Made by a program: the position numbers and the translations under genes
Shown: positions 1-44,903 of the stretch, one piece after another
Position numbering within the stretch: the first letter of the stretch is position 1
Layout: each line of letters begins with the position of its first letter
The notes under the pieces: generated by a model
Databases searched by the model: none
The model's input: only the letters and a program-made list of their open reading frames with translations
What the model was told of the DNA's origin: nothing
Assembly: GCA_944322375.1 (NCBI GenBank)
Contig: CALUOX010000007.1
Span: forward strand, 1-44,903
Reading direction: 5' to 3'
DNA: 44,903 nt
Source of the DNA: an uncultured Alistipes sp.
GTDB taxonomy: Bacteria; Bacteroidota; Bacteroidia; Bacteroidales; Rikenellaceae

Positions 1-820
1 TTTTCTTACGTGAAATAATAAATTTCGAGGTCGTCTTCTTGGGGTTGCGAGTCTTGTAACCCTTAGCCAACAGACCCTTGCGCGAACGCGGGTGACCACC
101 CGACGCACGACCTTCGCCACCACCCATCGGGTGATCGACCGGGTTCATGACGACGCCACGGTTGCGCGGGCGACGGCCGAGCCAACGTTCGCGTCCTGCC
201 TTGCCCGACTGTTCGAGCGAATGATCGACATTCGAAACGACGCCGATCGTGGCGCGGCAGGTAACGAGTACCATACGAGTTTCACCGGAAGGGAGTTTGA
301 TGATTGCAAACTTGCCTTCGCGGGCCAGGAGCTGAGCATACGAGCCGGCCGAGCGGGCCATGGCTGCGCCCTGACCGGGATAGAGTTCAATGTTGTGAAT
401 GATCGTGCCGAGGGGTATTTCGCTCAGGAAGAGGGTATTTCCGACCTCGGGAGCGACGCCCTGACCGCTCATGACGGTCTGACCGACCTGCAATCCGTTC
501 GGAGCGATGATATAGCTCTTCACGCCGTCGGCATAGACGATCAGCGCGATACGGGCGGTGCGGTTCGGGTCGTATTCGATCGTTTTTACAGTAGCGGCGA
601 TGCCGTCCTTGGCACGTTTGAAGTCAACGTTACGGTACATTTGCTTGTGACCGCCGCCGATGTAGCGGACCGTCATTTTACCCGTATTGTTACGACCGCC
701 GGTGCTCTTCTTGACGCTGAGCAACGACTTCTCCGGAACACTGGTGGTGATATCGTCGAACGTGCCACCAATCTTATGTCTCGTACCTGCGGTAACAGGT
801 TTAAACTTTTTTACTGCCAT
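1..820 (-). CDS. rplB: 50S ribosomal protein L2 (3' end cut by window edge)
   Basis: L2 is a primary 23S rRNA-binding protein of the large subunit, needed for subunit joining and the peptidyl-transferase centre. The reading frame runs from ATG at 820 (begins [19 protein letters not shown]) and is open to the left edge, giving 273 full codons; Bacteroidales L2 is about 274 residues, so only the last residue or so and the stop are missing. The conserved C-terminal stretch containing [14 protein letters not shown], which carries the histidine near the catalytic centre, is present, followed by a basic [13 protein letters not shown] tail. It starts 5 bases after the rplW stop and is the last visible gene of the operon; rpsS should follow outside the window. 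Confidence 0.97.
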
Positions 821-825
821 CTTCC

Positions 826-1116
826 TTAGATATTACTGTAAAAATCGATTTTGTCTCCTTCCTTCAAGGTGACGATTGCCTTCTTGAAGTTGTTTGCGCG
901 ACCTTCGAGCAAGCCGGCCTTCGTGTAGCGGCTCTTGCGCTTGCCCATGTAGTTGATGGTGTTGACGTCGGTAACGACGACGTTGTACATCTCTTCTACG
1001 GCGTTACGGATCTGCAGTTTGTTAGCTCTCACATCAACGATAAAACCGTAGCGATTCAGTTTTTCGCCCTGAACCGTCATTTTCTCGGTCAAAACAGGCT
1101 TAATAATGATTTCCAT
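826..1116 (-). CDS. rplW: 50S ribosomal protein L23
   Basis: L23 sits at the polypeptide exit tunnel and is the docking site for trigger factor and SRP. The 96-residue product has the family signatures: an N-terminal [11 protein letters not shown] segment and a central [19 protein letters not shown] segment followed by the basic loop [30 protein letters not shown]. Its length is normal. It begins 14 bases after the rplD stop and ends 5 bases before rplB, in the usual S10-operon order, so translation is probably coupled. Confidence 0.97.
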
Positions 1117-1130
1117 CTCTCTTCAACGTT

Positions 1131-1757
1131 TTAAGCTAACATTACATTCAATACGTTTTCTGCGCCTTCAACCATCACGATGGCCGAAGCGTTCATCACG
1201 TCGTACGTGCAGAGGTTCTGAGCCAGCACGGGTTTAACCGACGGGATGTTGCGGCAGGAGAGTTGCAGATTGAGGTTCGACTCGGGAAGAACGAGCAGCA
1301 CCTTCTTGTCTGCGACCTTCAGCGCCTCGGTAAGGGCCACGACCTGTTTGGTCTTGGGGGCCTCGAACTTGGGTGTTTCGACGATCTGGATGGCGTTTGC
1401 CTGGGCCTTGTAGGAGAGGGCGCTGCGGCGGGCCAGCCGTTTGAGTTTCTTGTTGAGTTTGAAACTGTAATCGCGGGGTACGGGACCGAATACGCGGCCG
1501 CCGCCCGGGAAGAGCGGAGATTTGATCGAACCGCAACGTGCGCCGCCGGTACCCTTCTGACGTTTGAGTTTGCGGGTGGAGCCTGCTACTTCGTTGCGCT
1601 GCTTCGACTTGTGCGTACCCTGACGCTGATCGGCCAGATACTGCTTCACGTCGAGGTAGATAGCGTGGTCATTAGCCTCCACGCCGAATACCGAGTCAGC
1701 CAGAACGACCTTGCGACCGGTTTCTTTTCCTTCAGTGTTCAATACAGCTAATTCCAT
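1131..1757 (-). CDS. rplD: 50S ribosomal protein L4
   Basis: L4 binds domain I of 23S rRNA and its extended loop lines the exit tunnel; in E. coli it also autoregulates the S10 operon. The 208-residue protein shows the L4 core, including the extended basic loop ([20 protein letters not shown], then [22 protein letters not shown]) and the later [19 protein letters not shown] helix region. Length is normal. The ATG lies only 2 bases after the rplC stop, so coupling is likely. Whether L4 represses this operon here is unknown, but a structured leader precedes rplC (see that entry). Confidence 0.97.
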
Positions 1758-1759
1758 GA

Positions 1760-2374
1760 CTACTTCTCGATTGTTAAATATGAACCTTTGGCTCCCGGAA
1801 TCGAACCTTTCACAAGAATGAGGTTGTTTTCGGGAATAATTTTCAAAACTTTGAGGTTGAGAACCTTGACCTGTTCGCCTCCCATCTGTCCCGGGAGACG
1901 TTTTCCGGGGAATACGCGCGACGGGTAGGACGATGCGCCCAGAGAACCCGGTTTACGCTGCCGGTTGTGCTGGCCGTGCGTCTGACCGCCCACGCCGCCG
2001 AAACCGTGACGTTTTACGACACCCTGGAAGCCGCGGCCCTTGGAGATGCCGGTAACGTCCACCCAGTCGTCTTCCGAGAAGAGTGCGACGGTGAGCGTAT
2101 CGCCGAGATTGACCTCGGGCATGCCCTTGAATTCGGCCAGTTTCCGCTTGGGGGTTGTTCCGGCCTTCTTGAAGTGGCCTAACAAACTGCTGCTGGTGTG
2201 CTTTTCACTTTTGTCGTCATAGGCAATCTGGACAGCCTCGTAAGCATCTTTTTCGAGGGTCTTGATTTGCGTAACCACACACGGACCAGCCTCGATGACA
2301 GTGCATGGTATGTTCTTACCCTCGGCACTGTAAACGGAAGTCATTCCGATTTTTTTTCCAATTAGTCCTGACAT
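1760..2374 (-). CDS. rplC: 50S ribosomal protein L3
   Basis: L3 is an early-assembling 23S rRNA-binding protein whose extension reaches toward the peptidyl-transferase centre. The start is set at ATG 2374 ([15 protein letters not shown]), which gives the usual length of about 204 residues; an upstream in-frame extension to 2422 adds a low-complexity lysine-rich segment and is rejected. The diagnostic L3 stretch is present: [20 protein letters not shown], then [20 protein letters not shown] and [12 protein letters not shown]. It ends 2 bases before rplD. The 252 bases upstream are unusually long for this operon and highly structured. Confidence 0.97.
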
Positions 2375-2626
2375 TTTAGTCTTTAAGTTTGTTAATAAAA
2401 GTGATTTCTGCTTTTTTCGCACGGGTCGGGAGACATCCTTGCGGATGCTCCCGCTCCTGCGTTCGTATGCGGGGAGGAATCGGCGGACTTACCGCTCACC
2501 TCCCATTATGGGTTCGTTCGTCTTCTTTTTCCTGCGCCTGCCGGAGATGATCCGTGGCCCGGAGCTCCGCAGGCACGCTGCCTCATGCCGCATCCGAAGA
2601 GTCGTCTTTCGGATGCCGGATGGTTG
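2375..2626 (-). promoter_or_regulatory. structured leader between rpsJ and rplC
   Basis: All other gaps in this operon are 2-38 bases; this one is 252. In the transcript (minus strand) at least four stems can be drawn: 2590-2598/2608-2616 just after the rpsJ stop; 2536-2546/2565-2574 (GCCTGC-GGAG arms with one bulge); 2472-2477/2499-2504 with an inner GCGG/CCGC stem; and 2427-2438/2443-2453, eleven pairs with one bulged base closed by a GCAA (GNRA-type) loop about 55 bases before the L3 start. None is followed by a U tract, so they are not simple terminators. I infer an autoregulatory ribosomal-protein leader, with L3 or L4 as the likely ligand. No matching known family is claimed. Confidence 0.55.
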
Positions 2627-2932
2627 TCAGACCTTGATTTCGACCTCGACACCCGAGGGGAGTTCGAGCTTCATCAGGGCATCGATGGTCTTTGCCGTCG
2701 AGGAGTAGATGTCCAGGATGCGCTTGAACGTGCAGAGCTGGAACTGCTCGCGGGCCTTCTTGTTCACGAAGGTCGAACGGTTGACGGTAAAGATCTTCTT
2801 CTGCGTGGGCAGGGGTACCGGACCGCTGACTACCGCGCCGGTGCTCTTCACGGTCTTTACGATCTTCTCGGCCGACTTGTCAACGAGATTGTGGTCGAAA
2901 GACTTCAACTTGATTCTAATTTTCTGACTCAT
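2627..2932 (-). CDS. rpsJ: 30S ribosomal protein S10
   Basis: S10 is a small-subunit head protein and, with NusB, part of antitermination complexes. The 101-residue product starts [20 protein letters not shown] and contains the classical S10 signature [17 protein letters not shown] followed by the [30 protein letters not shown]-terminus. Length is normal. It follows fusA by 9 bases and is followed by the long structured gap before rplC, a plausible point for separate control of the L3-L4-L23-L2 segment. Confidence 0.97.
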
Positions 2933-2941
2933 ATGGCTTGC

Positions 2942-5056
2942 TTATTCAATATCCTTATTCTTGTGACCGCTCTTCTCGATGATCTCCTTGGCCAGGTTGG
3001 CCGGAACTTCGGCGAAGTGCGAGAACTCCATGGACGATGTTGCGCGACCCGACGAGATGGTTCTCAGAACGGTTACGTAGCCGAACATCTCGGCCAGCGG
3101 AACCTGAGCCTTGACCACGCGGGCATTGCCCTTGGTCTCCATGCCCTGGATCTGACCGCGGCGCTTGTTGAGGTCGCCGATGATGTCACCCATGTTCTCT
3201 TCGGGCGTGAGGACTTCGACCGTCATGATCGGTTCAAGGATGACCGAACCGGCCAGCGGTGCTGCATGGCGGTATCCGTTGCGGGCAGCGATTTCGAAGG
3301 ACAGCTGATCCGAATCGACCGGGTGGAACGAACCGTCCTTCAGGGTTACCTTCATCGAATCCATCGTGTAACCGGCCAGCGCTCCGTTTGCCATGGCGGC
3401 TTCGAAACCTTTCTGTACGGCGGGGATGAACTCCTTCGGGATGTTTCCGCCCTTGACCTCGTCGATGAATGTCAGACCTACCTTGCCCTCGTCTGCGGGA
3501 CCGATCTCGAAGATGATATCGGCGAACTTACCACGACCGCCGGTCTGCTTCTTGAATACCTCGCGATGCTGGATGGTCTTCGTAAGCGCCTCCTTGTAGT
3601 TGACCTGCGGAGCGCCCTGATTGATCTCGACACCGAATTCGCGTTTCAGACGATCGACGATGATATCGAGGTGCAACTCACCCATACCGCTGATGATCGT
3701 CTGACCGCTCTCCTCGTCGGTGCGGACCGTAAAGGTCGGGTCCTCTTCGGCGAGCTTGGCCAGCGCGATGCCCAGTTTGTCAAGATCCTTCTGCGTCTTG
3801 GGCTCTACGGCCAGACCGATCACCGGTTCCGGGAAGGTCATCTGCTCCAGTACGATCGGAGCATTCTCGGCGCAGAGCGTATCGCCCGTACGGATCTCCT
3901 TGAAGCCGACGGCGGCGCAGATATCTCCGGCCGATACGGACTCAAGCGGGTTCTGCTTGTTGGCGTGCATCTGGTAGAGACGGCTGATACGTTCCCGTTT
4001 TCCGCTGCGCGAATTGAGGACATAGGAGCCGGCATCGAGTTTACCGGAATATACACGGATGAAGGCCAGACGTCCCACGAAGGGGTCGGTTGCGATCTTG
4101 AAGGCCAGGCCGCAGAAGGGTTCGTCCTCCGAAGCGTGCCGTACCACCTCCTCGTCGGTCTTGGGGTTGATGCCCTTTACGGGCGGGAGGTCCAGCGGCG
4201 ACGGCAGGAAGGCGATGATGCAGTCGAGCAGCTTCTGCACGCCCTTGTTGTGGAACGACGAGCCGCAGAGCATCGGGACGAGCTTCATCTGAATCGTCGC
4301 CTTGCGGATTGCAGCGATCAGCTCGTCGGGAGTGATTGTTGCGGGATCTTCGAAGAACTTCTCCATCAAGGCGTCGTCCACGGACGCAACCTCTTCGATG
4401 AGCTTGTTCCTCCACTCTTCGGCTTCAGCCTTGAGGTCATCGGGAATCTCGCGGACCTCGAAGTTGTCGCGAACGGTCTTGTCGTCGAAGTAATAGTATG
4501 CCTTATTATATATAAGGTCAACGATACCCTCGAACTTGTCTTCGGCGCCGATCGGGAGAACGACGGGGAGAGCCGTAGCACCGAAGTGCTCCTTGATCTG
4601 CGCGCAGACCGAGAAGAAGTCGGCACCGGTACGGTCCATCTTGTTGACATATCCGATACGGGGAACGTTATACTTGTCGGCCTGGCGCCATACGGTCTCC
4701 GACTGAGGCTCGACGCCGCCCACGGCGCAGAAGGTTGCCACGGCACCGTCCAGTACGCGCAGCGAACGTTCTACCTCGACGGTGAAGTCGACGTGTCCCG
4801 GGGTATCGATCAGGTTGATCTGATATTGTTGGTCTTTGTAGTGCCAGAAAGCGGTCGTTGCGGCGGAGGTGATGGTGATACCACGTTCCTGCTCCTGGAC
4901 CATCCAGTCCATGGTTGCGCCACCTTCATGCACTTCTCCGATCTTGTGGGTTTTACCCGTATAGAAAAGGATGCGTTCCGAAGTCGTGGTCTTACCGGCA
5001 TCGATGTGAGCCATGATACCGATATTACGAACATAATGTAAATCTCGAGTTGCCAT
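2942..5056 (-). CDS. fusA: translation elongation factor G
   Basis: EF-G is the GTPase that drives translocation and, with RRF, ribosome recycling. The 704-residue protein has all GTPase motifs: AHIDAGKTT (residues 16-24), [18 protein letters not shown] and a GSSFHNKG G5 region. Domain II and the domain III-V region are complete (for example [14 protein letters not shown], and the C-terminal [17 protein letters not shown]). Length is normal and no frame break is seen. It lies 19 bases after rpsG and 9 before rpsJ. As is common in Bacteroidetes, no tuf gene follows it. Confidence 0.98.
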
Positions 5057-5075
5057 CTTGTTTTTCTACCGGTTA

Positions 5076-5552
5076 TTAGAATCTGAAGTGAGCGAAAGCC
5101 TTGTTTGCCTCGGCCATGCGGTGCATCTCCTCCTTGCGTTTGAAGGCGGCACCCTGCTGGTTGTAGGCGTCCATGATCTCTCCCGAAAGCTTTTCGGCCA
5201 TGGATTTGCCGGAGCGCTTGCGCGAGTAAAGGACAAGGTTTTTCATGGAAATGGAAATCTTGCGCTCCGGGCGGACCTCCGTAGGAACCTGGAAGGTTGC
5301 GCCACCGATACGCTTCGATTTCACTTCGACTTGGGGCGTGATATTCTCGAGAGCCTGTTTCCAGATTTCCAGCGGAGACTTATCAGCATCCTTCATCTTC
5401 TTGCCTATGATCTCCAGCGAGTCGTAGAAAATCGAGTAGGCAATACTCTTCTTACCATCCAGCATAAGGTTGTTGACGAAGCGTGTTACGAGCACGTCGC
5501 CGAACTTGGGATCTGGAAGTAGAATTCGCTTCTTTGGCTTAGCTTTTCTCAT
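5076..5552 (-). CDS. rpsG: 30S ribosomal protein S7
   Basis: S7 nucleates assembly of the small-subunit head and contacts the E-site tRNA. The 158-residue protein starts [20 protein letters not shown] and carries the S7 signature region [17 protein letters not shown], a central [21 protein letters not shown] segment, and a normal C-terminus with [35 protein letters not shown] spread over the last helices. It follows rpsL by 38 bases and precedes fusA by 19. Confidence 0.97.
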
Positions 5553-5590
5553 TGTTGTTTAATCTAAGGATCTTTGTCTTTGTCTATGAC

Positions 5591-5983
5591 TTATTTCTTT
5601 GCGGTTTTTCCGGCCTTGGGTCGTTTTGCGCCGTACTTGGAGCGGCGTTGCAGACGTCCGTCCACGCCGGCCGAGTCGAGAGCGCCGCGCACGAGGTGGT
5701 AACGCACACCGGGGAGGTCCTTGACACGACCGCCGCGCACCAGTACGATGGAGTGCTCCTGAAGGTTGTGGCCTTCGCCGGGGATGTAGGCGTTGACCTC
5801 TTTGCCGTTTGTGAGTCTCACACGGGCCACCTTACGCATTGCCGAATTAGGCTTTTTGGGCGTTGTGGTGTAAACACGGGTGCAGACGCCGCGACGCTGG
5901 GGACACGCTGCGAGGGCCGGTGACTTGCTTTTGTCGACCAGACTTACTCGACCGTTTCTTACTAACTGTTGAATAGTTGGCAT
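5591..5983 (-). CDS. rpsL: 30S ribosomal protein S12
   Basis: S12 lies at the decoding centre and is the classical streptomycin-resistance target. The 130-residue protein begins [20 protein letters not shown] and has the conserved [20 protein letters not shown] stretch (with the lysine next to PNSA that is mutated in resistant strains, here wild type) and the second signature [20 protein letters not shown], then [14 protein letters not shown]. It is the first gene of the operon; a candidate promoter lies at 6070-6077 on the same strand, giving a leader of roughly 80 bases. Confidence 0.97.
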
Positions 5984-6069
5984 TTCTTAAACGTTTTTGT
6001 CCTTTAATCTGTTAATACTCATCGGGAATTTCTCCCTTATCCTTTTCCGTTAAGTTCCGAAATGGACTG

Positions 6070-6100
6070 CAAAGGTAACCAATTTTTTTGAAAAAACATA
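6070..6100 (-). promoter_or_regulatory. promoter of the rpsL ribosomal operon
   Basis: On the minus strand a Bacteroidetes -7 box TACCTTTG occupies 6077-6070, and a TATG, close to the TTTG -33 box, lies at 6100-6097, 19 bases upstream. Transcription would start near 6062, about 80 bases before the rpsL ATG. The spacing and box match the consensus of this phylum. Confidence 0.6.
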
Positions 6101-6770
6101 TTTGGGCGTGCTTTTTTCGCTGATTTTCCGGTATTTTGTCTGGTTTTTCATTTTTAAATTTTATGGTTTCACAGATTATATAATAAAATATCTATAATAA
6201 GATGCGAAATCCGGTGATAACGGACGAATTTTGTGTGGTTTATGAATTGCTGCACGGCTGTCCGTAGATAGCGGTTGCCTGCTGAAACGTATGCGGATTG
6301 CGCCTCCTGGTGGAGGCTGCTTCGATGGATATCGGGAAAAGGGGAGTGATCCTGCAAGAATGCCTCCCGGTGCAGTTTGGCAGGTGTAAGCAGCCGGTTG
6401 TGTGGAGATGTTCGGCGGGTTTGACGACTTTTGATGGAGGAATTTTGAGGGCTGAGAAAGAAGGGCGGGTGCTCGGATTCGCCTCTGCCGGTTGATTGTG
6501 GATGCGGATGACTGTGGATGCGGATGACTGTGGGGGCGGCGGCATGTAGGTTGGGCTGCGTGTTAGGTGCGGCACGCATGCAGTTCCGTGGGTTTAGTTC
6601 TTCGTGCGTGGAATTGGATCTGCGGAACGGGAAGGATGGCCGGTCGTGGAGCTGGAGCGGTGAAAAAGGGAGATATATTTAATTGTTTGACATTGAAGAG
6701 CATAATCTGTATGTTGAGACCTGTTTGAGATGTGTCGATTGTCGAATTTCCAGCTTTTTATCGACTTCGT
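6101..6770. other. intergenic region with a short tandem repeat
   Basis: No gene is supported. Open frames here lack any recognisable family and have odd composition. The first part is AT-rich and ends the ribosomal promoter region. At 6497-6534 a 16-base unit, TGTGGATGCGGATGAC, is present twice in perfect tandem plus a partial third copy. The end of the stretch contains the promoter of the tRNA gene. Confidence 0.6.
6497..6534. repeat. 16-base tandem repeat, 2.4 copies
   Basis: Perfect copies of TGTGGATGCGGATGAC lie at 6497-6512 and 6513-6528, followed by a partial TGTGGG at 6529-6534. It lies in a gene-free stretch, so copy number could vary freely between strains. Confidence 0.85.
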
Positions 6771-6801
6771 TTTGCCGGAAAGAAAAATTCCCTTATATTT
6801 G
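6771..6801 (+). promoter_or_regulatory. promoter of tRNA-Ala
   Basis: A consensus Bacteroidetes promoter: -33 TTTG at 6771-6774, a 19-base spacer, and -7 TATATTTG at 6794-6801. Transcription would begin near 6808, a few bases before the mature tRNA 5' end at 6814. It is the best match to the consensus in the window. Confidence 0.8.
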
Positions 6802-6813
6802 CCCTGTGAAGCA

Positions 6814-6887
<74 letters not shown>

Positions 6888-6895
6888 CCGGAAGT

Positions 6896-6925
6896 CCGAA
6901 GCGATTGCAGCTTCGGGCCTTTTTT
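6896..6925 (+). terminator. terminator of tRNA-Ala
   Basis: Stem CCGAAGC (6896-6902) with GCTTCGG (6910-6916) around a 7-base loop, followed after GCC by a run of six T. It lies 8 bases past the tRNA 3' end. Confidence 0.85.
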
Positions 6926-7023
6926 GTGGGGCAGCCGATGGCTTTCGAACTCGTGTCCGCAACCCCCTTCTTTGTGAAATGAGGGGTTGGGGAGGAATGT
7001 CGATACGGCGAGGGCGGCGTCCG

Positions 7024-7086
7024 CGAGTTCGAATCTCGTATCCTCCACCGGAGACCCGAAGCGATTGCAGTTTCGGGCTTTTTTTT
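7024..7086 (+). pseudogene. displaced tRNA-Ala 3' half plus its terminator
   Basis: Bases 7024-7052 repeat 6864-6892 exactly (29 bases: T arm, 3' acceptor strand, discriminator and flank), 160 bases away. A second copy of the terminator follows: stem 7055-7062/7070-7077 with one G-U pair, then eight T at 7079-7086. Similarity continues about 40 bases further with a few differences. No D arm or anticodon arm precedes it: 6991-6997 could partly pair with the acceptor strand, but the distance to 7047 is only 57 bases, too short for a tRNA. It is either a decayed tRNA copy or an attachment-site remnant left by an element that integrated into the tRNA 3' end. Confidence 0.8.
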
Positions 7087-7409
7087 GAGGCCAGCCGATG
7101 GTTTTCGAACTCGTGACCGACGGGCCTCATGCTTCTGCGCCCTCTTCTCTTTTTTTTCTCTTTGCGGCTTTCCTTTGTCCGGGCCTTGTCGGGCGTTCTC
7201 TCTGTTCCCGTTGGGTGACCGGTCCTTCCGCCCCTCTTCTTAGAGACGATCCACAGACCGTCTGTTTTGCTCGTCCCTTCCTGCGGTCTTGTCGCAGCCG
7301 TTGGCTTGTCGGTTCGCCGAAAAGCCCCTCCTGTACGGCCGTTTTGATCCAAATCGACCGCATGCCCCTACTTTTCGACGAAAAACGCTGTGCGTCCGCT
7401 TTTTTTTCG
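7087..7409. other. intergenic region, no gene seen
   Basis: This stretch between the tRNA remnant and the leuS promoter holds a diverged continuation of the 160-base repeat and then a pyrimidine-rich segment (about 7130-7200). The open frames that cross it have no family resemblance and read through the tRNA copies, so I see no gene. Confidence 0.6.
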
Positions 7410-7417
7410 TACTTTTG
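7410..7417 (+). promoter_or_regulatory. -7 box of the leuS promoter
   Basis: TACTTTTG matches the Bacteroidetes -7 consensus TAnnTTTG. The -33 region is only weakly conserved. Predicted start near 7424 leaves a leader of about 20 bases before the ATG at 7444. Confidence 0.55.
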
Positions 7418-7443
7418 CGCATTGTAGAAAAACTACCTGTATC

Positions 7444-10197
7444 ATGGAATACAATTTCAAAGAGCTGGAAGCGAAGTGGCAGCAGCGATGGAAGGAAGAG
7501 GGTACCTATCACGTCGAGATTGATCCTGCGCGGCCGAAATATTATGTCCTTGACATGTTCCCCTATCCGTCGGGAGCGGGCTTGCACGTAGGCCATCCTC
7601 TCGGCTATATCGCATCGGACATCTACTCCCGTTACAAACGGCAGTGCGGCTTCAACGTCCTGCACCCGATGGGCTACGACGCCTTCGGTCTTCCGGCCGA
7701 ACAGTACGCCATCCAGACGGGCCAGCATCCGGCCGTTACGACCGAACGCAACATCGCCCGTTATCGCGAGCAGCTTGACAAGATCGGTTTTTCGTTCGAC
7801 TGGGACCGCGAAGTGCGTACGTGCGACCCGAAATATTACAAGTGGACCCAATGGGCCTTCCTGAAGATGTTCTCGCACTATTACGACCGACGGCTGCAGA
7901 AGGCCCGTCCCATCGAGGAGCTGATCGCCGCCTTCGACCGGAACGGTACGGCGGAGATCGATGCGGCCTGCACCACCGAGCTGCACTTTACGGCCGACGA
8001 GTGGAAGGCGATGAACGAGCGTGAGCGCGAGCAGACACTTCAGAACTACCGGCTTGCCTTCCGGGCCGATACGATGGTCAACTGGTGCCCGCAGCTGGGT
8101 ACGGTGCTTGCCAACGACGAGGTGAAGGACGGACTGTCGGTGCGCGGCGGTTATCCCGTTGTACAGAAGCGCATGAAGCAGTGGCTGTTGCGTGTGACGG
8201 CCTATGCGCAGCGTATGCTTGACGGCCTGGACGGCCTCGAGTGGAGCGATTCGCTCAAGGAGATTCAGCGCAACTGGATCGGACGGTCGGTCGGCGCGCA
8301 GGTCTTCTTCGACATCAAGGGCTTCGGCGGAAAGCTGGAGATCTTCACGACACGTCCCGATACGATCTTCGGTGTGACGTTCATGGTCATCGCTCCCGAG
8401 CACGAGTGGGTGAATCCGCTTACCACCCCCGAAAACAAGGCGGCGGTCGAGGATTACCTCGAACAGACGAAAAAGCGTTCCGAACGGGAGCGTATTGCCG
8501 AGACGCGGCGCGTAAGCGGTGTCTTTACGGGATCCTACGCCGTCAATCCCTTTACCGGCAAGGAGATCCCGATCTATATCTCCGATTATGTATTGGCCGG
8601 TTACGGTACGGGCGCGATCATGGCCGTACCGGCGCACGACTCGCGCGACTACGCCTTTGCGCGTCACTTCGGGCTGGAGATCGTTCCGGTGGTCGAGGGC
8701 GGCGACATCAGCCGGGAGTCCTACGACGCCAAGGAGGGCAAACTGATCAATTCGGGCTTCCTGAACGGCCTGGATGTGAAGGAGGCGATCGGAGTGATGT
8801 TCGAGGAGATCGAGAAACGCGGTCTGGGCAAGCGGCTTGTCAATTACCGCCTGCGGGATGCCATCTTCTCGCGCCAGCGCTATTGGGGCGAGCCGTTCCC
8901 GATCTACTACAAGAACGAGATCGCCTGCCCGCTGCCGGAATCGGAGCTTCCGCTCGAGCTGCCGCCGGTTACGAATTTCGGGCCTACGGAGGACGGAGAA
9001 CCGCCTCTGGCGCGTGCCGCAAAGTGGGAGACGGCCGACGGATATCCGTTGGAGCTCTCGACGATGCCCGGATTTGCAGGGTCGTCGGCATACTATCTGC
9101 GCTACATGGATCCGCATAACGACCATGCGCTTGTGAGCCGCAAGGCGGACGAGTACTGGCGTTCGGTCGATCTCTATGTGGGGGGTATCGAGCATGCGAC
9201 GGGCCATCTGATGTACTCCCGTTTCTGGAACATGTTCCTCTACGATCTGGGTTACGTCTGCGAGGCGGAGCCCTTCAAGAAGCTGGTCAACCAGGGAATG
9301 ATCCAGGGGCGGTCGAACTTTGTCTATCGGGTTGTCGGAACGGACAAGTTCGTCTCCTACGGCCTGAAGGAGCAGTACGAGACGCAGGAGATTCACGTCG
9401 ATGTGAATATCGTGCGGAACGATCAGCTTGATCTCGAGGCATTCCGGGCATGGCGCCCCGAGTTCGCCAATGCGGAGTTCATTCTCGAAGACGGGAAATA
9501 CATCTGCGGCTGGGCGATCGAGAAGATGTCCAAATCGATGTACAACGTGGTGAATCCCGACTACATCGTCGAACAGTATGGAGCCGACACGCTGCGCATG
9601 TACGAGATGTTCCTCGGACCGCTCGAACAGTCGAAACCCTGGGATACGAACGGCATCGACGGCGTACACAAGTTCCTGAAGCGTTTCTGGCGGCTCTTCT
9701 TCGAGGGAAATGAACTGGCCGTCACGGACGAGGCGCCGACGGACAAGGAGCTCAAGACGCTGCACAAGACGATCCGGAAGGTGCGCGACGATATCGAGAA
9801 CTTCTCGTTCAATACGTCGGTTGCGGCCTTCATGATCTGTCTCAACGAACTGGGTGAGTGCCGCAAGCGGGCGATTCTCGAGCCGCTTGTCGCGTTGCTG
9901 TCTCCGTTCGCGCCGCACATCTCCGAGGAGTTGTGGCATCGGCTGGGACATGCGGATACGGTCTGCGATGCGGCCTATCCGGTTTGCGACGAACGCTATC
10001 TGGTCGAGCGGACGTTTGAATATCCGGTCATGATCAACGGCAAGCTGCGCTTCAAGCAGGAGTATGAACTTTCGCTGACGCCGGAGCAGATCAAGTCGGA
10101 TGTCGTGGCGCGCCCCGTTGCACAGAAATGGCTCGACGGCAAGGCGCCGAAAAAGATCATCGTCGTCCCGGGCAAGATCATCAACATCGTGCTCTGA
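7444..10197 (+). CDS. leuS: leucyl-tRNA synthetase
   Basis: Class I synthetase that charges tRNA-Leu and edits mischarged tRNA in its CP1 domain. ATG 7444 ([20 protein letters not shown]) is chosen because the family starts here and because an upstream in-frame extension would cross the promoter; this gives 917 residues. The HIGH motif is HVGH at residues 48-51 and the KMSKS motif is intact near residue 694 (EKMSKSMYN). The editing domain shows [14 protein letters not shown] and [20 protein letters not shown], including the aspartate that fixes the substrate amino group. The C-terminal anticodon-binding and LeuRS-C regions are present. Length is normal for Bacteroidetes. Confidence 0.98.
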
Positions 10198-10395
10198 GAC
10201 AGCCCGTCTTCCGGAATGTCGGGCGGACCCGTTCCGTGACCGTGACCGGACGCCGGTGTTTCATGCGATTGTCGAGAAGAGGGGCCCCATGGCGCAGAAG
10301 CCCGTCCGCATCACGGGATGAAGCGGGACGGAAAGTCGGGAACGGGGAGTCGGGAACAGAAAGCAAAAGCGAAAACGTATATTCAAACCTGAAAA

Positions 10396-11256
10396 ATGAA
10401 ACATGCACTAACCTTGCTGGCCTTGGCTGTCTCGTTGACGGCCGCCGCACAAGTCCGGGTCGTCGATCTGTGGAACAACTCGACGGCCCCGCATTCGAAC
10501 GGCATTACGGCCCCCGAAACGGAGAAAAACGGGGCGTTCTACAACATTACGCAGACACAACTGTATGTCTATGCGGCGGATCCGGCCAAGGCTACGGGCC
10601 AGGCTGCGGTTTTGTGCCCCGGCGGCGGATATAAATACGTATCGTTGAACCGCGAAGGACATGAAATCGGATCGTGGCTCGCGGAGAACGGCATTACGGC
10701 CGTAGCACTGAAATACCGCGTGCCGAACGGACGTTGCGAGGTGCCGTTGGAGGATGTTCAGGCGGCTCTGAAGTGGCTTCGCGACCATGCAAAGGAGTAC
10801 GGTGTCGATCCTGCACGGGTGGGCGTCTTCGGCTTCTCGGCAGGCGGACATCTGGCTGCTTCGGCATCGACGTTGCTGCCCGATGCGGAGCGTCCGGCTT
10901 TCGCCGTGCTGGTCTATCCGGTCATCACGGCCGAAGCGGGCAAGTGCCACAAGGGGTCGTTCGACGAACTGCTGGGCAAGGAGCGTACGGCCGAGGAGAA
11001 TGAGGCGTGCTCGTTGCAGAATCGTGTTACGGAGGCGACGCCGACGACGCTGCTGCTGCTTGCCGACGACGACCGCACGGTTCCGCCCGTCAACAGCGCG
11101 CTCTATTACGAGGCGCTCAAGCGTCATGGCGTGAAGGCGTCGATGCACATCTATCCCAACGGCGGTCACGGCGGCGGATTCAATCCTGCGAGGGCTTATC
11201 GCATGGAGTGGCGTGCCGATGTCCTGGACTGGCTCTCCACCCTTCCGAAGGAGTGA
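10396..11256 (+). CDS. secreted alpha/beta hydrolase, esterase-like
   Basis: A 286-residue protein with an N-terminal signal peptide (MKHALTLLALAVSLTAAAQ) and an alpha/beta-hydrolase fold. Visible elements are PGGGY at residues 75-79 (oxyanion-hole loop), the nucleophile elbow GFSAGG with Ser148, a likely acid in LADDDRTVPP, and the histidine in NGGHGGGF near the C-terminus. This arrangement is that of acetyl-esterase/feruloyl-esterase-like enzymes that Bacteroidetes use to deacylate polysaccharides. The substrate cannot be told from sequence; no glycoside hydrolase is adjacent. It stands alone, about 200 bases after leuS, and ends before a strong terminator. Confidence 0.85.
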   Translation: MKHALTLLALAVSLTAAAQVRVVDLWNNSTAPHSNGITAPETEKNGAFYNITQTQLYVYAADPAKATGQAAVLCPGGGYKYVSLNREGHEIGSWLAENGITAVALKYRVPNGRCEVPLEDVQAALKWLRDHAKEYGVDPARVGVFGFSAGGHLAASASTLLPDAERPAFAVLVYPVITAEAGKCHKGSFDELLGKERTAEENEACSLQNRVTEATPTTLLLLADDDRTVPPVNSALYYEALKRHGVKASMHIYPNGGHGGGFNPARAYRMEWRADVLDWLSTLPKE

Positions 11257-11349
11257 TCTTCCGGTGCGGTGCGGCCGGGTCTCCGGGCGCATTCGCCCGA
11301 AGGGAGAGGCTGCGGACAATGGGGACTTTTGTGGCCCGAAGGTAAGGAA

Positions 11350-11382
11350 AAACGGGTGCGGAATCGAATTCCGCACCCGTTT
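11350..11382 (+). terminator. terminator after the esterase gene
   Basis: A 15-base perfect inverted repeat (AACGGGTGCGGAAT... on both sides of a 3-base centre), ending in TTTCCC. The T run is short but the AA-TT flanks make it usable on both strands. Confidence 0.7.
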
Positions 11383-11576
11383 CCCGTCTGCTTTCCGCCT
11401 GTCTCCCGTTCATCCTCCGCCTTCCGTTTTCCGTCCGGATGCTATCCGGCTGTATCCGGTTCCGAACGGACCGGCAGGGCCGTCACCTGCCGGTTCGTTC
11501 GGTGCTCCCGGAGGCGTGTCGGATCTCTTCGCGTGAAAACCTCCTGCGGGGATTTCGCCGTTTCAGACCTTTTGCC

Positions 11577-11584
11577 TATCTTTG
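11577..11584 (+). promoter_or_regulatory. -7 box of the prfA-menA promoter
   Basis: TATCTTTG matches TAnnTTTG; TTTC at 11553-11556 is a weak -33 candidate. Start would be near 11591, about 18 bases before the prfA ATG. Confidence 0.6.
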
Positions 11585-11608
11585 CATCACGAAAAACAGA
11601 GAAACATT

Positions 11609-12694
11609 ATGGCAGACAATTCAATCCTTCAGCGACTGGACGGGCTGAAACTCAAATACGAGGAGCTGGGACAGAAACTCACCGATCCGGAGGTGATTGC
11701 CGATGTCAAGCAGTTCGTGCAGTGCAACAAGGACTACAAGGAGTTAGAGCCGATCATCGAGACTTCGGAGCGTTACCGTACGGCGCTGGCGAATCTGGCC
11801 GAGGCGAAGGACGTGCTGGTGAACGACCACGACGAAGAGATGCGGGAGATGGCGCGCGCGGAGATCGCGGAGCTGGAACCGGCCATTGCCCGCATGGAGG
11901 AGGAGATCAAGCTGCTGCTCATCCCGAAGGATCCGCAGGACAGCAAGAATGCCATCATGGAGATTCGTGGCGGTACGGGCGGCGACGAAGCGGCGCTTTT
12001 TGCCGGAGATCTGTTCCGCATGTACACGAAGTATATCGAATCGAAGGGATGGAAGTACGAGGTAACCTCCTTCTCGGAGGGTGCCGCGGGCGGTTACAAG
12101 GAGATCGTGATGAAGGTGACGGGTCAGAACGTCTATGGAACGTTGAAATACGAGTCGGGCGTCCACCGCGTGCAGCGTGTTCCGGCTACCGAGACCCAGG
12201 GCCGTGTCCATACGTCGGCGGCATCGGTGGCCGTTCTTCCCGAGGCGGAGGAGTTCGACGTGGAGATCTCGATGAACGACATCCGCAAGGATATCTTCTG
12301 CGCGTCGGGACCCGGCGGCCAGTCGGTCAACACGACCTATTCGGCGATCCGGCTCACGCACATCCCGACGGGAATCGTCGTGCAGTGTCAGGATCAGAAG
12401 TCCCAGCTCAAGAACTTCGACAAGGCGTTTGAGGAGCTGCGTACGCGGGTCTTCAACCTTGAGTACTCGAAGTACCTGGAGGAGATCGCCTCGAAGCGCA
12501 AGACGATGGTCTCGACGGGCGACCGTTCGGCGAAGATCCGGACATACAACTACCCGCAGGGTCGTATTACCGACCACCGCATCAACTATACGATCTACAA
12601 TCTTGCGGCCTTCATGGACGGCGACATTCAGGACTGTATCGATCATCTGATCGTTGCGGAGAATGCCGAGCGTCTCAAGGAGAGCGAATTGTAG
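11609..12694 (+). CDS. prfA: peptide chain release factor 1
   Basis: RF1 ends translation at UAA and UAG. ATG 11609 (MADNSILQRLDGLKLKYEE) gives 361 residues; a TTG-initiated extension to 11582 is rejected because it overlaps the promoter. The tripeptide anticodon P-A-T is at residues 192-194, which marks RF1 rather than RF2 (SPF), and the catalytic GGQ is at 236-238 within ASGPGGQSVNTTYSAIRLTH. All domains are present at normal length. menA follows 33 bases later and is probably cotranscribed. Confidence 0.97.
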   Translation: MADNSILQRLDGLKLKYEELGQKLTDPEVIADVKQFVQCNKDYKELEPIIETSERYRTALANLAEAKDVLVNDHDEEMREMARAEIAELEPAIARMEEEIKLLLIPKDPQDSKNAIMEIRGGTGGDEAALFAGDLFRMYTKYIESKGWKYEVTSFSEGAAGGYKEIVMKVTGQNVYGTLKYESGVHRVQRVPATETQGRVHTSAASVAVLPEAEEFDVEISMNDIRKDIFCASGPGGQSVNTTYSAIRLTHIPTGIVVQCQDQKSQLKNFDKAFEELRTRVFNLEYSKYLEEIASKRKTMVSTGDRSAKIRTYNYPQGRITDHRINYTIYNLAAFMDGDIQDCIDHLIVAENAERLKESEL

Positions 12695-12727
12695 CCCTTC
12701 CAACAAATCGGACGACAGCCCGCGACC

Positions 12728-13639
12728 ATGAAAACAAATTCGTTCGCAGCCTGGCTTCTGGCCGTGAGACCGTACAGTCTGGGCAATGCGGTGATCCTCG
12801 TACTTGCGGGTTCGGCTCTGGCCTGGGCCCAGGGATCGTTCCACCTGCTGCCGGCGGCGTTGTGCCTGCTCTTTGCCGTGCTGATGCAGTGTACGGCCAA
12901 TCTCGTCAACGATCTCTACGACTTTCTCAAGGGCGCGGACCGTCCCGACCGGCTGGGGCCCGACCGCGCTTTTGCCAAAGGGTATATCTCGCTGTGGGCC
13001 ATGAAGAGCGGGATCGCAGGCTTCACGGTTGCCGCCGCGGTGAGCGGCTGCAGCGTGTTGCTGTGGGCCTTGCGTCACAATATGCTCCGATACGGCGGCT
13101 GGGAGCTTGTTGCGGTGGGACTGTTCTGCATCCTTTTTGCCTATCTCTATACGGCGGGGCCCTGGCCGTTGGCCTATCACGGGTTGGGCGATGTGGCCGT
13201 CATCCTCTTTTTCGGCATCATCCCTGTCGGTTTTACCTGCTACATCCAGACCGGTCTGTGGTCGTGGCCGGTGACCGCCTGCGGAGCCGCTTGCGGACTG
13301 GTTATCGATACGATGTTGATGGTCAACAACTTTCGCGACAGAAAAGAGGATGCGGAGAGCGGCAAACAGACGATTGTGGTGCGCTTCGGCGCCGCTTTCG
13401 GCCGCTGGAGCTACCTCGGACTCGGCATCCTGGCCGTCGTGCTTTGCCTGACGCTGTTATTCGAGGGCCTCGTATGGACGGCCCTGCTGCCGCTGCTCTA
13501 TCTGCCGCTGCATGTGGCGACGTGGCGCAAGATGGTGCGGATCGACCACGGTGAGGCGTTGAATGTCTGTCTGGGAGAGACGGCCCGCAACATCTGGCTC
13601 TTCGGCGTACTGCTTACGCTCGGGATCCTCTTGGGTTGA
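12728..13639 (+). CDS. menA: UbiA-family prenyltransferase, probably menaquinone MenA
   Basis: Integral membrane enzyme that would transfer a polyprenyl chain to 1,4-dihydroxy-2-naphthoate, giving demethylmenaquinone. The 303-residue product has about eight hydrophobic segments and the two aspartate-rich motifs of the UbiA superfamily: NDLYDFLKGAD (residues 61-71) and, later, DTMLMVNNFRDRKEDAESGK. The NNFRDRKED motif and the short length favour MenA over UbiA, in keeping with menaquinone being the usual Bacteroidetes quinone. It follows prfA by 33 bases; no other men genes are nearby. A purine-rich intergenic stretch follows. Confidence 0.88.
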   Translation: MKTNSFAAWLLAVRPYSLGNAVILVLAGSALAWAQGSFHLLPAALCLLFAVLMQCTANLVNDLYDFLKGADRPDRLGPDRAFAKGYISLWAMKSGIAGFTVAAAVSGCSVLLWALRHNMLRYGGWELVAVGLFCILFAYLYTAGPWPLAYHGLGDVAVILFFGIIPVGFTCYIQTGLWSWPVTACGAACGLVIDTMLMVNNFRDRKEDAESGKQTIVVRFGAAFGRWSYLGLGILAVVLCLTLLFEGLVWTALLPLLYLPLHVATWRKMVRIDHGEALNVCLGETARNIWLFGVLLTLGILLG

Positions 13640-13934
13640 CCGTTGGCGGTTCCGGAGCAGTTTCCGGTTGTCCGGCCCGTTCTTCGTAACACCGATAAGG
13701 GAGGGGAAGATAGCAGTATATAGGAGCAGAAACCATGCGAAGGAGAGCGGGAAAGAGAATAGAATAAGGGAAGAGAAGAGGGAAAGGGAGCAAAGAAGGG
13801 AGCGTTGAGGCGTCTGCAACCTTTCGTTTCACTTTTACGCATCTGCGCTGGAAGGAGGGGAAACGATCCTTCCCCGGTGCGACAAACAACATCGTTGATA
13901 ATCCGTTCGGATTCCGAATAACAGACAACCGGAG
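13640..13934. other. intergenic polypurine stretch
   Basis: Between menA and the radical SAM gene the plus strand is strongly purine-biased from about 13690 to 13815 (long runs of GGGAAGAGAAGAGG type). Open frames here are only by-products of that bias. No terminator hairpin or consensus promoter is visible. Confidence 0.6.
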
Positions 13935-15737
13935 ATGTTTCTGCCAACTACAGTCAAGGAGGTCCAGGCGCTGGGCTGGGACGCAATAGACGTCGTTCTC
14001 TTTACGGGCGACGCCTATATCGATCATCCTGCATTCGGGGCTGCCGTTGTCGGCCGCCTGCTTGAGGCCGAAGGCTATCGGGTGGCGGTTGTTCCGCAGC
14101 CCAACTGGCGGGACGATCTGCGCGATTTCCGCAAGTTCGGTGCCCCGCGTCTCTTTTTTGCCGTCACGGGTGGGGCGATGGACTCGATGGTCAACCACTA
14201 CACGGCCAACAAACGGTTGCGCAGCAACGATGCCTATACGCCGGGCGGTGCGGCGGGATTCCGTCCCGACTACGCCGTTACAACCTACACGCGGATCCTT
14301 AAACGACTCTACCCGCATACGCCGGTGGTGATCGGTGGCATCGAAGCCTCGCTGCGGCGGCTGACCCATTACGACTATTGGCAGGATGCGCTCAAGCCTT
14401 CGATTCTGGTGGAGAGCGGTGCCGACCTGCTGATCTACGGCATGGGAGAGGGTGTCGTTCAGGAGGTTGCCCGGACGCTCCGCAACGGTTATAACATGAA
14501 GCTGCTGCGCCGCATCCGCCAGGTGGCTTTTCTGTCCGACGGCGCTTACGTCGAACGGCTCGACGACAGGCAGATGCTCCACTCCTACGAGGAGTGCTGT
14601 CGCGATGCACACGCTTTCGGTGAAAATTTCCGGATCATCGAGACGGAGAGCAACCTGATGGAGCCGCATCATGTGCTTGTGGAGCCGGTGGGTGAGCGTT
14701 TCGTCGTGGTTACGCCGCCGCGGGCAACGCTTACGACCGAAGAGCTGGACCATTCGTTCGACCTCCCCTATGAGCGGGCGCCGCATCCGCGCTATCGCGG
14801 CAAGGGGAATATTCCGGCGTGGGAGATGATCAAACATTCGATCAACATCCATCGGGGGTGTTTCGGCGGCTGTGCCTTCTGCACCATTTCGGCGCATCAG
14901 GGGAAATTCATCCACTCCCGCTCCGAACGTTCGATTCTTGACGAGGTGCGGCGGATCGTCGCGATGCCCGATTTCCGCGGGTATATCTCCGATGTGGGAG
15001 CTCCGTCGGCCAACATGTACCGGATGGGCGGTCGGGACCGGTCGCTCTGCGCGCGCTGCCGCCGTCCGTCGTGTCTCCATCCCCATCCGTGCCCCAATCT
15101 GAACAACGACCATCGGCCGCTGCTCGATCTTTATGCCAGGATCCGTGCGGTAAAGGGGGTAAAGAAGGCATTCATCGGCAGCGGCATCCGTTACGACCTC
15201 TTCGACGACAGCAATTATCTTGAGACGGTCCTGAAATACCATACGTCGGGACGGCTGAAGGTCGCGCCGGAACATACCGAGGATTCGGTGCTCAAGCGGA
15301 TGCGTAAACCGTCGTTCACCCTTTTCGAGCGGCTGAACGATGATTTTCATGCGATCTGTGCCCGCAACGGGTTGAACTACCAGCTGATTCCCTATTTCAT
15401 CTCGTCGCATCCGGGATGTACCGAGCAGGACATGCAGGCGTTGGCCCGCAAGGTGTTGGGAAAGCTGCACTTCACGCTCGAGCAGGTGCAGGATCTGACG
15501 CCGACACCGATGACCCTTTCATCGGTCATGTTCTACACGGGGGAGGATCCCTATACGGGCGAGAAGGTCTATGTGGCGCGTACGCAGGAGGAGAAACGTC
15601 GGCAGAAGAGCTATTTCTTCCGTTCGGGACAGACAGCCAGCCGCCCCGACAAGGCGCGGCGCGGTACATCCCCGCATGAAAAGGATCCTCGGCCGAAACG
15701 CAGTGGCAGGGAGTTTGTGAAACGTCCGAAACGGTAA
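13935..15737 (+). CDS. YgiQ-family radical SAM protein
   Basis: A 600-residue member of the YgiQ (UPF0313) group of radical SAM enzymes, function unknown. The start MFLPTTVKEVQALGWDAIDV and the following VLFTGDAYIDHPAFGAAVVG are typical. An N-terminal cobalamin-binding-like region is followed by the radical SAM cluster motif C309-FGG-C313-AF-C316 (CxxxCxxC) in HRGCFGGCAFCTISAHQG, and the C-terminal region shows a further cysteine group (LCARCRRPSCLHPHPCPN). The tail is lysine/arginine-rich and poorly conserved. The gene stands alone, with a 500-base repeat-bearing gap after it. Length is normal. Confidence 0.92.
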   Translation: MFLPTTVKEVQALGWDAIDVVLFTGDAYIDHPAFGAAVVGRLLEAEGYRVAVVPQPNWRDDLRDFRKFGAPRLFFAVTGGAMDSMVNHYTANKRLRSNDAYTPGGAAGFRPDYAVTTYTRILKRLYPHTPVVIGGIEASLRRLTHYDYWQDALKPSILVESGADLLIYGMGEGVVQEVARTLRNGYNMKLLRRIRQVAFLSDGAYVERLDDRQMLHSYEECCRDAHAFGENFRIIETESNLMEPHHVLVEPVGERFVVVTPPRATLTTEELDHSFDLPYERAPHPRYRGKGNIPAWEMIKHSINIHRGCFGGCAFCTISAHQGKFIHSRSERSILDEVRRIVAMPDFRGYISDVGAPSANMYRMGGRDRSLCARCRRPSCLHPHPCPNLNNDHRPLLDLYARIRAVKGVKKAFIGSGIRYDLFDDSNYLETVLKYHTSGRLKVAPEHTEDSVLKRMRKPSFTLFERLNDDFHAICARNGLNYQLIPYFISSHPGCTEQDMQALARKVLGKLHFTLEQVQDLTPTPMTLSSVMFYTGEDPYTGEKVYVARTQEEKRRQKSYFFRSGQTASRPDKARRGTSPHEKDPRPKRSGREFVKRPKR

Positions 15738-16242
15738 GAAATCGCGATCTCCGCAACTTGAAACTGAAAGAGTGCACGAGGTTTCTGCAATCGCTGCGGA
15801 ACGGATACGGAGGCCGGTCAAACCGGGAAGCGTGCAAAAGAGTCCTGACCGGCAGGCGGAAGCCCGGAATCGGGAGCTGATGGCAGGGCTCGGAAACGCG
15901 GAAACCCGGAAGGGCGGACAAAAGCTCGGAACCGGTAGCGTGGGGCAAAAAGTTCAACATCGGGAGCGGGGCGAAAAATCAGAACCAGAAGTGGAGCGGC
16001 GAAAAGCGCTGGGTCGGAGGCGATCCCGGAATTGGGAGCGGGCCCGGGATCCGGAACGGGATGCAACATCTGGAGCAGAGATGCAATAACCGGAACGGGA
16101 CGCAACAACCGGAACGGGGTGCGCAGGATCTGGAACGGGCGCAGGATCGGAGGTGTGGAGAGAGCAGACTCCCCGGCGGAAAAGCCGCAACAGGGTAGAG
16201 GTATCGCAGGTCCGTTGCTGCGGCTCGACGAACGTCCGTCGT
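15738..16242. other. intergenic region with degenerate repeats
   Basis: No gene is supported. The stretch is rich in GGAA/CGGGAG words; from 16051 to 16146 these form an orderly tandem array (see repeat entry). Upstream, 15850-16040 carries looser versions of the same words. The frames open here on both strands have repetitive products and no family. Confidence 0.6.
16051..16146. repeat. degenerate 19-20-base tandem repeat, about 5 units
   Basis: Units begin CCGGAACGGGATGCAACAT (16051), CTGGAGCAGAGATGCAATA (16070), CCGGAACGGGACGCAACAA (16090), CCGGAACGGGGTGCGCAGGA (16109) and CTGGAACGGGCGCAGGA (16130). Related words recur in other gaps of this window. Confidence 0.7.
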
Positions 16243-17142
16243 CTATCGAAGCGGCAGATGGCGTTCGACGGTCTCCCGCAGATGCTCGTTGTTCAGGTGT
16301 GTATAGATCTCCGTCGTAACGATGTTTTCATGTCCCAGCATCTCCTGCACCTGCCGGATCGAGGCGCCGCCTTCGAGCAGATGCGTCGCAAACGAATGAC
16401 GGAAGGTGTGCGGGCTGACCCGCTTGTCGATCCCGGCCCGCTGCACGGCCTGCCGGATGATCGTAAAAACCATCACGCGGGTGAGTTGCTTGCCCCGGTT
16501 GTTGAGGAAGAGGATCTCTTCGTCTTTCCGGGCGCCCTCCCGGCAGTCGAGGTAGGCGTATATCTTGTTCCGTGCAGTGTCGCTGATGGGGACCAGCCGT
16601 TGCTTGTCGCCTTTCCCGATTACGCGGATGTAGCCCTCCCCGAAAAAAAGATCGCCCAGCCGCAGCGAGACGAGTTCCGATACGCGCAGTCCGCAGGAGT
16701 AGAGAACCTCGAGCATGGCGCTGTCCCGAATGCCCTTCGGCGTGCTGCAGTCGATGGCGCCGATGATGCGGTCGATCTCGGCCGTCGTCAGGACATCGGG
16801 CAGATGGCGCCCGAATTTGGGACTGTGGATGAACTCCATCGGTGATGTCTCGATCACCTCGGTTAGAAGCAGGTAGTTGAAGAAGCTTTTCAGTCCGCTG
16901 AGGGCGCGTGCCTGGGAACTCTTTTCGCGGCCCTGGTCGAAGAGCCATGCCATGTAGCGTTCGATCATCTGCGGCTCGACCTTGCGGGGCGGCACGTCCC
17001 ACATGCGCATGATAAAGTGTGCGAACTGCTCAAGATCATGCATGTACGACTCGACGGTATTCTCGGAGAGTCTTTTTTCCAACTTGATATAGATGCGGTA
17101 ACGACGGGAAATTTCTTCCCAGCGCTTGCTGGATTCTGCCAT
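16243..17142 (-). CDS. xerD: site-specific tyrosine recombinase, XerD type
   Basis: Recombinase that resolves chromosome dimers at dif. ATG 17142 (MAESSKRWEEISRRYRIYIK) gives 299 residues, the usual Xer length; the open frame continues upstream but that part is antisense to prmA. The SAM-like N-terminal DNA-binding domain is followed by the catalytic set Arg153 (GLRVSEL), Lys177 (GKGDKQRLVP), His245 and Arg248 (HTFRHSFATHLLE), His271 (GHENIVTTEIYTHL) and nucleophile Tyr280. Housekeeping context and length argue against an integrative-element integrase. It is divergent from prmA with only 57 bases between the start codons. Confidence 0.93.
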   Translation of the reverse strand: MAESSKRWEEISRRYRIYIKLEKRLSENTVESYMHDLEQFAHFIMRMWDVPPRKVEPQMIERYMAWLFDQGREKSSQARALSGLKSFFNYLLLTEVIETSPMEFIHSPKFGRHLPDVLTTAEIDRIIGAIDCSTPKGIRDSAMLEVLYSCGLRVSELVSLRLGDLFFGEGYIRVIGKGDKQRLVPISDTARNKIYAYLDCREGARKDEEILFLNNRGKQLTRVMVFTIIRQAVQRAGIDKRVSPHTFRHSFATHLLEGGASIRQVQEMLGHENIVTTEIYTHLNNEHLRETVERHLPLR

Positions 17143-17150
17143 TTTATCCC

Positions 17151-17158
17151 TAACTTTG
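17151..17158 (+). promoter_or_regulatory. -7 box of the prmA promoter
   Basis: TAACTTTG matches TAnnTTTG; TTG at 17126-17128 is a possible -33 box (22-base spacing). Start would be near 17165, about 35 bases before the prmA ATG. It faces the xerD -7 box 6 bases away. Confidence 0.6.
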
Positions 17159-17164
17159 CAACGA

Positions 17165-17172
17165 CAAAGATA
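17165..17172 (-). promoter_or_regulatory. -7 box of the xerD promoter
   Basis: Minus-strand TATCTTTG at 17172-17165. Start would be near 17158, about 16 bases before the xerD ATG. No clear -33 box is seen. It overlaps the region used by the facing prmA promoter. Confidence 0.5.
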
Positions 17173-17199
17173 GCGATTTTTACATAATAATTCATCGGA

Positions 17200-18027
17200 A
17201 TGAATCGTATCGAACTGACGCTGGATGCCGTTGACGCTGCGCAGGCCGAGATCCTCATGGCGGAATTGGCCGACTATCCGTTCGACAGCTTTGAGGTGGA
17301 AGGCGCGCGTCTGAAGGCCTATGTTGCGCAGGACCGGCTTGCCGACTGCAAGGAGGCCGTGGATGCGTTGCTGGCGCGTTACGGAGTCTCGCACGCCACC
17401 TATCTGAGTCTCGAACCGCAAAACTGGAACGCCTTGTGGGAGCGGAACTTCACGCCGGTCCGGGTCGATGAACGGCTGACGATACGGACTCCGTTCCATG
17501 CGGCTTCGACGACTCCGCTGGAGGTGGTCGTCATGCCCCGCATGTCGTTCGGTACGGGGCATCATGCCACGACGTGTCTGATGGCTGCCGGCGTGCTGGA
17601 TCATGATGTCGCGGGGCTGCGCGGGCTGGACATGGGTTCCGGTACGGGCGTTCTGGCCATTGTCGCGGCGCTGCGCGGTGCGGCAGGTGTCGATGCGGTC
17701 GATATCGACGAATGGGCCTATGAGAACAGCATCGAGAATATCCGCAGAAACGGGGTCGAGTCGAAGGTTTCGCCGATATTGGGCGGCGTCGAAACGATTG
17801 CGGGCCGGCATTACGACTTTATTCTGGCCAATATCAACCGCAATATTCTCATCTCCCAGTTGCCGGCCTATGCGGCGGCGCTCGATGCCGGCGGGTGGCT
17901 CCTGATGAGCGGTATTCTGGAGAGCGATCTGGATTTCCTGAGCGAGGCGGCGCGTGCCGAAGGGTTCTCCGTGACGGGAACGGCGGTGCGTGATGGCTGG
18001 GCGCGGCTCGATGTCGTGAAGATGTGA
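17200..18027 (+). CDS. prmA: ribosomal protein L11 methyltransferase
   Basis: PrmA is the SAM-dependent methyltransferase that trimethylates ribosomal protein L11. The 275-residue protein starts MNRIELTLDAVDAAQAEILM with the small N-terminal substrate-recognition domain, then the Rossmann-like methyltransferase domain: MSFGTGHHATTCLM, the SAM-binding motif LDMGSGTGVLAIVAA, an acidic VDIDEWAYENS, and the catalytic-loop ILANINRNIL. Length is typical of the shorter Bacteroidetes forms. It is divergent from xerD and followed by a long purine-rich gap. Confidence 0.94.
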   Translation: MNRIELTLDAVDAAQAEILMAELADYPFDSFEVEGARLKAYVAQDRLADCKEAVDALLARYGVSHATYLSLEPQNWNALWERNFTPVRVDERLTIRTPFHAASTTPLEVVVMPRMSFGTGHHATTCLMAAGVLDHDVAGLRGLDMGSGTGVLAIVAALRGAAGVDAVDIDEWAYENSIENIRRNGVESKVSPILGGVETIAGRHYDFILANINRNILISQLPAYAAALDAGGWLLMSGILESDLDFLSEAARAEGFSVTGTAVRDGWARLDVVKM

Positions 18028-18346
18028 AGGTTTGAACGCCGGGGGCTGAAAAGCCGGGACCGGCGTACGGTGAAGGCGTGAAGCGTAGAGAGGGGGGGGG
18101 AGTGAAAGGAGAGACGGCGAAGGTCGAGAAAGAGCGTTTGAGTGTTTGAGCGAGAGAGCCGGGAAGGAAGTGGCGAGAGACGGGAAGAAAAGGAGGAGAG
18201 GGGAAGAGTCGTGAAGAGAGAGATTGAGGGAGTGAGAGGAAGAGGAGCGGAAAGCGGAAGGAAGTGCGGGAGAGCGCGGGTAGAATCGCGGTGATTCGGT
18301 TTATATTCAATATGATGCAACGATCGGTTGCCCAAAGGGAGTGTGT
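18028..18346. other. intergenic polypurine stretch
   Basis: From about 18085 to 18280 the plus strand is almost entirely G and A, including a run of nine G near 18095. No terminator, consensus promoter or gene is visible. A GA-rich GGGAG that could act as ribosome binding site for the next gene ends at 18341. Confidence 0.6.
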
Positions 18347-20074
18347 ATGATGATCAGGTACGGAAAGAGTTTGGCCTTGTTGGTCCTGCTGACAGTTGCG
18401 GCATGCCGTGCGGATCTCTCCCGCCAGTCGGGCCGCGTCGTTTCAGTTACGGAAGATACGGTGGAGACGCGCCTGGCACAGAAGATCCGCGCAATCAAGC
18501 AGTCGTTCGAACGGCAGGATGTGGATCGGTCTCTGGAGCTCTCGCGGGAACTGCGCGACTCGGGTAAGATCGAAGGCGACGAGCGGGCCTATCTTTACGG
18601 ACTCGTCTATCTTGCCCAGAGCTACTATCTGTTGGACGGCAATATCGACTCCATTCTGATCTATGTCAACGAAGCCCGGGAACGGGCGCTGCAGCAGAAG
18701 GATTACTGGGCGTTGGCAACGATCCAGAATGTATTGGGATCGCATGCGCTCTTCGTAGAGATGGACTACGGCAAGGGCTTGTCGTATCTCATGGAGGGAC
18801 TCCGGTATGCGGAGCAGAGCGGAGACATCAGCCGGATCTTTCCGCTGAAAAGCAATATTGCATTGGCCTACTATTTCCGGAACGATCCCACAGGGTTGCA
18901 CTATGCACTCGACGTGTATGATCTGGGCCGGCAGTACGGAAACAAATTCATGGTCTTTACCGGGGCCGTCATATCATCATACATGTATTATGTCCTCGGC
19001 CAATACGATCAGGCGCTGGAGTATATCCGTCATGCGCTGCCGCTGGCCGGAGACTATTCCGACGAACGGGGCGTCTATTCGCTCTACGGCGACATTCTCA
19101 TGAAACTCGACCGCAGGGAGGAGGCTGCGGAGAGTTACCGCAAGGCTATATCGGAAGGCTCTGCTCGCGGGCGCTTCTCGGATGTCGATGCCTATCTGGG
19201 CTACGGAAACTATCTGAAGGAGAACGGTCGTTACGAAGAGGCGCTGAAGATCATGGAACAGGGTATTGCGGTGGCCGAAATGGATCGTCGGTCTCAGAAA
19301 CTCTATCTGCTCTATTACAATCTCTCATCGCTGTACGAATCGATGCATCGTCCGGCGGCGGCCCTGCGCTATTACAAGATGTACCATGCGCGGGCAGACA
19401 GCCTCTTCAATGTCGAGCAGGAGAAGGAGATCGCCACGCTGAAGCTCAGTTATGAAAAACAACGCTACGAAAACGAACTGGAGCTTCAGGAGTTGGCCTG
19501 GCAGAAACGGTTGCAGGTTGTGACGCTGATTCTTGTCATTGTGGGGCTGCTGGCCATCGGAGCCTTCGTTCTCTACTATCGTAGGGAGCGCGGCTACCGT
19601 CAGTTGCTGAAACTGCGTCAGGAGACGGCGGAGAAGGAGGAGTGGTATCGTTCGCAGCTGCGGCAGTACACGCCGGAGCCCGAACCCGAGCCGGAGTATC
19701 GTACGGATGTCGGTCAGGAGGACAGCAAGCTGTATGAGCTTTTCACGCAACTGCAGACGTTGATGTCCGAACAGAAGATCTACAGGCGTCCCGATCTGTC
19801 GCGGGATGCCGTGGCCAAACTGCTCTCGACAAACCGCACCTATCTCAGTGAAGCGATCTCCCGTTATACGGGATTGTCGTTCGTCTATTATGTCAATTCA
19901 TTCCGGATCGAGGCTGCTGTGCGGATTCTCTCCGATCCGAACGACGAAACCCCCATCAAGGCGCTGGTCCATGAGCTGGGGTTCCACTCCCTCTCGACTT
20001 TTTACCGTCTTTTCCAGGCTGCGAAGGGAGTTCCGCCGTCGCAGTTCCGGGAGGAGCGCAAACGACGCCCATGA
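18347..20074 (+). CDS. membrane TPR protein with C-terminal AraC-type DNA-binding domain
   Basis: A 575-residue one-piece sensor-regulator of a kind common in Bacteroidetes. Order: N-terminal hydrophobic segment ending in a lipobox-like LTVAAC (Cys about residue 20); TPR-like helical repeats to about residue 350 (for example YEEALKIMEQGIAVAEMDRR); a coiled coil; one membrane segment about residues 388-410 (VTLILVIVGLLAIGAFVLYY); an acidic linker; and an AraC helix-turn-helix domain at about 480-570 with LSRDAVAKLLSTNRTYLSEA and IKALVHELGFHSLSTFYRLF. ATG 18347 follows GGGAG at good distance; ATG 18350 is equally possible. It presumably senses something in the periplasm and controls nearby genes, perhaps the adjacent lipoprotein gene; that target is inferred. 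Confidence 0.85.
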   Translation: MMIRYGKSLALLVLLTVAACRADLSRQSGRVVSVTEDTVETRLAQKIRAIKQSFERQDVDRSLELSRELRDSGKIEGDERAYLYGLVYLAQSYYLLDGNIDSILIYVNEARERALQQKDYWALATIQNVLGSHALFVEMDYGKGLSYLMEGLRYAEQSGDISRIFPLKSNIALAYYFRNDPTGLHYALDVYDLGRQYGNKFMVFTGAVISSYMYYVLGQYDQALEYIRHALPLAGDYSDERGVYSLYGDILMKLDRREEAAESYRKAISEGSARGRFSDVDAYLGYGNYLKENGRYEEALKIMEQGIAVAEMDRRSQKLYLLYYNLSSLYESMHRPAAALRYYKMYHARADSLFNVEQEKEIATLKLSYEKQRYENELELQELAWQKRLQVVTLILVIVGLLAIGAFVLYYRRERGYRQLLKLRQETAEKEEWYRSQLRQYTPEPEPEPEYRTDVGQEDSKLYELFTQLQTLMSEQKIYRRPDLSRDAVAKLLSTNRTYLSEAISRYTGLSFVYYVNSFRIEAAVRILSDPNDETPIKALVHELGFHSLSTFYRLFQAAKGVPPSQFREERKRRP

Positions 20075-20451
20075 TGTAACAAATTGTAACCTGTGAAAGG
20101 CCGGATACAGTAAAAAGCTGTTTTTGGACCCTGTTTTTTGTCGATATCTTACGATCTGTTACCTGCTTTTTTCTCGTCTGCCAAGACATGCAGGAGAACT
20201 CTGCACCGGATAAATTTTCCCGTTTTGACAATTTGTCGGATTGAGAAAAGCCCGCTCTTGTGGAAAAGAAGGCCGATTTTTACCTTTGCCACGTCCTCAA
20301 TGATGGATCCTGGAGGTAAAAAACGAGACGCCGCTTCTCTGTCGGTTCGGGAGGAAGGAACTTTTTGGCGGATGCGGCAACTCCCGTCTTGTTTCAAATT
20401 TAAATGTCGTTTGCCTGTCCGGAGTTGAAACAGGCTCAAAATTTCGAATCA
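20075..20451. other. intergenic region carrying the promoter and long leader of the BACON lipoprotein gene
   Basis: After the regulator gene there is an AT-richer stretch (20075-20250) with no hairpin followed by a T run, then a good promoter ending at 20288, then about 155 bases of leader. The leader contains complementary GCCGC and GCGGC words but no convincing large structure. No gene seen. Confidence 0.55.
20257..20288 (+). promoter_or_regulatory. promoter of the BACON lipoprotein gene
   Basis: CTTG at 20257-20260 (near-consensus -33) and TACCTTTG at 20281-20288 (-7) with 20 bases between them. Predicted start near 20295, leaving an unusually long leader of about 157 bases. Confidence 0.7.
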
Positions 20452-22188
20452 ATGAAGAGACTCTACGTTTACTGCCTGTTGGCAATCGCAGGCGTATTAT
20501 TGTCGGCCGGATGCAAGGATGATCCGGAAGCGGAACCGGCAACATTGGAGGTCAGCTGTTCGGAGGAGACGGCTATCCCTTATGAAGGCGGGGACGTCAA
20601 AATTATCATAGAGACCAACACGTCGTGGAGTGCCGTCCAGCCGCAGGAGGACGACTGGTACACCTTGACTCCGACATCCGGTACGGGCAATGCCGAGATT
20701 AAGGTGACGGCTTTAACCAATACCGCAAACGATGCCCGTACCGGCAAGGTGACGATTCAGGCCGGCACGCTGGAGCAGAGTGTGGAGTTCTCGCAGTTGG
20801 GCCGTGCGTCCGTTCCGCCCGCAGCTGCCGGAACGATTGAAGGCAAGACGGAGGGTTCCCGTGGCGAGACGATCACCCTGACGATTGCCACGATCGAAGG
20901 CGCTACGTCGTACCGCTGGTACAAGGACGGTGTGGAGATCCAGACAAGCGAGGCGCAGACGCTGGACGTTACCGAGAGCGGTAAATACAAGGTCGCAGGT
21001 CTGAATGCCGCCGGTCTGGGCGAGGCAAGTCCCGAAAAGGAGGTGAAGTTTGACAACACCAAGTTCCTCTTTACGGAGGGAACGGCAACCTACGAAGGTG
21101 GCGATTTCAATTATGAATATCATGTCCGGTTGACATCGCCGACCGCCACGGGTGGAGAGGTAGGTGTACTCCTTGTCTTTTGCGAGGAGGAGCCTGAAAC
21201 GTGCGATGATCCTGCAACGACCTCGATTACGCTTCCGGCCCGCGAGTATCTGGTTACGCAGCCTCTGTATAATAATTATACGGCAGTCGGAGTTGTGGAA
21301 CCGTCTACATCATACACGACCTTCTCCTACTTCTTTGCAACGGAAAACGGGGAATATGTTGACAGTGAGTACCTCTATTTCCGTGAGACGGGCGGTTTCG
21401 AAGCCAACAAGGACAATTGGGCGTATGATTTCGCCAAGGTGAAGGTCGAATACGATGCTGCGACCAAGATCTACAAGATCAGCGGCAATGTGCCCTGCTA
21501 TACGACGAGGATGGAAGACGGCTGGGAAGTAGAGGATGAGGCCGGCTATTATGAATTCAGCTACGAAGGCCCGCTGTCGTTCAAAAATAACTGGAGAGAG
21601 TATAATGTCTTCTACTATACGCAGGACAATCTGGATGAAGACTTTGATTTGGGTACACTTGAATACTCCCCAGGCTTGGTTTACAAGGGAAAGGTTGATG
21701 AATCAGAAGGTGATGGACATTGCTGGCAGCTTGAATTATGGCAGAATCCATTGGAGGCGGATGTTGAGAGTTGGGATATTCGCGTGGACTTCTATACGCC
21801 GGCAGCCAATGGTGCAGCAGCTCCTTATGGTACATATACCGTGGCTGAAGAACCGCGCAAGGGAGTTGCAATGACAGCTGACCGCGGTTATTATCTTAAA
21901 CCCGATTATTTTGGTTTGAAACTTCAGTATTGGTCTCTGACGGGGAATTCGGCTATCGGAGGTCCGGGTTATAACTTCTTTGTCCTTGGACAGCCGAACG
22001 ATCAGTCAAAGGTTACGATAGAGGACAATGGCTCGGGTGGCTACAAGATTGAAGTCGTGATGTTCGACTCCAAGGGGCACAAAATTACGGCAAAGTATAA
22101 CGGAGCCTTGTCGATTGTTGATGAGTCGGAGTCTTCGACTACCACCAGTCGTACGATGTCGGTCCGGGCAATGAAGGCGGCCCGTTGA
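20452..22188 (+). CDS. lipoprotein with BACON-like and Ig-like domains
   Basis: A 578-residue secreted lipoprotein: signal peptide MKRLYVYCLLAIAGVLLSAG with lipobox LSAGC, then a charged linker. Residues about 30-120 resemble a BACON domain (ETNTSWSAVQPQEDDWYTLT, then SGTGNAEIKVTALTNTAND and GKVTIQAG). Next is an Ig-like segment (TLTIATIEGATSYRWYKDG). The C-terminal two thirds are rich in aromatic and acidic residues and I do not recognise the family. BACON domains usually occur in surface or periplasmic glycan- or mucin-related proteins. ATG 20452 is preferred over an upstream extension because it starts the signal peptide. The 3' part of the gene is visibly AT-richer than the 5' part. A terminator follows. 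Confidence 0.8.
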   Translation: MKRLYVYCLLAIAGVLLSAGCKDDPEAEPATLEVSCSEETAIPYEGGDVKIIIETNTSWSAVQPQEDDWYTLTPTSGTGNAEIKVTALTNTANDARTGKVTIQAGTLEQSVEFSQLGRASVPPAAAGTIEGKTEGSRGETITLTIATIEGATSYRWYKDGVEIQTSEAQTLDVTESGKYKVAGLNAAGLGEASPEKEVKFDNTKFLFTEGTATYEGGDFNYEYHVRLTSPTATGGEVGVLLVFCEEEPETCDDPATTSITLPAREYLVTQPLYNNYTAVGVVEPSTSYTTFSYFFATENGEYVDSEYLYFRETGGFEANKDNWAYDFAKVKVEYDAATKIYKISGNVPCYTTRMEDGWEVEDEAGYYEFSYEGPLSFKNNWREYNVFYYTQDNLDEDFDLGTLEYSPGLVYKGKVDESEGDGHCWQLELWQNPLEADVESWDIRVDFYTPAANGAAAPYGTYTVAEEPRKGVAMTADRGYYLKPDYFGLKLQYWSLTGNSAIGGPGYNFFVLGQPNDQSKVTIEDNGSGGYKIEVVMFDSKGHKITAKYNGALSIVDESESSTTTSRTMSVRAMKAAR

Positions 22189-22239
22189 GGCAATTGATCT
22201 GTAGTTTGGAGCCGGATGGAAGAATCCGGCGCCTTCTGA

Positions 22240-22276
22240 AAAAATATTCCGCGAACATTCGCGGAATATTTTTTTG
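22240..22276 (+). terminator. terminator of the BACON lipoprotein gene
   Basis: Stem of about 15 pairs, 22240-22254 with 22259-22273 (AATATTCCGCGA and its complement), tetraloop ACAT, and T run 22269-22275. A smaller stem, GCCGGAT/ATCCGGC (22211-22217/22224-22230), precedes it. Confidence 0.85.
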
Positions 22277-22302
22277 TTTGATCCGGGATTGTGTTACTTT
22301 TG
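22273..22302 (+). promoter_or_regulatory. promoter of recO
   Basis: TTTG at 22273-22276 and TACTTTTG at 22295-22302, 18 bases apart. The -33 box is formed by the end of the preceding terminator's T run, so termination and initiation signals overlap. Start near 22309 gives a leader of about 126 bases. Confidence 0.65.
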
Positions 22303-22369
22303 TCGTGAAACTCCGGCGCATGTGGAAACAGATGCAGACAATCTGCTCCGTAGGCAATTATTCCGCCCG

Positions 22370-22399
22370 TCCGTTCGTTCTGTTCAGGAACCGAACGGA
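22370..22399 (+). promoter_or_regulatory. hairpin in the recO leader
   Basis: TCCGTTCG (22370-22377) pairs perfectly with CGAACGGA (22392-22399), extended inside by TTC/GAA with one bulged C, around loop TGTTCAG. No T run follows, so it is not a terminator. Role unknown. Confidence 0.5.
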
Positions 22400-22434
22400 G
22401 AGGTGTTGCGCCGGTCGGGTCAAGGCAAACGGAA

Positions 22435-23160
22435 ATGAAGAGTTACAAGGCACGGGGAATCGTTCTGCATACCCTCAAGTACGGCGACTCATCGATGGTC
22501 GCCTACCTGCTTACCGACCTCTTCGGGCGTCAGAACTACATGGTGCAGGGGGTGCGGTCGGCCCGGGGGCACGGATCGAAACTGGCGCTTTTCCAACCGA
22601 TGTTTGCCGTGGAGTTCGAGGGTCTGGAGTCGCCGCGCATGCAGCTGCACCGGTTCCGCGAGGTGCACAACGGACTCGTCCTTCAGTCGATGCCGTTCGA
22701 CGTGCGCAAATCGACGATTGCCCTCTTCATGGCCGAGGTGTTGTACCGGCTGGTCAAGGAGTCCGAGCCCAATGCTCCGTTGTTCGACTTCGTATGGCGC
22801 TCGGTATCGGCGCTGGATGCCCTGCAGGAGGGGGTTGCAAACTTCCATCTGTGGTTTCTGTCGAATCTGAGCCGCTATCTGGGGTTCTCGCCCGGGAACT
22901 CCTATCTGCCGGGTGCCTGGTTCGATATTCGCGAAGGGGTCTATACCCCCGTGCATCCCGCGCACGAAGCGGTGCTGTCGTGTGACGATGCCCGGATCCT
23001 GCATCAACTCCTTGCCTGCGACGTCGATGCACTCGCCGGCATCGGGCTGAACCGGCATCAGCGTGTAAACTATCTGAATGCCCTGCTGGTCTTTTACGGC
23101 TATCATCTCGATGCCATTCACGCCGTGCAGTCGGTAAGAATCTTGCAGGAGGTATTTTGA
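22435..23160 (+). CDS. recO: DNA repair protein RecO
   Basis: RecO is the recombination mediator that loads RecA with RecF/RecR onto SSB-coated single-stranded DNA. The 241-residue protein begins MKSYKARGIVLHTLKYGDSS with the N-terminal OB-fold (YLLTDLFGRQNYMVQGVRSA) and continues with the helical RecO C-terminal domain (FHLWFLSNLSRYLGFSPGNS). The length is normal for Bacteroidetes; the zinc-binding cysteines of some RecO proteins are not evident. It is followed after 42 bases by a small secreted-protein gene, possibly in the same transcript. Confidence 0.9.
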   Translation: MKSYKARGIVLHTLKYGDSSMVAYLLTDLFGRQNYMVQGVRSARGHGSKLALFQPMFAVEFEGLESPRMQLHRFREVHNGLVLQSMPFDVRKSTIALFMAEVLYRLVKESEPNAPLFDFVWRSVSALDALQEGVANFHLWFLSNLSRYLGFSPGNSYLPGAWFDIREGVYTPVHPAHEAVLSCDDARILHQLLACDVDALAGIGLNRHQRVNYLNALLVFYGYHLDAIHAVQSVRILQEVF

Positions 23161-23202
23161 TCGGCAATAGAGTCGGAAACAAAAACAGGAAAGGATACGG
23201 AT

Positions 23203-23688
23203 ATGAAGAGCAGATTTTTTATTCTCACGCTTCTCTTTGTGGGAGCGGCTGTTGCGGGTTGGTCGCAGGAGACGAAGGTAACCGAAGCCTCGATAGAGCG
23301 GGAGATCCGGAAGGAGGCCCGCAAAACGTCTGTCGAACGGGCTGAAGAGCATTTGGACAAGGAGTTGCAGGAGCTGCTGCAGCGGATTCCCGATTCGATG
23401 CGTGCGGAGCGGATGCTCCCCGGAACGGTCATCATCGACGGTCGGGTTTACGAGCCCATCCCGATGAAACATCCGCAGGCCTCGATCTGGTACATGCCGC
23501 GGCAGAAGCTCTCGAAGCCCGAGGAGGAGAACAACATCATCCACCGTCTCACTATCGGATGGTTCACCATTTCGAACGGCCAGGCGGTCAACTGGGAATC
23601 CGGACGTGTGGTGTGGGGCTTCGGCAGCATCTATCCGGGCAGTTATCTCGATGCCCGGACGCTCTCAATGCCCTTGCCGCGACGTTGA
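23203..23688 (+). CDS. small secreted protein of unknown function
   Basis: I do not recognise this 161-residue protein. It has a clear signal peptide (MKSRFFILTLLFVGAAVAGWSQ), an amphipathic charged helix at about residues 26-60 (many E, K, R), and a compact C-terminal part (IIDGRVYEPIPMKHPQASIW, later WGFGSIYPGSYLDARTLSMP). There is no lipobox. The gene begins 42 bases after recO and is followed by a strong terminator, so it is probably real and perhaps cotranscribed with recO. A periplasmic or surface location is inferred. Confidence 0.7.
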   Translation: MKSRFFILTLLFVGAAVAGWSQETKVTEASIEREIRKEARKTSVERAEEHLDKELQELLQRIPDSMRAERMLPGTVIIDGRVYEPIPMKHPQASIWYMPRQKLSKPEEENNIIHRLTIGWFTISNGQAVNWESGRVVWGFGSIYPGSYLDARTLSMPLPRR

Positions 23689-23730
23689 CGGCCCGTTGGT
23701 CGTTCCGGCACGACATGACGGAGAGGCGTG

Positions 23731-23770
23731 CACTCCCGACTCAAGAAACGATTGAGTCGGGAGTGTGTTT
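23731..23770 (+). terminator. terminator of the recO unit
   Basis: Perfect 14-base stem CACTCCCGACTCAA (23731-23744) with its complement at 23752-23765, loop of 7, then TGTTTT. Confidence 0.85.
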
Positions 23771-23959
23771 TGCTGTTGTCCCGGGAGGCGATGCGGGGTG
23801 TACGGGCCCTCTTTTCGGGTCTTGTCGGTGCGTCGGTCCCGATGATCGGCTGAGGAAAATTTGTCATGCCGCGATCAATTTTTGGGTATTTACACGTAGT
23901 GGGATCCCCGAATGTTTTCCGATCTTTGTCCTGTCATACAACTAACACCAAACCAACGC

Positions 23960-25042
23960 ATGAACAGGAACTTTCTTGTGCCGGTCGCCGCGATCGTCTG
24001 CATGTCGATCTTCCCCTGCAGGGCGCAGCTTCCGGTCGGCGATTCCCTCGCGCGGGAATCCTCGGTGTCGAATGCGGCTGTCGTCGCCCGAACATCCGAA
24101 AAGAAGAATTTACGGTCCGCCTCGTGGTTGCCCGACATCTCGGGGTATCTGCAGGTGGGATATGAGTGGAGCGAGGCTGCATCGACCTTCTTCATCAAGC
24201 GTGCACGGCTCGATCTGCAGGGTGATCTCTCGCCCCGAATCGACTATCGGCTGCAGCTGGAGTTCGCCTCGCCGAAGATCGTCGATATCTATTTCCGATT
24301 CAAACCCCTGCGGGCGCTCAACGTGCAGATCGGACAGTTCAAGGTCCCCTTCACGATCGAAAATACGCATTACGTACCGCTCAAGTTCGAATTCATCGAA
24401 TATTCGATGGCCGTATCACGTCTGATGGGCTTCGAGGATGTCAGCGGCATCAAGGCAACGGGGCGGGATCTGGGAATGCAGCTTTACGGCGGGTTCCTCC
24501 ATCGGGACGGATATGATATTCTCAGTTACAACCTCGGCATCTTCAACGGTGAGGGGATCAACACCAGGGACAAGAACAAAAGCAAGGACGTCGTTGCCCG
24601 GGTGATGGTGCGGCCGATTTCTGCGCTGACCCTTGCCGGATACGGTTATTGGGGCGAGACGGGCGAACGTTATGCCGAGCGGCAGCGTTATGGCGGCGGC
24701 ATCTGTTACGACGACGGGCGGTGGATCGCCCGCGGCGAGTACATAAGCGGCACGACCGGCTTTTTCGAGGAGCCGACGGGTCGTTATGGAACCTTCGACA
24801 GCAGCGGCTATTATCTGATGGCGGCATGTTGGGTTACGTCCGAATGGCTGCCGGCCGTGCGGTTCGAGCAGTTTGAGGGTGTGTCGGGAGAGTCGGCGGC
24901 ACGGCAGACGAATTACACGGCAGGGGTCACCTATCGGCCTTTCAAGCAGCTTCGCTGCCAGCTGAATTACACCTACGAACAGTATGGAGGCCCGAATCCC
25001 GACCGTAATGTCATAAAGGCAATGCTTACGGGCATTTTTTAG
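23960..25042 (+). CDS. outer-membrane porin of the phosphate-selective (OprO/OprP) type
   Basis: A 360-residue outer-membrane beta-barrel with a signal peptide (MNRNFLVPVAAIVCMSIFPCRAQ). Family features are FIKRARLDLQGDLSPRIDYR, the LQLEFASPKIVDIYFRFKPL strand pair, VQIGQFKVPFTIENTHYVPL, and strands of alternating polar and hydrophobic residues to a C-terminal phenylalanine (LTGIF), as outer-membrane insertion requires. Such porins admit phosphate or other anions; selectivity cannot be told here. It is a little shorter than Pseudomonas OprO/OprP. GATCTTTG at 23921-23928 is a weak -7 candidate. The gene stands alone before a perfect palindromic terminator. Confidence 0.85.
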   Translation: MNRNFLVPVAAIVCMSIFPCRAQLPVGDSLARESSVSNAAVVARTSEKKNLRSASWLPDISGYLQVGYEWSEAASTFFIKRARLDLQGDLSPRIDYRLQLEFASPKIVDIYFRFKPLRALNVQIGQFKVPFTIENTHYVPLKFEFIEYSMAVSRLMGFEDVSGIKATGRDLGMQLYGGFLHRDGYDILSYNLGIFNGEGINTRDKNKSKDVVARVMVRPISALTLAGYGYWGETGERYAERQRYGGGICYDDGRWIARGEYISGTTGFFEEPTGRYGTFDSSGYYLMAACWVTSEWLPAVRFEQFEGVSGESAARQTNYTAGVTYRPFKQLRCQLNYTYEQYGGPNPDRNVIKAMLTGIF

Positions 25043-25060
25043 ATAAATCAACATCCACAT

Positions 25061-25099
25061 AACAAGATCAGGCGGCAATTGCCGCCTGATCTTGTTTAT
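25061..25099 (+). terminator. terminator after the porin gene
   Basis: A perfect 36-base palindrome, two 18-base arms (25061-25078 and 25079-25096) centred on AATT with core GATCAGGCGGCAA, ending in TTT. It should work on both strands. Confidence 0.8.
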
Positions 25100-25195
25100 A
25101 TCCGCCAATAAAACATCCAATACTTGCATAATAATAAATTAATCACTATATTATATTGATATTGCGCCAACAAGCCTGAACCAGATTACAATAAC

Positions 25196-25220
25196 AATCG
25201 TTGCAGCGACTGCAACGATT
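25196..25220. promoter_or_regulatory. 11-base perfect inverted repeat before the lipoprotein pseudogene
   Basis: AATCGTTGCAG (25196-25206) and CTGCAACGATT (25210-25220) separated by CGA, 43 bases before the ATG at 25264. No T run follows. It could be an operator or a leader hairpin. Confidence 0.5.
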
Positions 25221-25263
25221 CGAACCTCATAACTTCACCAACCTAAAACCACTCATCTGTCCC

Positions 25264-26321
25264 ATGCTGAAAAAAAGTACATCCATCCTCTTCTCCCTGC
25301 TCCTTTTTATCGGATGCGGCAAAAACGCAGAGCGTCGAGATTACTTCAAAGAGTATAACATAACAAGTCGCTCTTATGATACGGAGTTGTACGGAAAGTT
25401 TCCATACTTGCTGACGGTCGATACACTGTTGATCTCCATCGCATCCGAAGGCTTGGGAGGACGAATCGGCCGTATCTACTCAACCGGAGACAAACTGCAG
25501 GAGATCGGAGCCTTCGGACGCATCGGGCGGGGACCGCGCGAATTCGTTCAGGTGGAACCGACCGCTACAGCCGGCTCACGATTTCTGCTCCGCAATTGTA
25601 ATTGTTTCGAGGTTGCCATGATGGAAGTTGTGAAAACGAACGACTCCATTCACGTCGAAGAGATCGACCGCATGAAATACAAACGGTACAGCATGACGAT
25701 ATTAATTGGGAACCCGCACGTATTGCATTGGTCGGGGAGAATCGGATCGTCGCGGTCACTTATGGAGGCAAGGGAGCCTTCTTTTCACTCTACGATGCAA
25801 AAATGACTCCGCTGGGGACGTTCGGGGATCCTCTTATCGACGAGGAGATCTCTGCTTTTGAAAGACGACGTTGCCTGCAAGGTTCGATGGCCGTCGATGG
25901 AAACGATTTCTGTTATGTGGCGGGTGATATTCCCCGAATTGCATATTACAGCATAATAGACGGCTCGCCAAAAGAACTCTGGCGCGACACGTTTTACGAC
26001 TCTTACTACAGTGTAGAAGGGAAACAGGTTCGTTACAGTCAAACCGGGACTGTCGGTCTCACGCACCGTGTCGTCATGGGCGGAGACTATATCTACATTC
26101 TGTTTCTGGATGTTCCGATCGCAAAGGCAAACATCCGCAATATAGAGACTTTTGCCGCAGATATTGTCTTCGTTTACGACCGCAAGGGTCATAAAGTCGC
26201 ACAACTGAATCTCGACAAACGAATTTATTCCCTTGCGCTTTCAACCGCCCAAAACCGGCTGTACGGCATCATTTATCCCGAAAACAAGGTCATCTCCTTC
26301 GATCTCCCCGAATTCGATTGA
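25264..26321 (+). pseudogene. TolB-like (BF3164-type) propeller lipoprotein, frameshifted
   Basis: Two frames together encode one lipoprotein of about 352 residues. The first (from ATG 25264) has a signal peptide and lipobox (LLLFIGC) and the family element GAFGRIGRGPREF; it makes sense to about residue 143 (MKYKRYSM, near 25695) and then turns into unlikely sequence. The frame one base earlier resumes at DDINWEPARIALVGENRIVA near 25695 and runs to 26321 with propeller-like GSMAVDGNDFCYVAGDIPRI and a normal C-terminus. Loss of one base, or gain of two, near 25695 explains this. No slippery heptamer is seen, so programmed shifting is unlikely; a sequencing error is possible. Related proteins are secreted six-bladed propellers of unknown function. 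Confidence 0.8.
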
Positions 26322-26343
26322 ACACGGCACCTCTGAAAAGAAG

Positions 26344-26376
26344 AAGCGGGCGGTTTTCAAAACCGCCCGCTTTCTT
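26344..26376. terminator. bidirectional terminator between convergent genes
   Basis: AAGCGGGCGGTTTT and its complement (26344-26357 and 26359-26372) flank one central base; T-rich on the plus side and A-rich on the other. It separates the lipoprotein pseudogene (+) from the minus-strand operon. Confidence 0.85.
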
Positions 26377-26394
26377 TCGTCTCATCCGTAACAC

Positions 26395-27303
26395 TCACTG
26401 CAGCAGAAACTCCGCGACAAGAAAATAGTGGTCGCTGGGGTATTTCACCCCTTCGTGATCGCGGACGATCTCGGCATCCTTCACCTCAATCCCGCCGCGA
26501 TAAAAAATGAAATCGATCCGGTGTGGTCCTTGTTTGGGAACATAGGCATCACCTTGAAAGGCATGCGCCGTCAATCCCACCTCCGCCGGGCCGTGAATCG
26601 TCTCATACATCTCGCGCCAGCCATCGACCGTGCGGATGTAAGCGATCGGCGCGCTGCCGATCCCCGCGTTGAAATCGCCGCACAGGATCTGCGGGAAATC
26701 GGGAGCGTACTGCGCGCACTCCTCCATCACCATGCGGATCTGCTCGCGGCGCGCCTCGTCGCTCTTGTGGTCGAGATGCACGTCCAATACGCGCAGCTCG
26801 CGGCCCGAACGTTTGTCGCGCAGCCGCACCCAGTTGCAGTGGCGCGCCCGCGTGGTGTTCCACGAACAGCTGCCGCCAATGAGCGGCGTCTCCGACAGCC
26901 AGTAGCACCCTGCCGAGACGAACTCGTAGCGGTCGCGGCGGAAGAAGATCACGTTCTTGCCGATGAAGTGATACCCTTCGGTATAGGGATCCATCTCCGG
27001 CCCCGCGAATCCGTAGGGCATGTAGCCGCGCAACTTCTCCTTCAGATAGGCGTAGGAGTCGTAGATCACCTCCTGCATGCAGATGATATCGGGACGCCGC
27101 GAAAGGATCGTCCCGACACACAGATCACGGCGGTTCTCCCAGACCCGTTCCGGGTAGGGAGCGTCGGCTTCGAGCCCCGTGATGCGGATGTTGCACGTCA
27201 TCACACGGTGGAGGCCGTCGTCGGATTCAGCCTTTTTGCCTGCTTCGGCGGTACCGGCGAGCGACAGCAGTACACCGGTAATTATCAGAATCCTGCGGAA
27301 CAT
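26395..27303 (-). CDS. secreted endonuclease/exonuclease/phosphatase-fold hydrolase
   Basis: A 302-residue metal-dependent phosphoesterase-fold protein with a signal peptide (MFRRILIITGVLLSLAGTAEA). The catalytic set is complete: VMTCNIRI (Asn), CMQEV (metal-binding Glu), VLDVHLDH (Asp-His), CGDFNAG and a final SDHYF (Asp-His). The family cleaves phosphodiesters or phosphomonoesters in DNA, lipids or inositol phosphates; the substrate is not evident. The start is 3 bases after the stop of the upstream oxidoreductase, so it is the last gene of the operon. Being exported, it could release a phosphate-bound substrate for the cytosolic enzymes; that is inference. Confidence 0.88.
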   Translation of the reverse strand: MFRRILIITGVLLSLAGTAEAGKKAESDDGLHRVMTCNIRITGLEADAPYPERVWENRRDLCVGTILSRRPDIICMQEVIYDSYAYLKEKLRGYMPYGFAGPEMDPYTEGYHFIGKNVIFFRRDRYEFVSAGCYWLSETPLIGGSCSWNTTRARHCNWVRLRDKRSGRELRVLDVHLDHKSDEARREQIRMVMEECAQYAPDFPQILCGDFNAGIGSAPIAYIRTVDGWREMYETIHGPAEVGLTAHAFQGDAYVPKQGPHRIDFIFYRGGIEVKDAEIVRDHEGVKYPSDHYFLVAEFLLQ

Positions 27304-27306
27304 ACG

Positions 27307-28677
27307 CTACTCTCTGAAATATACACCCTCCGCCTTGAGCGACTCTTGCAGTTTTCGGACGTCGAGGTCGCGCAGTTCGACATTCTCCTTGATGGAGAGT
27401 GCCGCAGCCTTGCCCGCAGCTTCGCCGAGAGCCATTGCAGGAGCCATGACGCGGGCGGAAGCCAGTGCGAGGTGCGTCATCGACACGTTGCGTCCGGCGA
27501 CGATGAGACCGTCGATTTTCTGCGGTATCAGACAGCGGTACGGGATGTCGTAGCAGTCCGGACACCAGTAGAGCGAGCAGTCGCCGCCCACCGGATGGTG
27601 AAGATCCACCGGATAACTTGCGACGGCGATGACGTCGTCGAACCTGGCGCAGTTGAAGATGTCGTCCTCGGTCAGAATGTATTCCCCGACGATGCGACGG
27701 GTTTCGCGGATGCCCATGAACGGAGCGACGCGGTCCACGTATGCGTTCTCGAAACCGGGGATGTATGCTTTCAGATAGCGTACGATCTCCTCGTTCTGCT
27801 CGGCGCAGATGATCTCGCCCTGCGTGTACTGTGCAGGGTCGGTTGCGTCGATGCCGTTGACGCGCGACATGTTCACCCACCACTCGTCGGGAGCCATGCC
27901 CGTCATGAAGATGGTACGCTCGACAGGGAGTTTGTAGCCTGCCTCGCGGGCCTTCTTGATTTGGTTGCGGAAGCCGACGAACGTACAGTTGTCGTCCGCG
28001 CGGAAGAACTCGTTGGGGATGAAGTCGATGTCGTATACGTCCGGATGGTCGGCCACGGCGTCGCGCAGTTTGCGCGAATCGACTCCGCGCATCGAAAACA
28101 TGAGCGTCGGAGGCTGCGGGATGCCCTTTTCGTTGCCGTAGTTCATCGGTGCGCCTGCACGGTAGGCGATGTCGCCGTCGCCCGTACAGTCGATGACGCG
28201 CTTGGCGAGAATCGCTTCGCGCCCCTTTTTGGAGTCGATGATTACGCCTTTGACGGTGTTGCCCTCCATGATGACGTCGGTTGCGAAGGCGTACATCAGC
28301 AGGTCGATGCCGCACTCCTTGATAATCTGGAATGCCAGATGTTTCGTTCCCTCGGGATCGATCATCGTAAGGCTGACGTGGAGCGGACATGCACGGTGGT
28401 GCGTAGCCAGCCCCTTCTCTTGCAGACGCTCGACGAACTGCAACGGCAGACCCTTGATGACGACGTTGCCTTTGCGCCCGAGGAATCCGAGCAGCGGCAG
28501 ACCGATGGTCATGTTGCCGCCCAAGAAACCGCGGCTCTCGACGAGCATTACTTTGGTGCCTTTCTCCAAAGCAGCCGCTTGGGCTGCCATAAGTCCCGCA
28601 GGGCCTGCGCCCACGACCAGGACATCCACCTCCGCACGCACCGGAATCCGCCGGGCCGGTTCTTCAATCTGTTTCAT
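27307..28677 (-). CDS. FAD-dependent oxidoreductase, tandem copy 1
   Basis: A cytosolic 456-residue flavoenzyme of the FAD_oxidored type. It has the dinucleotide-binding motif DVLVVGAGPAGLMAAQAA, an E at the end of the second strand (LVESRGFLGGN), the conserved RVIDCTGDGDIAYRAGA segment, and VAGRNVSMTHLALASARVMA near the C-terminus. Start MKQIEEPARRIPVR is chosen because it aligns with the start of the neighbouring paralogue; in-frame ATGs at 28719 and 28731 would add a lysine-rich extension. It carries GGDCSLYWCPDCYDIPYR, with a CxxC not kept in the paralogue. No signal peptide. It follows copy 2 by 126 bases. The substrate is unknown; a polyol or sugar acid is guessed from the operon. Confidence 0.87.
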   Translation of the reverse strand: MKQIEEPARRIPVRAEVDVLVVGAGPAGLMAAQAAALEKGTKVMLVESRGFLGGNMTIGLPLLGFLGRKGNVVIKGLPLQFVERLQEKGLATHHRACPLHVSLTMIDPEGTKHLAFQIIKECGIDLLMYAFATDVIMEGNTVKGVIIDSKKGREAILAKRVIDCTGDGDIAYRAGAPMNYGNEKGIPQPPTLMFSMRGVDSRKLRDAVADHPDVYDIDFIPNEFFRADDNCTFVGFRNQIKKAREAGYKLPVERTIFMTGMAPDEWWVNMSRVNGIDATDPAQYTQGEIICAEQNEEIVRYLKAYIPGFENAYVDRVAPFMGIRETRRIVGEYILTEDDIFNCARFDDVIAVASYPVDLHHPVGGDCSLYWCPDCYDIPYRCLIPQKIDGLIVAGRNVSMTHLALASARVMAPAMALGEAAGKAAALSIKENVELRDLDVRKLQESLKAEGVYFRE

Positions 28678-28803
28678 TTTCGGTATCGGTTGATGTTTTA
28701 TTTTGAATTTATTCTTCATTTTTCTCGCCATGGCATGGCTCGCGCAAGCGCGGCTCTGCTCATTCGGCTCAGCGAAAACGTCGGATGAATTAATCGGGTA
28801 ATT

Positions 28804-30165
28804 CTATCCCAAATAGGCGCCCGTCGCACGCAATTCGGCGCGCAGCGCCTCCACGTCGAGGTCGGCGGGCTGCACGCCCGCCTTCAAGGCCAGCCGTGCG
28901 GCGCGTCCGGCCGCTTCGCCCAACGCCATGCAGGTCGACATGACGCGCGTCGAAGCCATCGCTTCGTGGTTCATCGAAGAGCAGCGGCCCGCCACCAGCA
29001 GTCCCGCCACCCGTTCGGGCAGCAGGCAGCGGTAGGGAATGTCGTAACTGTCGTCGCAGAAGTGCATCGTGCAGTCGCCGCCCTTGGCGTGGTGGATGTC
29101 CACCGGATAGCCCGCCACGGCGATCGCATCGCCGAAGCGGCGACACGCGATGATGTCCTCGGCCGTGAGGACGTATCTGCCCACGATCACGCGGCTCTCG
29201 CGGATACCCATGAAGGGAGCGACCTTCTCGATACGGGCGTCGGCGAAGCCCGGCACGAACTCGCGCAGGTAGCGCGCGATCTCGTAAATCTGTTTGCGTC
29301 CTTCGATCTCCCCGTAGGTATAGCTCTCGGGACGGGTCGAATCGACGCCGCTCACGCGCGTCATGTTGACCCAGATCTCGTCGTCGGCAAGTCCCGTGAT
29401 GAGGATCGTGCGCGCCACCGGAATACGGTATCCGGCCGCCTGCGCCTGCCGGATCTGCGTGCGCAGCCCCACGGTGATGAATTTGCCCGTGCGGAACTGT
29501 TCGGGCGGCATGACGTCCATGTCGTAGACGTCGGGATGTCCGACGATCGCGTCGCGCAGCCGCTGCACGTCGACACCCTTCATGCAGAACATCAGCGTCG
29601 GCGGCTGCATGCCGCCTTCGGCGTCGCCCTTGCGGCACTCGACGCCCGCACGGAAGGCCACGTCGCCGTCGCCCGTGCAGTCGATGACCGTTTTGGCCAG
29701 GATCGCTTCGCGGCCCGCCTTGCTCTCGACGACGACGCCCTTCACCGCATCCCCCTCGCGGATCGCATCGGCGAAAAAGGTGTAAAGCAATACCTCGACG
29801 CCCTTCTCCTCCATGATTTCGAGCGCCGTGCGCTTGACCTCCTCCTCGTCGATGATCGTCAGGCTCATGTGATTCTTGCAGGGGCGGTGTTCGCTCGCCG
29901 CGCCGCGTGCACGCAGCCGGTCGATGAACCGCTGCGCCGACCCCTCGATGATCTGGTTGCCCTTGCGGCCCAGGAAACCGAGAATCGGCAGGCCGATCGT
30001 AAGGTTGCCGCCCAGAAAACCGCGGCTCTCGACGAGCATTACACGCAGGCCGTCGCCCGCAGCCGCCTCGGCGGCCATGATGCCGGCGGGGCCGCCGCCC
30101 ACGACCAGAACGTCCGCCTCGGCGCGGACGGGAATGTCGCGTGCGGGTTCCTTTATCGTCTTCAT
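28804..30165 (-). CDS. FAD-dependent oxidoreductase, tandem copy 2
   Basis: A 453-residue paralogue of the next gene, alike over its whole length (roughly half the residues by eye). Motifs: ADVLVVGGGPAGIMAAEAAA for FAD, LVESRGFLGGNLTIGLPILG, TVIDCTGDGDVAFRAG, and GGDCTMHFCDDSYDIPYRCL, where copy 1 has CPDC. ATG 30165 (MKTIKEPARDIPVRAEADVL) is the natural start; the longer frame upstream is antisense to the transporter gene. It begins 22 bases after the transporter stop. Two diverged tandem copies suggest different substrates or a two-subunit enzyme. Confidence 0.87.
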   Translation of the reverse strand: MKTIKEPARDIPVRAEADVLVVGGGPAGIMAAEAAAGDGLRVMLVESRGFLGGNLTIGLPILGFLGRKGNQIIEGSAQRFIDRLRARGAASEHRPCKNHMSLTIIDEEEVKRTALEIMEEKGVEVLLYTFFADAIREGDAVKGVVVESKAGREAILAKTVIDCTGDGDVAFRAGVECRKGDAEGGMQPPTLMFCMKGVDVQRLRDAIVGHPDVYDMDVMPPEQFRTGKFITVGLRTQIRQAQAAGYRIPVARTILITGLADDEIWVNMTRVSGVDSTRPESYTYGEIEGRKQIYEIARYLREFVPGFADARIEKVAPFMGIRESRVIVGRYVLTAEDIIACRRFGDAIAVAGYPVDIHHAKGGDCTMHFCDDSYDIPYRCLLPERVAGLLVAGRCSSMNHEAMASTRVMSTCMALGEAAGRAARLALKAGVQPADLDVEALRAELRATGAYLG

Positions 30166-30187
30166 AGCAATTCGACAGTTTATTCGT

Positions 30188-31486
30188 TTATTTCGTCTCC
30201 GGCGACTCGGGACGCACCATCTTCCACAACACGACGGCCGCGATGATGTGGAGCGTACCCATGATCGCGAAGAGCGTATACCACGCTTCGGACGGGATCG
30301 ACCCGACGAACTGGTTGAACACCACGCTGCCCAGTGCGCCCGCACCGCAGCAAATGCCCATCACGCTGGCCACGTTCTTGATCGGGAAGGTCTCGGCCAG
30401 CACGACCGGCAGCGTATAGAGCCAGCTGAGGCACATCACCGCCACGAGGCTGAAAATCGCCACGACCAGCCCCACACGCCATGCGAACGAGAGCGTCTCG
30501 CTGGCGCCGACATAAGGCACCGCCGCACAGAGCGGTGCGACGACGACCACCGCCATCAGCATGACCTTGCGCGCCGACAGTGCGCTGCGACCCCGCTTTA
30601 TCATCGAATCCGACCAGACCGAGGTGAGGATTCCGCCCAGCGCACCGACGAGGAACGGGATGCCGCCGATCCACTGGATCATGTTGAGCGTCTGTTCGTG
30701 CGTAAGGTTCTGCGCCTCGCCCATGCCGCGCAGGTAGCCCGGCAGCCAGAAACAGCAGAAATACCACACGGGGTCGCTTATCAGACGGATCAGGAAGGCG
30801 CCCCACAGCGTGCGCGTACGGAAAAGCCCGCCCAGCGTGAAGGACTTCTGCTCCTCGCCGGAGGAGGTCATCCGGTCTACGTTGACCGTACGGTCGAGAA
30901 TCTCCTGCGACGGCGTGCGGTAGACGACCATCCACAGCCCCGCGATGACGAGACCCGCCACACCGGCCACGAGGAACACCTCCTGCCAGTTCGAAAACCA
31001 GCGCATGAGCCATGCGATCACCAGCGGTGCGATCACCGCGCCCAGCGATCCGCCGACCGTACAAAGGCTGTTGGCCGTCGCACGCTGCCGCTTCTCGAAC
31101 CAGAGCGTCACGGCCACCAGCTGTCCGGCGAAGATCGTCGGCTCGGCCAGTCCGAGGATTCCGCGGCACATGGCGAACTGCCAGACGGTCTGCGACATAC
31201 CGCCTCCGATGCAGGCCAGCGACCAGACGGCGATGCCCGCGAGCATCACCCGCTTGGGGCCAAACCGGTCGACCAGAATCCCCGATACGGGGTACATCAG
31301 CGCGTAACAGATCAGGAAGACGTTGACGATCCATGCGTACTGCATGTCGCCGATGCCGAAATATTCCAGAATTTCGGGTTTGAGGATCGAGAGCAGCTGC
31401 CGGTCGAGGTAGTTGCAGATGATGGCGATGAACATGGTCGCCACGATCACCCACTTGCGTTTGTTCGGGTCTTTGAGTAGATTCAT
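30188..31486 (-). CDS. MFS transporter of the organic-anion (ACS, ExuT-like) type
   Basis: A 432-residue inner-membrane carrier with about 12 hydrophobic helices. The beginning, VIVATMFIAIICNYLDRQLL, and the loop 2-3 motif DRFGPKRV (MFS signature) resemble hexuronate and other sugar-acid importers of the anion:cation symporter family, with a typical ATANSLCTVGGSLGAVIAPL in helix 5. Substrate is not defined by sequence; a sugar acid or related polar compound is suggested. It begins 15 bases after the kinase stop and precedes oxidoreductase copy 2 by 22 bases, so it is part of the operon. Confidence 0.88.
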   Translation of the reverse strand: MNLLKDPNKRKWVIVATMFIAIICNYLDRQLLSILKPEILEYFGIGDMQYAWIVNVFLICYALMYPVSGILVDRFGPKRVMLAGIAVWSLACIGGGMSQTVWQFAMCRGILGLAEPTIFAGQLVAVTLWFEKRQRATANSLCTVGGSLGAVIAPLVIAWLMRWFSNWQEVFLVAGVAGLVIAGLWMVVYRTPSQEILDRTVNVDRMTSSGEEQKSFTLGGLFRTRTLWGAFLIRLISDPVWYFCCFWLPGYLRGMGEAQNLTHEQTLNMIQWIGGIPFLVGALGGILTSVWSDSMIKRGRSALSARKVMLMAVVVVAPLCAAVPYVGASETLSFAWRVGLVVAIFSLVAVMCLSWLYTLPVVLAETFPIKNVASVMGICCGAGALGSVVFNQFVGSIPSEAWYTLFAIMGTLHIIAAVVLWKMVRPESPETK

Positions 31487-31501
31487 TGGTTGATTGAAGT
31501 T

Positions 31502-33172
31502 CTATCGATTGTTTTTCAGTCGTTCGGTGAAGGCGCCCACGGCGCGGTAACGGGCATAGCGTTCGTTCAGCACTGCCTGCCGCGACACGTCGGGCACGTA
31601 GCTGCACGACGCGGGGGCGCAGAGCGCCTGCTGCGCCTCGGTGACCGAAGGGTAGAGTCCCGCGATGGTAGCCGCGTGGATCACCGCCCCCATGGCACCG
31701 GCCTGTTTGCAGTCCGAGACGTCGATGCGCATCCCCGTTACGTCGGCCAGAAGTTGCATGACGAAGGGGGATTTCTGTGCAATGCCGCCGACTCCGATCA
31801 GCCGTTCGATGGCAATGCCGTGTTCCATCAGATGATCGAGGACCCGTTTCGTCGCGAATGCCGTCGCTTCGGCGAATGCGTAGTAGATCTCGGGAGCCGA
31901 GGTCGAGAGGTTCAGCCCCGTGAGCGTTCCCGTGAGCGAACTGTCGGCGAAGGGCGAACGGCGGCCGTTGAGCCAGTCGGTAGCCAGCGGCGCGTCGGCG
32001 CGCAACGGCAGTGCGGCAGCGCCCTGCGTGAGCGCATCCATGATCCCCGCCTCCGTTTCGGCGATCAGCCGGTCGCGCGTTGCGTCATCGACCAGCCGTG
32101 TCTTTGCGAGAATCTCCCGCAACGGCCAGCACAGCAACCGTTTGAACCACGCATAGACATCCCCGAAAGCAGAGAGTCCGGCTTCGAAGCCGATCATGCG
32201 GGGCAAAATCGATCCTTCGACCTGGCCGAAGACCCCTTCGATGACCCGATCTCCGATCTGTTCGACCGGAGCCACCGCCATGTAACAGGCCGACGTGCCG
32301 AGATTGAGCACCACCGTACCGGGTTGGATTCCGGCACCGACGGCTCCCGAATGGGAGTCGATGTTCCCGACACCGACGGCTATTCCGGGCCGAAGGCCCA
32401 ATTTTTCGGCCCACTCTTCGGTCAGGGAGCCTGCGGCGACGTCGCAGCCGTAATTTTCCTTCGGCAGATGGCGCACGATGGGCAAGAGCAGCGGGTCGAG
32501 CTCCTCAAAGAAGGATTCGGGCGGGAAACCGCCCCACTTCTCCGACCACATCAACTTGGCTCCGGCCACACAATGTCCCATCCTTACGCTTGCAGCGTCG
32601 GGACAACCCGTCAACACGGCGGGGATCCAGTCGCAGAGTTCGACGGCCGACCAGGCATCGCGCCGCAGGGCCTCGTCGCGCCGCAGCAGATGCAATATTT
32701 TCGACCAGAAACACTCAGCCGAATAGTTGTTGCCGGTAAAACAGGCATAATTGACCGGCGACGCAGCGCAGAGGGCATTGATTTCGTCCGATTCCGCCTG
32801 TGCCGTATGGTCTTTCCACAGCACGAACATCGCATCGGGATTTTCCGCATAACGGTCGTACAAGGCCAGCGGCACACCGTTCCGATCGGTCAGGCAGGGG
32901 GTACTGCCCGTCGAATCGACCGACAACGCGACAATCTGCGGGACGATTTCCGGATGCCGTTCCGTCACGCTGCGTACTGCAAGCTGCAATGCGTCGAGAT
33001 AATCCTGAGGATGCTGCCGGAATCGCATGGCAGCAGGGTCGCTGTAAAGGCCCCTGCTCCAACGGGAATAGGGTGCTACTTCGGTATCGATCTCCCTGCC
33101 TGTAAGGGCATCGACCAACAATGCGCGGACAGAGTCTGTTCCATAATCCAGACCGATGACATAACGGCTCAT
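31502..33172 (-). CDS. araB: FGGY-family carbohydrate kinase, ribulokinase type
   Basis: A 556-residue cytosolic kinase closely resembling L-ribulokinase AraB: ATG 33172 (MSRYVIGLDYGTDSVRALLV) starts the first ATPase strand, followed by QIVALSVDSTGSTPCLTDRN, the AraB-like YAENPDAMFVLWKDHTAQAE, VELCDWIPAVLTG, and in the C-terminal half NLGTSACYMAVAP and LIGVGGIAQKSPFVMQLLAD. These are clearer matches to ribulokinase than to xylulokinase. Ribulokinases accept ribulose and some xylulose and pentitols. araA (isomerase) and araD (epimerase) are not in the window, and the partners are a transporter and two oxidoreductases, so its physiological substrate here may be an oxidised polyol. First gene of the operon; own promoter and leader hairpin. 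Confidence 0.88.
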   Translation of the reverse strand: MSRYVIGLDYGTDSVRALLVDALTGREIDTEVAPYSRWSRGLYSDPAAMRFRQHPQDYLDALQLAVRSVTERHPEIVPQIVALSVDSTGSTPCLTDRNGVPLALYDRYAENPDAMFVLWKDHTAQAESDEINALCAASPVNYACFTGNNYSAECFWSKILHLLRRDEALRRDAWSAVELCDWIPAVLTGCPDAASVRMGHCVAGAKLMWSEKWGGFPPESFFEELDPLLLPIVRHLPKENYGCDVAAGSLTEEWAEKLGLRPGIAVGVGNIDSHSGAVGAGIQPGTVVLNLGTSACYMAVAPVEQIGDRVIEGVFGQVEGSILPRMIGFEAGLSAFGDVYAWFKRLLCWPLREILAKTRLVDDATRDRLIAETEAGIMDALTQGAAALPLRADAPLATDWLNGRRSPFADSSLTGTLTGLNLSTSAPEIYYAFAEATAFATKRVLDHLMEHGIAIERLIGVGGIAQKSPFVMQLLADVTGMRIDVSDCKQAGAMGAVIHAATIAGLYPSVTEAQQALCAPASCSYVPDVSRQAVLNERYARYRAVGAFTERLKNNR

Positions 33173-33197
33173 TCTGACAGAAGTTTTAAGTTGGGGC

Positions 33198-33237
33198 GGA
33201 GAGAGCCATTCCGAAGACGAGACCGTCGGCTCTCTCC
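33198..33237 (-). promoter_or_regulatory. hairpin in the araB operon leader
   Basis: GGAGAGAGCC (33198-33207) pairs exactly with GGCTCTCTCC (33228-33237). In the transcript it begins about 10 bases after the predicted start and ends 25 bases before the ATG; no U run follows. It could affect translation or mRNA stability. Confidence 0.55.
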
Positions 33238-33253
33238 CGCTTGTTCCGATCAA

Positions 33254-33261
33254 CAAAATTA
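33254..33261 (-). promoter_or_regulatory. -7 box of the araB operon promoter
   Basis: Minus-strand TAATTTTG (33261-33254) matches TAnnTTTG; an upstream TTTC could serve as -33. Start near 33247 gives a leader of about 75 bases including the hairpin. Confidence 0.6.
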
Positions 33262-33505
33262 CATCTTTTTTTTGGAATCGAAAGAAAAAGGATTCGTTTT
33301 TTACGTTCGGGTCGCTATTCGGCAGGAAAAGGTCAACGGATGAATCAAAAAAGGAGAATCCGGGTCTCCAATTGCAACACTCGGCAAGAGGAGGGCGAAC
33401 CGATATTTCCGAAGCGGCGGGGAGTTGCAAAGGGGCGGATTGCCCGTACAAGAATCAAATGCAGGGCCGCACCGTCCGGCAAGCCATGCAGGACATCGCA
33501 TCAAA

Positions 33506-33540
33506 CGTCCCGTCGGGCCGGACAAGCGCCCGACGGGACG
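33506..33540. repeat. 13-base perfect GC-rich inverted repeat
   Basis: CGTCCCGTCGGGC (33506-33518) and GCCCGACGGGACG (33528-33540) flank 9 bases. It lies 60 bases upstream of the transporter -7 box, outside any transcript starting there, and has no T run: operator-like rather than terminator-like. Confidence 0.65.
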
Positions 33541-33599
33541 ATCCGCCGTCACCAGCCACAAAAAACAGGGCTTCCCTGCGTTTTTTCCGAAAAGGACGT

Positions 33600-33607
33600 T
33601 ATCTTTG
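33600..33607 (+). promoter_or_regulatory. -7 box of the EamA transporter promoter
   Basis: TATCTTTG matches TAnnTTTG. The -33 region is T-rich without a clear TTTG. Predicted start near 33614, about 23 bases before the ATG. Confidence 0.55.
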
Positions 33608-33636
33608 TAATGCATCTTTAACTGCACACGCTCCAA

Positions 33637-34554
33637 ATGACCCATCTGAAAGGAATCGTCTATGCCGCCTTGTCGTCGTCAACTTTCGGGCTGGCGCCCC
33701 TGTTCACCGTCATCCTGCTGCGAGAGGGGCTGTCGCCTTTCGACGTGCTGACCTATCGGTGGGGCGTCGCATCGCTGGCCCTGCTGCCTTTCGTCCTGGT
33801 ATCCGGCTGGCGGTTCCGGCTCGACCGGCGCAACTTCGGCGCCGTATTCCTGTTGAGTCTTTTGCGTGCAGGCTGTTCCTTCAGTCTTGTTCTGGCCTAC
33901 GCCAACATCGCAACGGGAGTGGCATCGACCATCCATTTCCTCTATCCGTTGGCCGTAGCGGTCGCCATGACGCTGCTTTTCCACGAACGGTTCTCCGGAG
34001 TTCTCTTCACTGCAATCGTAATTTCGCTGGCCGGAGCCGTTCTGCTTTCGGCGGGAGAGATCCGGTCGGAAGGGGGCAATCCGACAATCGGCATCGTCGC
34101 CGCCTGTTTCTCCGTCGTTTCGTATGCGGGATACATTATCGGCGTCCGCAAGACGCGCGCCGCACAGGTCGAATCGACCGCCCTGACCTTCCTGGTGATG
34201 GCCATCGGCGCAGTGCTTTTCGCCGTTGCGGGGTCGCTCACAACGGGACTGCATGCAGTAACGGAGGGCCGCACATGGGGGAATATTCTTGGGCTGGCAT
34301 TACCGGCCACCGCCATTTCGAACATCGCGCTGGTCAAGGCGATCAAAGCCATCGGACCGACACTGTCCTCGATTCTCGGAGCGCTGGAGCCGCTCACGGC
34401 CGTTGCAATCGGAGTCCTTTACTTTGGAGAACCCCTTACAATAGCCGGTATAGCCGGCATGGCACTGGTCATCATCGCCGTTATGATTGTCGTCATTTAC
34501 GACGGGAAGAGACCGACGGCCACAACGCCCATTCCTCCCGCCTCGGAATTGTAA
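33637..34554 (+). CDS. EamA/DMT-family membrane transporter
   Basis: A 305-residue inner-membrane protein with ten hydrophobic helices in two EamA repeats. The first repeat begins GIVYAALSSSTFGLAPLFTV and the second near ACFSVVSYAGYIIGVRKTRA; the second ends with GALEPLTAVAIGVLYFGEPL, the hallmark of this fold. Members export amino acids, nucleosides or other metabolites; the substrate cannot be inferred. It is divergent from the araB operon and has its own promoter. A short proline/threonine-rich tail follows the last helix. Confidence 0.87.
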   Translation: MTHLKGIVYAALSSSTFGLAPLFTVILLREGLSPFDVLTYRWGVASLALLPFVLVSGWRFRLDRRNFGAVFLLSLLRAGCSFSLVLAYANIATGVASTIHFLYPLAVAVAMTLLFHERFSGVLFTAIVISLAGAVLLSAGEIRSEGGNPTIGIVAACFSVVSYAGYIIGVRKTRAAQVESTALTFLVMAIGAVLFAVAGSLTTGLHAVTEGRTWGNILGLALPATAISNIALVKAIKAIGPTLSSILGALEPLTAVAIGVLYFGEPLTIAGIAGMALVIIAVMIVVIYDGKRPTATTPIPPASEL

Positions 34555-34920
34555 GGCCGGAAGGCCGGATGTAATTCCGCAGCAGAGCCGACCAGCCGGA
34601 GCCTGCCTGACTCCGGCCCTGCCCTCCCCGACTCCGAGATCCGACTCCGGATTCCCGATCTTGGGTCTCAGACCTTAATCTTCGTATTCCGCCCTCCCCC
34701 CCTCCTTTTCCAGCTCCGGCCGATTCCGCCCTCGATGCACGAAGGTGTAAAACAACCTCGGAACTACAGGCACCACCCATACAAAACCGCCTGCTGTTGA
34801 AATAGCTCCTGCATATCGGACATTCCGGAGAAAGGCCCCTATTGCAGATTTAACAATTAATGTCTAATTTTACCATCGGTGAAAAACCGTCCGCCACCTA
34901 AACCCGACAGCCATACAGCC
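34555..34920. other. intergenic region with degenerate repeat words
   Basis: The first part (34600-34680), read on the minus strand, is full of GGAGTCGG/GGAATCCGGAG words like those near 16050 and 39500. The second part becomes AT-rich toward 34870. No clear promoter or gene. Confidence 0.55.
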
Positions 34921-35988
34921 ATGAAAAAGACAGCAATTCTCGCACTTCTGGTCATTTGTTGCCATAGTTGCAGCCGCCCCATCAAATACGAAGGGAGAAT
35001 AACGGCCCGACAAACCATGGCGTGTACAACTGCGGTATTGAACGATTCGTTCCTGTTCAGCTGGCCGAAAGACCTGATGATCTTGGACTCGCTGCTGATC
35101 GTGCATGACTCCTACCTGCAGACAACATCTCTTCATATCTTCCGTAAAAGCGACGGCACACACCTCAAGAGTTTCGGGGCAAAAGGGCGCGGGCCGGGAG
35201 AACTCATCGGCATTAACTCGGTCAATACGAATTACGACGGGTCGATAACCGTCTTTGATCTCACGGGAAACAAAATCATACTTTTCGACATAGTCTCTGT
35301 TTTGCTGGATCGGAAGCCCTGTTTTACGGAGTATCCGATTCCGACGGCTCCCAATCGCATCAAACAGGTGCTTCGCCATAAAAACGAATTCATTGTAAAG
35401 GGGAATGACGATAAAATGCGATATGGATTCTGGAATCCCTCCGCGCAAACCTGTCATGACCTTTATACCGCCTATCCGCAATAGTCCGACGATCCGGAGG
35501 CCAATTGGTCGTTGACGGATTATGCCGTCCGTGTCAGATTGAGTCCCGACGGAAAGATGCTTGCAGGGGCGACCTACATAGGAGGCGTTTTGGAGTTGTT
35601 CGATATTTCCGAAAACGGGCTGCATCCGAGAGCGGCCCGATATTTCTTCGAACCCCGCTGCGAATACCTCGAAGGGGCCCGTCCGCGATGGGTGCAACCC
35701 GTTCCGGAATCGGTTATCGGCTTCGAAGATCTTTACCTTACGGATGATGCGATCTACGGTCTGGTTTGGGGTGTCGAAAAGTCGGAGATGGCAGACAGCA
35801 AACCGCAACTCTTCCGTTTCGATCCGAATGGGAATCCGACCACTGCCTATACGCTCTCGGACGAGGTGCTCGAAACGATCGCCGTCGATAACGACGGAAC
35901 GATCTACGGCGCAGGCTGCGATTCCGAGGGGCGATACAAATTGTGCCGATACACCCCATCGGCCAACCCGGCAGTTTCCGCAAATTGA
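34921..35988 (+). pseudogene. TolB-like (BF3164-type) propeller lipoprotein, broken by an in-frame TAG
   Basis: One frame of 355 codons interrupted by a single TAG at 35482-35484. The first 187 residues have a signal peptide with lipobox-like CCHSC and the family element SFGAKGRGPGELIGINSVN; after the TAG the same frame continues SDDPEANWSLTDYAVRVRLS and ends with propeller-like LETIAVDNDGTIYGAG and KLCRYTPSANPAVSAN at 35988. The context CAA-TAG-TCC fits a CAG-to-TAG change. Reconstituted length matches the reconstituted paralogue at 25264 (about 352). A truncated product of 187 residues would lack half the propeller. Recent inactivation is likeliest; a base-calling error or suppression are alternatives. 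Confidence 0.82.
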
Positions 35989-36221
35989 CAGCGTCCGTTC
36001 CGGCCCGACATATCCGGATCTGCATCGGCGCAGAACCGCATCGGCGCAGGATCGGACATTTTTCCGGCAACGGCTCTTTGCGGCCCTTTTGAGCAGCCGA
36101 GCACTGCAGAATCGTGCGAATCCGGATCCTCCGGAGGTTAAAATTCCACTGTCCCGAAACCGAAAAAACAGCGGCGTCCGATGATCCGTACAGGCAAACC
36201 CGCTCCCGCAAGGAACGAGAC

Positions 36222-36250
36222 AAAAAAGAGCCCTTCCCAAGGAAAGGGCC
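36222..36250 (-). terminator. terminator of the PepSY-like gene
   Basis: On the minus strand GCCCTTTCC and GGGAAGGGC form a 9-pair stem with one wobble around TT, followed by TCTTTTTTG. It lies 28 bases after the stop codon. Confidence 0.75.
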
Positions 36251-36277
36251 CTTCCGGTTTCGGATTTGTCCTCACCG

Positions 36278-36718
36278 CTAATCGTCAATATCGATCAGCG
36301 CAAAATTCCGGTCGAAAGTCAGCTCCAGCCCATTGGTCAGCTTCACTTCATATTCCCGTTTGTCGCGTTCGATGCGCACGACCTCCGTGTCGGGAAAGTT
36401 GGCCTTCATGTAGGCTGCGATCTGTTGGGGCACGATGGCCGCGGGCACAGTCGAGTACTTGCAGTCAACCTCTTTCCACTCACCGCCTTTGGTGAATTCA
36501 ATCTTCGAACTGTTTACGAAGACCACCTCATAGGTCGTATCCAGAAAATCCCGTTCGCTTTTGGCATAGGCGGTCTTTTGTGTCGGGAAATACTCGCGGA
36601 TGAACTGTTGTGCGGCCGCGGGCAGTTGATCGATCCGGATCGGACGGTCATTGTCGGCCTGCGCCGACGAGATTCCCAGCGTCAGGAGGGCCAGGGAGAG
36701 AATCAGCATCTTTTTCAT
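36278..36718 (-). CDS. secreted PepSY-like protein
   Basis: A 146-residue periplasmic protein with signal peptide MKKMLILSLALLTLGISSAQA and two PepSY-like repeats, each with an amphipathic helix ending in F then strands: LPAAAQQFIREYFPTQKTAY with YEVVFVNSSKIEFTKGGEWK, and VPQQIAAYMKANFPDTEVVR with YEVKLTNGLELTFDRN. Such small proteins are widespread in Bacteroidetes, often beside two-component systems; their role is unknown, perhaps envelope or protease control. ATG 36718 is chosen for the signal peptide over the longer frame. Minus-strand GACCTTTG at 36771-36764 is a weak promoter candidate. It lies 437 bases after the histidine kinase gene, same strand. Confidence 0.82.
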   Translation of the reverse strand: MKKMLILSLALLTLGISSAQADNDRPIRIDQLPAAAQQFIREYFPTQKTAYAKSERDFLDTTYEVVFVNSSKIEFTKGGEWKEVDCKYSTVPAAIVPQQIAAYMKANFPDTEVVRIERDKREYEVKLTNGLELTFDRNFALIDIDD

Positions 36719-37155
36719 GGTCTTTTCGATTTTATCGGTTAAACATCTCTTTTGTTCACAGGACAAAGGTCTGGCCCGATTCTGAAAAGAATTCGAAATT
36801 TCGCGAAAAAAACGCACTTTTTTCATGAAGCGCAATATCCAAAGACAAGACGCAAGAGCGGCCCCTCCGGAATGGACGGAACGGCGGATGCGTGCGGGGC
36901 AGCGGGGATGCGCACCAGGAGGAACTGGTCCGAAGAGGGCGGAGGGGCGACGCGCCCCCGAAATGCGGCGGCAAAAACCGGAAAGGGCAAGTGGAACGGG
37001 CTGTTGCGAAAGAACGGGCGGCGGAGAGGCAAAGCCAAAAGTATCCGGCTGTAAGGATGAAAGGCGGCAGGCGGAACTGTGACAGCCCGTGTAAATACGT
37101 CAGCGGAACTTGTGAAAGGGCCCAGCGAAGAGAAGACCGCCGCAACATGCGGGGG
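36719..37155. other. intergenic region, no gene seen
   Basis: Between the PepSY-like gene and the kinase gene. Left end has the likely PepSY-like promoter; the rest is GC-rich with a purine bias on the plus strand and open frames lacking any family. No terminator hairpin after the kinase gene was found. Confidence 0.55.
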
Positions 37156-38427
37156 TTACGGCCATACGACCGTAAAACAATGCCGGCCTTCGACAAACCG
37201 GTACGCGACACGCAATCCATAATAGCGTCCGACGGCACTTACCAGCGCCAGCCCCAGCCCCGTGGAGCCCTCCTTCTTCTTTCCCTGGTAGAACCGGTCG
37301 AAGATATGATCGGCATCCAGCGGCTCCGAACCGTCGTTGCGCACCTCGAATCTCCGTCCCTGGATCACCACCTCGACATGCCCCTCTTCGGACGTGTGCA
37401 CATAGGCGTTTTTCAGCAGATTGGTCACCAGAATCGTGGCCAGCGATTCGTTCATCCGCACCTCAAGCGGACCGGCAAGGCGGGTCGTGCAGACGATGCC
37501 GCGCGAGGCGTAGATCTCTTCGTAGAACGGGAGCTGCTCCTGCACGATACCGGCAATGTCGATGTCGGTGCTCTCCGGGAACTGCCCGTTCTCGATCTTT
37601 GTCAGCAGAAGCAGGGTCCGGTTGAGGCGTACCACGTGCGACAGCGTGCGCTGCATCTTGATCAACTCCCCAAGCTGCTCCTCGCTCGGATTGCCGTTGT
37701 CGAGCAGCCACTCGAGACGGTTGCCGAGAATGGCCAGCGGAGTCTGCAACTCATGCGATGCGTTTCCGATGAACTGTTTCTGTCGCTCGAAAAGCTCTTC
37801 GGTGCGGTTCGCCGCCTGCTGGGCCGCAATGCAGAGCCGGTGAAATTCCGGAATGGTGGTGTCGGCGGGGACCGCGGCATTCTTCTGCCCCGGGGTATAT
37901 TCGTCGAGCCATTGCAGCAGGGCGTAAAGCGGTCGGAGCGTGCGGTGGAAGACCCATACGGTCGAACCCAGAACCGTCAGCAGCAGCAGCAGATAGAGAA
38001 AGATGATCCAATAGAGAATCGCCCGGAACAGATCGCCCTTCTCGAAGGTCGGCGTTGCCACCGTCAGCTTGTAGAAGTGTCCGTCGCGGTCCTGGAAAAG
38101 TGTCGTGAGGATGCGTGCCGGCTCGGTCTCCTCCTTCTCGGGGATGTAAACCTCGGCGTCGCGGTAATGGATGCGGGGATGGGTTTCCACATAGGCCTCG
38201 TTGACCGGTACGATCGAATAGCTGTTGTTCGAACCGTTGTTCAATGCGGGCAGTTCCCGCCCCGAGAGCATGCGTACGATGATCAATTCCGAATAGTCAT
38301 CCAGGGCATCGTCCGCCTCGTCGTTGATCTCATCGATCATCGTGTAGTAGAACAGCGCCGCCCACAGAGCCAGCAGCGGCAGCAGAAGCAGCGAGAGTCG
38401 CAACGCGATGCGGTAGATGAGTTTCAT
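37156..38427 (-). CDS. sensor histidine kinase
   Basis: A 423-residue inner-membrane kinase. Order: first membrane helix (LSLLLLPLLALWAALFYYT), a periplasmic sensor region of about 110 residues, second helix near residues 136-160 (LYWIIFLYLLLLLTVLG), a HAMP-like linker, the phospho-acceptor domain with His225 in NASHELQTPLAI, and the ATPase domain with the N box TNLLKNAYVHT and the G2 box GSTGLGLALVSAVGRYYG. The DxG (G1) region is reduced (RNDGSEPLDADHIFDRFYQG). It is translated 14 bases after its response regulator, a standard pair. The signal is unknown. Confidence 0.92.
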   Translation of the reverse strand: MKLIYRIALRLSLLLLPLLALWAALFYYTMIDEINDEADDALDDYSELIIVRMLSGRELPALNNGSNNSYSIVPVNEAYVETHPRIHYRDAEVYIPEKEETEPARILTTLFQDRDGHFYKLTVATPTFEKGDLFRAILYWIIFLYLLLLLTVLGSTVWVFHRTLRPLYALLQWLDEYTPGQKNAAVPADTTIPEFHRLCIAAQQAANRTEELFERQKQFIGNASHELQTPLAILGNRLEWLLDNGNPSEEQLGELIKMQRTLSHVVRLNRTLLLLTKIENGQFPESTDIDIAGIVQEQLPFYEEIYASRGIVCTTRLAGPLEVRMNESLATILVTNLLKNAYVHTSEEGHVEVVIQGRRFEVRNDGSEPLDADHIFDRFYQGKKKEGSTGLGLALVSAVGRYYGLRVAYRFVEGRHCFTVVWP

Positions 38428-38441
38428 GGTACGGAGAGCTG

Positions 38442-39131
38442 TTATTCGTCGGCGGTTGTCGTGACCAGTTTGTATCCGAATCCGTAAACGGCGCGGATTT
38501 CAATCGTGGCGCCCGCTTCGGAGAGTTTGTGCCGCAGATTCTTGATCTGGGCGTAAACGAAGTGGAAATTGTCTGCCTGATCGGCATGGTCACCCCATAC
38601 GGCTTCGGCCAGGACCGACTTGTCAACCAGATGGTTCGGGCGCTGCATGAAGTAGAGCAGGATGTCGAACTCCTTCTTCAGCAGCGGCAGCTCGACCCCG
38701 CCGACCTGTACGCGCCGGCCTTCGGGTTCGAGCGAAACATTGCCCAGATCGATCGTCAGATCACCGCCGCTGCGGCCGCGGCGCAGCACGCTGCGGATGC
38801 GGGCCAGCAGTTCGGCCGTATGGAACGGCTTGGGCAGGTAGTCGTCGGCGCCCTGTTCCAGCCCGAGAACCTTGTCCTCGAGCGAATCGCGGGCCGAGAT
38901 GATGATGACGTTCTCGCGTTTGCGGAGCCGTTTGATGTGTTCGAGCAGTCGCAGACCGTTCCCGTCGGGCAGCATGATGTCGAGCAGAATGCAGTCGTAG
39001 CTGTAACCTGCAATCCGCGCATCGGCCTCGGCGTAGGTCGCCGCCGTCTCCACGACGTAATGTTCCTGTACGAGAGCCCGCTGCATCACTTCGCGCAGCG
39101 AAGGCTCGTCTTCGACAATCAGAATCTTCAT
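38442..39131 (-). CDS. OmpR-family response regulator
   Basis: A 229-residue transcription factor with a receiver domain (acidic VEDEP, phospho-acceptor Asp51 in CILLDIMLPDG, Thr/Ser switch IIISARD, Lys101 in DDYLPKPFH) and a winged-helix DNA-binding domain (LTIDLGNVSLEPEGRRVQVG, then VAEAVWGDHADQ-like and VYAQIKNLRHKLSEAGATIE, ending VYGFGYKLV). Length is normal. It precedes the kinase by 14 bases. A -7 box only five bases before the ATG implies a very short or absent leader. The PepSY-like gene downstream may be part of its regulon, by inference. Confidence 0.94.
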   Translation of the reverse strand: MKILIVEDEPSLREVMQRALVQEHYVVETAATYAEADARIAGYSYDCILLDIMLPDGNGLRLLEHIKRLRKRENVIIISARDSLEDKVLGLEQGADDYLPKPFHTAELLARIRSVLRRGRSGGDLTIDLGNVSLEPEGRRVQVGGVELPLLKKEFDILLYFMQRPNHLVDKSVLAEAVWGDHADQADNFHFVYAQIKNLRHKLSEAGATIEIRAVYGFGYKLVTTTADE

Positions 39132-39135
39132 GTAA

Positions 39136-39143
39136 CAAAGGTA
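39136..39143 (-). promoter_or_regulatory. -7 box of the response regulator/kinase promoter
   Basis: Minus-strand TACCTTTG (39143-39136), a full match, with TTTG about 22 bases upstream. Normal initiation about 7 bases downstream would fall on or next to the ATG at 39131, so the mRNA would be leaderless or nearly so. Confidence 0.6.
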
Positions 39144-39261
39144 CGAAGCAATTTTGAAATAAAATCAAAACATCGGATTTTTTCCGGCACCTCCGGCGTC
39201 CGATCCGGTTTGACCCCGGACTTTTGGTAAACGGCTCTCTTTTGCGGGGTTGCCACTTGTG

Positions 39262-39352
39262 GTCTGTTGTCCGTTTTTGTTGTCCGTGGCCTGTTGTCTG
39301 ATATCTGATGTCTGTGTCAGTTGTATTGTCTATTGTCTGTTGTCCGTTTTTG
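39262..39352. repeat. 18-base direct repeat in T/G-rich DNA
   Basis: GTCTGTTGTCCGTTTTTG occurs at 39262-39279 and at 39335-39352, 73 bases apart, with partial versions between. Confidence 0.8.
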
Positions 39353-39479
39353 CAGTCTGTCGCCGGGACGGAGACGGGGCCGGGCAGGACGTGGAGGAGA
39401 CGCACTTTTCTCCTTCCTGATCCCGGAATTCGTCGGTCTGCAGGAATTCCGGCAGCAGAAACAAATCCCCGGCGGCTTG

Positions 39480-39610
39480 AGATTGGAGTTCCGAGATCCG
39501 AAATTGGAGATCCGAAGCTGGGGCCCCGAGTTCGGAGTCCGAGGCTGAGGCGGGAATTTGGAGTCCCGAAGTTGGAGACAGGGAACCCGGAACCGGATCC
39601 CCGGGACTTG
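39480..39610. repeat. degenerate GGAG-CCGA repeat tract
   Basis: Several irregular units of about 20-27 bases start TTGGAG or TTCGGAG and continue (T/A)(T/C)CCGA(G/A). The words resemble those near 16050 and, on the opposite strand, 34640. Confidence 0.55.
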
Positions 39611-39734
39611 AAGTCTGATCCGGGCGTGCGGGATGCGTGACCATGGAATACGGCTCCGGAACCGGGCGCGGGGCGGATGGCCGCCGCAAAGGGAAAAATG
39701 CAGCTGCGGAATGTGGTCCTCTCTGTTTTTTTCG

Positions 39735-39742
39735 TACCTTTG
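39735..39742 (+). promoter_or_regulatory. -7 box of the B12 uptake operon
   Basis: TACCTTTG, a full match to TAnnTTTG; -33 region TGTG is weak. Start near 39749, immediately before the riboswitch. Confidence 0.6.
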
Positions 39743-39749
39743 CGGTGTC

Positions 39750-39970
39750 GAGGTTCGGAACGGGAGAAGACGCTTCTCCTCCGATCAAAAGGGAATCCGG
39801 TGTAAATCCGGAACAGTGCCGCTGCTGTAAGTCCTTCTCTTCGCGAGATCAGGTTCGTCGCACTCTTTGCCACTGGCCGTTGAGGCCGGGAAGGCGCGGC
39901 GGATGGGACGAGTCAGAAGACCTGCCCGACAGGCGGATGCCGTTGTGTCCCGGATGCAGGACAGCAACGG
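39750..39970 (+). ncRNA. cobalamin (B12) riboswitch
   Basis: The conserved core is plain: GGGAATCCGGTGTAAATCCG and then GAACAGTGCCGCTGCTGTAA near 39791-39830, GCCACTGG at 39869-39876, GGGAAGG near 39888, and the B12 box AGTCAGAAGACCTGCC at 39911-39926. Downstream, CCGTTG-TGTCC (39940-39950) pairs with GGACA-GCAACGG (39959-39970) with one bulge, a likely part of the expression platform. No T run follows, so translational control or a more distant signal in the 198 bases before the btuG start is likely. It governs a BtuG-like and BtuB gene, as expected: B12 would switch off its own uptake. Confidence 0.95.
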
Positions 39971-40167
39971 TTGTTGCGCACGGTCGCATCGTGCAGTCCG
40001 TTCGTCGTCATGGACTGACGGCAGGTTGAAGGCAGTGTATCCCGGAATGTTCGCAGGGTGTGGAACGACGGCTCGGAGAAGATCCGTCGCGTCACACCGT
40101 CCGATCCGCGATCGAATCGACGGAAATTCGTACCGGAAGATCGATGAGAACAAGAAGGTGAGAAACA

Positions 40168-41289
40168 ATGAAAAAACGTTTGGAACTGCTGCTCCTGCTC
40201 CTTGCGGGATTGTTGTCGGCGGCCTGCATGGACTACGGCGAGAACGAAACCGAACATATCGCCGTTGACGATACGCCGGGACTCTTCATCGTCAACGAAG
40301 GCAACTTCATGTATGGAACCGGATCGTTGTCCTATTACGACATTGCGAACCGGACGGTCGAAAACAATGTCTTCCTGCGCACCAACGGAATCAAGTTGGG
40401 CGACGTCGCCCAGTCGATGACCATCCACAAGGGGCTGGGGTATGTCGTGGTCAACAACTCCAGCGTGATCTACGTCATCGATATCCGGACGTTCGAACTC
40501 ATCAAGATCCTCAAGGGGTTCACTTCGCCCCGCTACATCCACTTCGTCAACGACGAAAAGGCATACGTTACCGATCTCTATGCCTTTGCCATCACGGTTT
40601 TCAACCCCCGGACACTGGAGATCACCAAACGGATCCGGACCGATATCGCCGGCAAGAGTTCGCCTTCGACCGAACAGATGGTGCAGTACGGCAAATGGGT
40701 CTTTACGAACTGCTGGTCCTACGATGACAAGATCCTCGTCATCGATACCGAGACCGATACGGCCGAAGGCTACATTCAGGTGGGAAAACAGCCTACGTCG
40801 CTGGTGATAGACCGCAACGGCAAGCTCTGGACCATCACCGACGGCGGTTATGAGGGCAGCCCCTATGGACAGGAGGCTCCGGCGCTCTATCGGATCGACG
40901 CCGCAACCCGCAGGGTCGAGCAGGTCTTTCCGTTCGAGATGGGGGACCGTGGTTCGGAGATCTGCATGAACGGGGCGCGGGATTCGATCTTCTTCATCCG
41001 CAGCCGCAAGGAGTACGACAACGGCCGGGAGGTCTCGCGGGACCATATCTGGAAGATGAGTGTCGAGGATACGGTGCTGCCGACGGAGCCCTTTCTGACC
41101 AATGCAAGCACGAACCACTGGTATGGACTTGCGGTCGATCCCAATACCTCGGAGGTCTATGTGGCCGATGCAATCGACTACGTGCAGCCGGGATTCATCT
41201 ACCGTTATACCTCCAGAGGCGAACGGATCGACCGGTTCCAGGTGGGTGTCATTCCCGGAGCTTTCTGTTTCAACTACTTCGATAACTGA
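40168..41289 (+). CDS. btuG: BtuG-like surface beta-propeller lipoprotein
   Basis: A 373-residue lipoprotein: signal peptide MKKRLELLLLLLAGLLSAAC with lipobox LSAAC, acidic residues just after the cysteine (MDYGENETE; such signals favour surface export in Bacteroidetes), then YncE-like propeller blades (for example GLGYVVVNNSSVIYVIDIRT, SPRYIHFVNDEKAYVTDLYA, GKQPTSLVIDRNGKLWTITD, AVDPNTSEVYVADAIDYVQP). BtuG proteins of gut Bacteroides bind B12 very tightly at the surface and pass it to BtuB. Position between a B12 riboswitch and btuB, 6 bases from the latter, supports this assignment. AAGGTGAG lies about 8 bases before the ATG. Confidence 0.85.
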   Translation: MKKRLELLLLLLAGLLSAACMDYGENETEHIAVDDTPGLFIVNEGNFMYGTGSLSYYDIANRTVENNVFLRTNGIKLGDVAQSMTIHKGLGYVVVNNSSVIYVIDIRTFELIKILKGFTSPRYIHFVNDEKAYVTDLYAFAITVFNPRTLEITKRIRTDIAGKSSPSTEQMVQYGKWVFTNCWSYDDKILVIDTETDTAEGYIQVGKQPTSLVIDRNGKLWTITDGGYEGSPYGQEAPALYRIDAATRRVEQVFPFEMGDRGSEICMNGARDSIFFIRSRKEYDNGREVSRDHIWKMSVEDTVLPTEPFLTNASTNHWYGLAVDPNTSEVYVADAIDYVQPGFIYRYTSRGERIDRFQVGVIPGAFCFNYFDN

Positions 41290-41295
41290 TACCGC

Positions 41296-43398
41296 ATGCA
41301 GATGAAGAGATCCCGTTTTATCCCGAAGGCGGGCCGCCGTGCGGCCGTCATGCCGTTCTGTCTTTTATGCCTTCTCGGTGCGGCGCAAGGCTGGTCGCAG
41401 CCCCGTGGCCCGGAACTGTCGGATCCGGACAAACCCGTGCGGACGATCGACATTGAGGAGGTTTCGGTCTCCACGCGGAGAAACCTCTCGGAGATCGGTG
41501 TGACGAAGACCGTTCTCGATACGGTGGTCCTGCAGCAGAACATCGTGCACAGCCTGGCCGAGGTGCTGGCGCAGAATACCCCGATCTTCATCAAGAGTTA
41601 CGGCCGCGGGGCGGTTGCCACCGCGTCGTTCAGGGGAACCTCGCCGTCACATACGCAGGTGCTGTGGAACGGAATGAAACTCAATTCGCCGATGTTGGGC
41701 ATGGTCGATTTTTCGTTGATACCCTCCTTCTTCATCGACGATGCCAACATCCTGCACGGAGCCGGATCGGTCGATGTCGCGGGGGGCGGCCTCGGCGGGG
41801 CCATCACGCTGGGAACGTATCCGACCGACAAAAAGGGTTTCGATCTCAATTTCGTGCAGGGAATCAGCAGCTTCGACACCTATGACGACTACCTCCGTCT
41901 GACCTACGGCGGCCCGAAGGTGCAGCTCTCGACCCGTTTCTGTTACGGCAAATCGGACAACGACTTCAAATACACCAACTACAACAAGCTCAACGAAGAT
42001 CTGGTTACCCATCCCGTTGAGCGCAACAAGAACTGTTCGTTTCGGGATCTGCATGTCATGCAGGAGGTCTATTGGAAGCTCGATGACCGCAACAAGTTCA
42101 ACGCTGCGGTCTGGTTTTTGGATTCGAACCGCGGCATACCGGCGCTGAATGTCAACTATCAGGAGGATGACCGTTCGAACAACCGCCAGGATGAATCGAC
42201 CCTGCGGGCCGTAGCGGGCTGGGACCGGCTGGACGAGAAGCTGCAGTTGGGCGCCAAGGCCGGTTATACCTATTCGAACATGGTTTATCACAGTCAGGGC
42301 ACGGTCAATGGTGCGGATACCAATCAGGGCGGGGCGATAGCCGTCGAACAGGTCCATTCACAGAGTATCGTCCATTCGGGATTCCTTAATTTCTCGGCGC
42401 GTTATTTCCCCAATCGGAAACTGGTCCTGTCGGCTTCGCTCTCGACCAGTCTGCATGCCGTCGATAGCCGCGACAAGTATATCTACGCCCTCGAAAAGAA
42501 GAATTACGACACGATGCGTCTGGAGACGTCGGTGCTTGTCAGTGCCAAGTACCGCCCCCATCCGCGCATCGGGCTGGGGGTTGATCTGCGTGAGGAGAGT
42601 TATGGCGACAGGATGACACCCTTGATTCCGGCGGGTTTCGTCGATGTGGTGCTTTGGCCCAAATACAATGTGGTGGTCAAGGGGTCGGTGGCCCGCAATT
42701 ACCGCCATCCGACGATGAACGACCTCTATTTCCAGCCGGGCGGCAACGATACGCTGCGGCCCGAAAAGGGCTATACGTATGAGGGAGGTCTGGAATTTGC
42801 GCTGCGCAGGAAGGGCTTCTCGTTTGAAGGCGAGGGGGCCGTTTACAACTCCCGGATCCAGGACTGGATTCTGTGGCTGCCGACCTTCAAGGGGTACTGG
42901 TCGCCGATCAATGTCCGCAAGGTCCACAGTTACGGGGTCGAGCTCAAGGGAAAGATGAATATTGTGTTGGGACGGGGCTGGACGCTCTTTTTCGATGCCA
43001 GCTGGGCCTATACGCGGTCAATCAACCAGGGCGATCCGATGAGCGAGAACGATCAGGCGATCGGGAAACAGCTGGTTTATGTCCCGGAGTTCTCCTCGAC
43101 CGTCACGGGACGTCTGAGCTGGCGCGGCTACTCGCTTACCTACAAGTATAACCATTACAGCGAACGCTATACCACGTCGAGCAACGATCCCTCGACGCTC
43201 TACCATCTGGGAGCCTACTACATGAGCGATCTCTATCTTGAAAAGGGGCTTCGGACGAAACTGGCGGATCTGTCGCTGAAGTTCTGTATCTACAACCTCT
43301 TCAATGAAGAGTATGAGTCGGTGCTGGCACGGCCCATGCCGCGGCAGAACTATGGATTCTTCATCGGGATCCGTCCCAATTTCGGTCGGGGAAAATAG
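41296..43398 (+). CDS. btuB: TonB-dependent vitamin B12 receptor
   Basis: A 700-residue outer-membrane receptor: signal peptide ending near GAAQGWSQP, an N-terminal plug domain (IDIEEVSVSTRRNLSEIG, SLAEVLAQNTPIFIKSYGRG, ATASFRGTSPSHTQVLWNGM, LHGAGSVDVAGGGLGGAITL), then a 22-stranded barrel to the C-terminus (YNLFNEEYESVLARPMP, IGIRPNFGRGK). Riboswitch control and the BtuG-like neighbour identify the ligand as a corrinoid. ATG 41302 is an alternative start. It is the last gene of the operon, with a strong terminator downstream; the BtuFCD importer is not in the window. Confidence 0.92.
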   Translation: MQMKRSRFIPKAGRRAAVMPFCLLCLLGAAQGWSQPRGPELSDPDKPVRTIDIEEVSVSTRRNLSEIGVTKTVLDTVVLQQNIVHSLAEVLAQNTPIFIKSYGRGAVATASFRGTSPSHTQVLWNGMKLNSPMLGMVDFSLIPSFFIDDANILHGAGSVDVAGGGLGGAITLGTYPTDKKGFDLNFVQGISSFDTYDDYLRLTYGGPKVQLSTRFCYGKSDNDFKYTNYNKLNEDLVTHPVERNKNCSFRDLHVMQEVYWKLDDRNKFNAAVWFLDSNRGIPALNVNYQEDDRSNNRQDESTLRAVAGWDRLDEKLQLGAKAGYTYSNMVYHSQGTVNGADTNQGGAIAVEQVHSQSIVHSGFLNFSARYFPNRKLVLSASLSTSLHAVDSRDKYIYALEKKNYDTMRLETSVLVSAKYRPHPRIGLGVDLREESYGDRMTPLIPAGFVDVVLWPKYNVVVKGSVARNYRHPTMNDLYFQPGGNDTLRPEKGYTYEGGLEFALRRKGFSFEGEGAVYNSRIQDWILWLPTFKGYWSPINVRKVHSYGVELKGKMNIVLGRGWTLFFDASWAYTRSINQGDPMSENDQAIGKQLVYVPEFSSTVTGRLSWRGYSLTYKYNHYSERYTTSSNDPSTLYHLGAYYMSDLYLEKGLRTKLADLSLKFCIYNLFNEEYESVLARPMPRQNYGFFIGIRPNFGRGK

Positions 43399-43440
43399 AC
43401 GGCCGCCGACGCTTCATCCGGAGTGCCGGCCGAAAAAAGA

Positions 43441-43488
43441 AATGAGGAACGGGGATCGGACAAGACCGATCCCCGTTCCTCATTTTTG
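43441..43488. terminator. bidirectional terminator between btuB and the LRR gene
   Basis: A perfect 19-base stem, 43441-43459 with 43466-43484 (core GAGGAACGGGGATCGG), loop of 6, T run on the plus side and A residues on the other. Serves both convergent genes. Confidence 0.9.
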
Positions 43489-43522
43489 CAGGGCGCGGCC
43501 GGTTTTGCAGGGTGGGCCGGGC

Positions 43523-44903
43523 CTATTTTTTGACGACCCATTCGGCCGTGTCGTCCTTCACGTAGCAAAGGAACGTCCCGGAGATGCCGGTCGTATGATC
43601 GGCCAGGAAATAGGTCTCGTCGGGATCGAAGCCCTCCCAGACATAGAGTGTCGTGAGGTGATTGCCGTCGCAGGAGATTCTGCTCAGGTGGTCGATGCCC
43701 GAAAAGTCGAGCGTGCCCGAGAGGTTGCAGTTGCTGCAGAGAATCTGCCAAACTTCGGAGAGCCGGTCGAACTTCAATTCACTCAGTTGCGGGTTGTTGT
43801 TGCACAGAATGCCGCGCAGCCGCGTGCAGGCGTTCACGTCGAGTGTCTGCAGGTTGTTGTTGTTCAGCTCCAGCCAGGCCAGATGGGGCTGGCGGCTCAG
43901 ATCGAGGTGCTCGATGAGGTTGTCGTTGAGCTTCATGTAGAGATAGTCGGTCGTCGTGCCGAAGGCCTTTTCGCCCATGTCGATCTTGCGGATCCGGTTC
44001 TCCTGTCCCAGCAGGTATCCCAGCTCCGTATTGCTGAAGTCGAGCTCTTCGATCTCGTTGCGCGAGCAGTTGAGCCAGATGAGCTTCTGCGAATTTGAGA
44101 GATCCAGCGCCTTCAGACCGTTGTCTTCGCACCACAGCGTATCGATCCGGGGACACATCGTGATGTCCAGCGTCCCGATGGGGTTGTTCGACACGGAGAG
44201 CGTCTTGAGCTGCGTGTTGTTGCTGACGTCGAGCGACGAGAGCCTGTTGCGGGAGCACCGCAGATGGGTCAGGGCCGGGTTATTGCTCAGGTCGAGCTTC
44301 TCGAAGGCGCACTGGCTGCAGTTGAACTGCTCGAGTTTCGGATTGCGGCTCAGGTCGATCGCCGAGATGGGGTCCTTCGCGGCGGAGGTCGTGGCGAAGA
44401 ACGAGGAGTAGGAGACATTCAGAATCCGCAACTCGGGATTCCCCGTTACGTCAAGTTGATCGAAACGGTTGTATTCGGCATCGAGGATCTCCAGCGCCGG
44501 ATTCCGTGTCACGTCCAGCGCGGTCAGATCGTTCCCGCCGCATTTGAGTTTCACCAGGTCGGGACAATGCGTCACGTCCAGTTCGGAGATGCCGTCGTTC
44601 CAGCTGCAGTCCAGCACCTGCAGTTTCGTGTTTTGCGTCACGTCCAGCGCCTGCAGTCCGTTTTCGTAGCAGATCAATGTCTCCAGTTCGGGGCAGTGTG
44701 TCACGTCGAGGGTCTTGAGACTGTTGTATTCGCAGCTCAGGCGTTTGAGGTGCGTGAAGTATTCGATCCCCTTCAGGGACCGGAAGCCCTGCATGGGTAT
44801 GTCGAGCGTTTCGATGGCGGCCGCCTCCGACGCCTGGAGCTTGCCGTCGTCGTTGGTGTCGTAGCGCATCAGAAGGTAGATCTCGAATTGGCCGTCGTCG
44901 AAA
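43523..44903 (-). CDS. leucine-rich-repeat protein (5' end outside the window)
   Basis: The frame is open past the right edge; 459 residues are visible, ending at TAG 43523. The N-terminal visible part has an EF-hand-like loop, DTNDDGKLQASEA. Then come about 17 repeats of 20-22 residues with consensus L-x-x-LDV-(T/S)-x-(N/C)-P-x-L-x-x-L-x-C-x-x-N, for instance LKTLDVTHCPELETLICYEN and LSSLDVSNNTQLKTLSVSNN, one of them lengthened by an alanine/threonine insert (FFATTSAAKDP). A short non-repeat C-terminal cap ends AEWVVKK. Such proteins are usually surface-exposed and mediate binding; the export signal would be beyond the edge. No function is assigned. Confidence 0.85.
   Translation of the reverse strand, partial: FDDGQFEIYLLMRYDTNDDGKLQASEAAAIETLDIPMQGFRSLKGIEYFTHLKRLSCEYNSLKTLDVTHCPELETLICYENGLQALDVTQNTKLQVLDCSWNDGISELDVTHCPDLVKLKCGGNDLTALDVTRNPALEILDAEYNRFDQLDVTGNPELRILNVSYSSFFATTSAAKDPISAIDLSRNPKLEQFNCSQCAFEKLDLSNNPALTHLRCSRNRLSSLDVSNNTQLKTLSVSNNPIGTLDITMCPRIDTLWCEDNGLKALDLSNSQKLIWLNCSRNEIEELDFSNTELGYLLGQENRIRKIDMGEKAFGTTTDYLYMKLNDNLIEHLDLSRQPHLAWLELNNNNLQTLDVNACTRLRGILCNNNPQLSELKFDRLSEVWQILCSNCNLSGTLDFSGIDHLSRISCDGNHLTTLYVWEGFDPDETYFLADHTTGISGTFLCYVKDDTAEWVVKK

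Follow-up and report, generated by a model that had tools for sequence, protein, structure and literature searches.

In an uncultured Alistipes sp. we characterized a five-gene operon that probably removes phosphate from extracellular sugar alcohols, imports the product, oxidises it with a flavoprotein and feeds it to central metabolism; the identity of the substrate is a guess. A more specific proposal, built on gene families and gene neighbourhoods, is that the operon would scavenge carbon and phosphate from alditol phosphates by way of L-ribulose and L-ribulose-5-phosphate, and here we consider the case evenly balanced. Ribitol phosphate as the source is suggested more tentatively. Such a pathway was not found described in the open-access literature, as judged by titles and the beginnings of abstracts among the matches listed.

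The operon occupies positions 26395-33172 on the minus strand of the window (the whole stretch of DNA analysed, 44,903 nt) and consists of five intact ORFs (Table 1). Counted from the kinase to the EEP gene, with the FADb start placed at the ATG homologous to that of FADa, the intergenic gaps are exactly 15, 22, 126 and 3 bases. This confirms the single-strand unit proposed in the sequence-only reading, which was also correct that araA and araD are absent from the operon.

Table 1. Genes of the operon in the window
Gene	Position	Strand	Length	Supporting matches
KIN, FGGY kinase of ribulokinase family, first operon gene	31502..33172	-	556 aa	NF003154, 3qdk, operon-kinase clade
MFS importer, D-galactonate-transporter type	30188..31486	-	432 aa	PF07690 (MFS_1) 165 bits
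FADa, PF12831 flavoprotein, proposed alditol dehydrogenase	28804..30165	-	453 aa	PF12831 404 bits
FADb, second PF12831 flavoprotein	27307..28677	-	456 aa	PF12831 388 bits
EEP, endonuclease/exonuclease/phosphatase-family phosphoesterase	26395..27303	-	302 aa	PF03372 60.7 bits

The best NCBIfam model for the MFS protein is the D-galactonate transporter TIGR00893 (177 bits, below the cut-off of 395). Judged by eye, EEP has a signal-peptide-like start and FADa no apparent signal peptide. EEP is the single phosphoesterase gene of the window operon; its nearest solved chains are 3g6s (putative, 97 bits) and then mannosyl-6-phosphatase 4c1r, which is presumably of Bacteroides origin. The latter is likewise an EEP-family phosphoesterase and, by its name, acts on a sugar phosphate, but the match to the window EEP amounts to only 62.5 bits over 150 residues.

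The assignment of KIN to the ribulokinase family is well supported. The score against the NCBIfam ribulokinase model NF003154 (593.6 bits) exceeds the cut-off of 428; by TIGR01234 it falls short (491.3 bits, cut-off 583.25). The closest solved chain is the ribulokinase 3qdk (E 8.3e-83), and K206, D272 (within GNIDSH) and E330 of KIN align with conserved K, D and E of 3qdk, which we take to be its sugar-site residues. For the kinase tree we used 84 of 92 kinases, having removed rows at least 98% identical (L113 had been dropped earlier as a copy of L045). The operon-linked kinases form a clade of 44 rows with SH-aLRT of 100. The group of ‘other’ ribulokinases in the tree is mixed, with AraA nearby in 18 of its 38 loci. 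Near the pocket, EAGQ of other ribulokinases is replaced in the operon clade by E-x-GL or E-x-GM, and GHK by xxK; given these changes the substrate of the operon-clade kinases may differ from L-ribulose. Two FADa-linked kinases, L150 (Coriobacteriia) and L156, both on long branches, fall outside the clade, and thus ribulokinases from separate lineages seem to adjoin the same flavoprotein. One locus (L164) carries a KIN-FADa fusion ORF.

The sequence-only reading had proposed checking how often these genes co-occur across genomes. Among non-window kinase matches with at least 300 bits we fetched and classified 54 of 76; a locus was counted as operon-type from its neighbouring genes, and the loci so classed are the 16 best-scoring matches. 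Within 7 kb of the operon-type kinases we found EEP in 17 of 17 loci, FADa in 15, MFS in 7 and a calcineurin-like phosphoesterase in 13, of which 12 are close relatives (at least 57% identity) and one, in L046, is a distant match at 28%; each of these four genes was found in 0 of 38 other ribulokinase loci. With EEP and FADa so distributed, the grouping is not a chance cluster; the genes clearly do co-occur elsewhere.

The AraA_N profile had no matches in the whole window genome (98.27% complete), while araD is present on another contig (NF009003, 390.9 bits, cut-off 331; TIGR00760, 385.5 bits, cut-off 389.1), its ORF starting 30 bases behind a glycerophosphodiesterase (GDPD) gene. We profiled 55 genomes: 17 with the operon, 25 of the same genus without a full-length kinase and 13 with another ribulokinase. 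TIGR00760 detected AraD in 14, 1 and 3 of them, respectively, by matches none of which reaches the model cut-off, even those adjoining AraA; AraA was found in 0, 0 and 3, and the three AraD-positive genomes of the last group are exactly those with AraA. The comparison of 14/17 with 1/25 gives a Fisher p of 2e-7, ignoring kinship (all these presence counts take no account of relatedness). In the named-locus sample, where genomes were profiled for 35 of 52 loci, AraD matched with an E of 1e-50 or lower in 20 of the 26 genomes where FADa and kinase lie together and in 1 of the 9 where FADa has no kinase nearby; one of the 35 has AraA. The Coriobacteriia genome has both AraA and AraD, and its kinase may therefore serve arabinose. 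AraA was present in 18 of the 38 stretches fetched around other ribulokinases; no operon-type or FADa locus that was scanned contained it. Co-occurrence of araD with the operon in the absence of araA suggests that the kinase makes L-ribulose-5-phosphate and that the substrate is a compound which oxidation would turn into L-ribulose, a pentitol being the simplest case.

These profiles bear on ordinary L-arabinose catabolism with scattered genes; araA and araD located elsewhere would, in the sequence-only reading, have spoken against its own proposal. The araD part was borne out and KIN does pass one NCBIfam ribulokinase cut-off; araA, however, was found in none of the 17 operon genomes profiled, the window's included, and wherever a fetched locus has AraA nearby (18 loci), its kinase lies outside the operon clade. 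We regard this explanation as nearly refuted. A D-series route, in which ribitol or D-arabitol would give D-ribulose or D-xylulose and a promiscuous ribulokinase would make D-pentulose 5-phosphate, AraD being incidental, appears quite improbable. It agrees with a ribulose-phosphate-3-epimerase-like (Rpe) gene located immediately before KIN in Ereboglobus (Verrucomicrobiota), with the absence of AraD from three of the 17 operon genomes (G138, G110 and G038, the loci of the last two also being without flavoproteins) and from 6 of the 26 named-locus ones, which weighs against the L-ribulose route as well, and with the ability of AraB to phosphorylate D-ribulose, as stated in one article (PMC12307932). 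Against it, both genome samples show AraD going along with the kinase.

FADa and FADb, the unusual flavin enzymes of the operon, share 60% identity. For a PF12831 member no close solved structure was found, and one article naming the family turned up in the open-access literature. The AlphaFold2 model of FADa (pLDDT 87.6) yielded, among the 50 Foldseek matches listed, TM scores of at most 0.48 by query length and up to 0.54 by target length; all 50 are generic flavoproteins and carry no hint of the substrate. The distribution of FADa is patchy, as a phylum-wide scan at E 1e-100 found it in 3 of 395 genomes, the window's included. After reduction of 52 named FADa loci to 45 at 95% identity, five (L115, L116, L143, L152 and L155) were without kinase or phosphatase within 7 kb; in L116 FADa is accompanied by MFS and in L155 (a short locus) by SSF. 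Such loci, together with a ribulokinase and AraD occurring without AraA, would fit L-arabitol or another free pentitol converted to L-ribulose, with the phosphoesterases there only for phosphate supply or for another substrate. We consider this rather unlikely, since EEP is present in all operon-type kinase loci and starts 3 bases after FADb in the window.

Related operons add further phosphatases: calcineurin-like, histidine acid phosphatase and GDPD. The model of the calcineurin-like enzyme gave weak fold matches to Rv0805 and purple acid phosphatases, which fail to separate a phytase, a diesterase and a teichoic hydrolase. Among the 17 operon loci of the same genus, only 3 encode histidine acid phosphatase; at the genome level, His_Phos_2 is present in 17/17 operon genomes versus 6/25 without a full-length kinase and 6/13 with another ribulokinase. 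Genes for GDPD, a G1PDH-like protein, a GlpT/UhpC-like carrier and a HAD-IIA phosphatase adjoin the operon in L146 and L162 and a kinase-less MFS-FADa-EEP set in L157, which resembles a glycerol-phosphate polymer kit.

Phytate was first favoured as the substrate, as the histidine acid phosphatase of the L146 operon scores 155 bits against MINPP chains and 218 bits against 7r5y. With phytate or other inositol phosphates, the phosphatases would release myo-inositol, the flavoproteins would produce inososes and the kinase would act on the ring or a ring-opened product. The genome-level His_Phos_2 counts favour this chemistry, as does a second locus in the window genome with genes for MPE, histidine acid phosphatase, PfkB (IolC-like, 89 bits, cut-off 300), Zn-ADH (IolM-like, 181 bits, cut-off 450), SSF and PF12831. 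A survey describes classical iol clusters as missing in Bacteroidaceae and Prevotellaceae, though at another point it makes an exception of one Bacteroides species (PMC9430895). MINPPs frequently carry a HAE proton-donor motif besides RHGxR (PMC7762957); yet all 34 aligned histidine phosphatase ORFs have RHGxR with HD in place of HAE. Inositol chemistry also accounts for neither the ribulokinase nor AraD and Rpe, which suggest a pentose product. Phytate was demoted for these reasons, and inositol phosphates now seem unlikely.

In the preferred alditol-phosphate route, secreted phosphoesterases (EEP in the window operon) would free the alditol from phosphate esters or diesters, possibly joined by calcineurin-like, histidine-acid and GDPD enzymes from related operons or encoded elsewhere in the same genomes. 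The alditol would be imported by the MFS protein and oxidised to L-ribulose by a PF12831 flavoprotein, with the quinone pool or ferredoxin as electron acceptor. The ribulokinase is predicted from its family to form L-ribulose-5-phosphate, which AraD, encoded elsewhere behind the GDPD gene and observed to co-occur, would putatively turn into D-xylulose-5-phosphate; AraA would play no part, as none was found by search. The same product would be reached if the kinase acted first, turning the alditol into alditol-5-phosphate before the FAD-linked oxidation. The likeliest alditol would be ribitol from ribitol-phosphate polymers, e.g. teichoic acids of gut Gram-positives. The order of release, import, FAD-linked oxidation and phosphorylation outlined from the letters alone appears to fit these findings, and the phosphate theme, AraD and the missing AraA sharpen it, the first of these coming from relatives and thus out of reach of that reading; a sugar acid, the other substrate type then offered, is less likely given that AraD co-occurrence points to L-ribulose.

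The Klebsiella rbt/dal systems combine in one unit an alditol importer, an alditol dehydrogenase and an FGGY pentulokinase. The window operon likewise joins an importer, a proposed alditol dehydrogenase and, by family, an FGGY pentulokinase. Unlike rbt/dal, it has PF12831 flavoproteins and, by profile search of the operon proteins, no NAD-dependent alditol dehydrogenase; its kinase is of the AraB type, and it has a phosphoesterase gene and a proposed AraD exit. The context of ribitol 2-dehydrogenase, permease and D-ribulokinase is described in PMC12307932. With canonical araBAD the window genome shares an AraB-type kinase and AraD (elsewhere in the genome); it differs in having no AraA and a kinase of a separate clade, and oxidation would replace isomerisation.

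The proposed route could assign a function to one branch of PF12831 flavoproteins and explain the presence of ribulokinase and AraD in gut bacteria without arabinose isomerase, where annotation would infer arabinose use. It could also suggest a nutrient niche for relatives of Alistipes and for uncultured Bacteroidales of the rumen: phosphorylated alditols, possibly from teichoic acids of their neighbours. A broader reading, somewhat doubtful at present, is that gut Bacteroidota, some Verrucomicrobiota and perhaps Coriobacteriia consume alditol-phosphate polymers of Gram-positive walls with secreted phosphodiesterases and partly SusC-type import. Ribitol would be converted to L-ribulose by a new family of flavin alditol dehydrogenases and processed by an AraB-type kinase and AraD, and GDPD, a GlpT-like carrier and G1P dehydrogenase would deal with the glycerol-phosphate units. 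If this is true, araL and araM of Bacillus would be relatives of the same toolkit. The araD-araL-araM segment of B. subtilis differs from the loci described here, which have GDPD and a GlpT/UhpC-like carrier alongside and are without AraA. Still, in AraD neighbourhoods retrieved for 20 of the 35 AraD-bearing genomes (14 operon genomes and 21 named-locus genomes) AraD adjoins a G1PDH-like Fe-ADH gene, as in that segment, in 8 of the 20, and a HAD-IIA phosphatase gene is located near G1PDH in L146, L157 and L162.

The operon consists of five intact genes on the minus strand with intergenic gaps of 15, 22, 126 and 3 bases; its two PF12831 flavoproteins, FADa and FADb, are 60% identical, and a divergent EamA transporter gene starts at 33637. 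The window genome (2.5 Mb, 139 contigs) is 98% complete. The operon is also present in the sister genome G099, with per-gene identity of 91-100%.

Coordinates of the operon genes and of other features discussed in the text (G000, window genome; C, contig)
Feature	Location	Coordinates	Strand	Remark
Ribulokinase-family FGGY kinase	window	31502-33172	-	operon gene
MFS importer	window	30188-31486	-	operon gene
PF12831 flavoprotein (FADa)	window	28804-30165	-	operon gene
PF12831 flavoprotein (FADb)	window	27307-28677	-	operon gene
EEP-family phosphoesterase	window	26395-27303	-	operon gene; start signal-peptide-like, judged by eye
Cobalamin riboswitch	window	39733-39943	+	96.6 bits
tRNA gene	window	6814-6887	+	Rfam
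Kinase-FADa fusion	L164	8297-11359	+	
Divergent phosphatase set	L139	814-6279		
SusC-like locus	L200, G000:C1	46000-65000		
PF12831 and phosphatase locus	L088, G000:C3	40000-54632		
FADa paralogue locus	L086, G000:C49	1375-5110		

A kinase scan of 200 genomes of the same family gave 76 further matches of at least 300 bits, and the surroundings of 54 were fetched. By the neighbours of the kinase gene, 17 loci (the 16 top-scoring matches and the window) were assigned to the operon type and 38 to other ribulokinases. Within 7 kb of the kinase, operon-type loci had genes for EEP (17/17), FADa (15/17), a calcineurin-like phosphoesterase (13/17; 12 close relatives and one distant), MFS (7/17) and a histidine acid phosphatase (3/17), versus 0/38 of the other loci in every case. 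No calcineurin-like phosphoesterase gene was found within 7 kb of the kinase in the window or G099. Of the 38 other loci, 18 encoded AraA, the arabinose isomerase, inside the fetched stretch; none of the 17 did. The remaining 20 (L062-L067 and similar) are a third kind of ribulokinase locus, with neither AraA nor phosphatase genes. Of the 38 loci together, 18 have an SSF symporter relative no further than 7 kb from the kinase.

The named-genome scan with FADa detected 52 loci, 45 after removal of near-copies. A kinase gene was situated within 7 kb of FADa in 33 of them, at least one phosphatase gene in 34 (EEP 21, histidine acid 16, calcineurin-like 10) and an MFS gene in 18; 21 loci had a second PF12831 gene. 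The loci came from Bacteroidales, Alistipes included (ruminant and horse guts being among the sources), from two Verrucomicrobiota (Ereboglobus, L121 and L131) and from one member of Coriobacteriia (L150). At L164, in an uncultured Prevotellaceae genome, kinase and FADa are fused in a single ORF of 1020 codons. At E 1e-100, two of 395 genomes of the phylum, besides that of the window, had FADa relatives (61-63% identity), both adjoining MFS and EEP genes.

In a quick tree the operon kinases formed a 44-row clade (SH-aLRT 100) apart from other ribulokinases, with the kinases of all 18 AraA-linked loci outside. Two FADa-linked kinases, L150 and L156, also fell outside, as long branches whose exact positions are unsure. 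Since both retain the GQ motif of other ribulokinases, FADa seems to have been partnered by ribulokinases of different origin. The operon clade keeps K206, D272 and E330; EAGQ is changed to E-x-GL or E-x-GM and GHK to xxK. Judged from these residues, the sugar pocket resembles that of arabinose-pathway kinases without being identical to it, and the changes may reflect a substrate other than L-ribulose. In none of the four profiled genomes with E-x-GM kinases (G110, G038, G614 and G619; loci L052, L060, L146 and L154) was a good AraD match found; these kinases are perhaps sub-branches with a different substrate.

The window genome has no match to AraA_N, while AraD is present (NF009003, 390.9 bits, cut-off 331) in an ORF that follows a gene for a glycerophosphodiester phosphodiesterase at a distance of 30 bases. 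Among 55 genomes of the same genus, AraD was found in 14 of the 17 that have the operon, in 1 of the 25 that lack a full-length kinase and in 3 of the 13 whose ribulokinase is of another kind; AraA was found in 0/17, 0/25 and 3/13, respectively, the last three being the same three genomes of that group that have AraD. None of the 10 genomes with an AraA-free non-operon kinase had AraD. No AraD match in the 55 genomes, even beside AraA, reached the TIGR00760 cut-off. In a second sample, 35 genomes behind the named FADa loci, AraD (E 1e-50 or better) was present in 20 of the 26 that combine FADa with the kinase and in 1 of the 9 in which FADa has no kinase nearby; at a looser E of 0.001 the total was 23/35. 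AraA occurred in one of the 35, the Coriobacteriia genome. Fisher tests, which ignore kinship, gave p = 2e-7 (14/17 versus 1/25) and 9e-4 (20/26 versus 1/9).

The simplest reading of this gene content is that the kinase would produce a 2-ketopentose 5-phosphate, and AraD suggests L-ribulose-5-phosphate. Counting against this reading, AraD is missing from 3 of the 17 operon genomes (two of these, G110 and G038, also have no flavoproteins in the locus) and from 6 of the 26 named-locus genomes with FADa and kinase. L-arabitol may be the substrate instead, or the route may be of the D series. Ereboglobus has a ribulose-phosphate-3-epimerase-like gene directly before the kinase (NF004076, 169.2, cut-off 165; TIGR01163, 179.9, cut-off 212.6), and its AraD gene lies elsewhere in the genome among GDPD, G1PDH-like and GlpT-like genes. 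A G1PDH (AraM)-like gene adjoins AraD in 8 of 20 araD loci (L183-L189, L192) and a GlpT-like carrier gene in 6 of 20; the AraD and G1PDH-like pairing recalls the araDLM segment of Bacillus subtilis.

Related operons carry additional phosphatase genes. Ahead of the kinase there are between one and three genes for calcineurin-like phosphoesterases (MetallophosN/C), the starts of which are signal-like, and histidine acid phosphatases lie inside the operon at six loci (L046, L052, L060, L134, L146 and L162). Genes of the His_Phos_2 family were present in 17/17 operon genomes, 6/25 without a full-length kinase and 6/13 with another ribulokinase. L146, L157 (which has no kinase) and L162 add GDPD, G1PDH-like, GlpT/UhpC-like and HAD-IIA phosphatase genes, and a SusC-like gene, labelled by eye, stands beside the operon at L046/L160 and L149. 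From such neighbours, the theme of the gene neighbourhood is phosphorylated polyols, possibly oligomeric. In the window genome, which has 12 MetallophosC matches, L200, on another contig, contains a SusC-like gene (by eye and BLAST), an ORF with no family assigned in the place expected for SusD, three metallophosphoesterases and a HAD-IIA phosphatase; it appears to be a phosphoester utilisation locus.

In rumen Bacteroidales the histidine phosphatase belongs to a divergent set whose other members are a polyferredoxin, an Fe-S aldo-keto reductase and, at some loci, FADb; the phosphatase matches His_Phos_2 weakly (19.5 bits at L138, cut-off 23.6) and keeps the catalytic motifs. The set, with its polyferredoxin, is a possible electron path for the flavoprotein. 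At L139 and similar rumen loci it faces GreA, HIT, kinase and FADa genes (families taken from L138 homologues).

Inositol phosphates may also be the substrate. The L146 histidine acid phosphatase resembles MINPP phytases by sequence, and L088, a second locus of the window genome, has IolC- and IolM-like genes, both below cut-off, which would fit an inositol route. The phosphatase motif, however, is HD and not HAE, which makes the MINPP subclass less likely without counting against phytase activity generally, because HD is common in non-MINPP members of the family, according to PMC7762957. A fold comparison of FADa gave no substrate hint. L088, a candidate second polyol-phosphate locus, also encodes a metallophosphoesterase, a histidine acid phosphatase, a PfkB kinase, a Zn-alcohol dehydrogenase, an SSF symporter and a PF12831 protein; one of its ORFs joins LacI-type regulator and PF12831 domains.

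The analysis shows the gene content, its conservation and linkage, that AraA is absent, and that AraD is present and co-occurs with the operon; every chemical step of the following route is inferred. An alditol phosphate would be hydrolysed to the alditol outside the cell; the alditol would be imported and oxidized to L-ribulose by an FAD-dependent enzyme; L-ribulose would then be phosphorylated and converted by AraD to D-xylulose-5-phosphate. Ribitol is the favoured substrate for two reasons: Gram-positive walls and capsules are rich in ribitol phosphodiesters, and ribitol oxidation can give L-ribulose. Loci carrying one, two or three flavoprotein copies occur, and FADa and FADb may differ in the alditol that each oxidizes.

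We found no description of such an operon or pathway in the open-access library that was searched. The logic of the operon equals that of the enteric ribitol and D-arabitol operons, which comprise a dehydrogenase, an FGGY kinase and a permease; it differs from them in dehydrogenase family, kinase branch, proposed AraD exit and phosphoesterases. At L086 in the window genome, a FADa paralogue (84% identity) has as neighbours a gene of the class II fructose-bisphosphate-aldolase family and one for an AraC-type regulator, which suggests that flavoenzymes of this family also supply a different ketose pathway.
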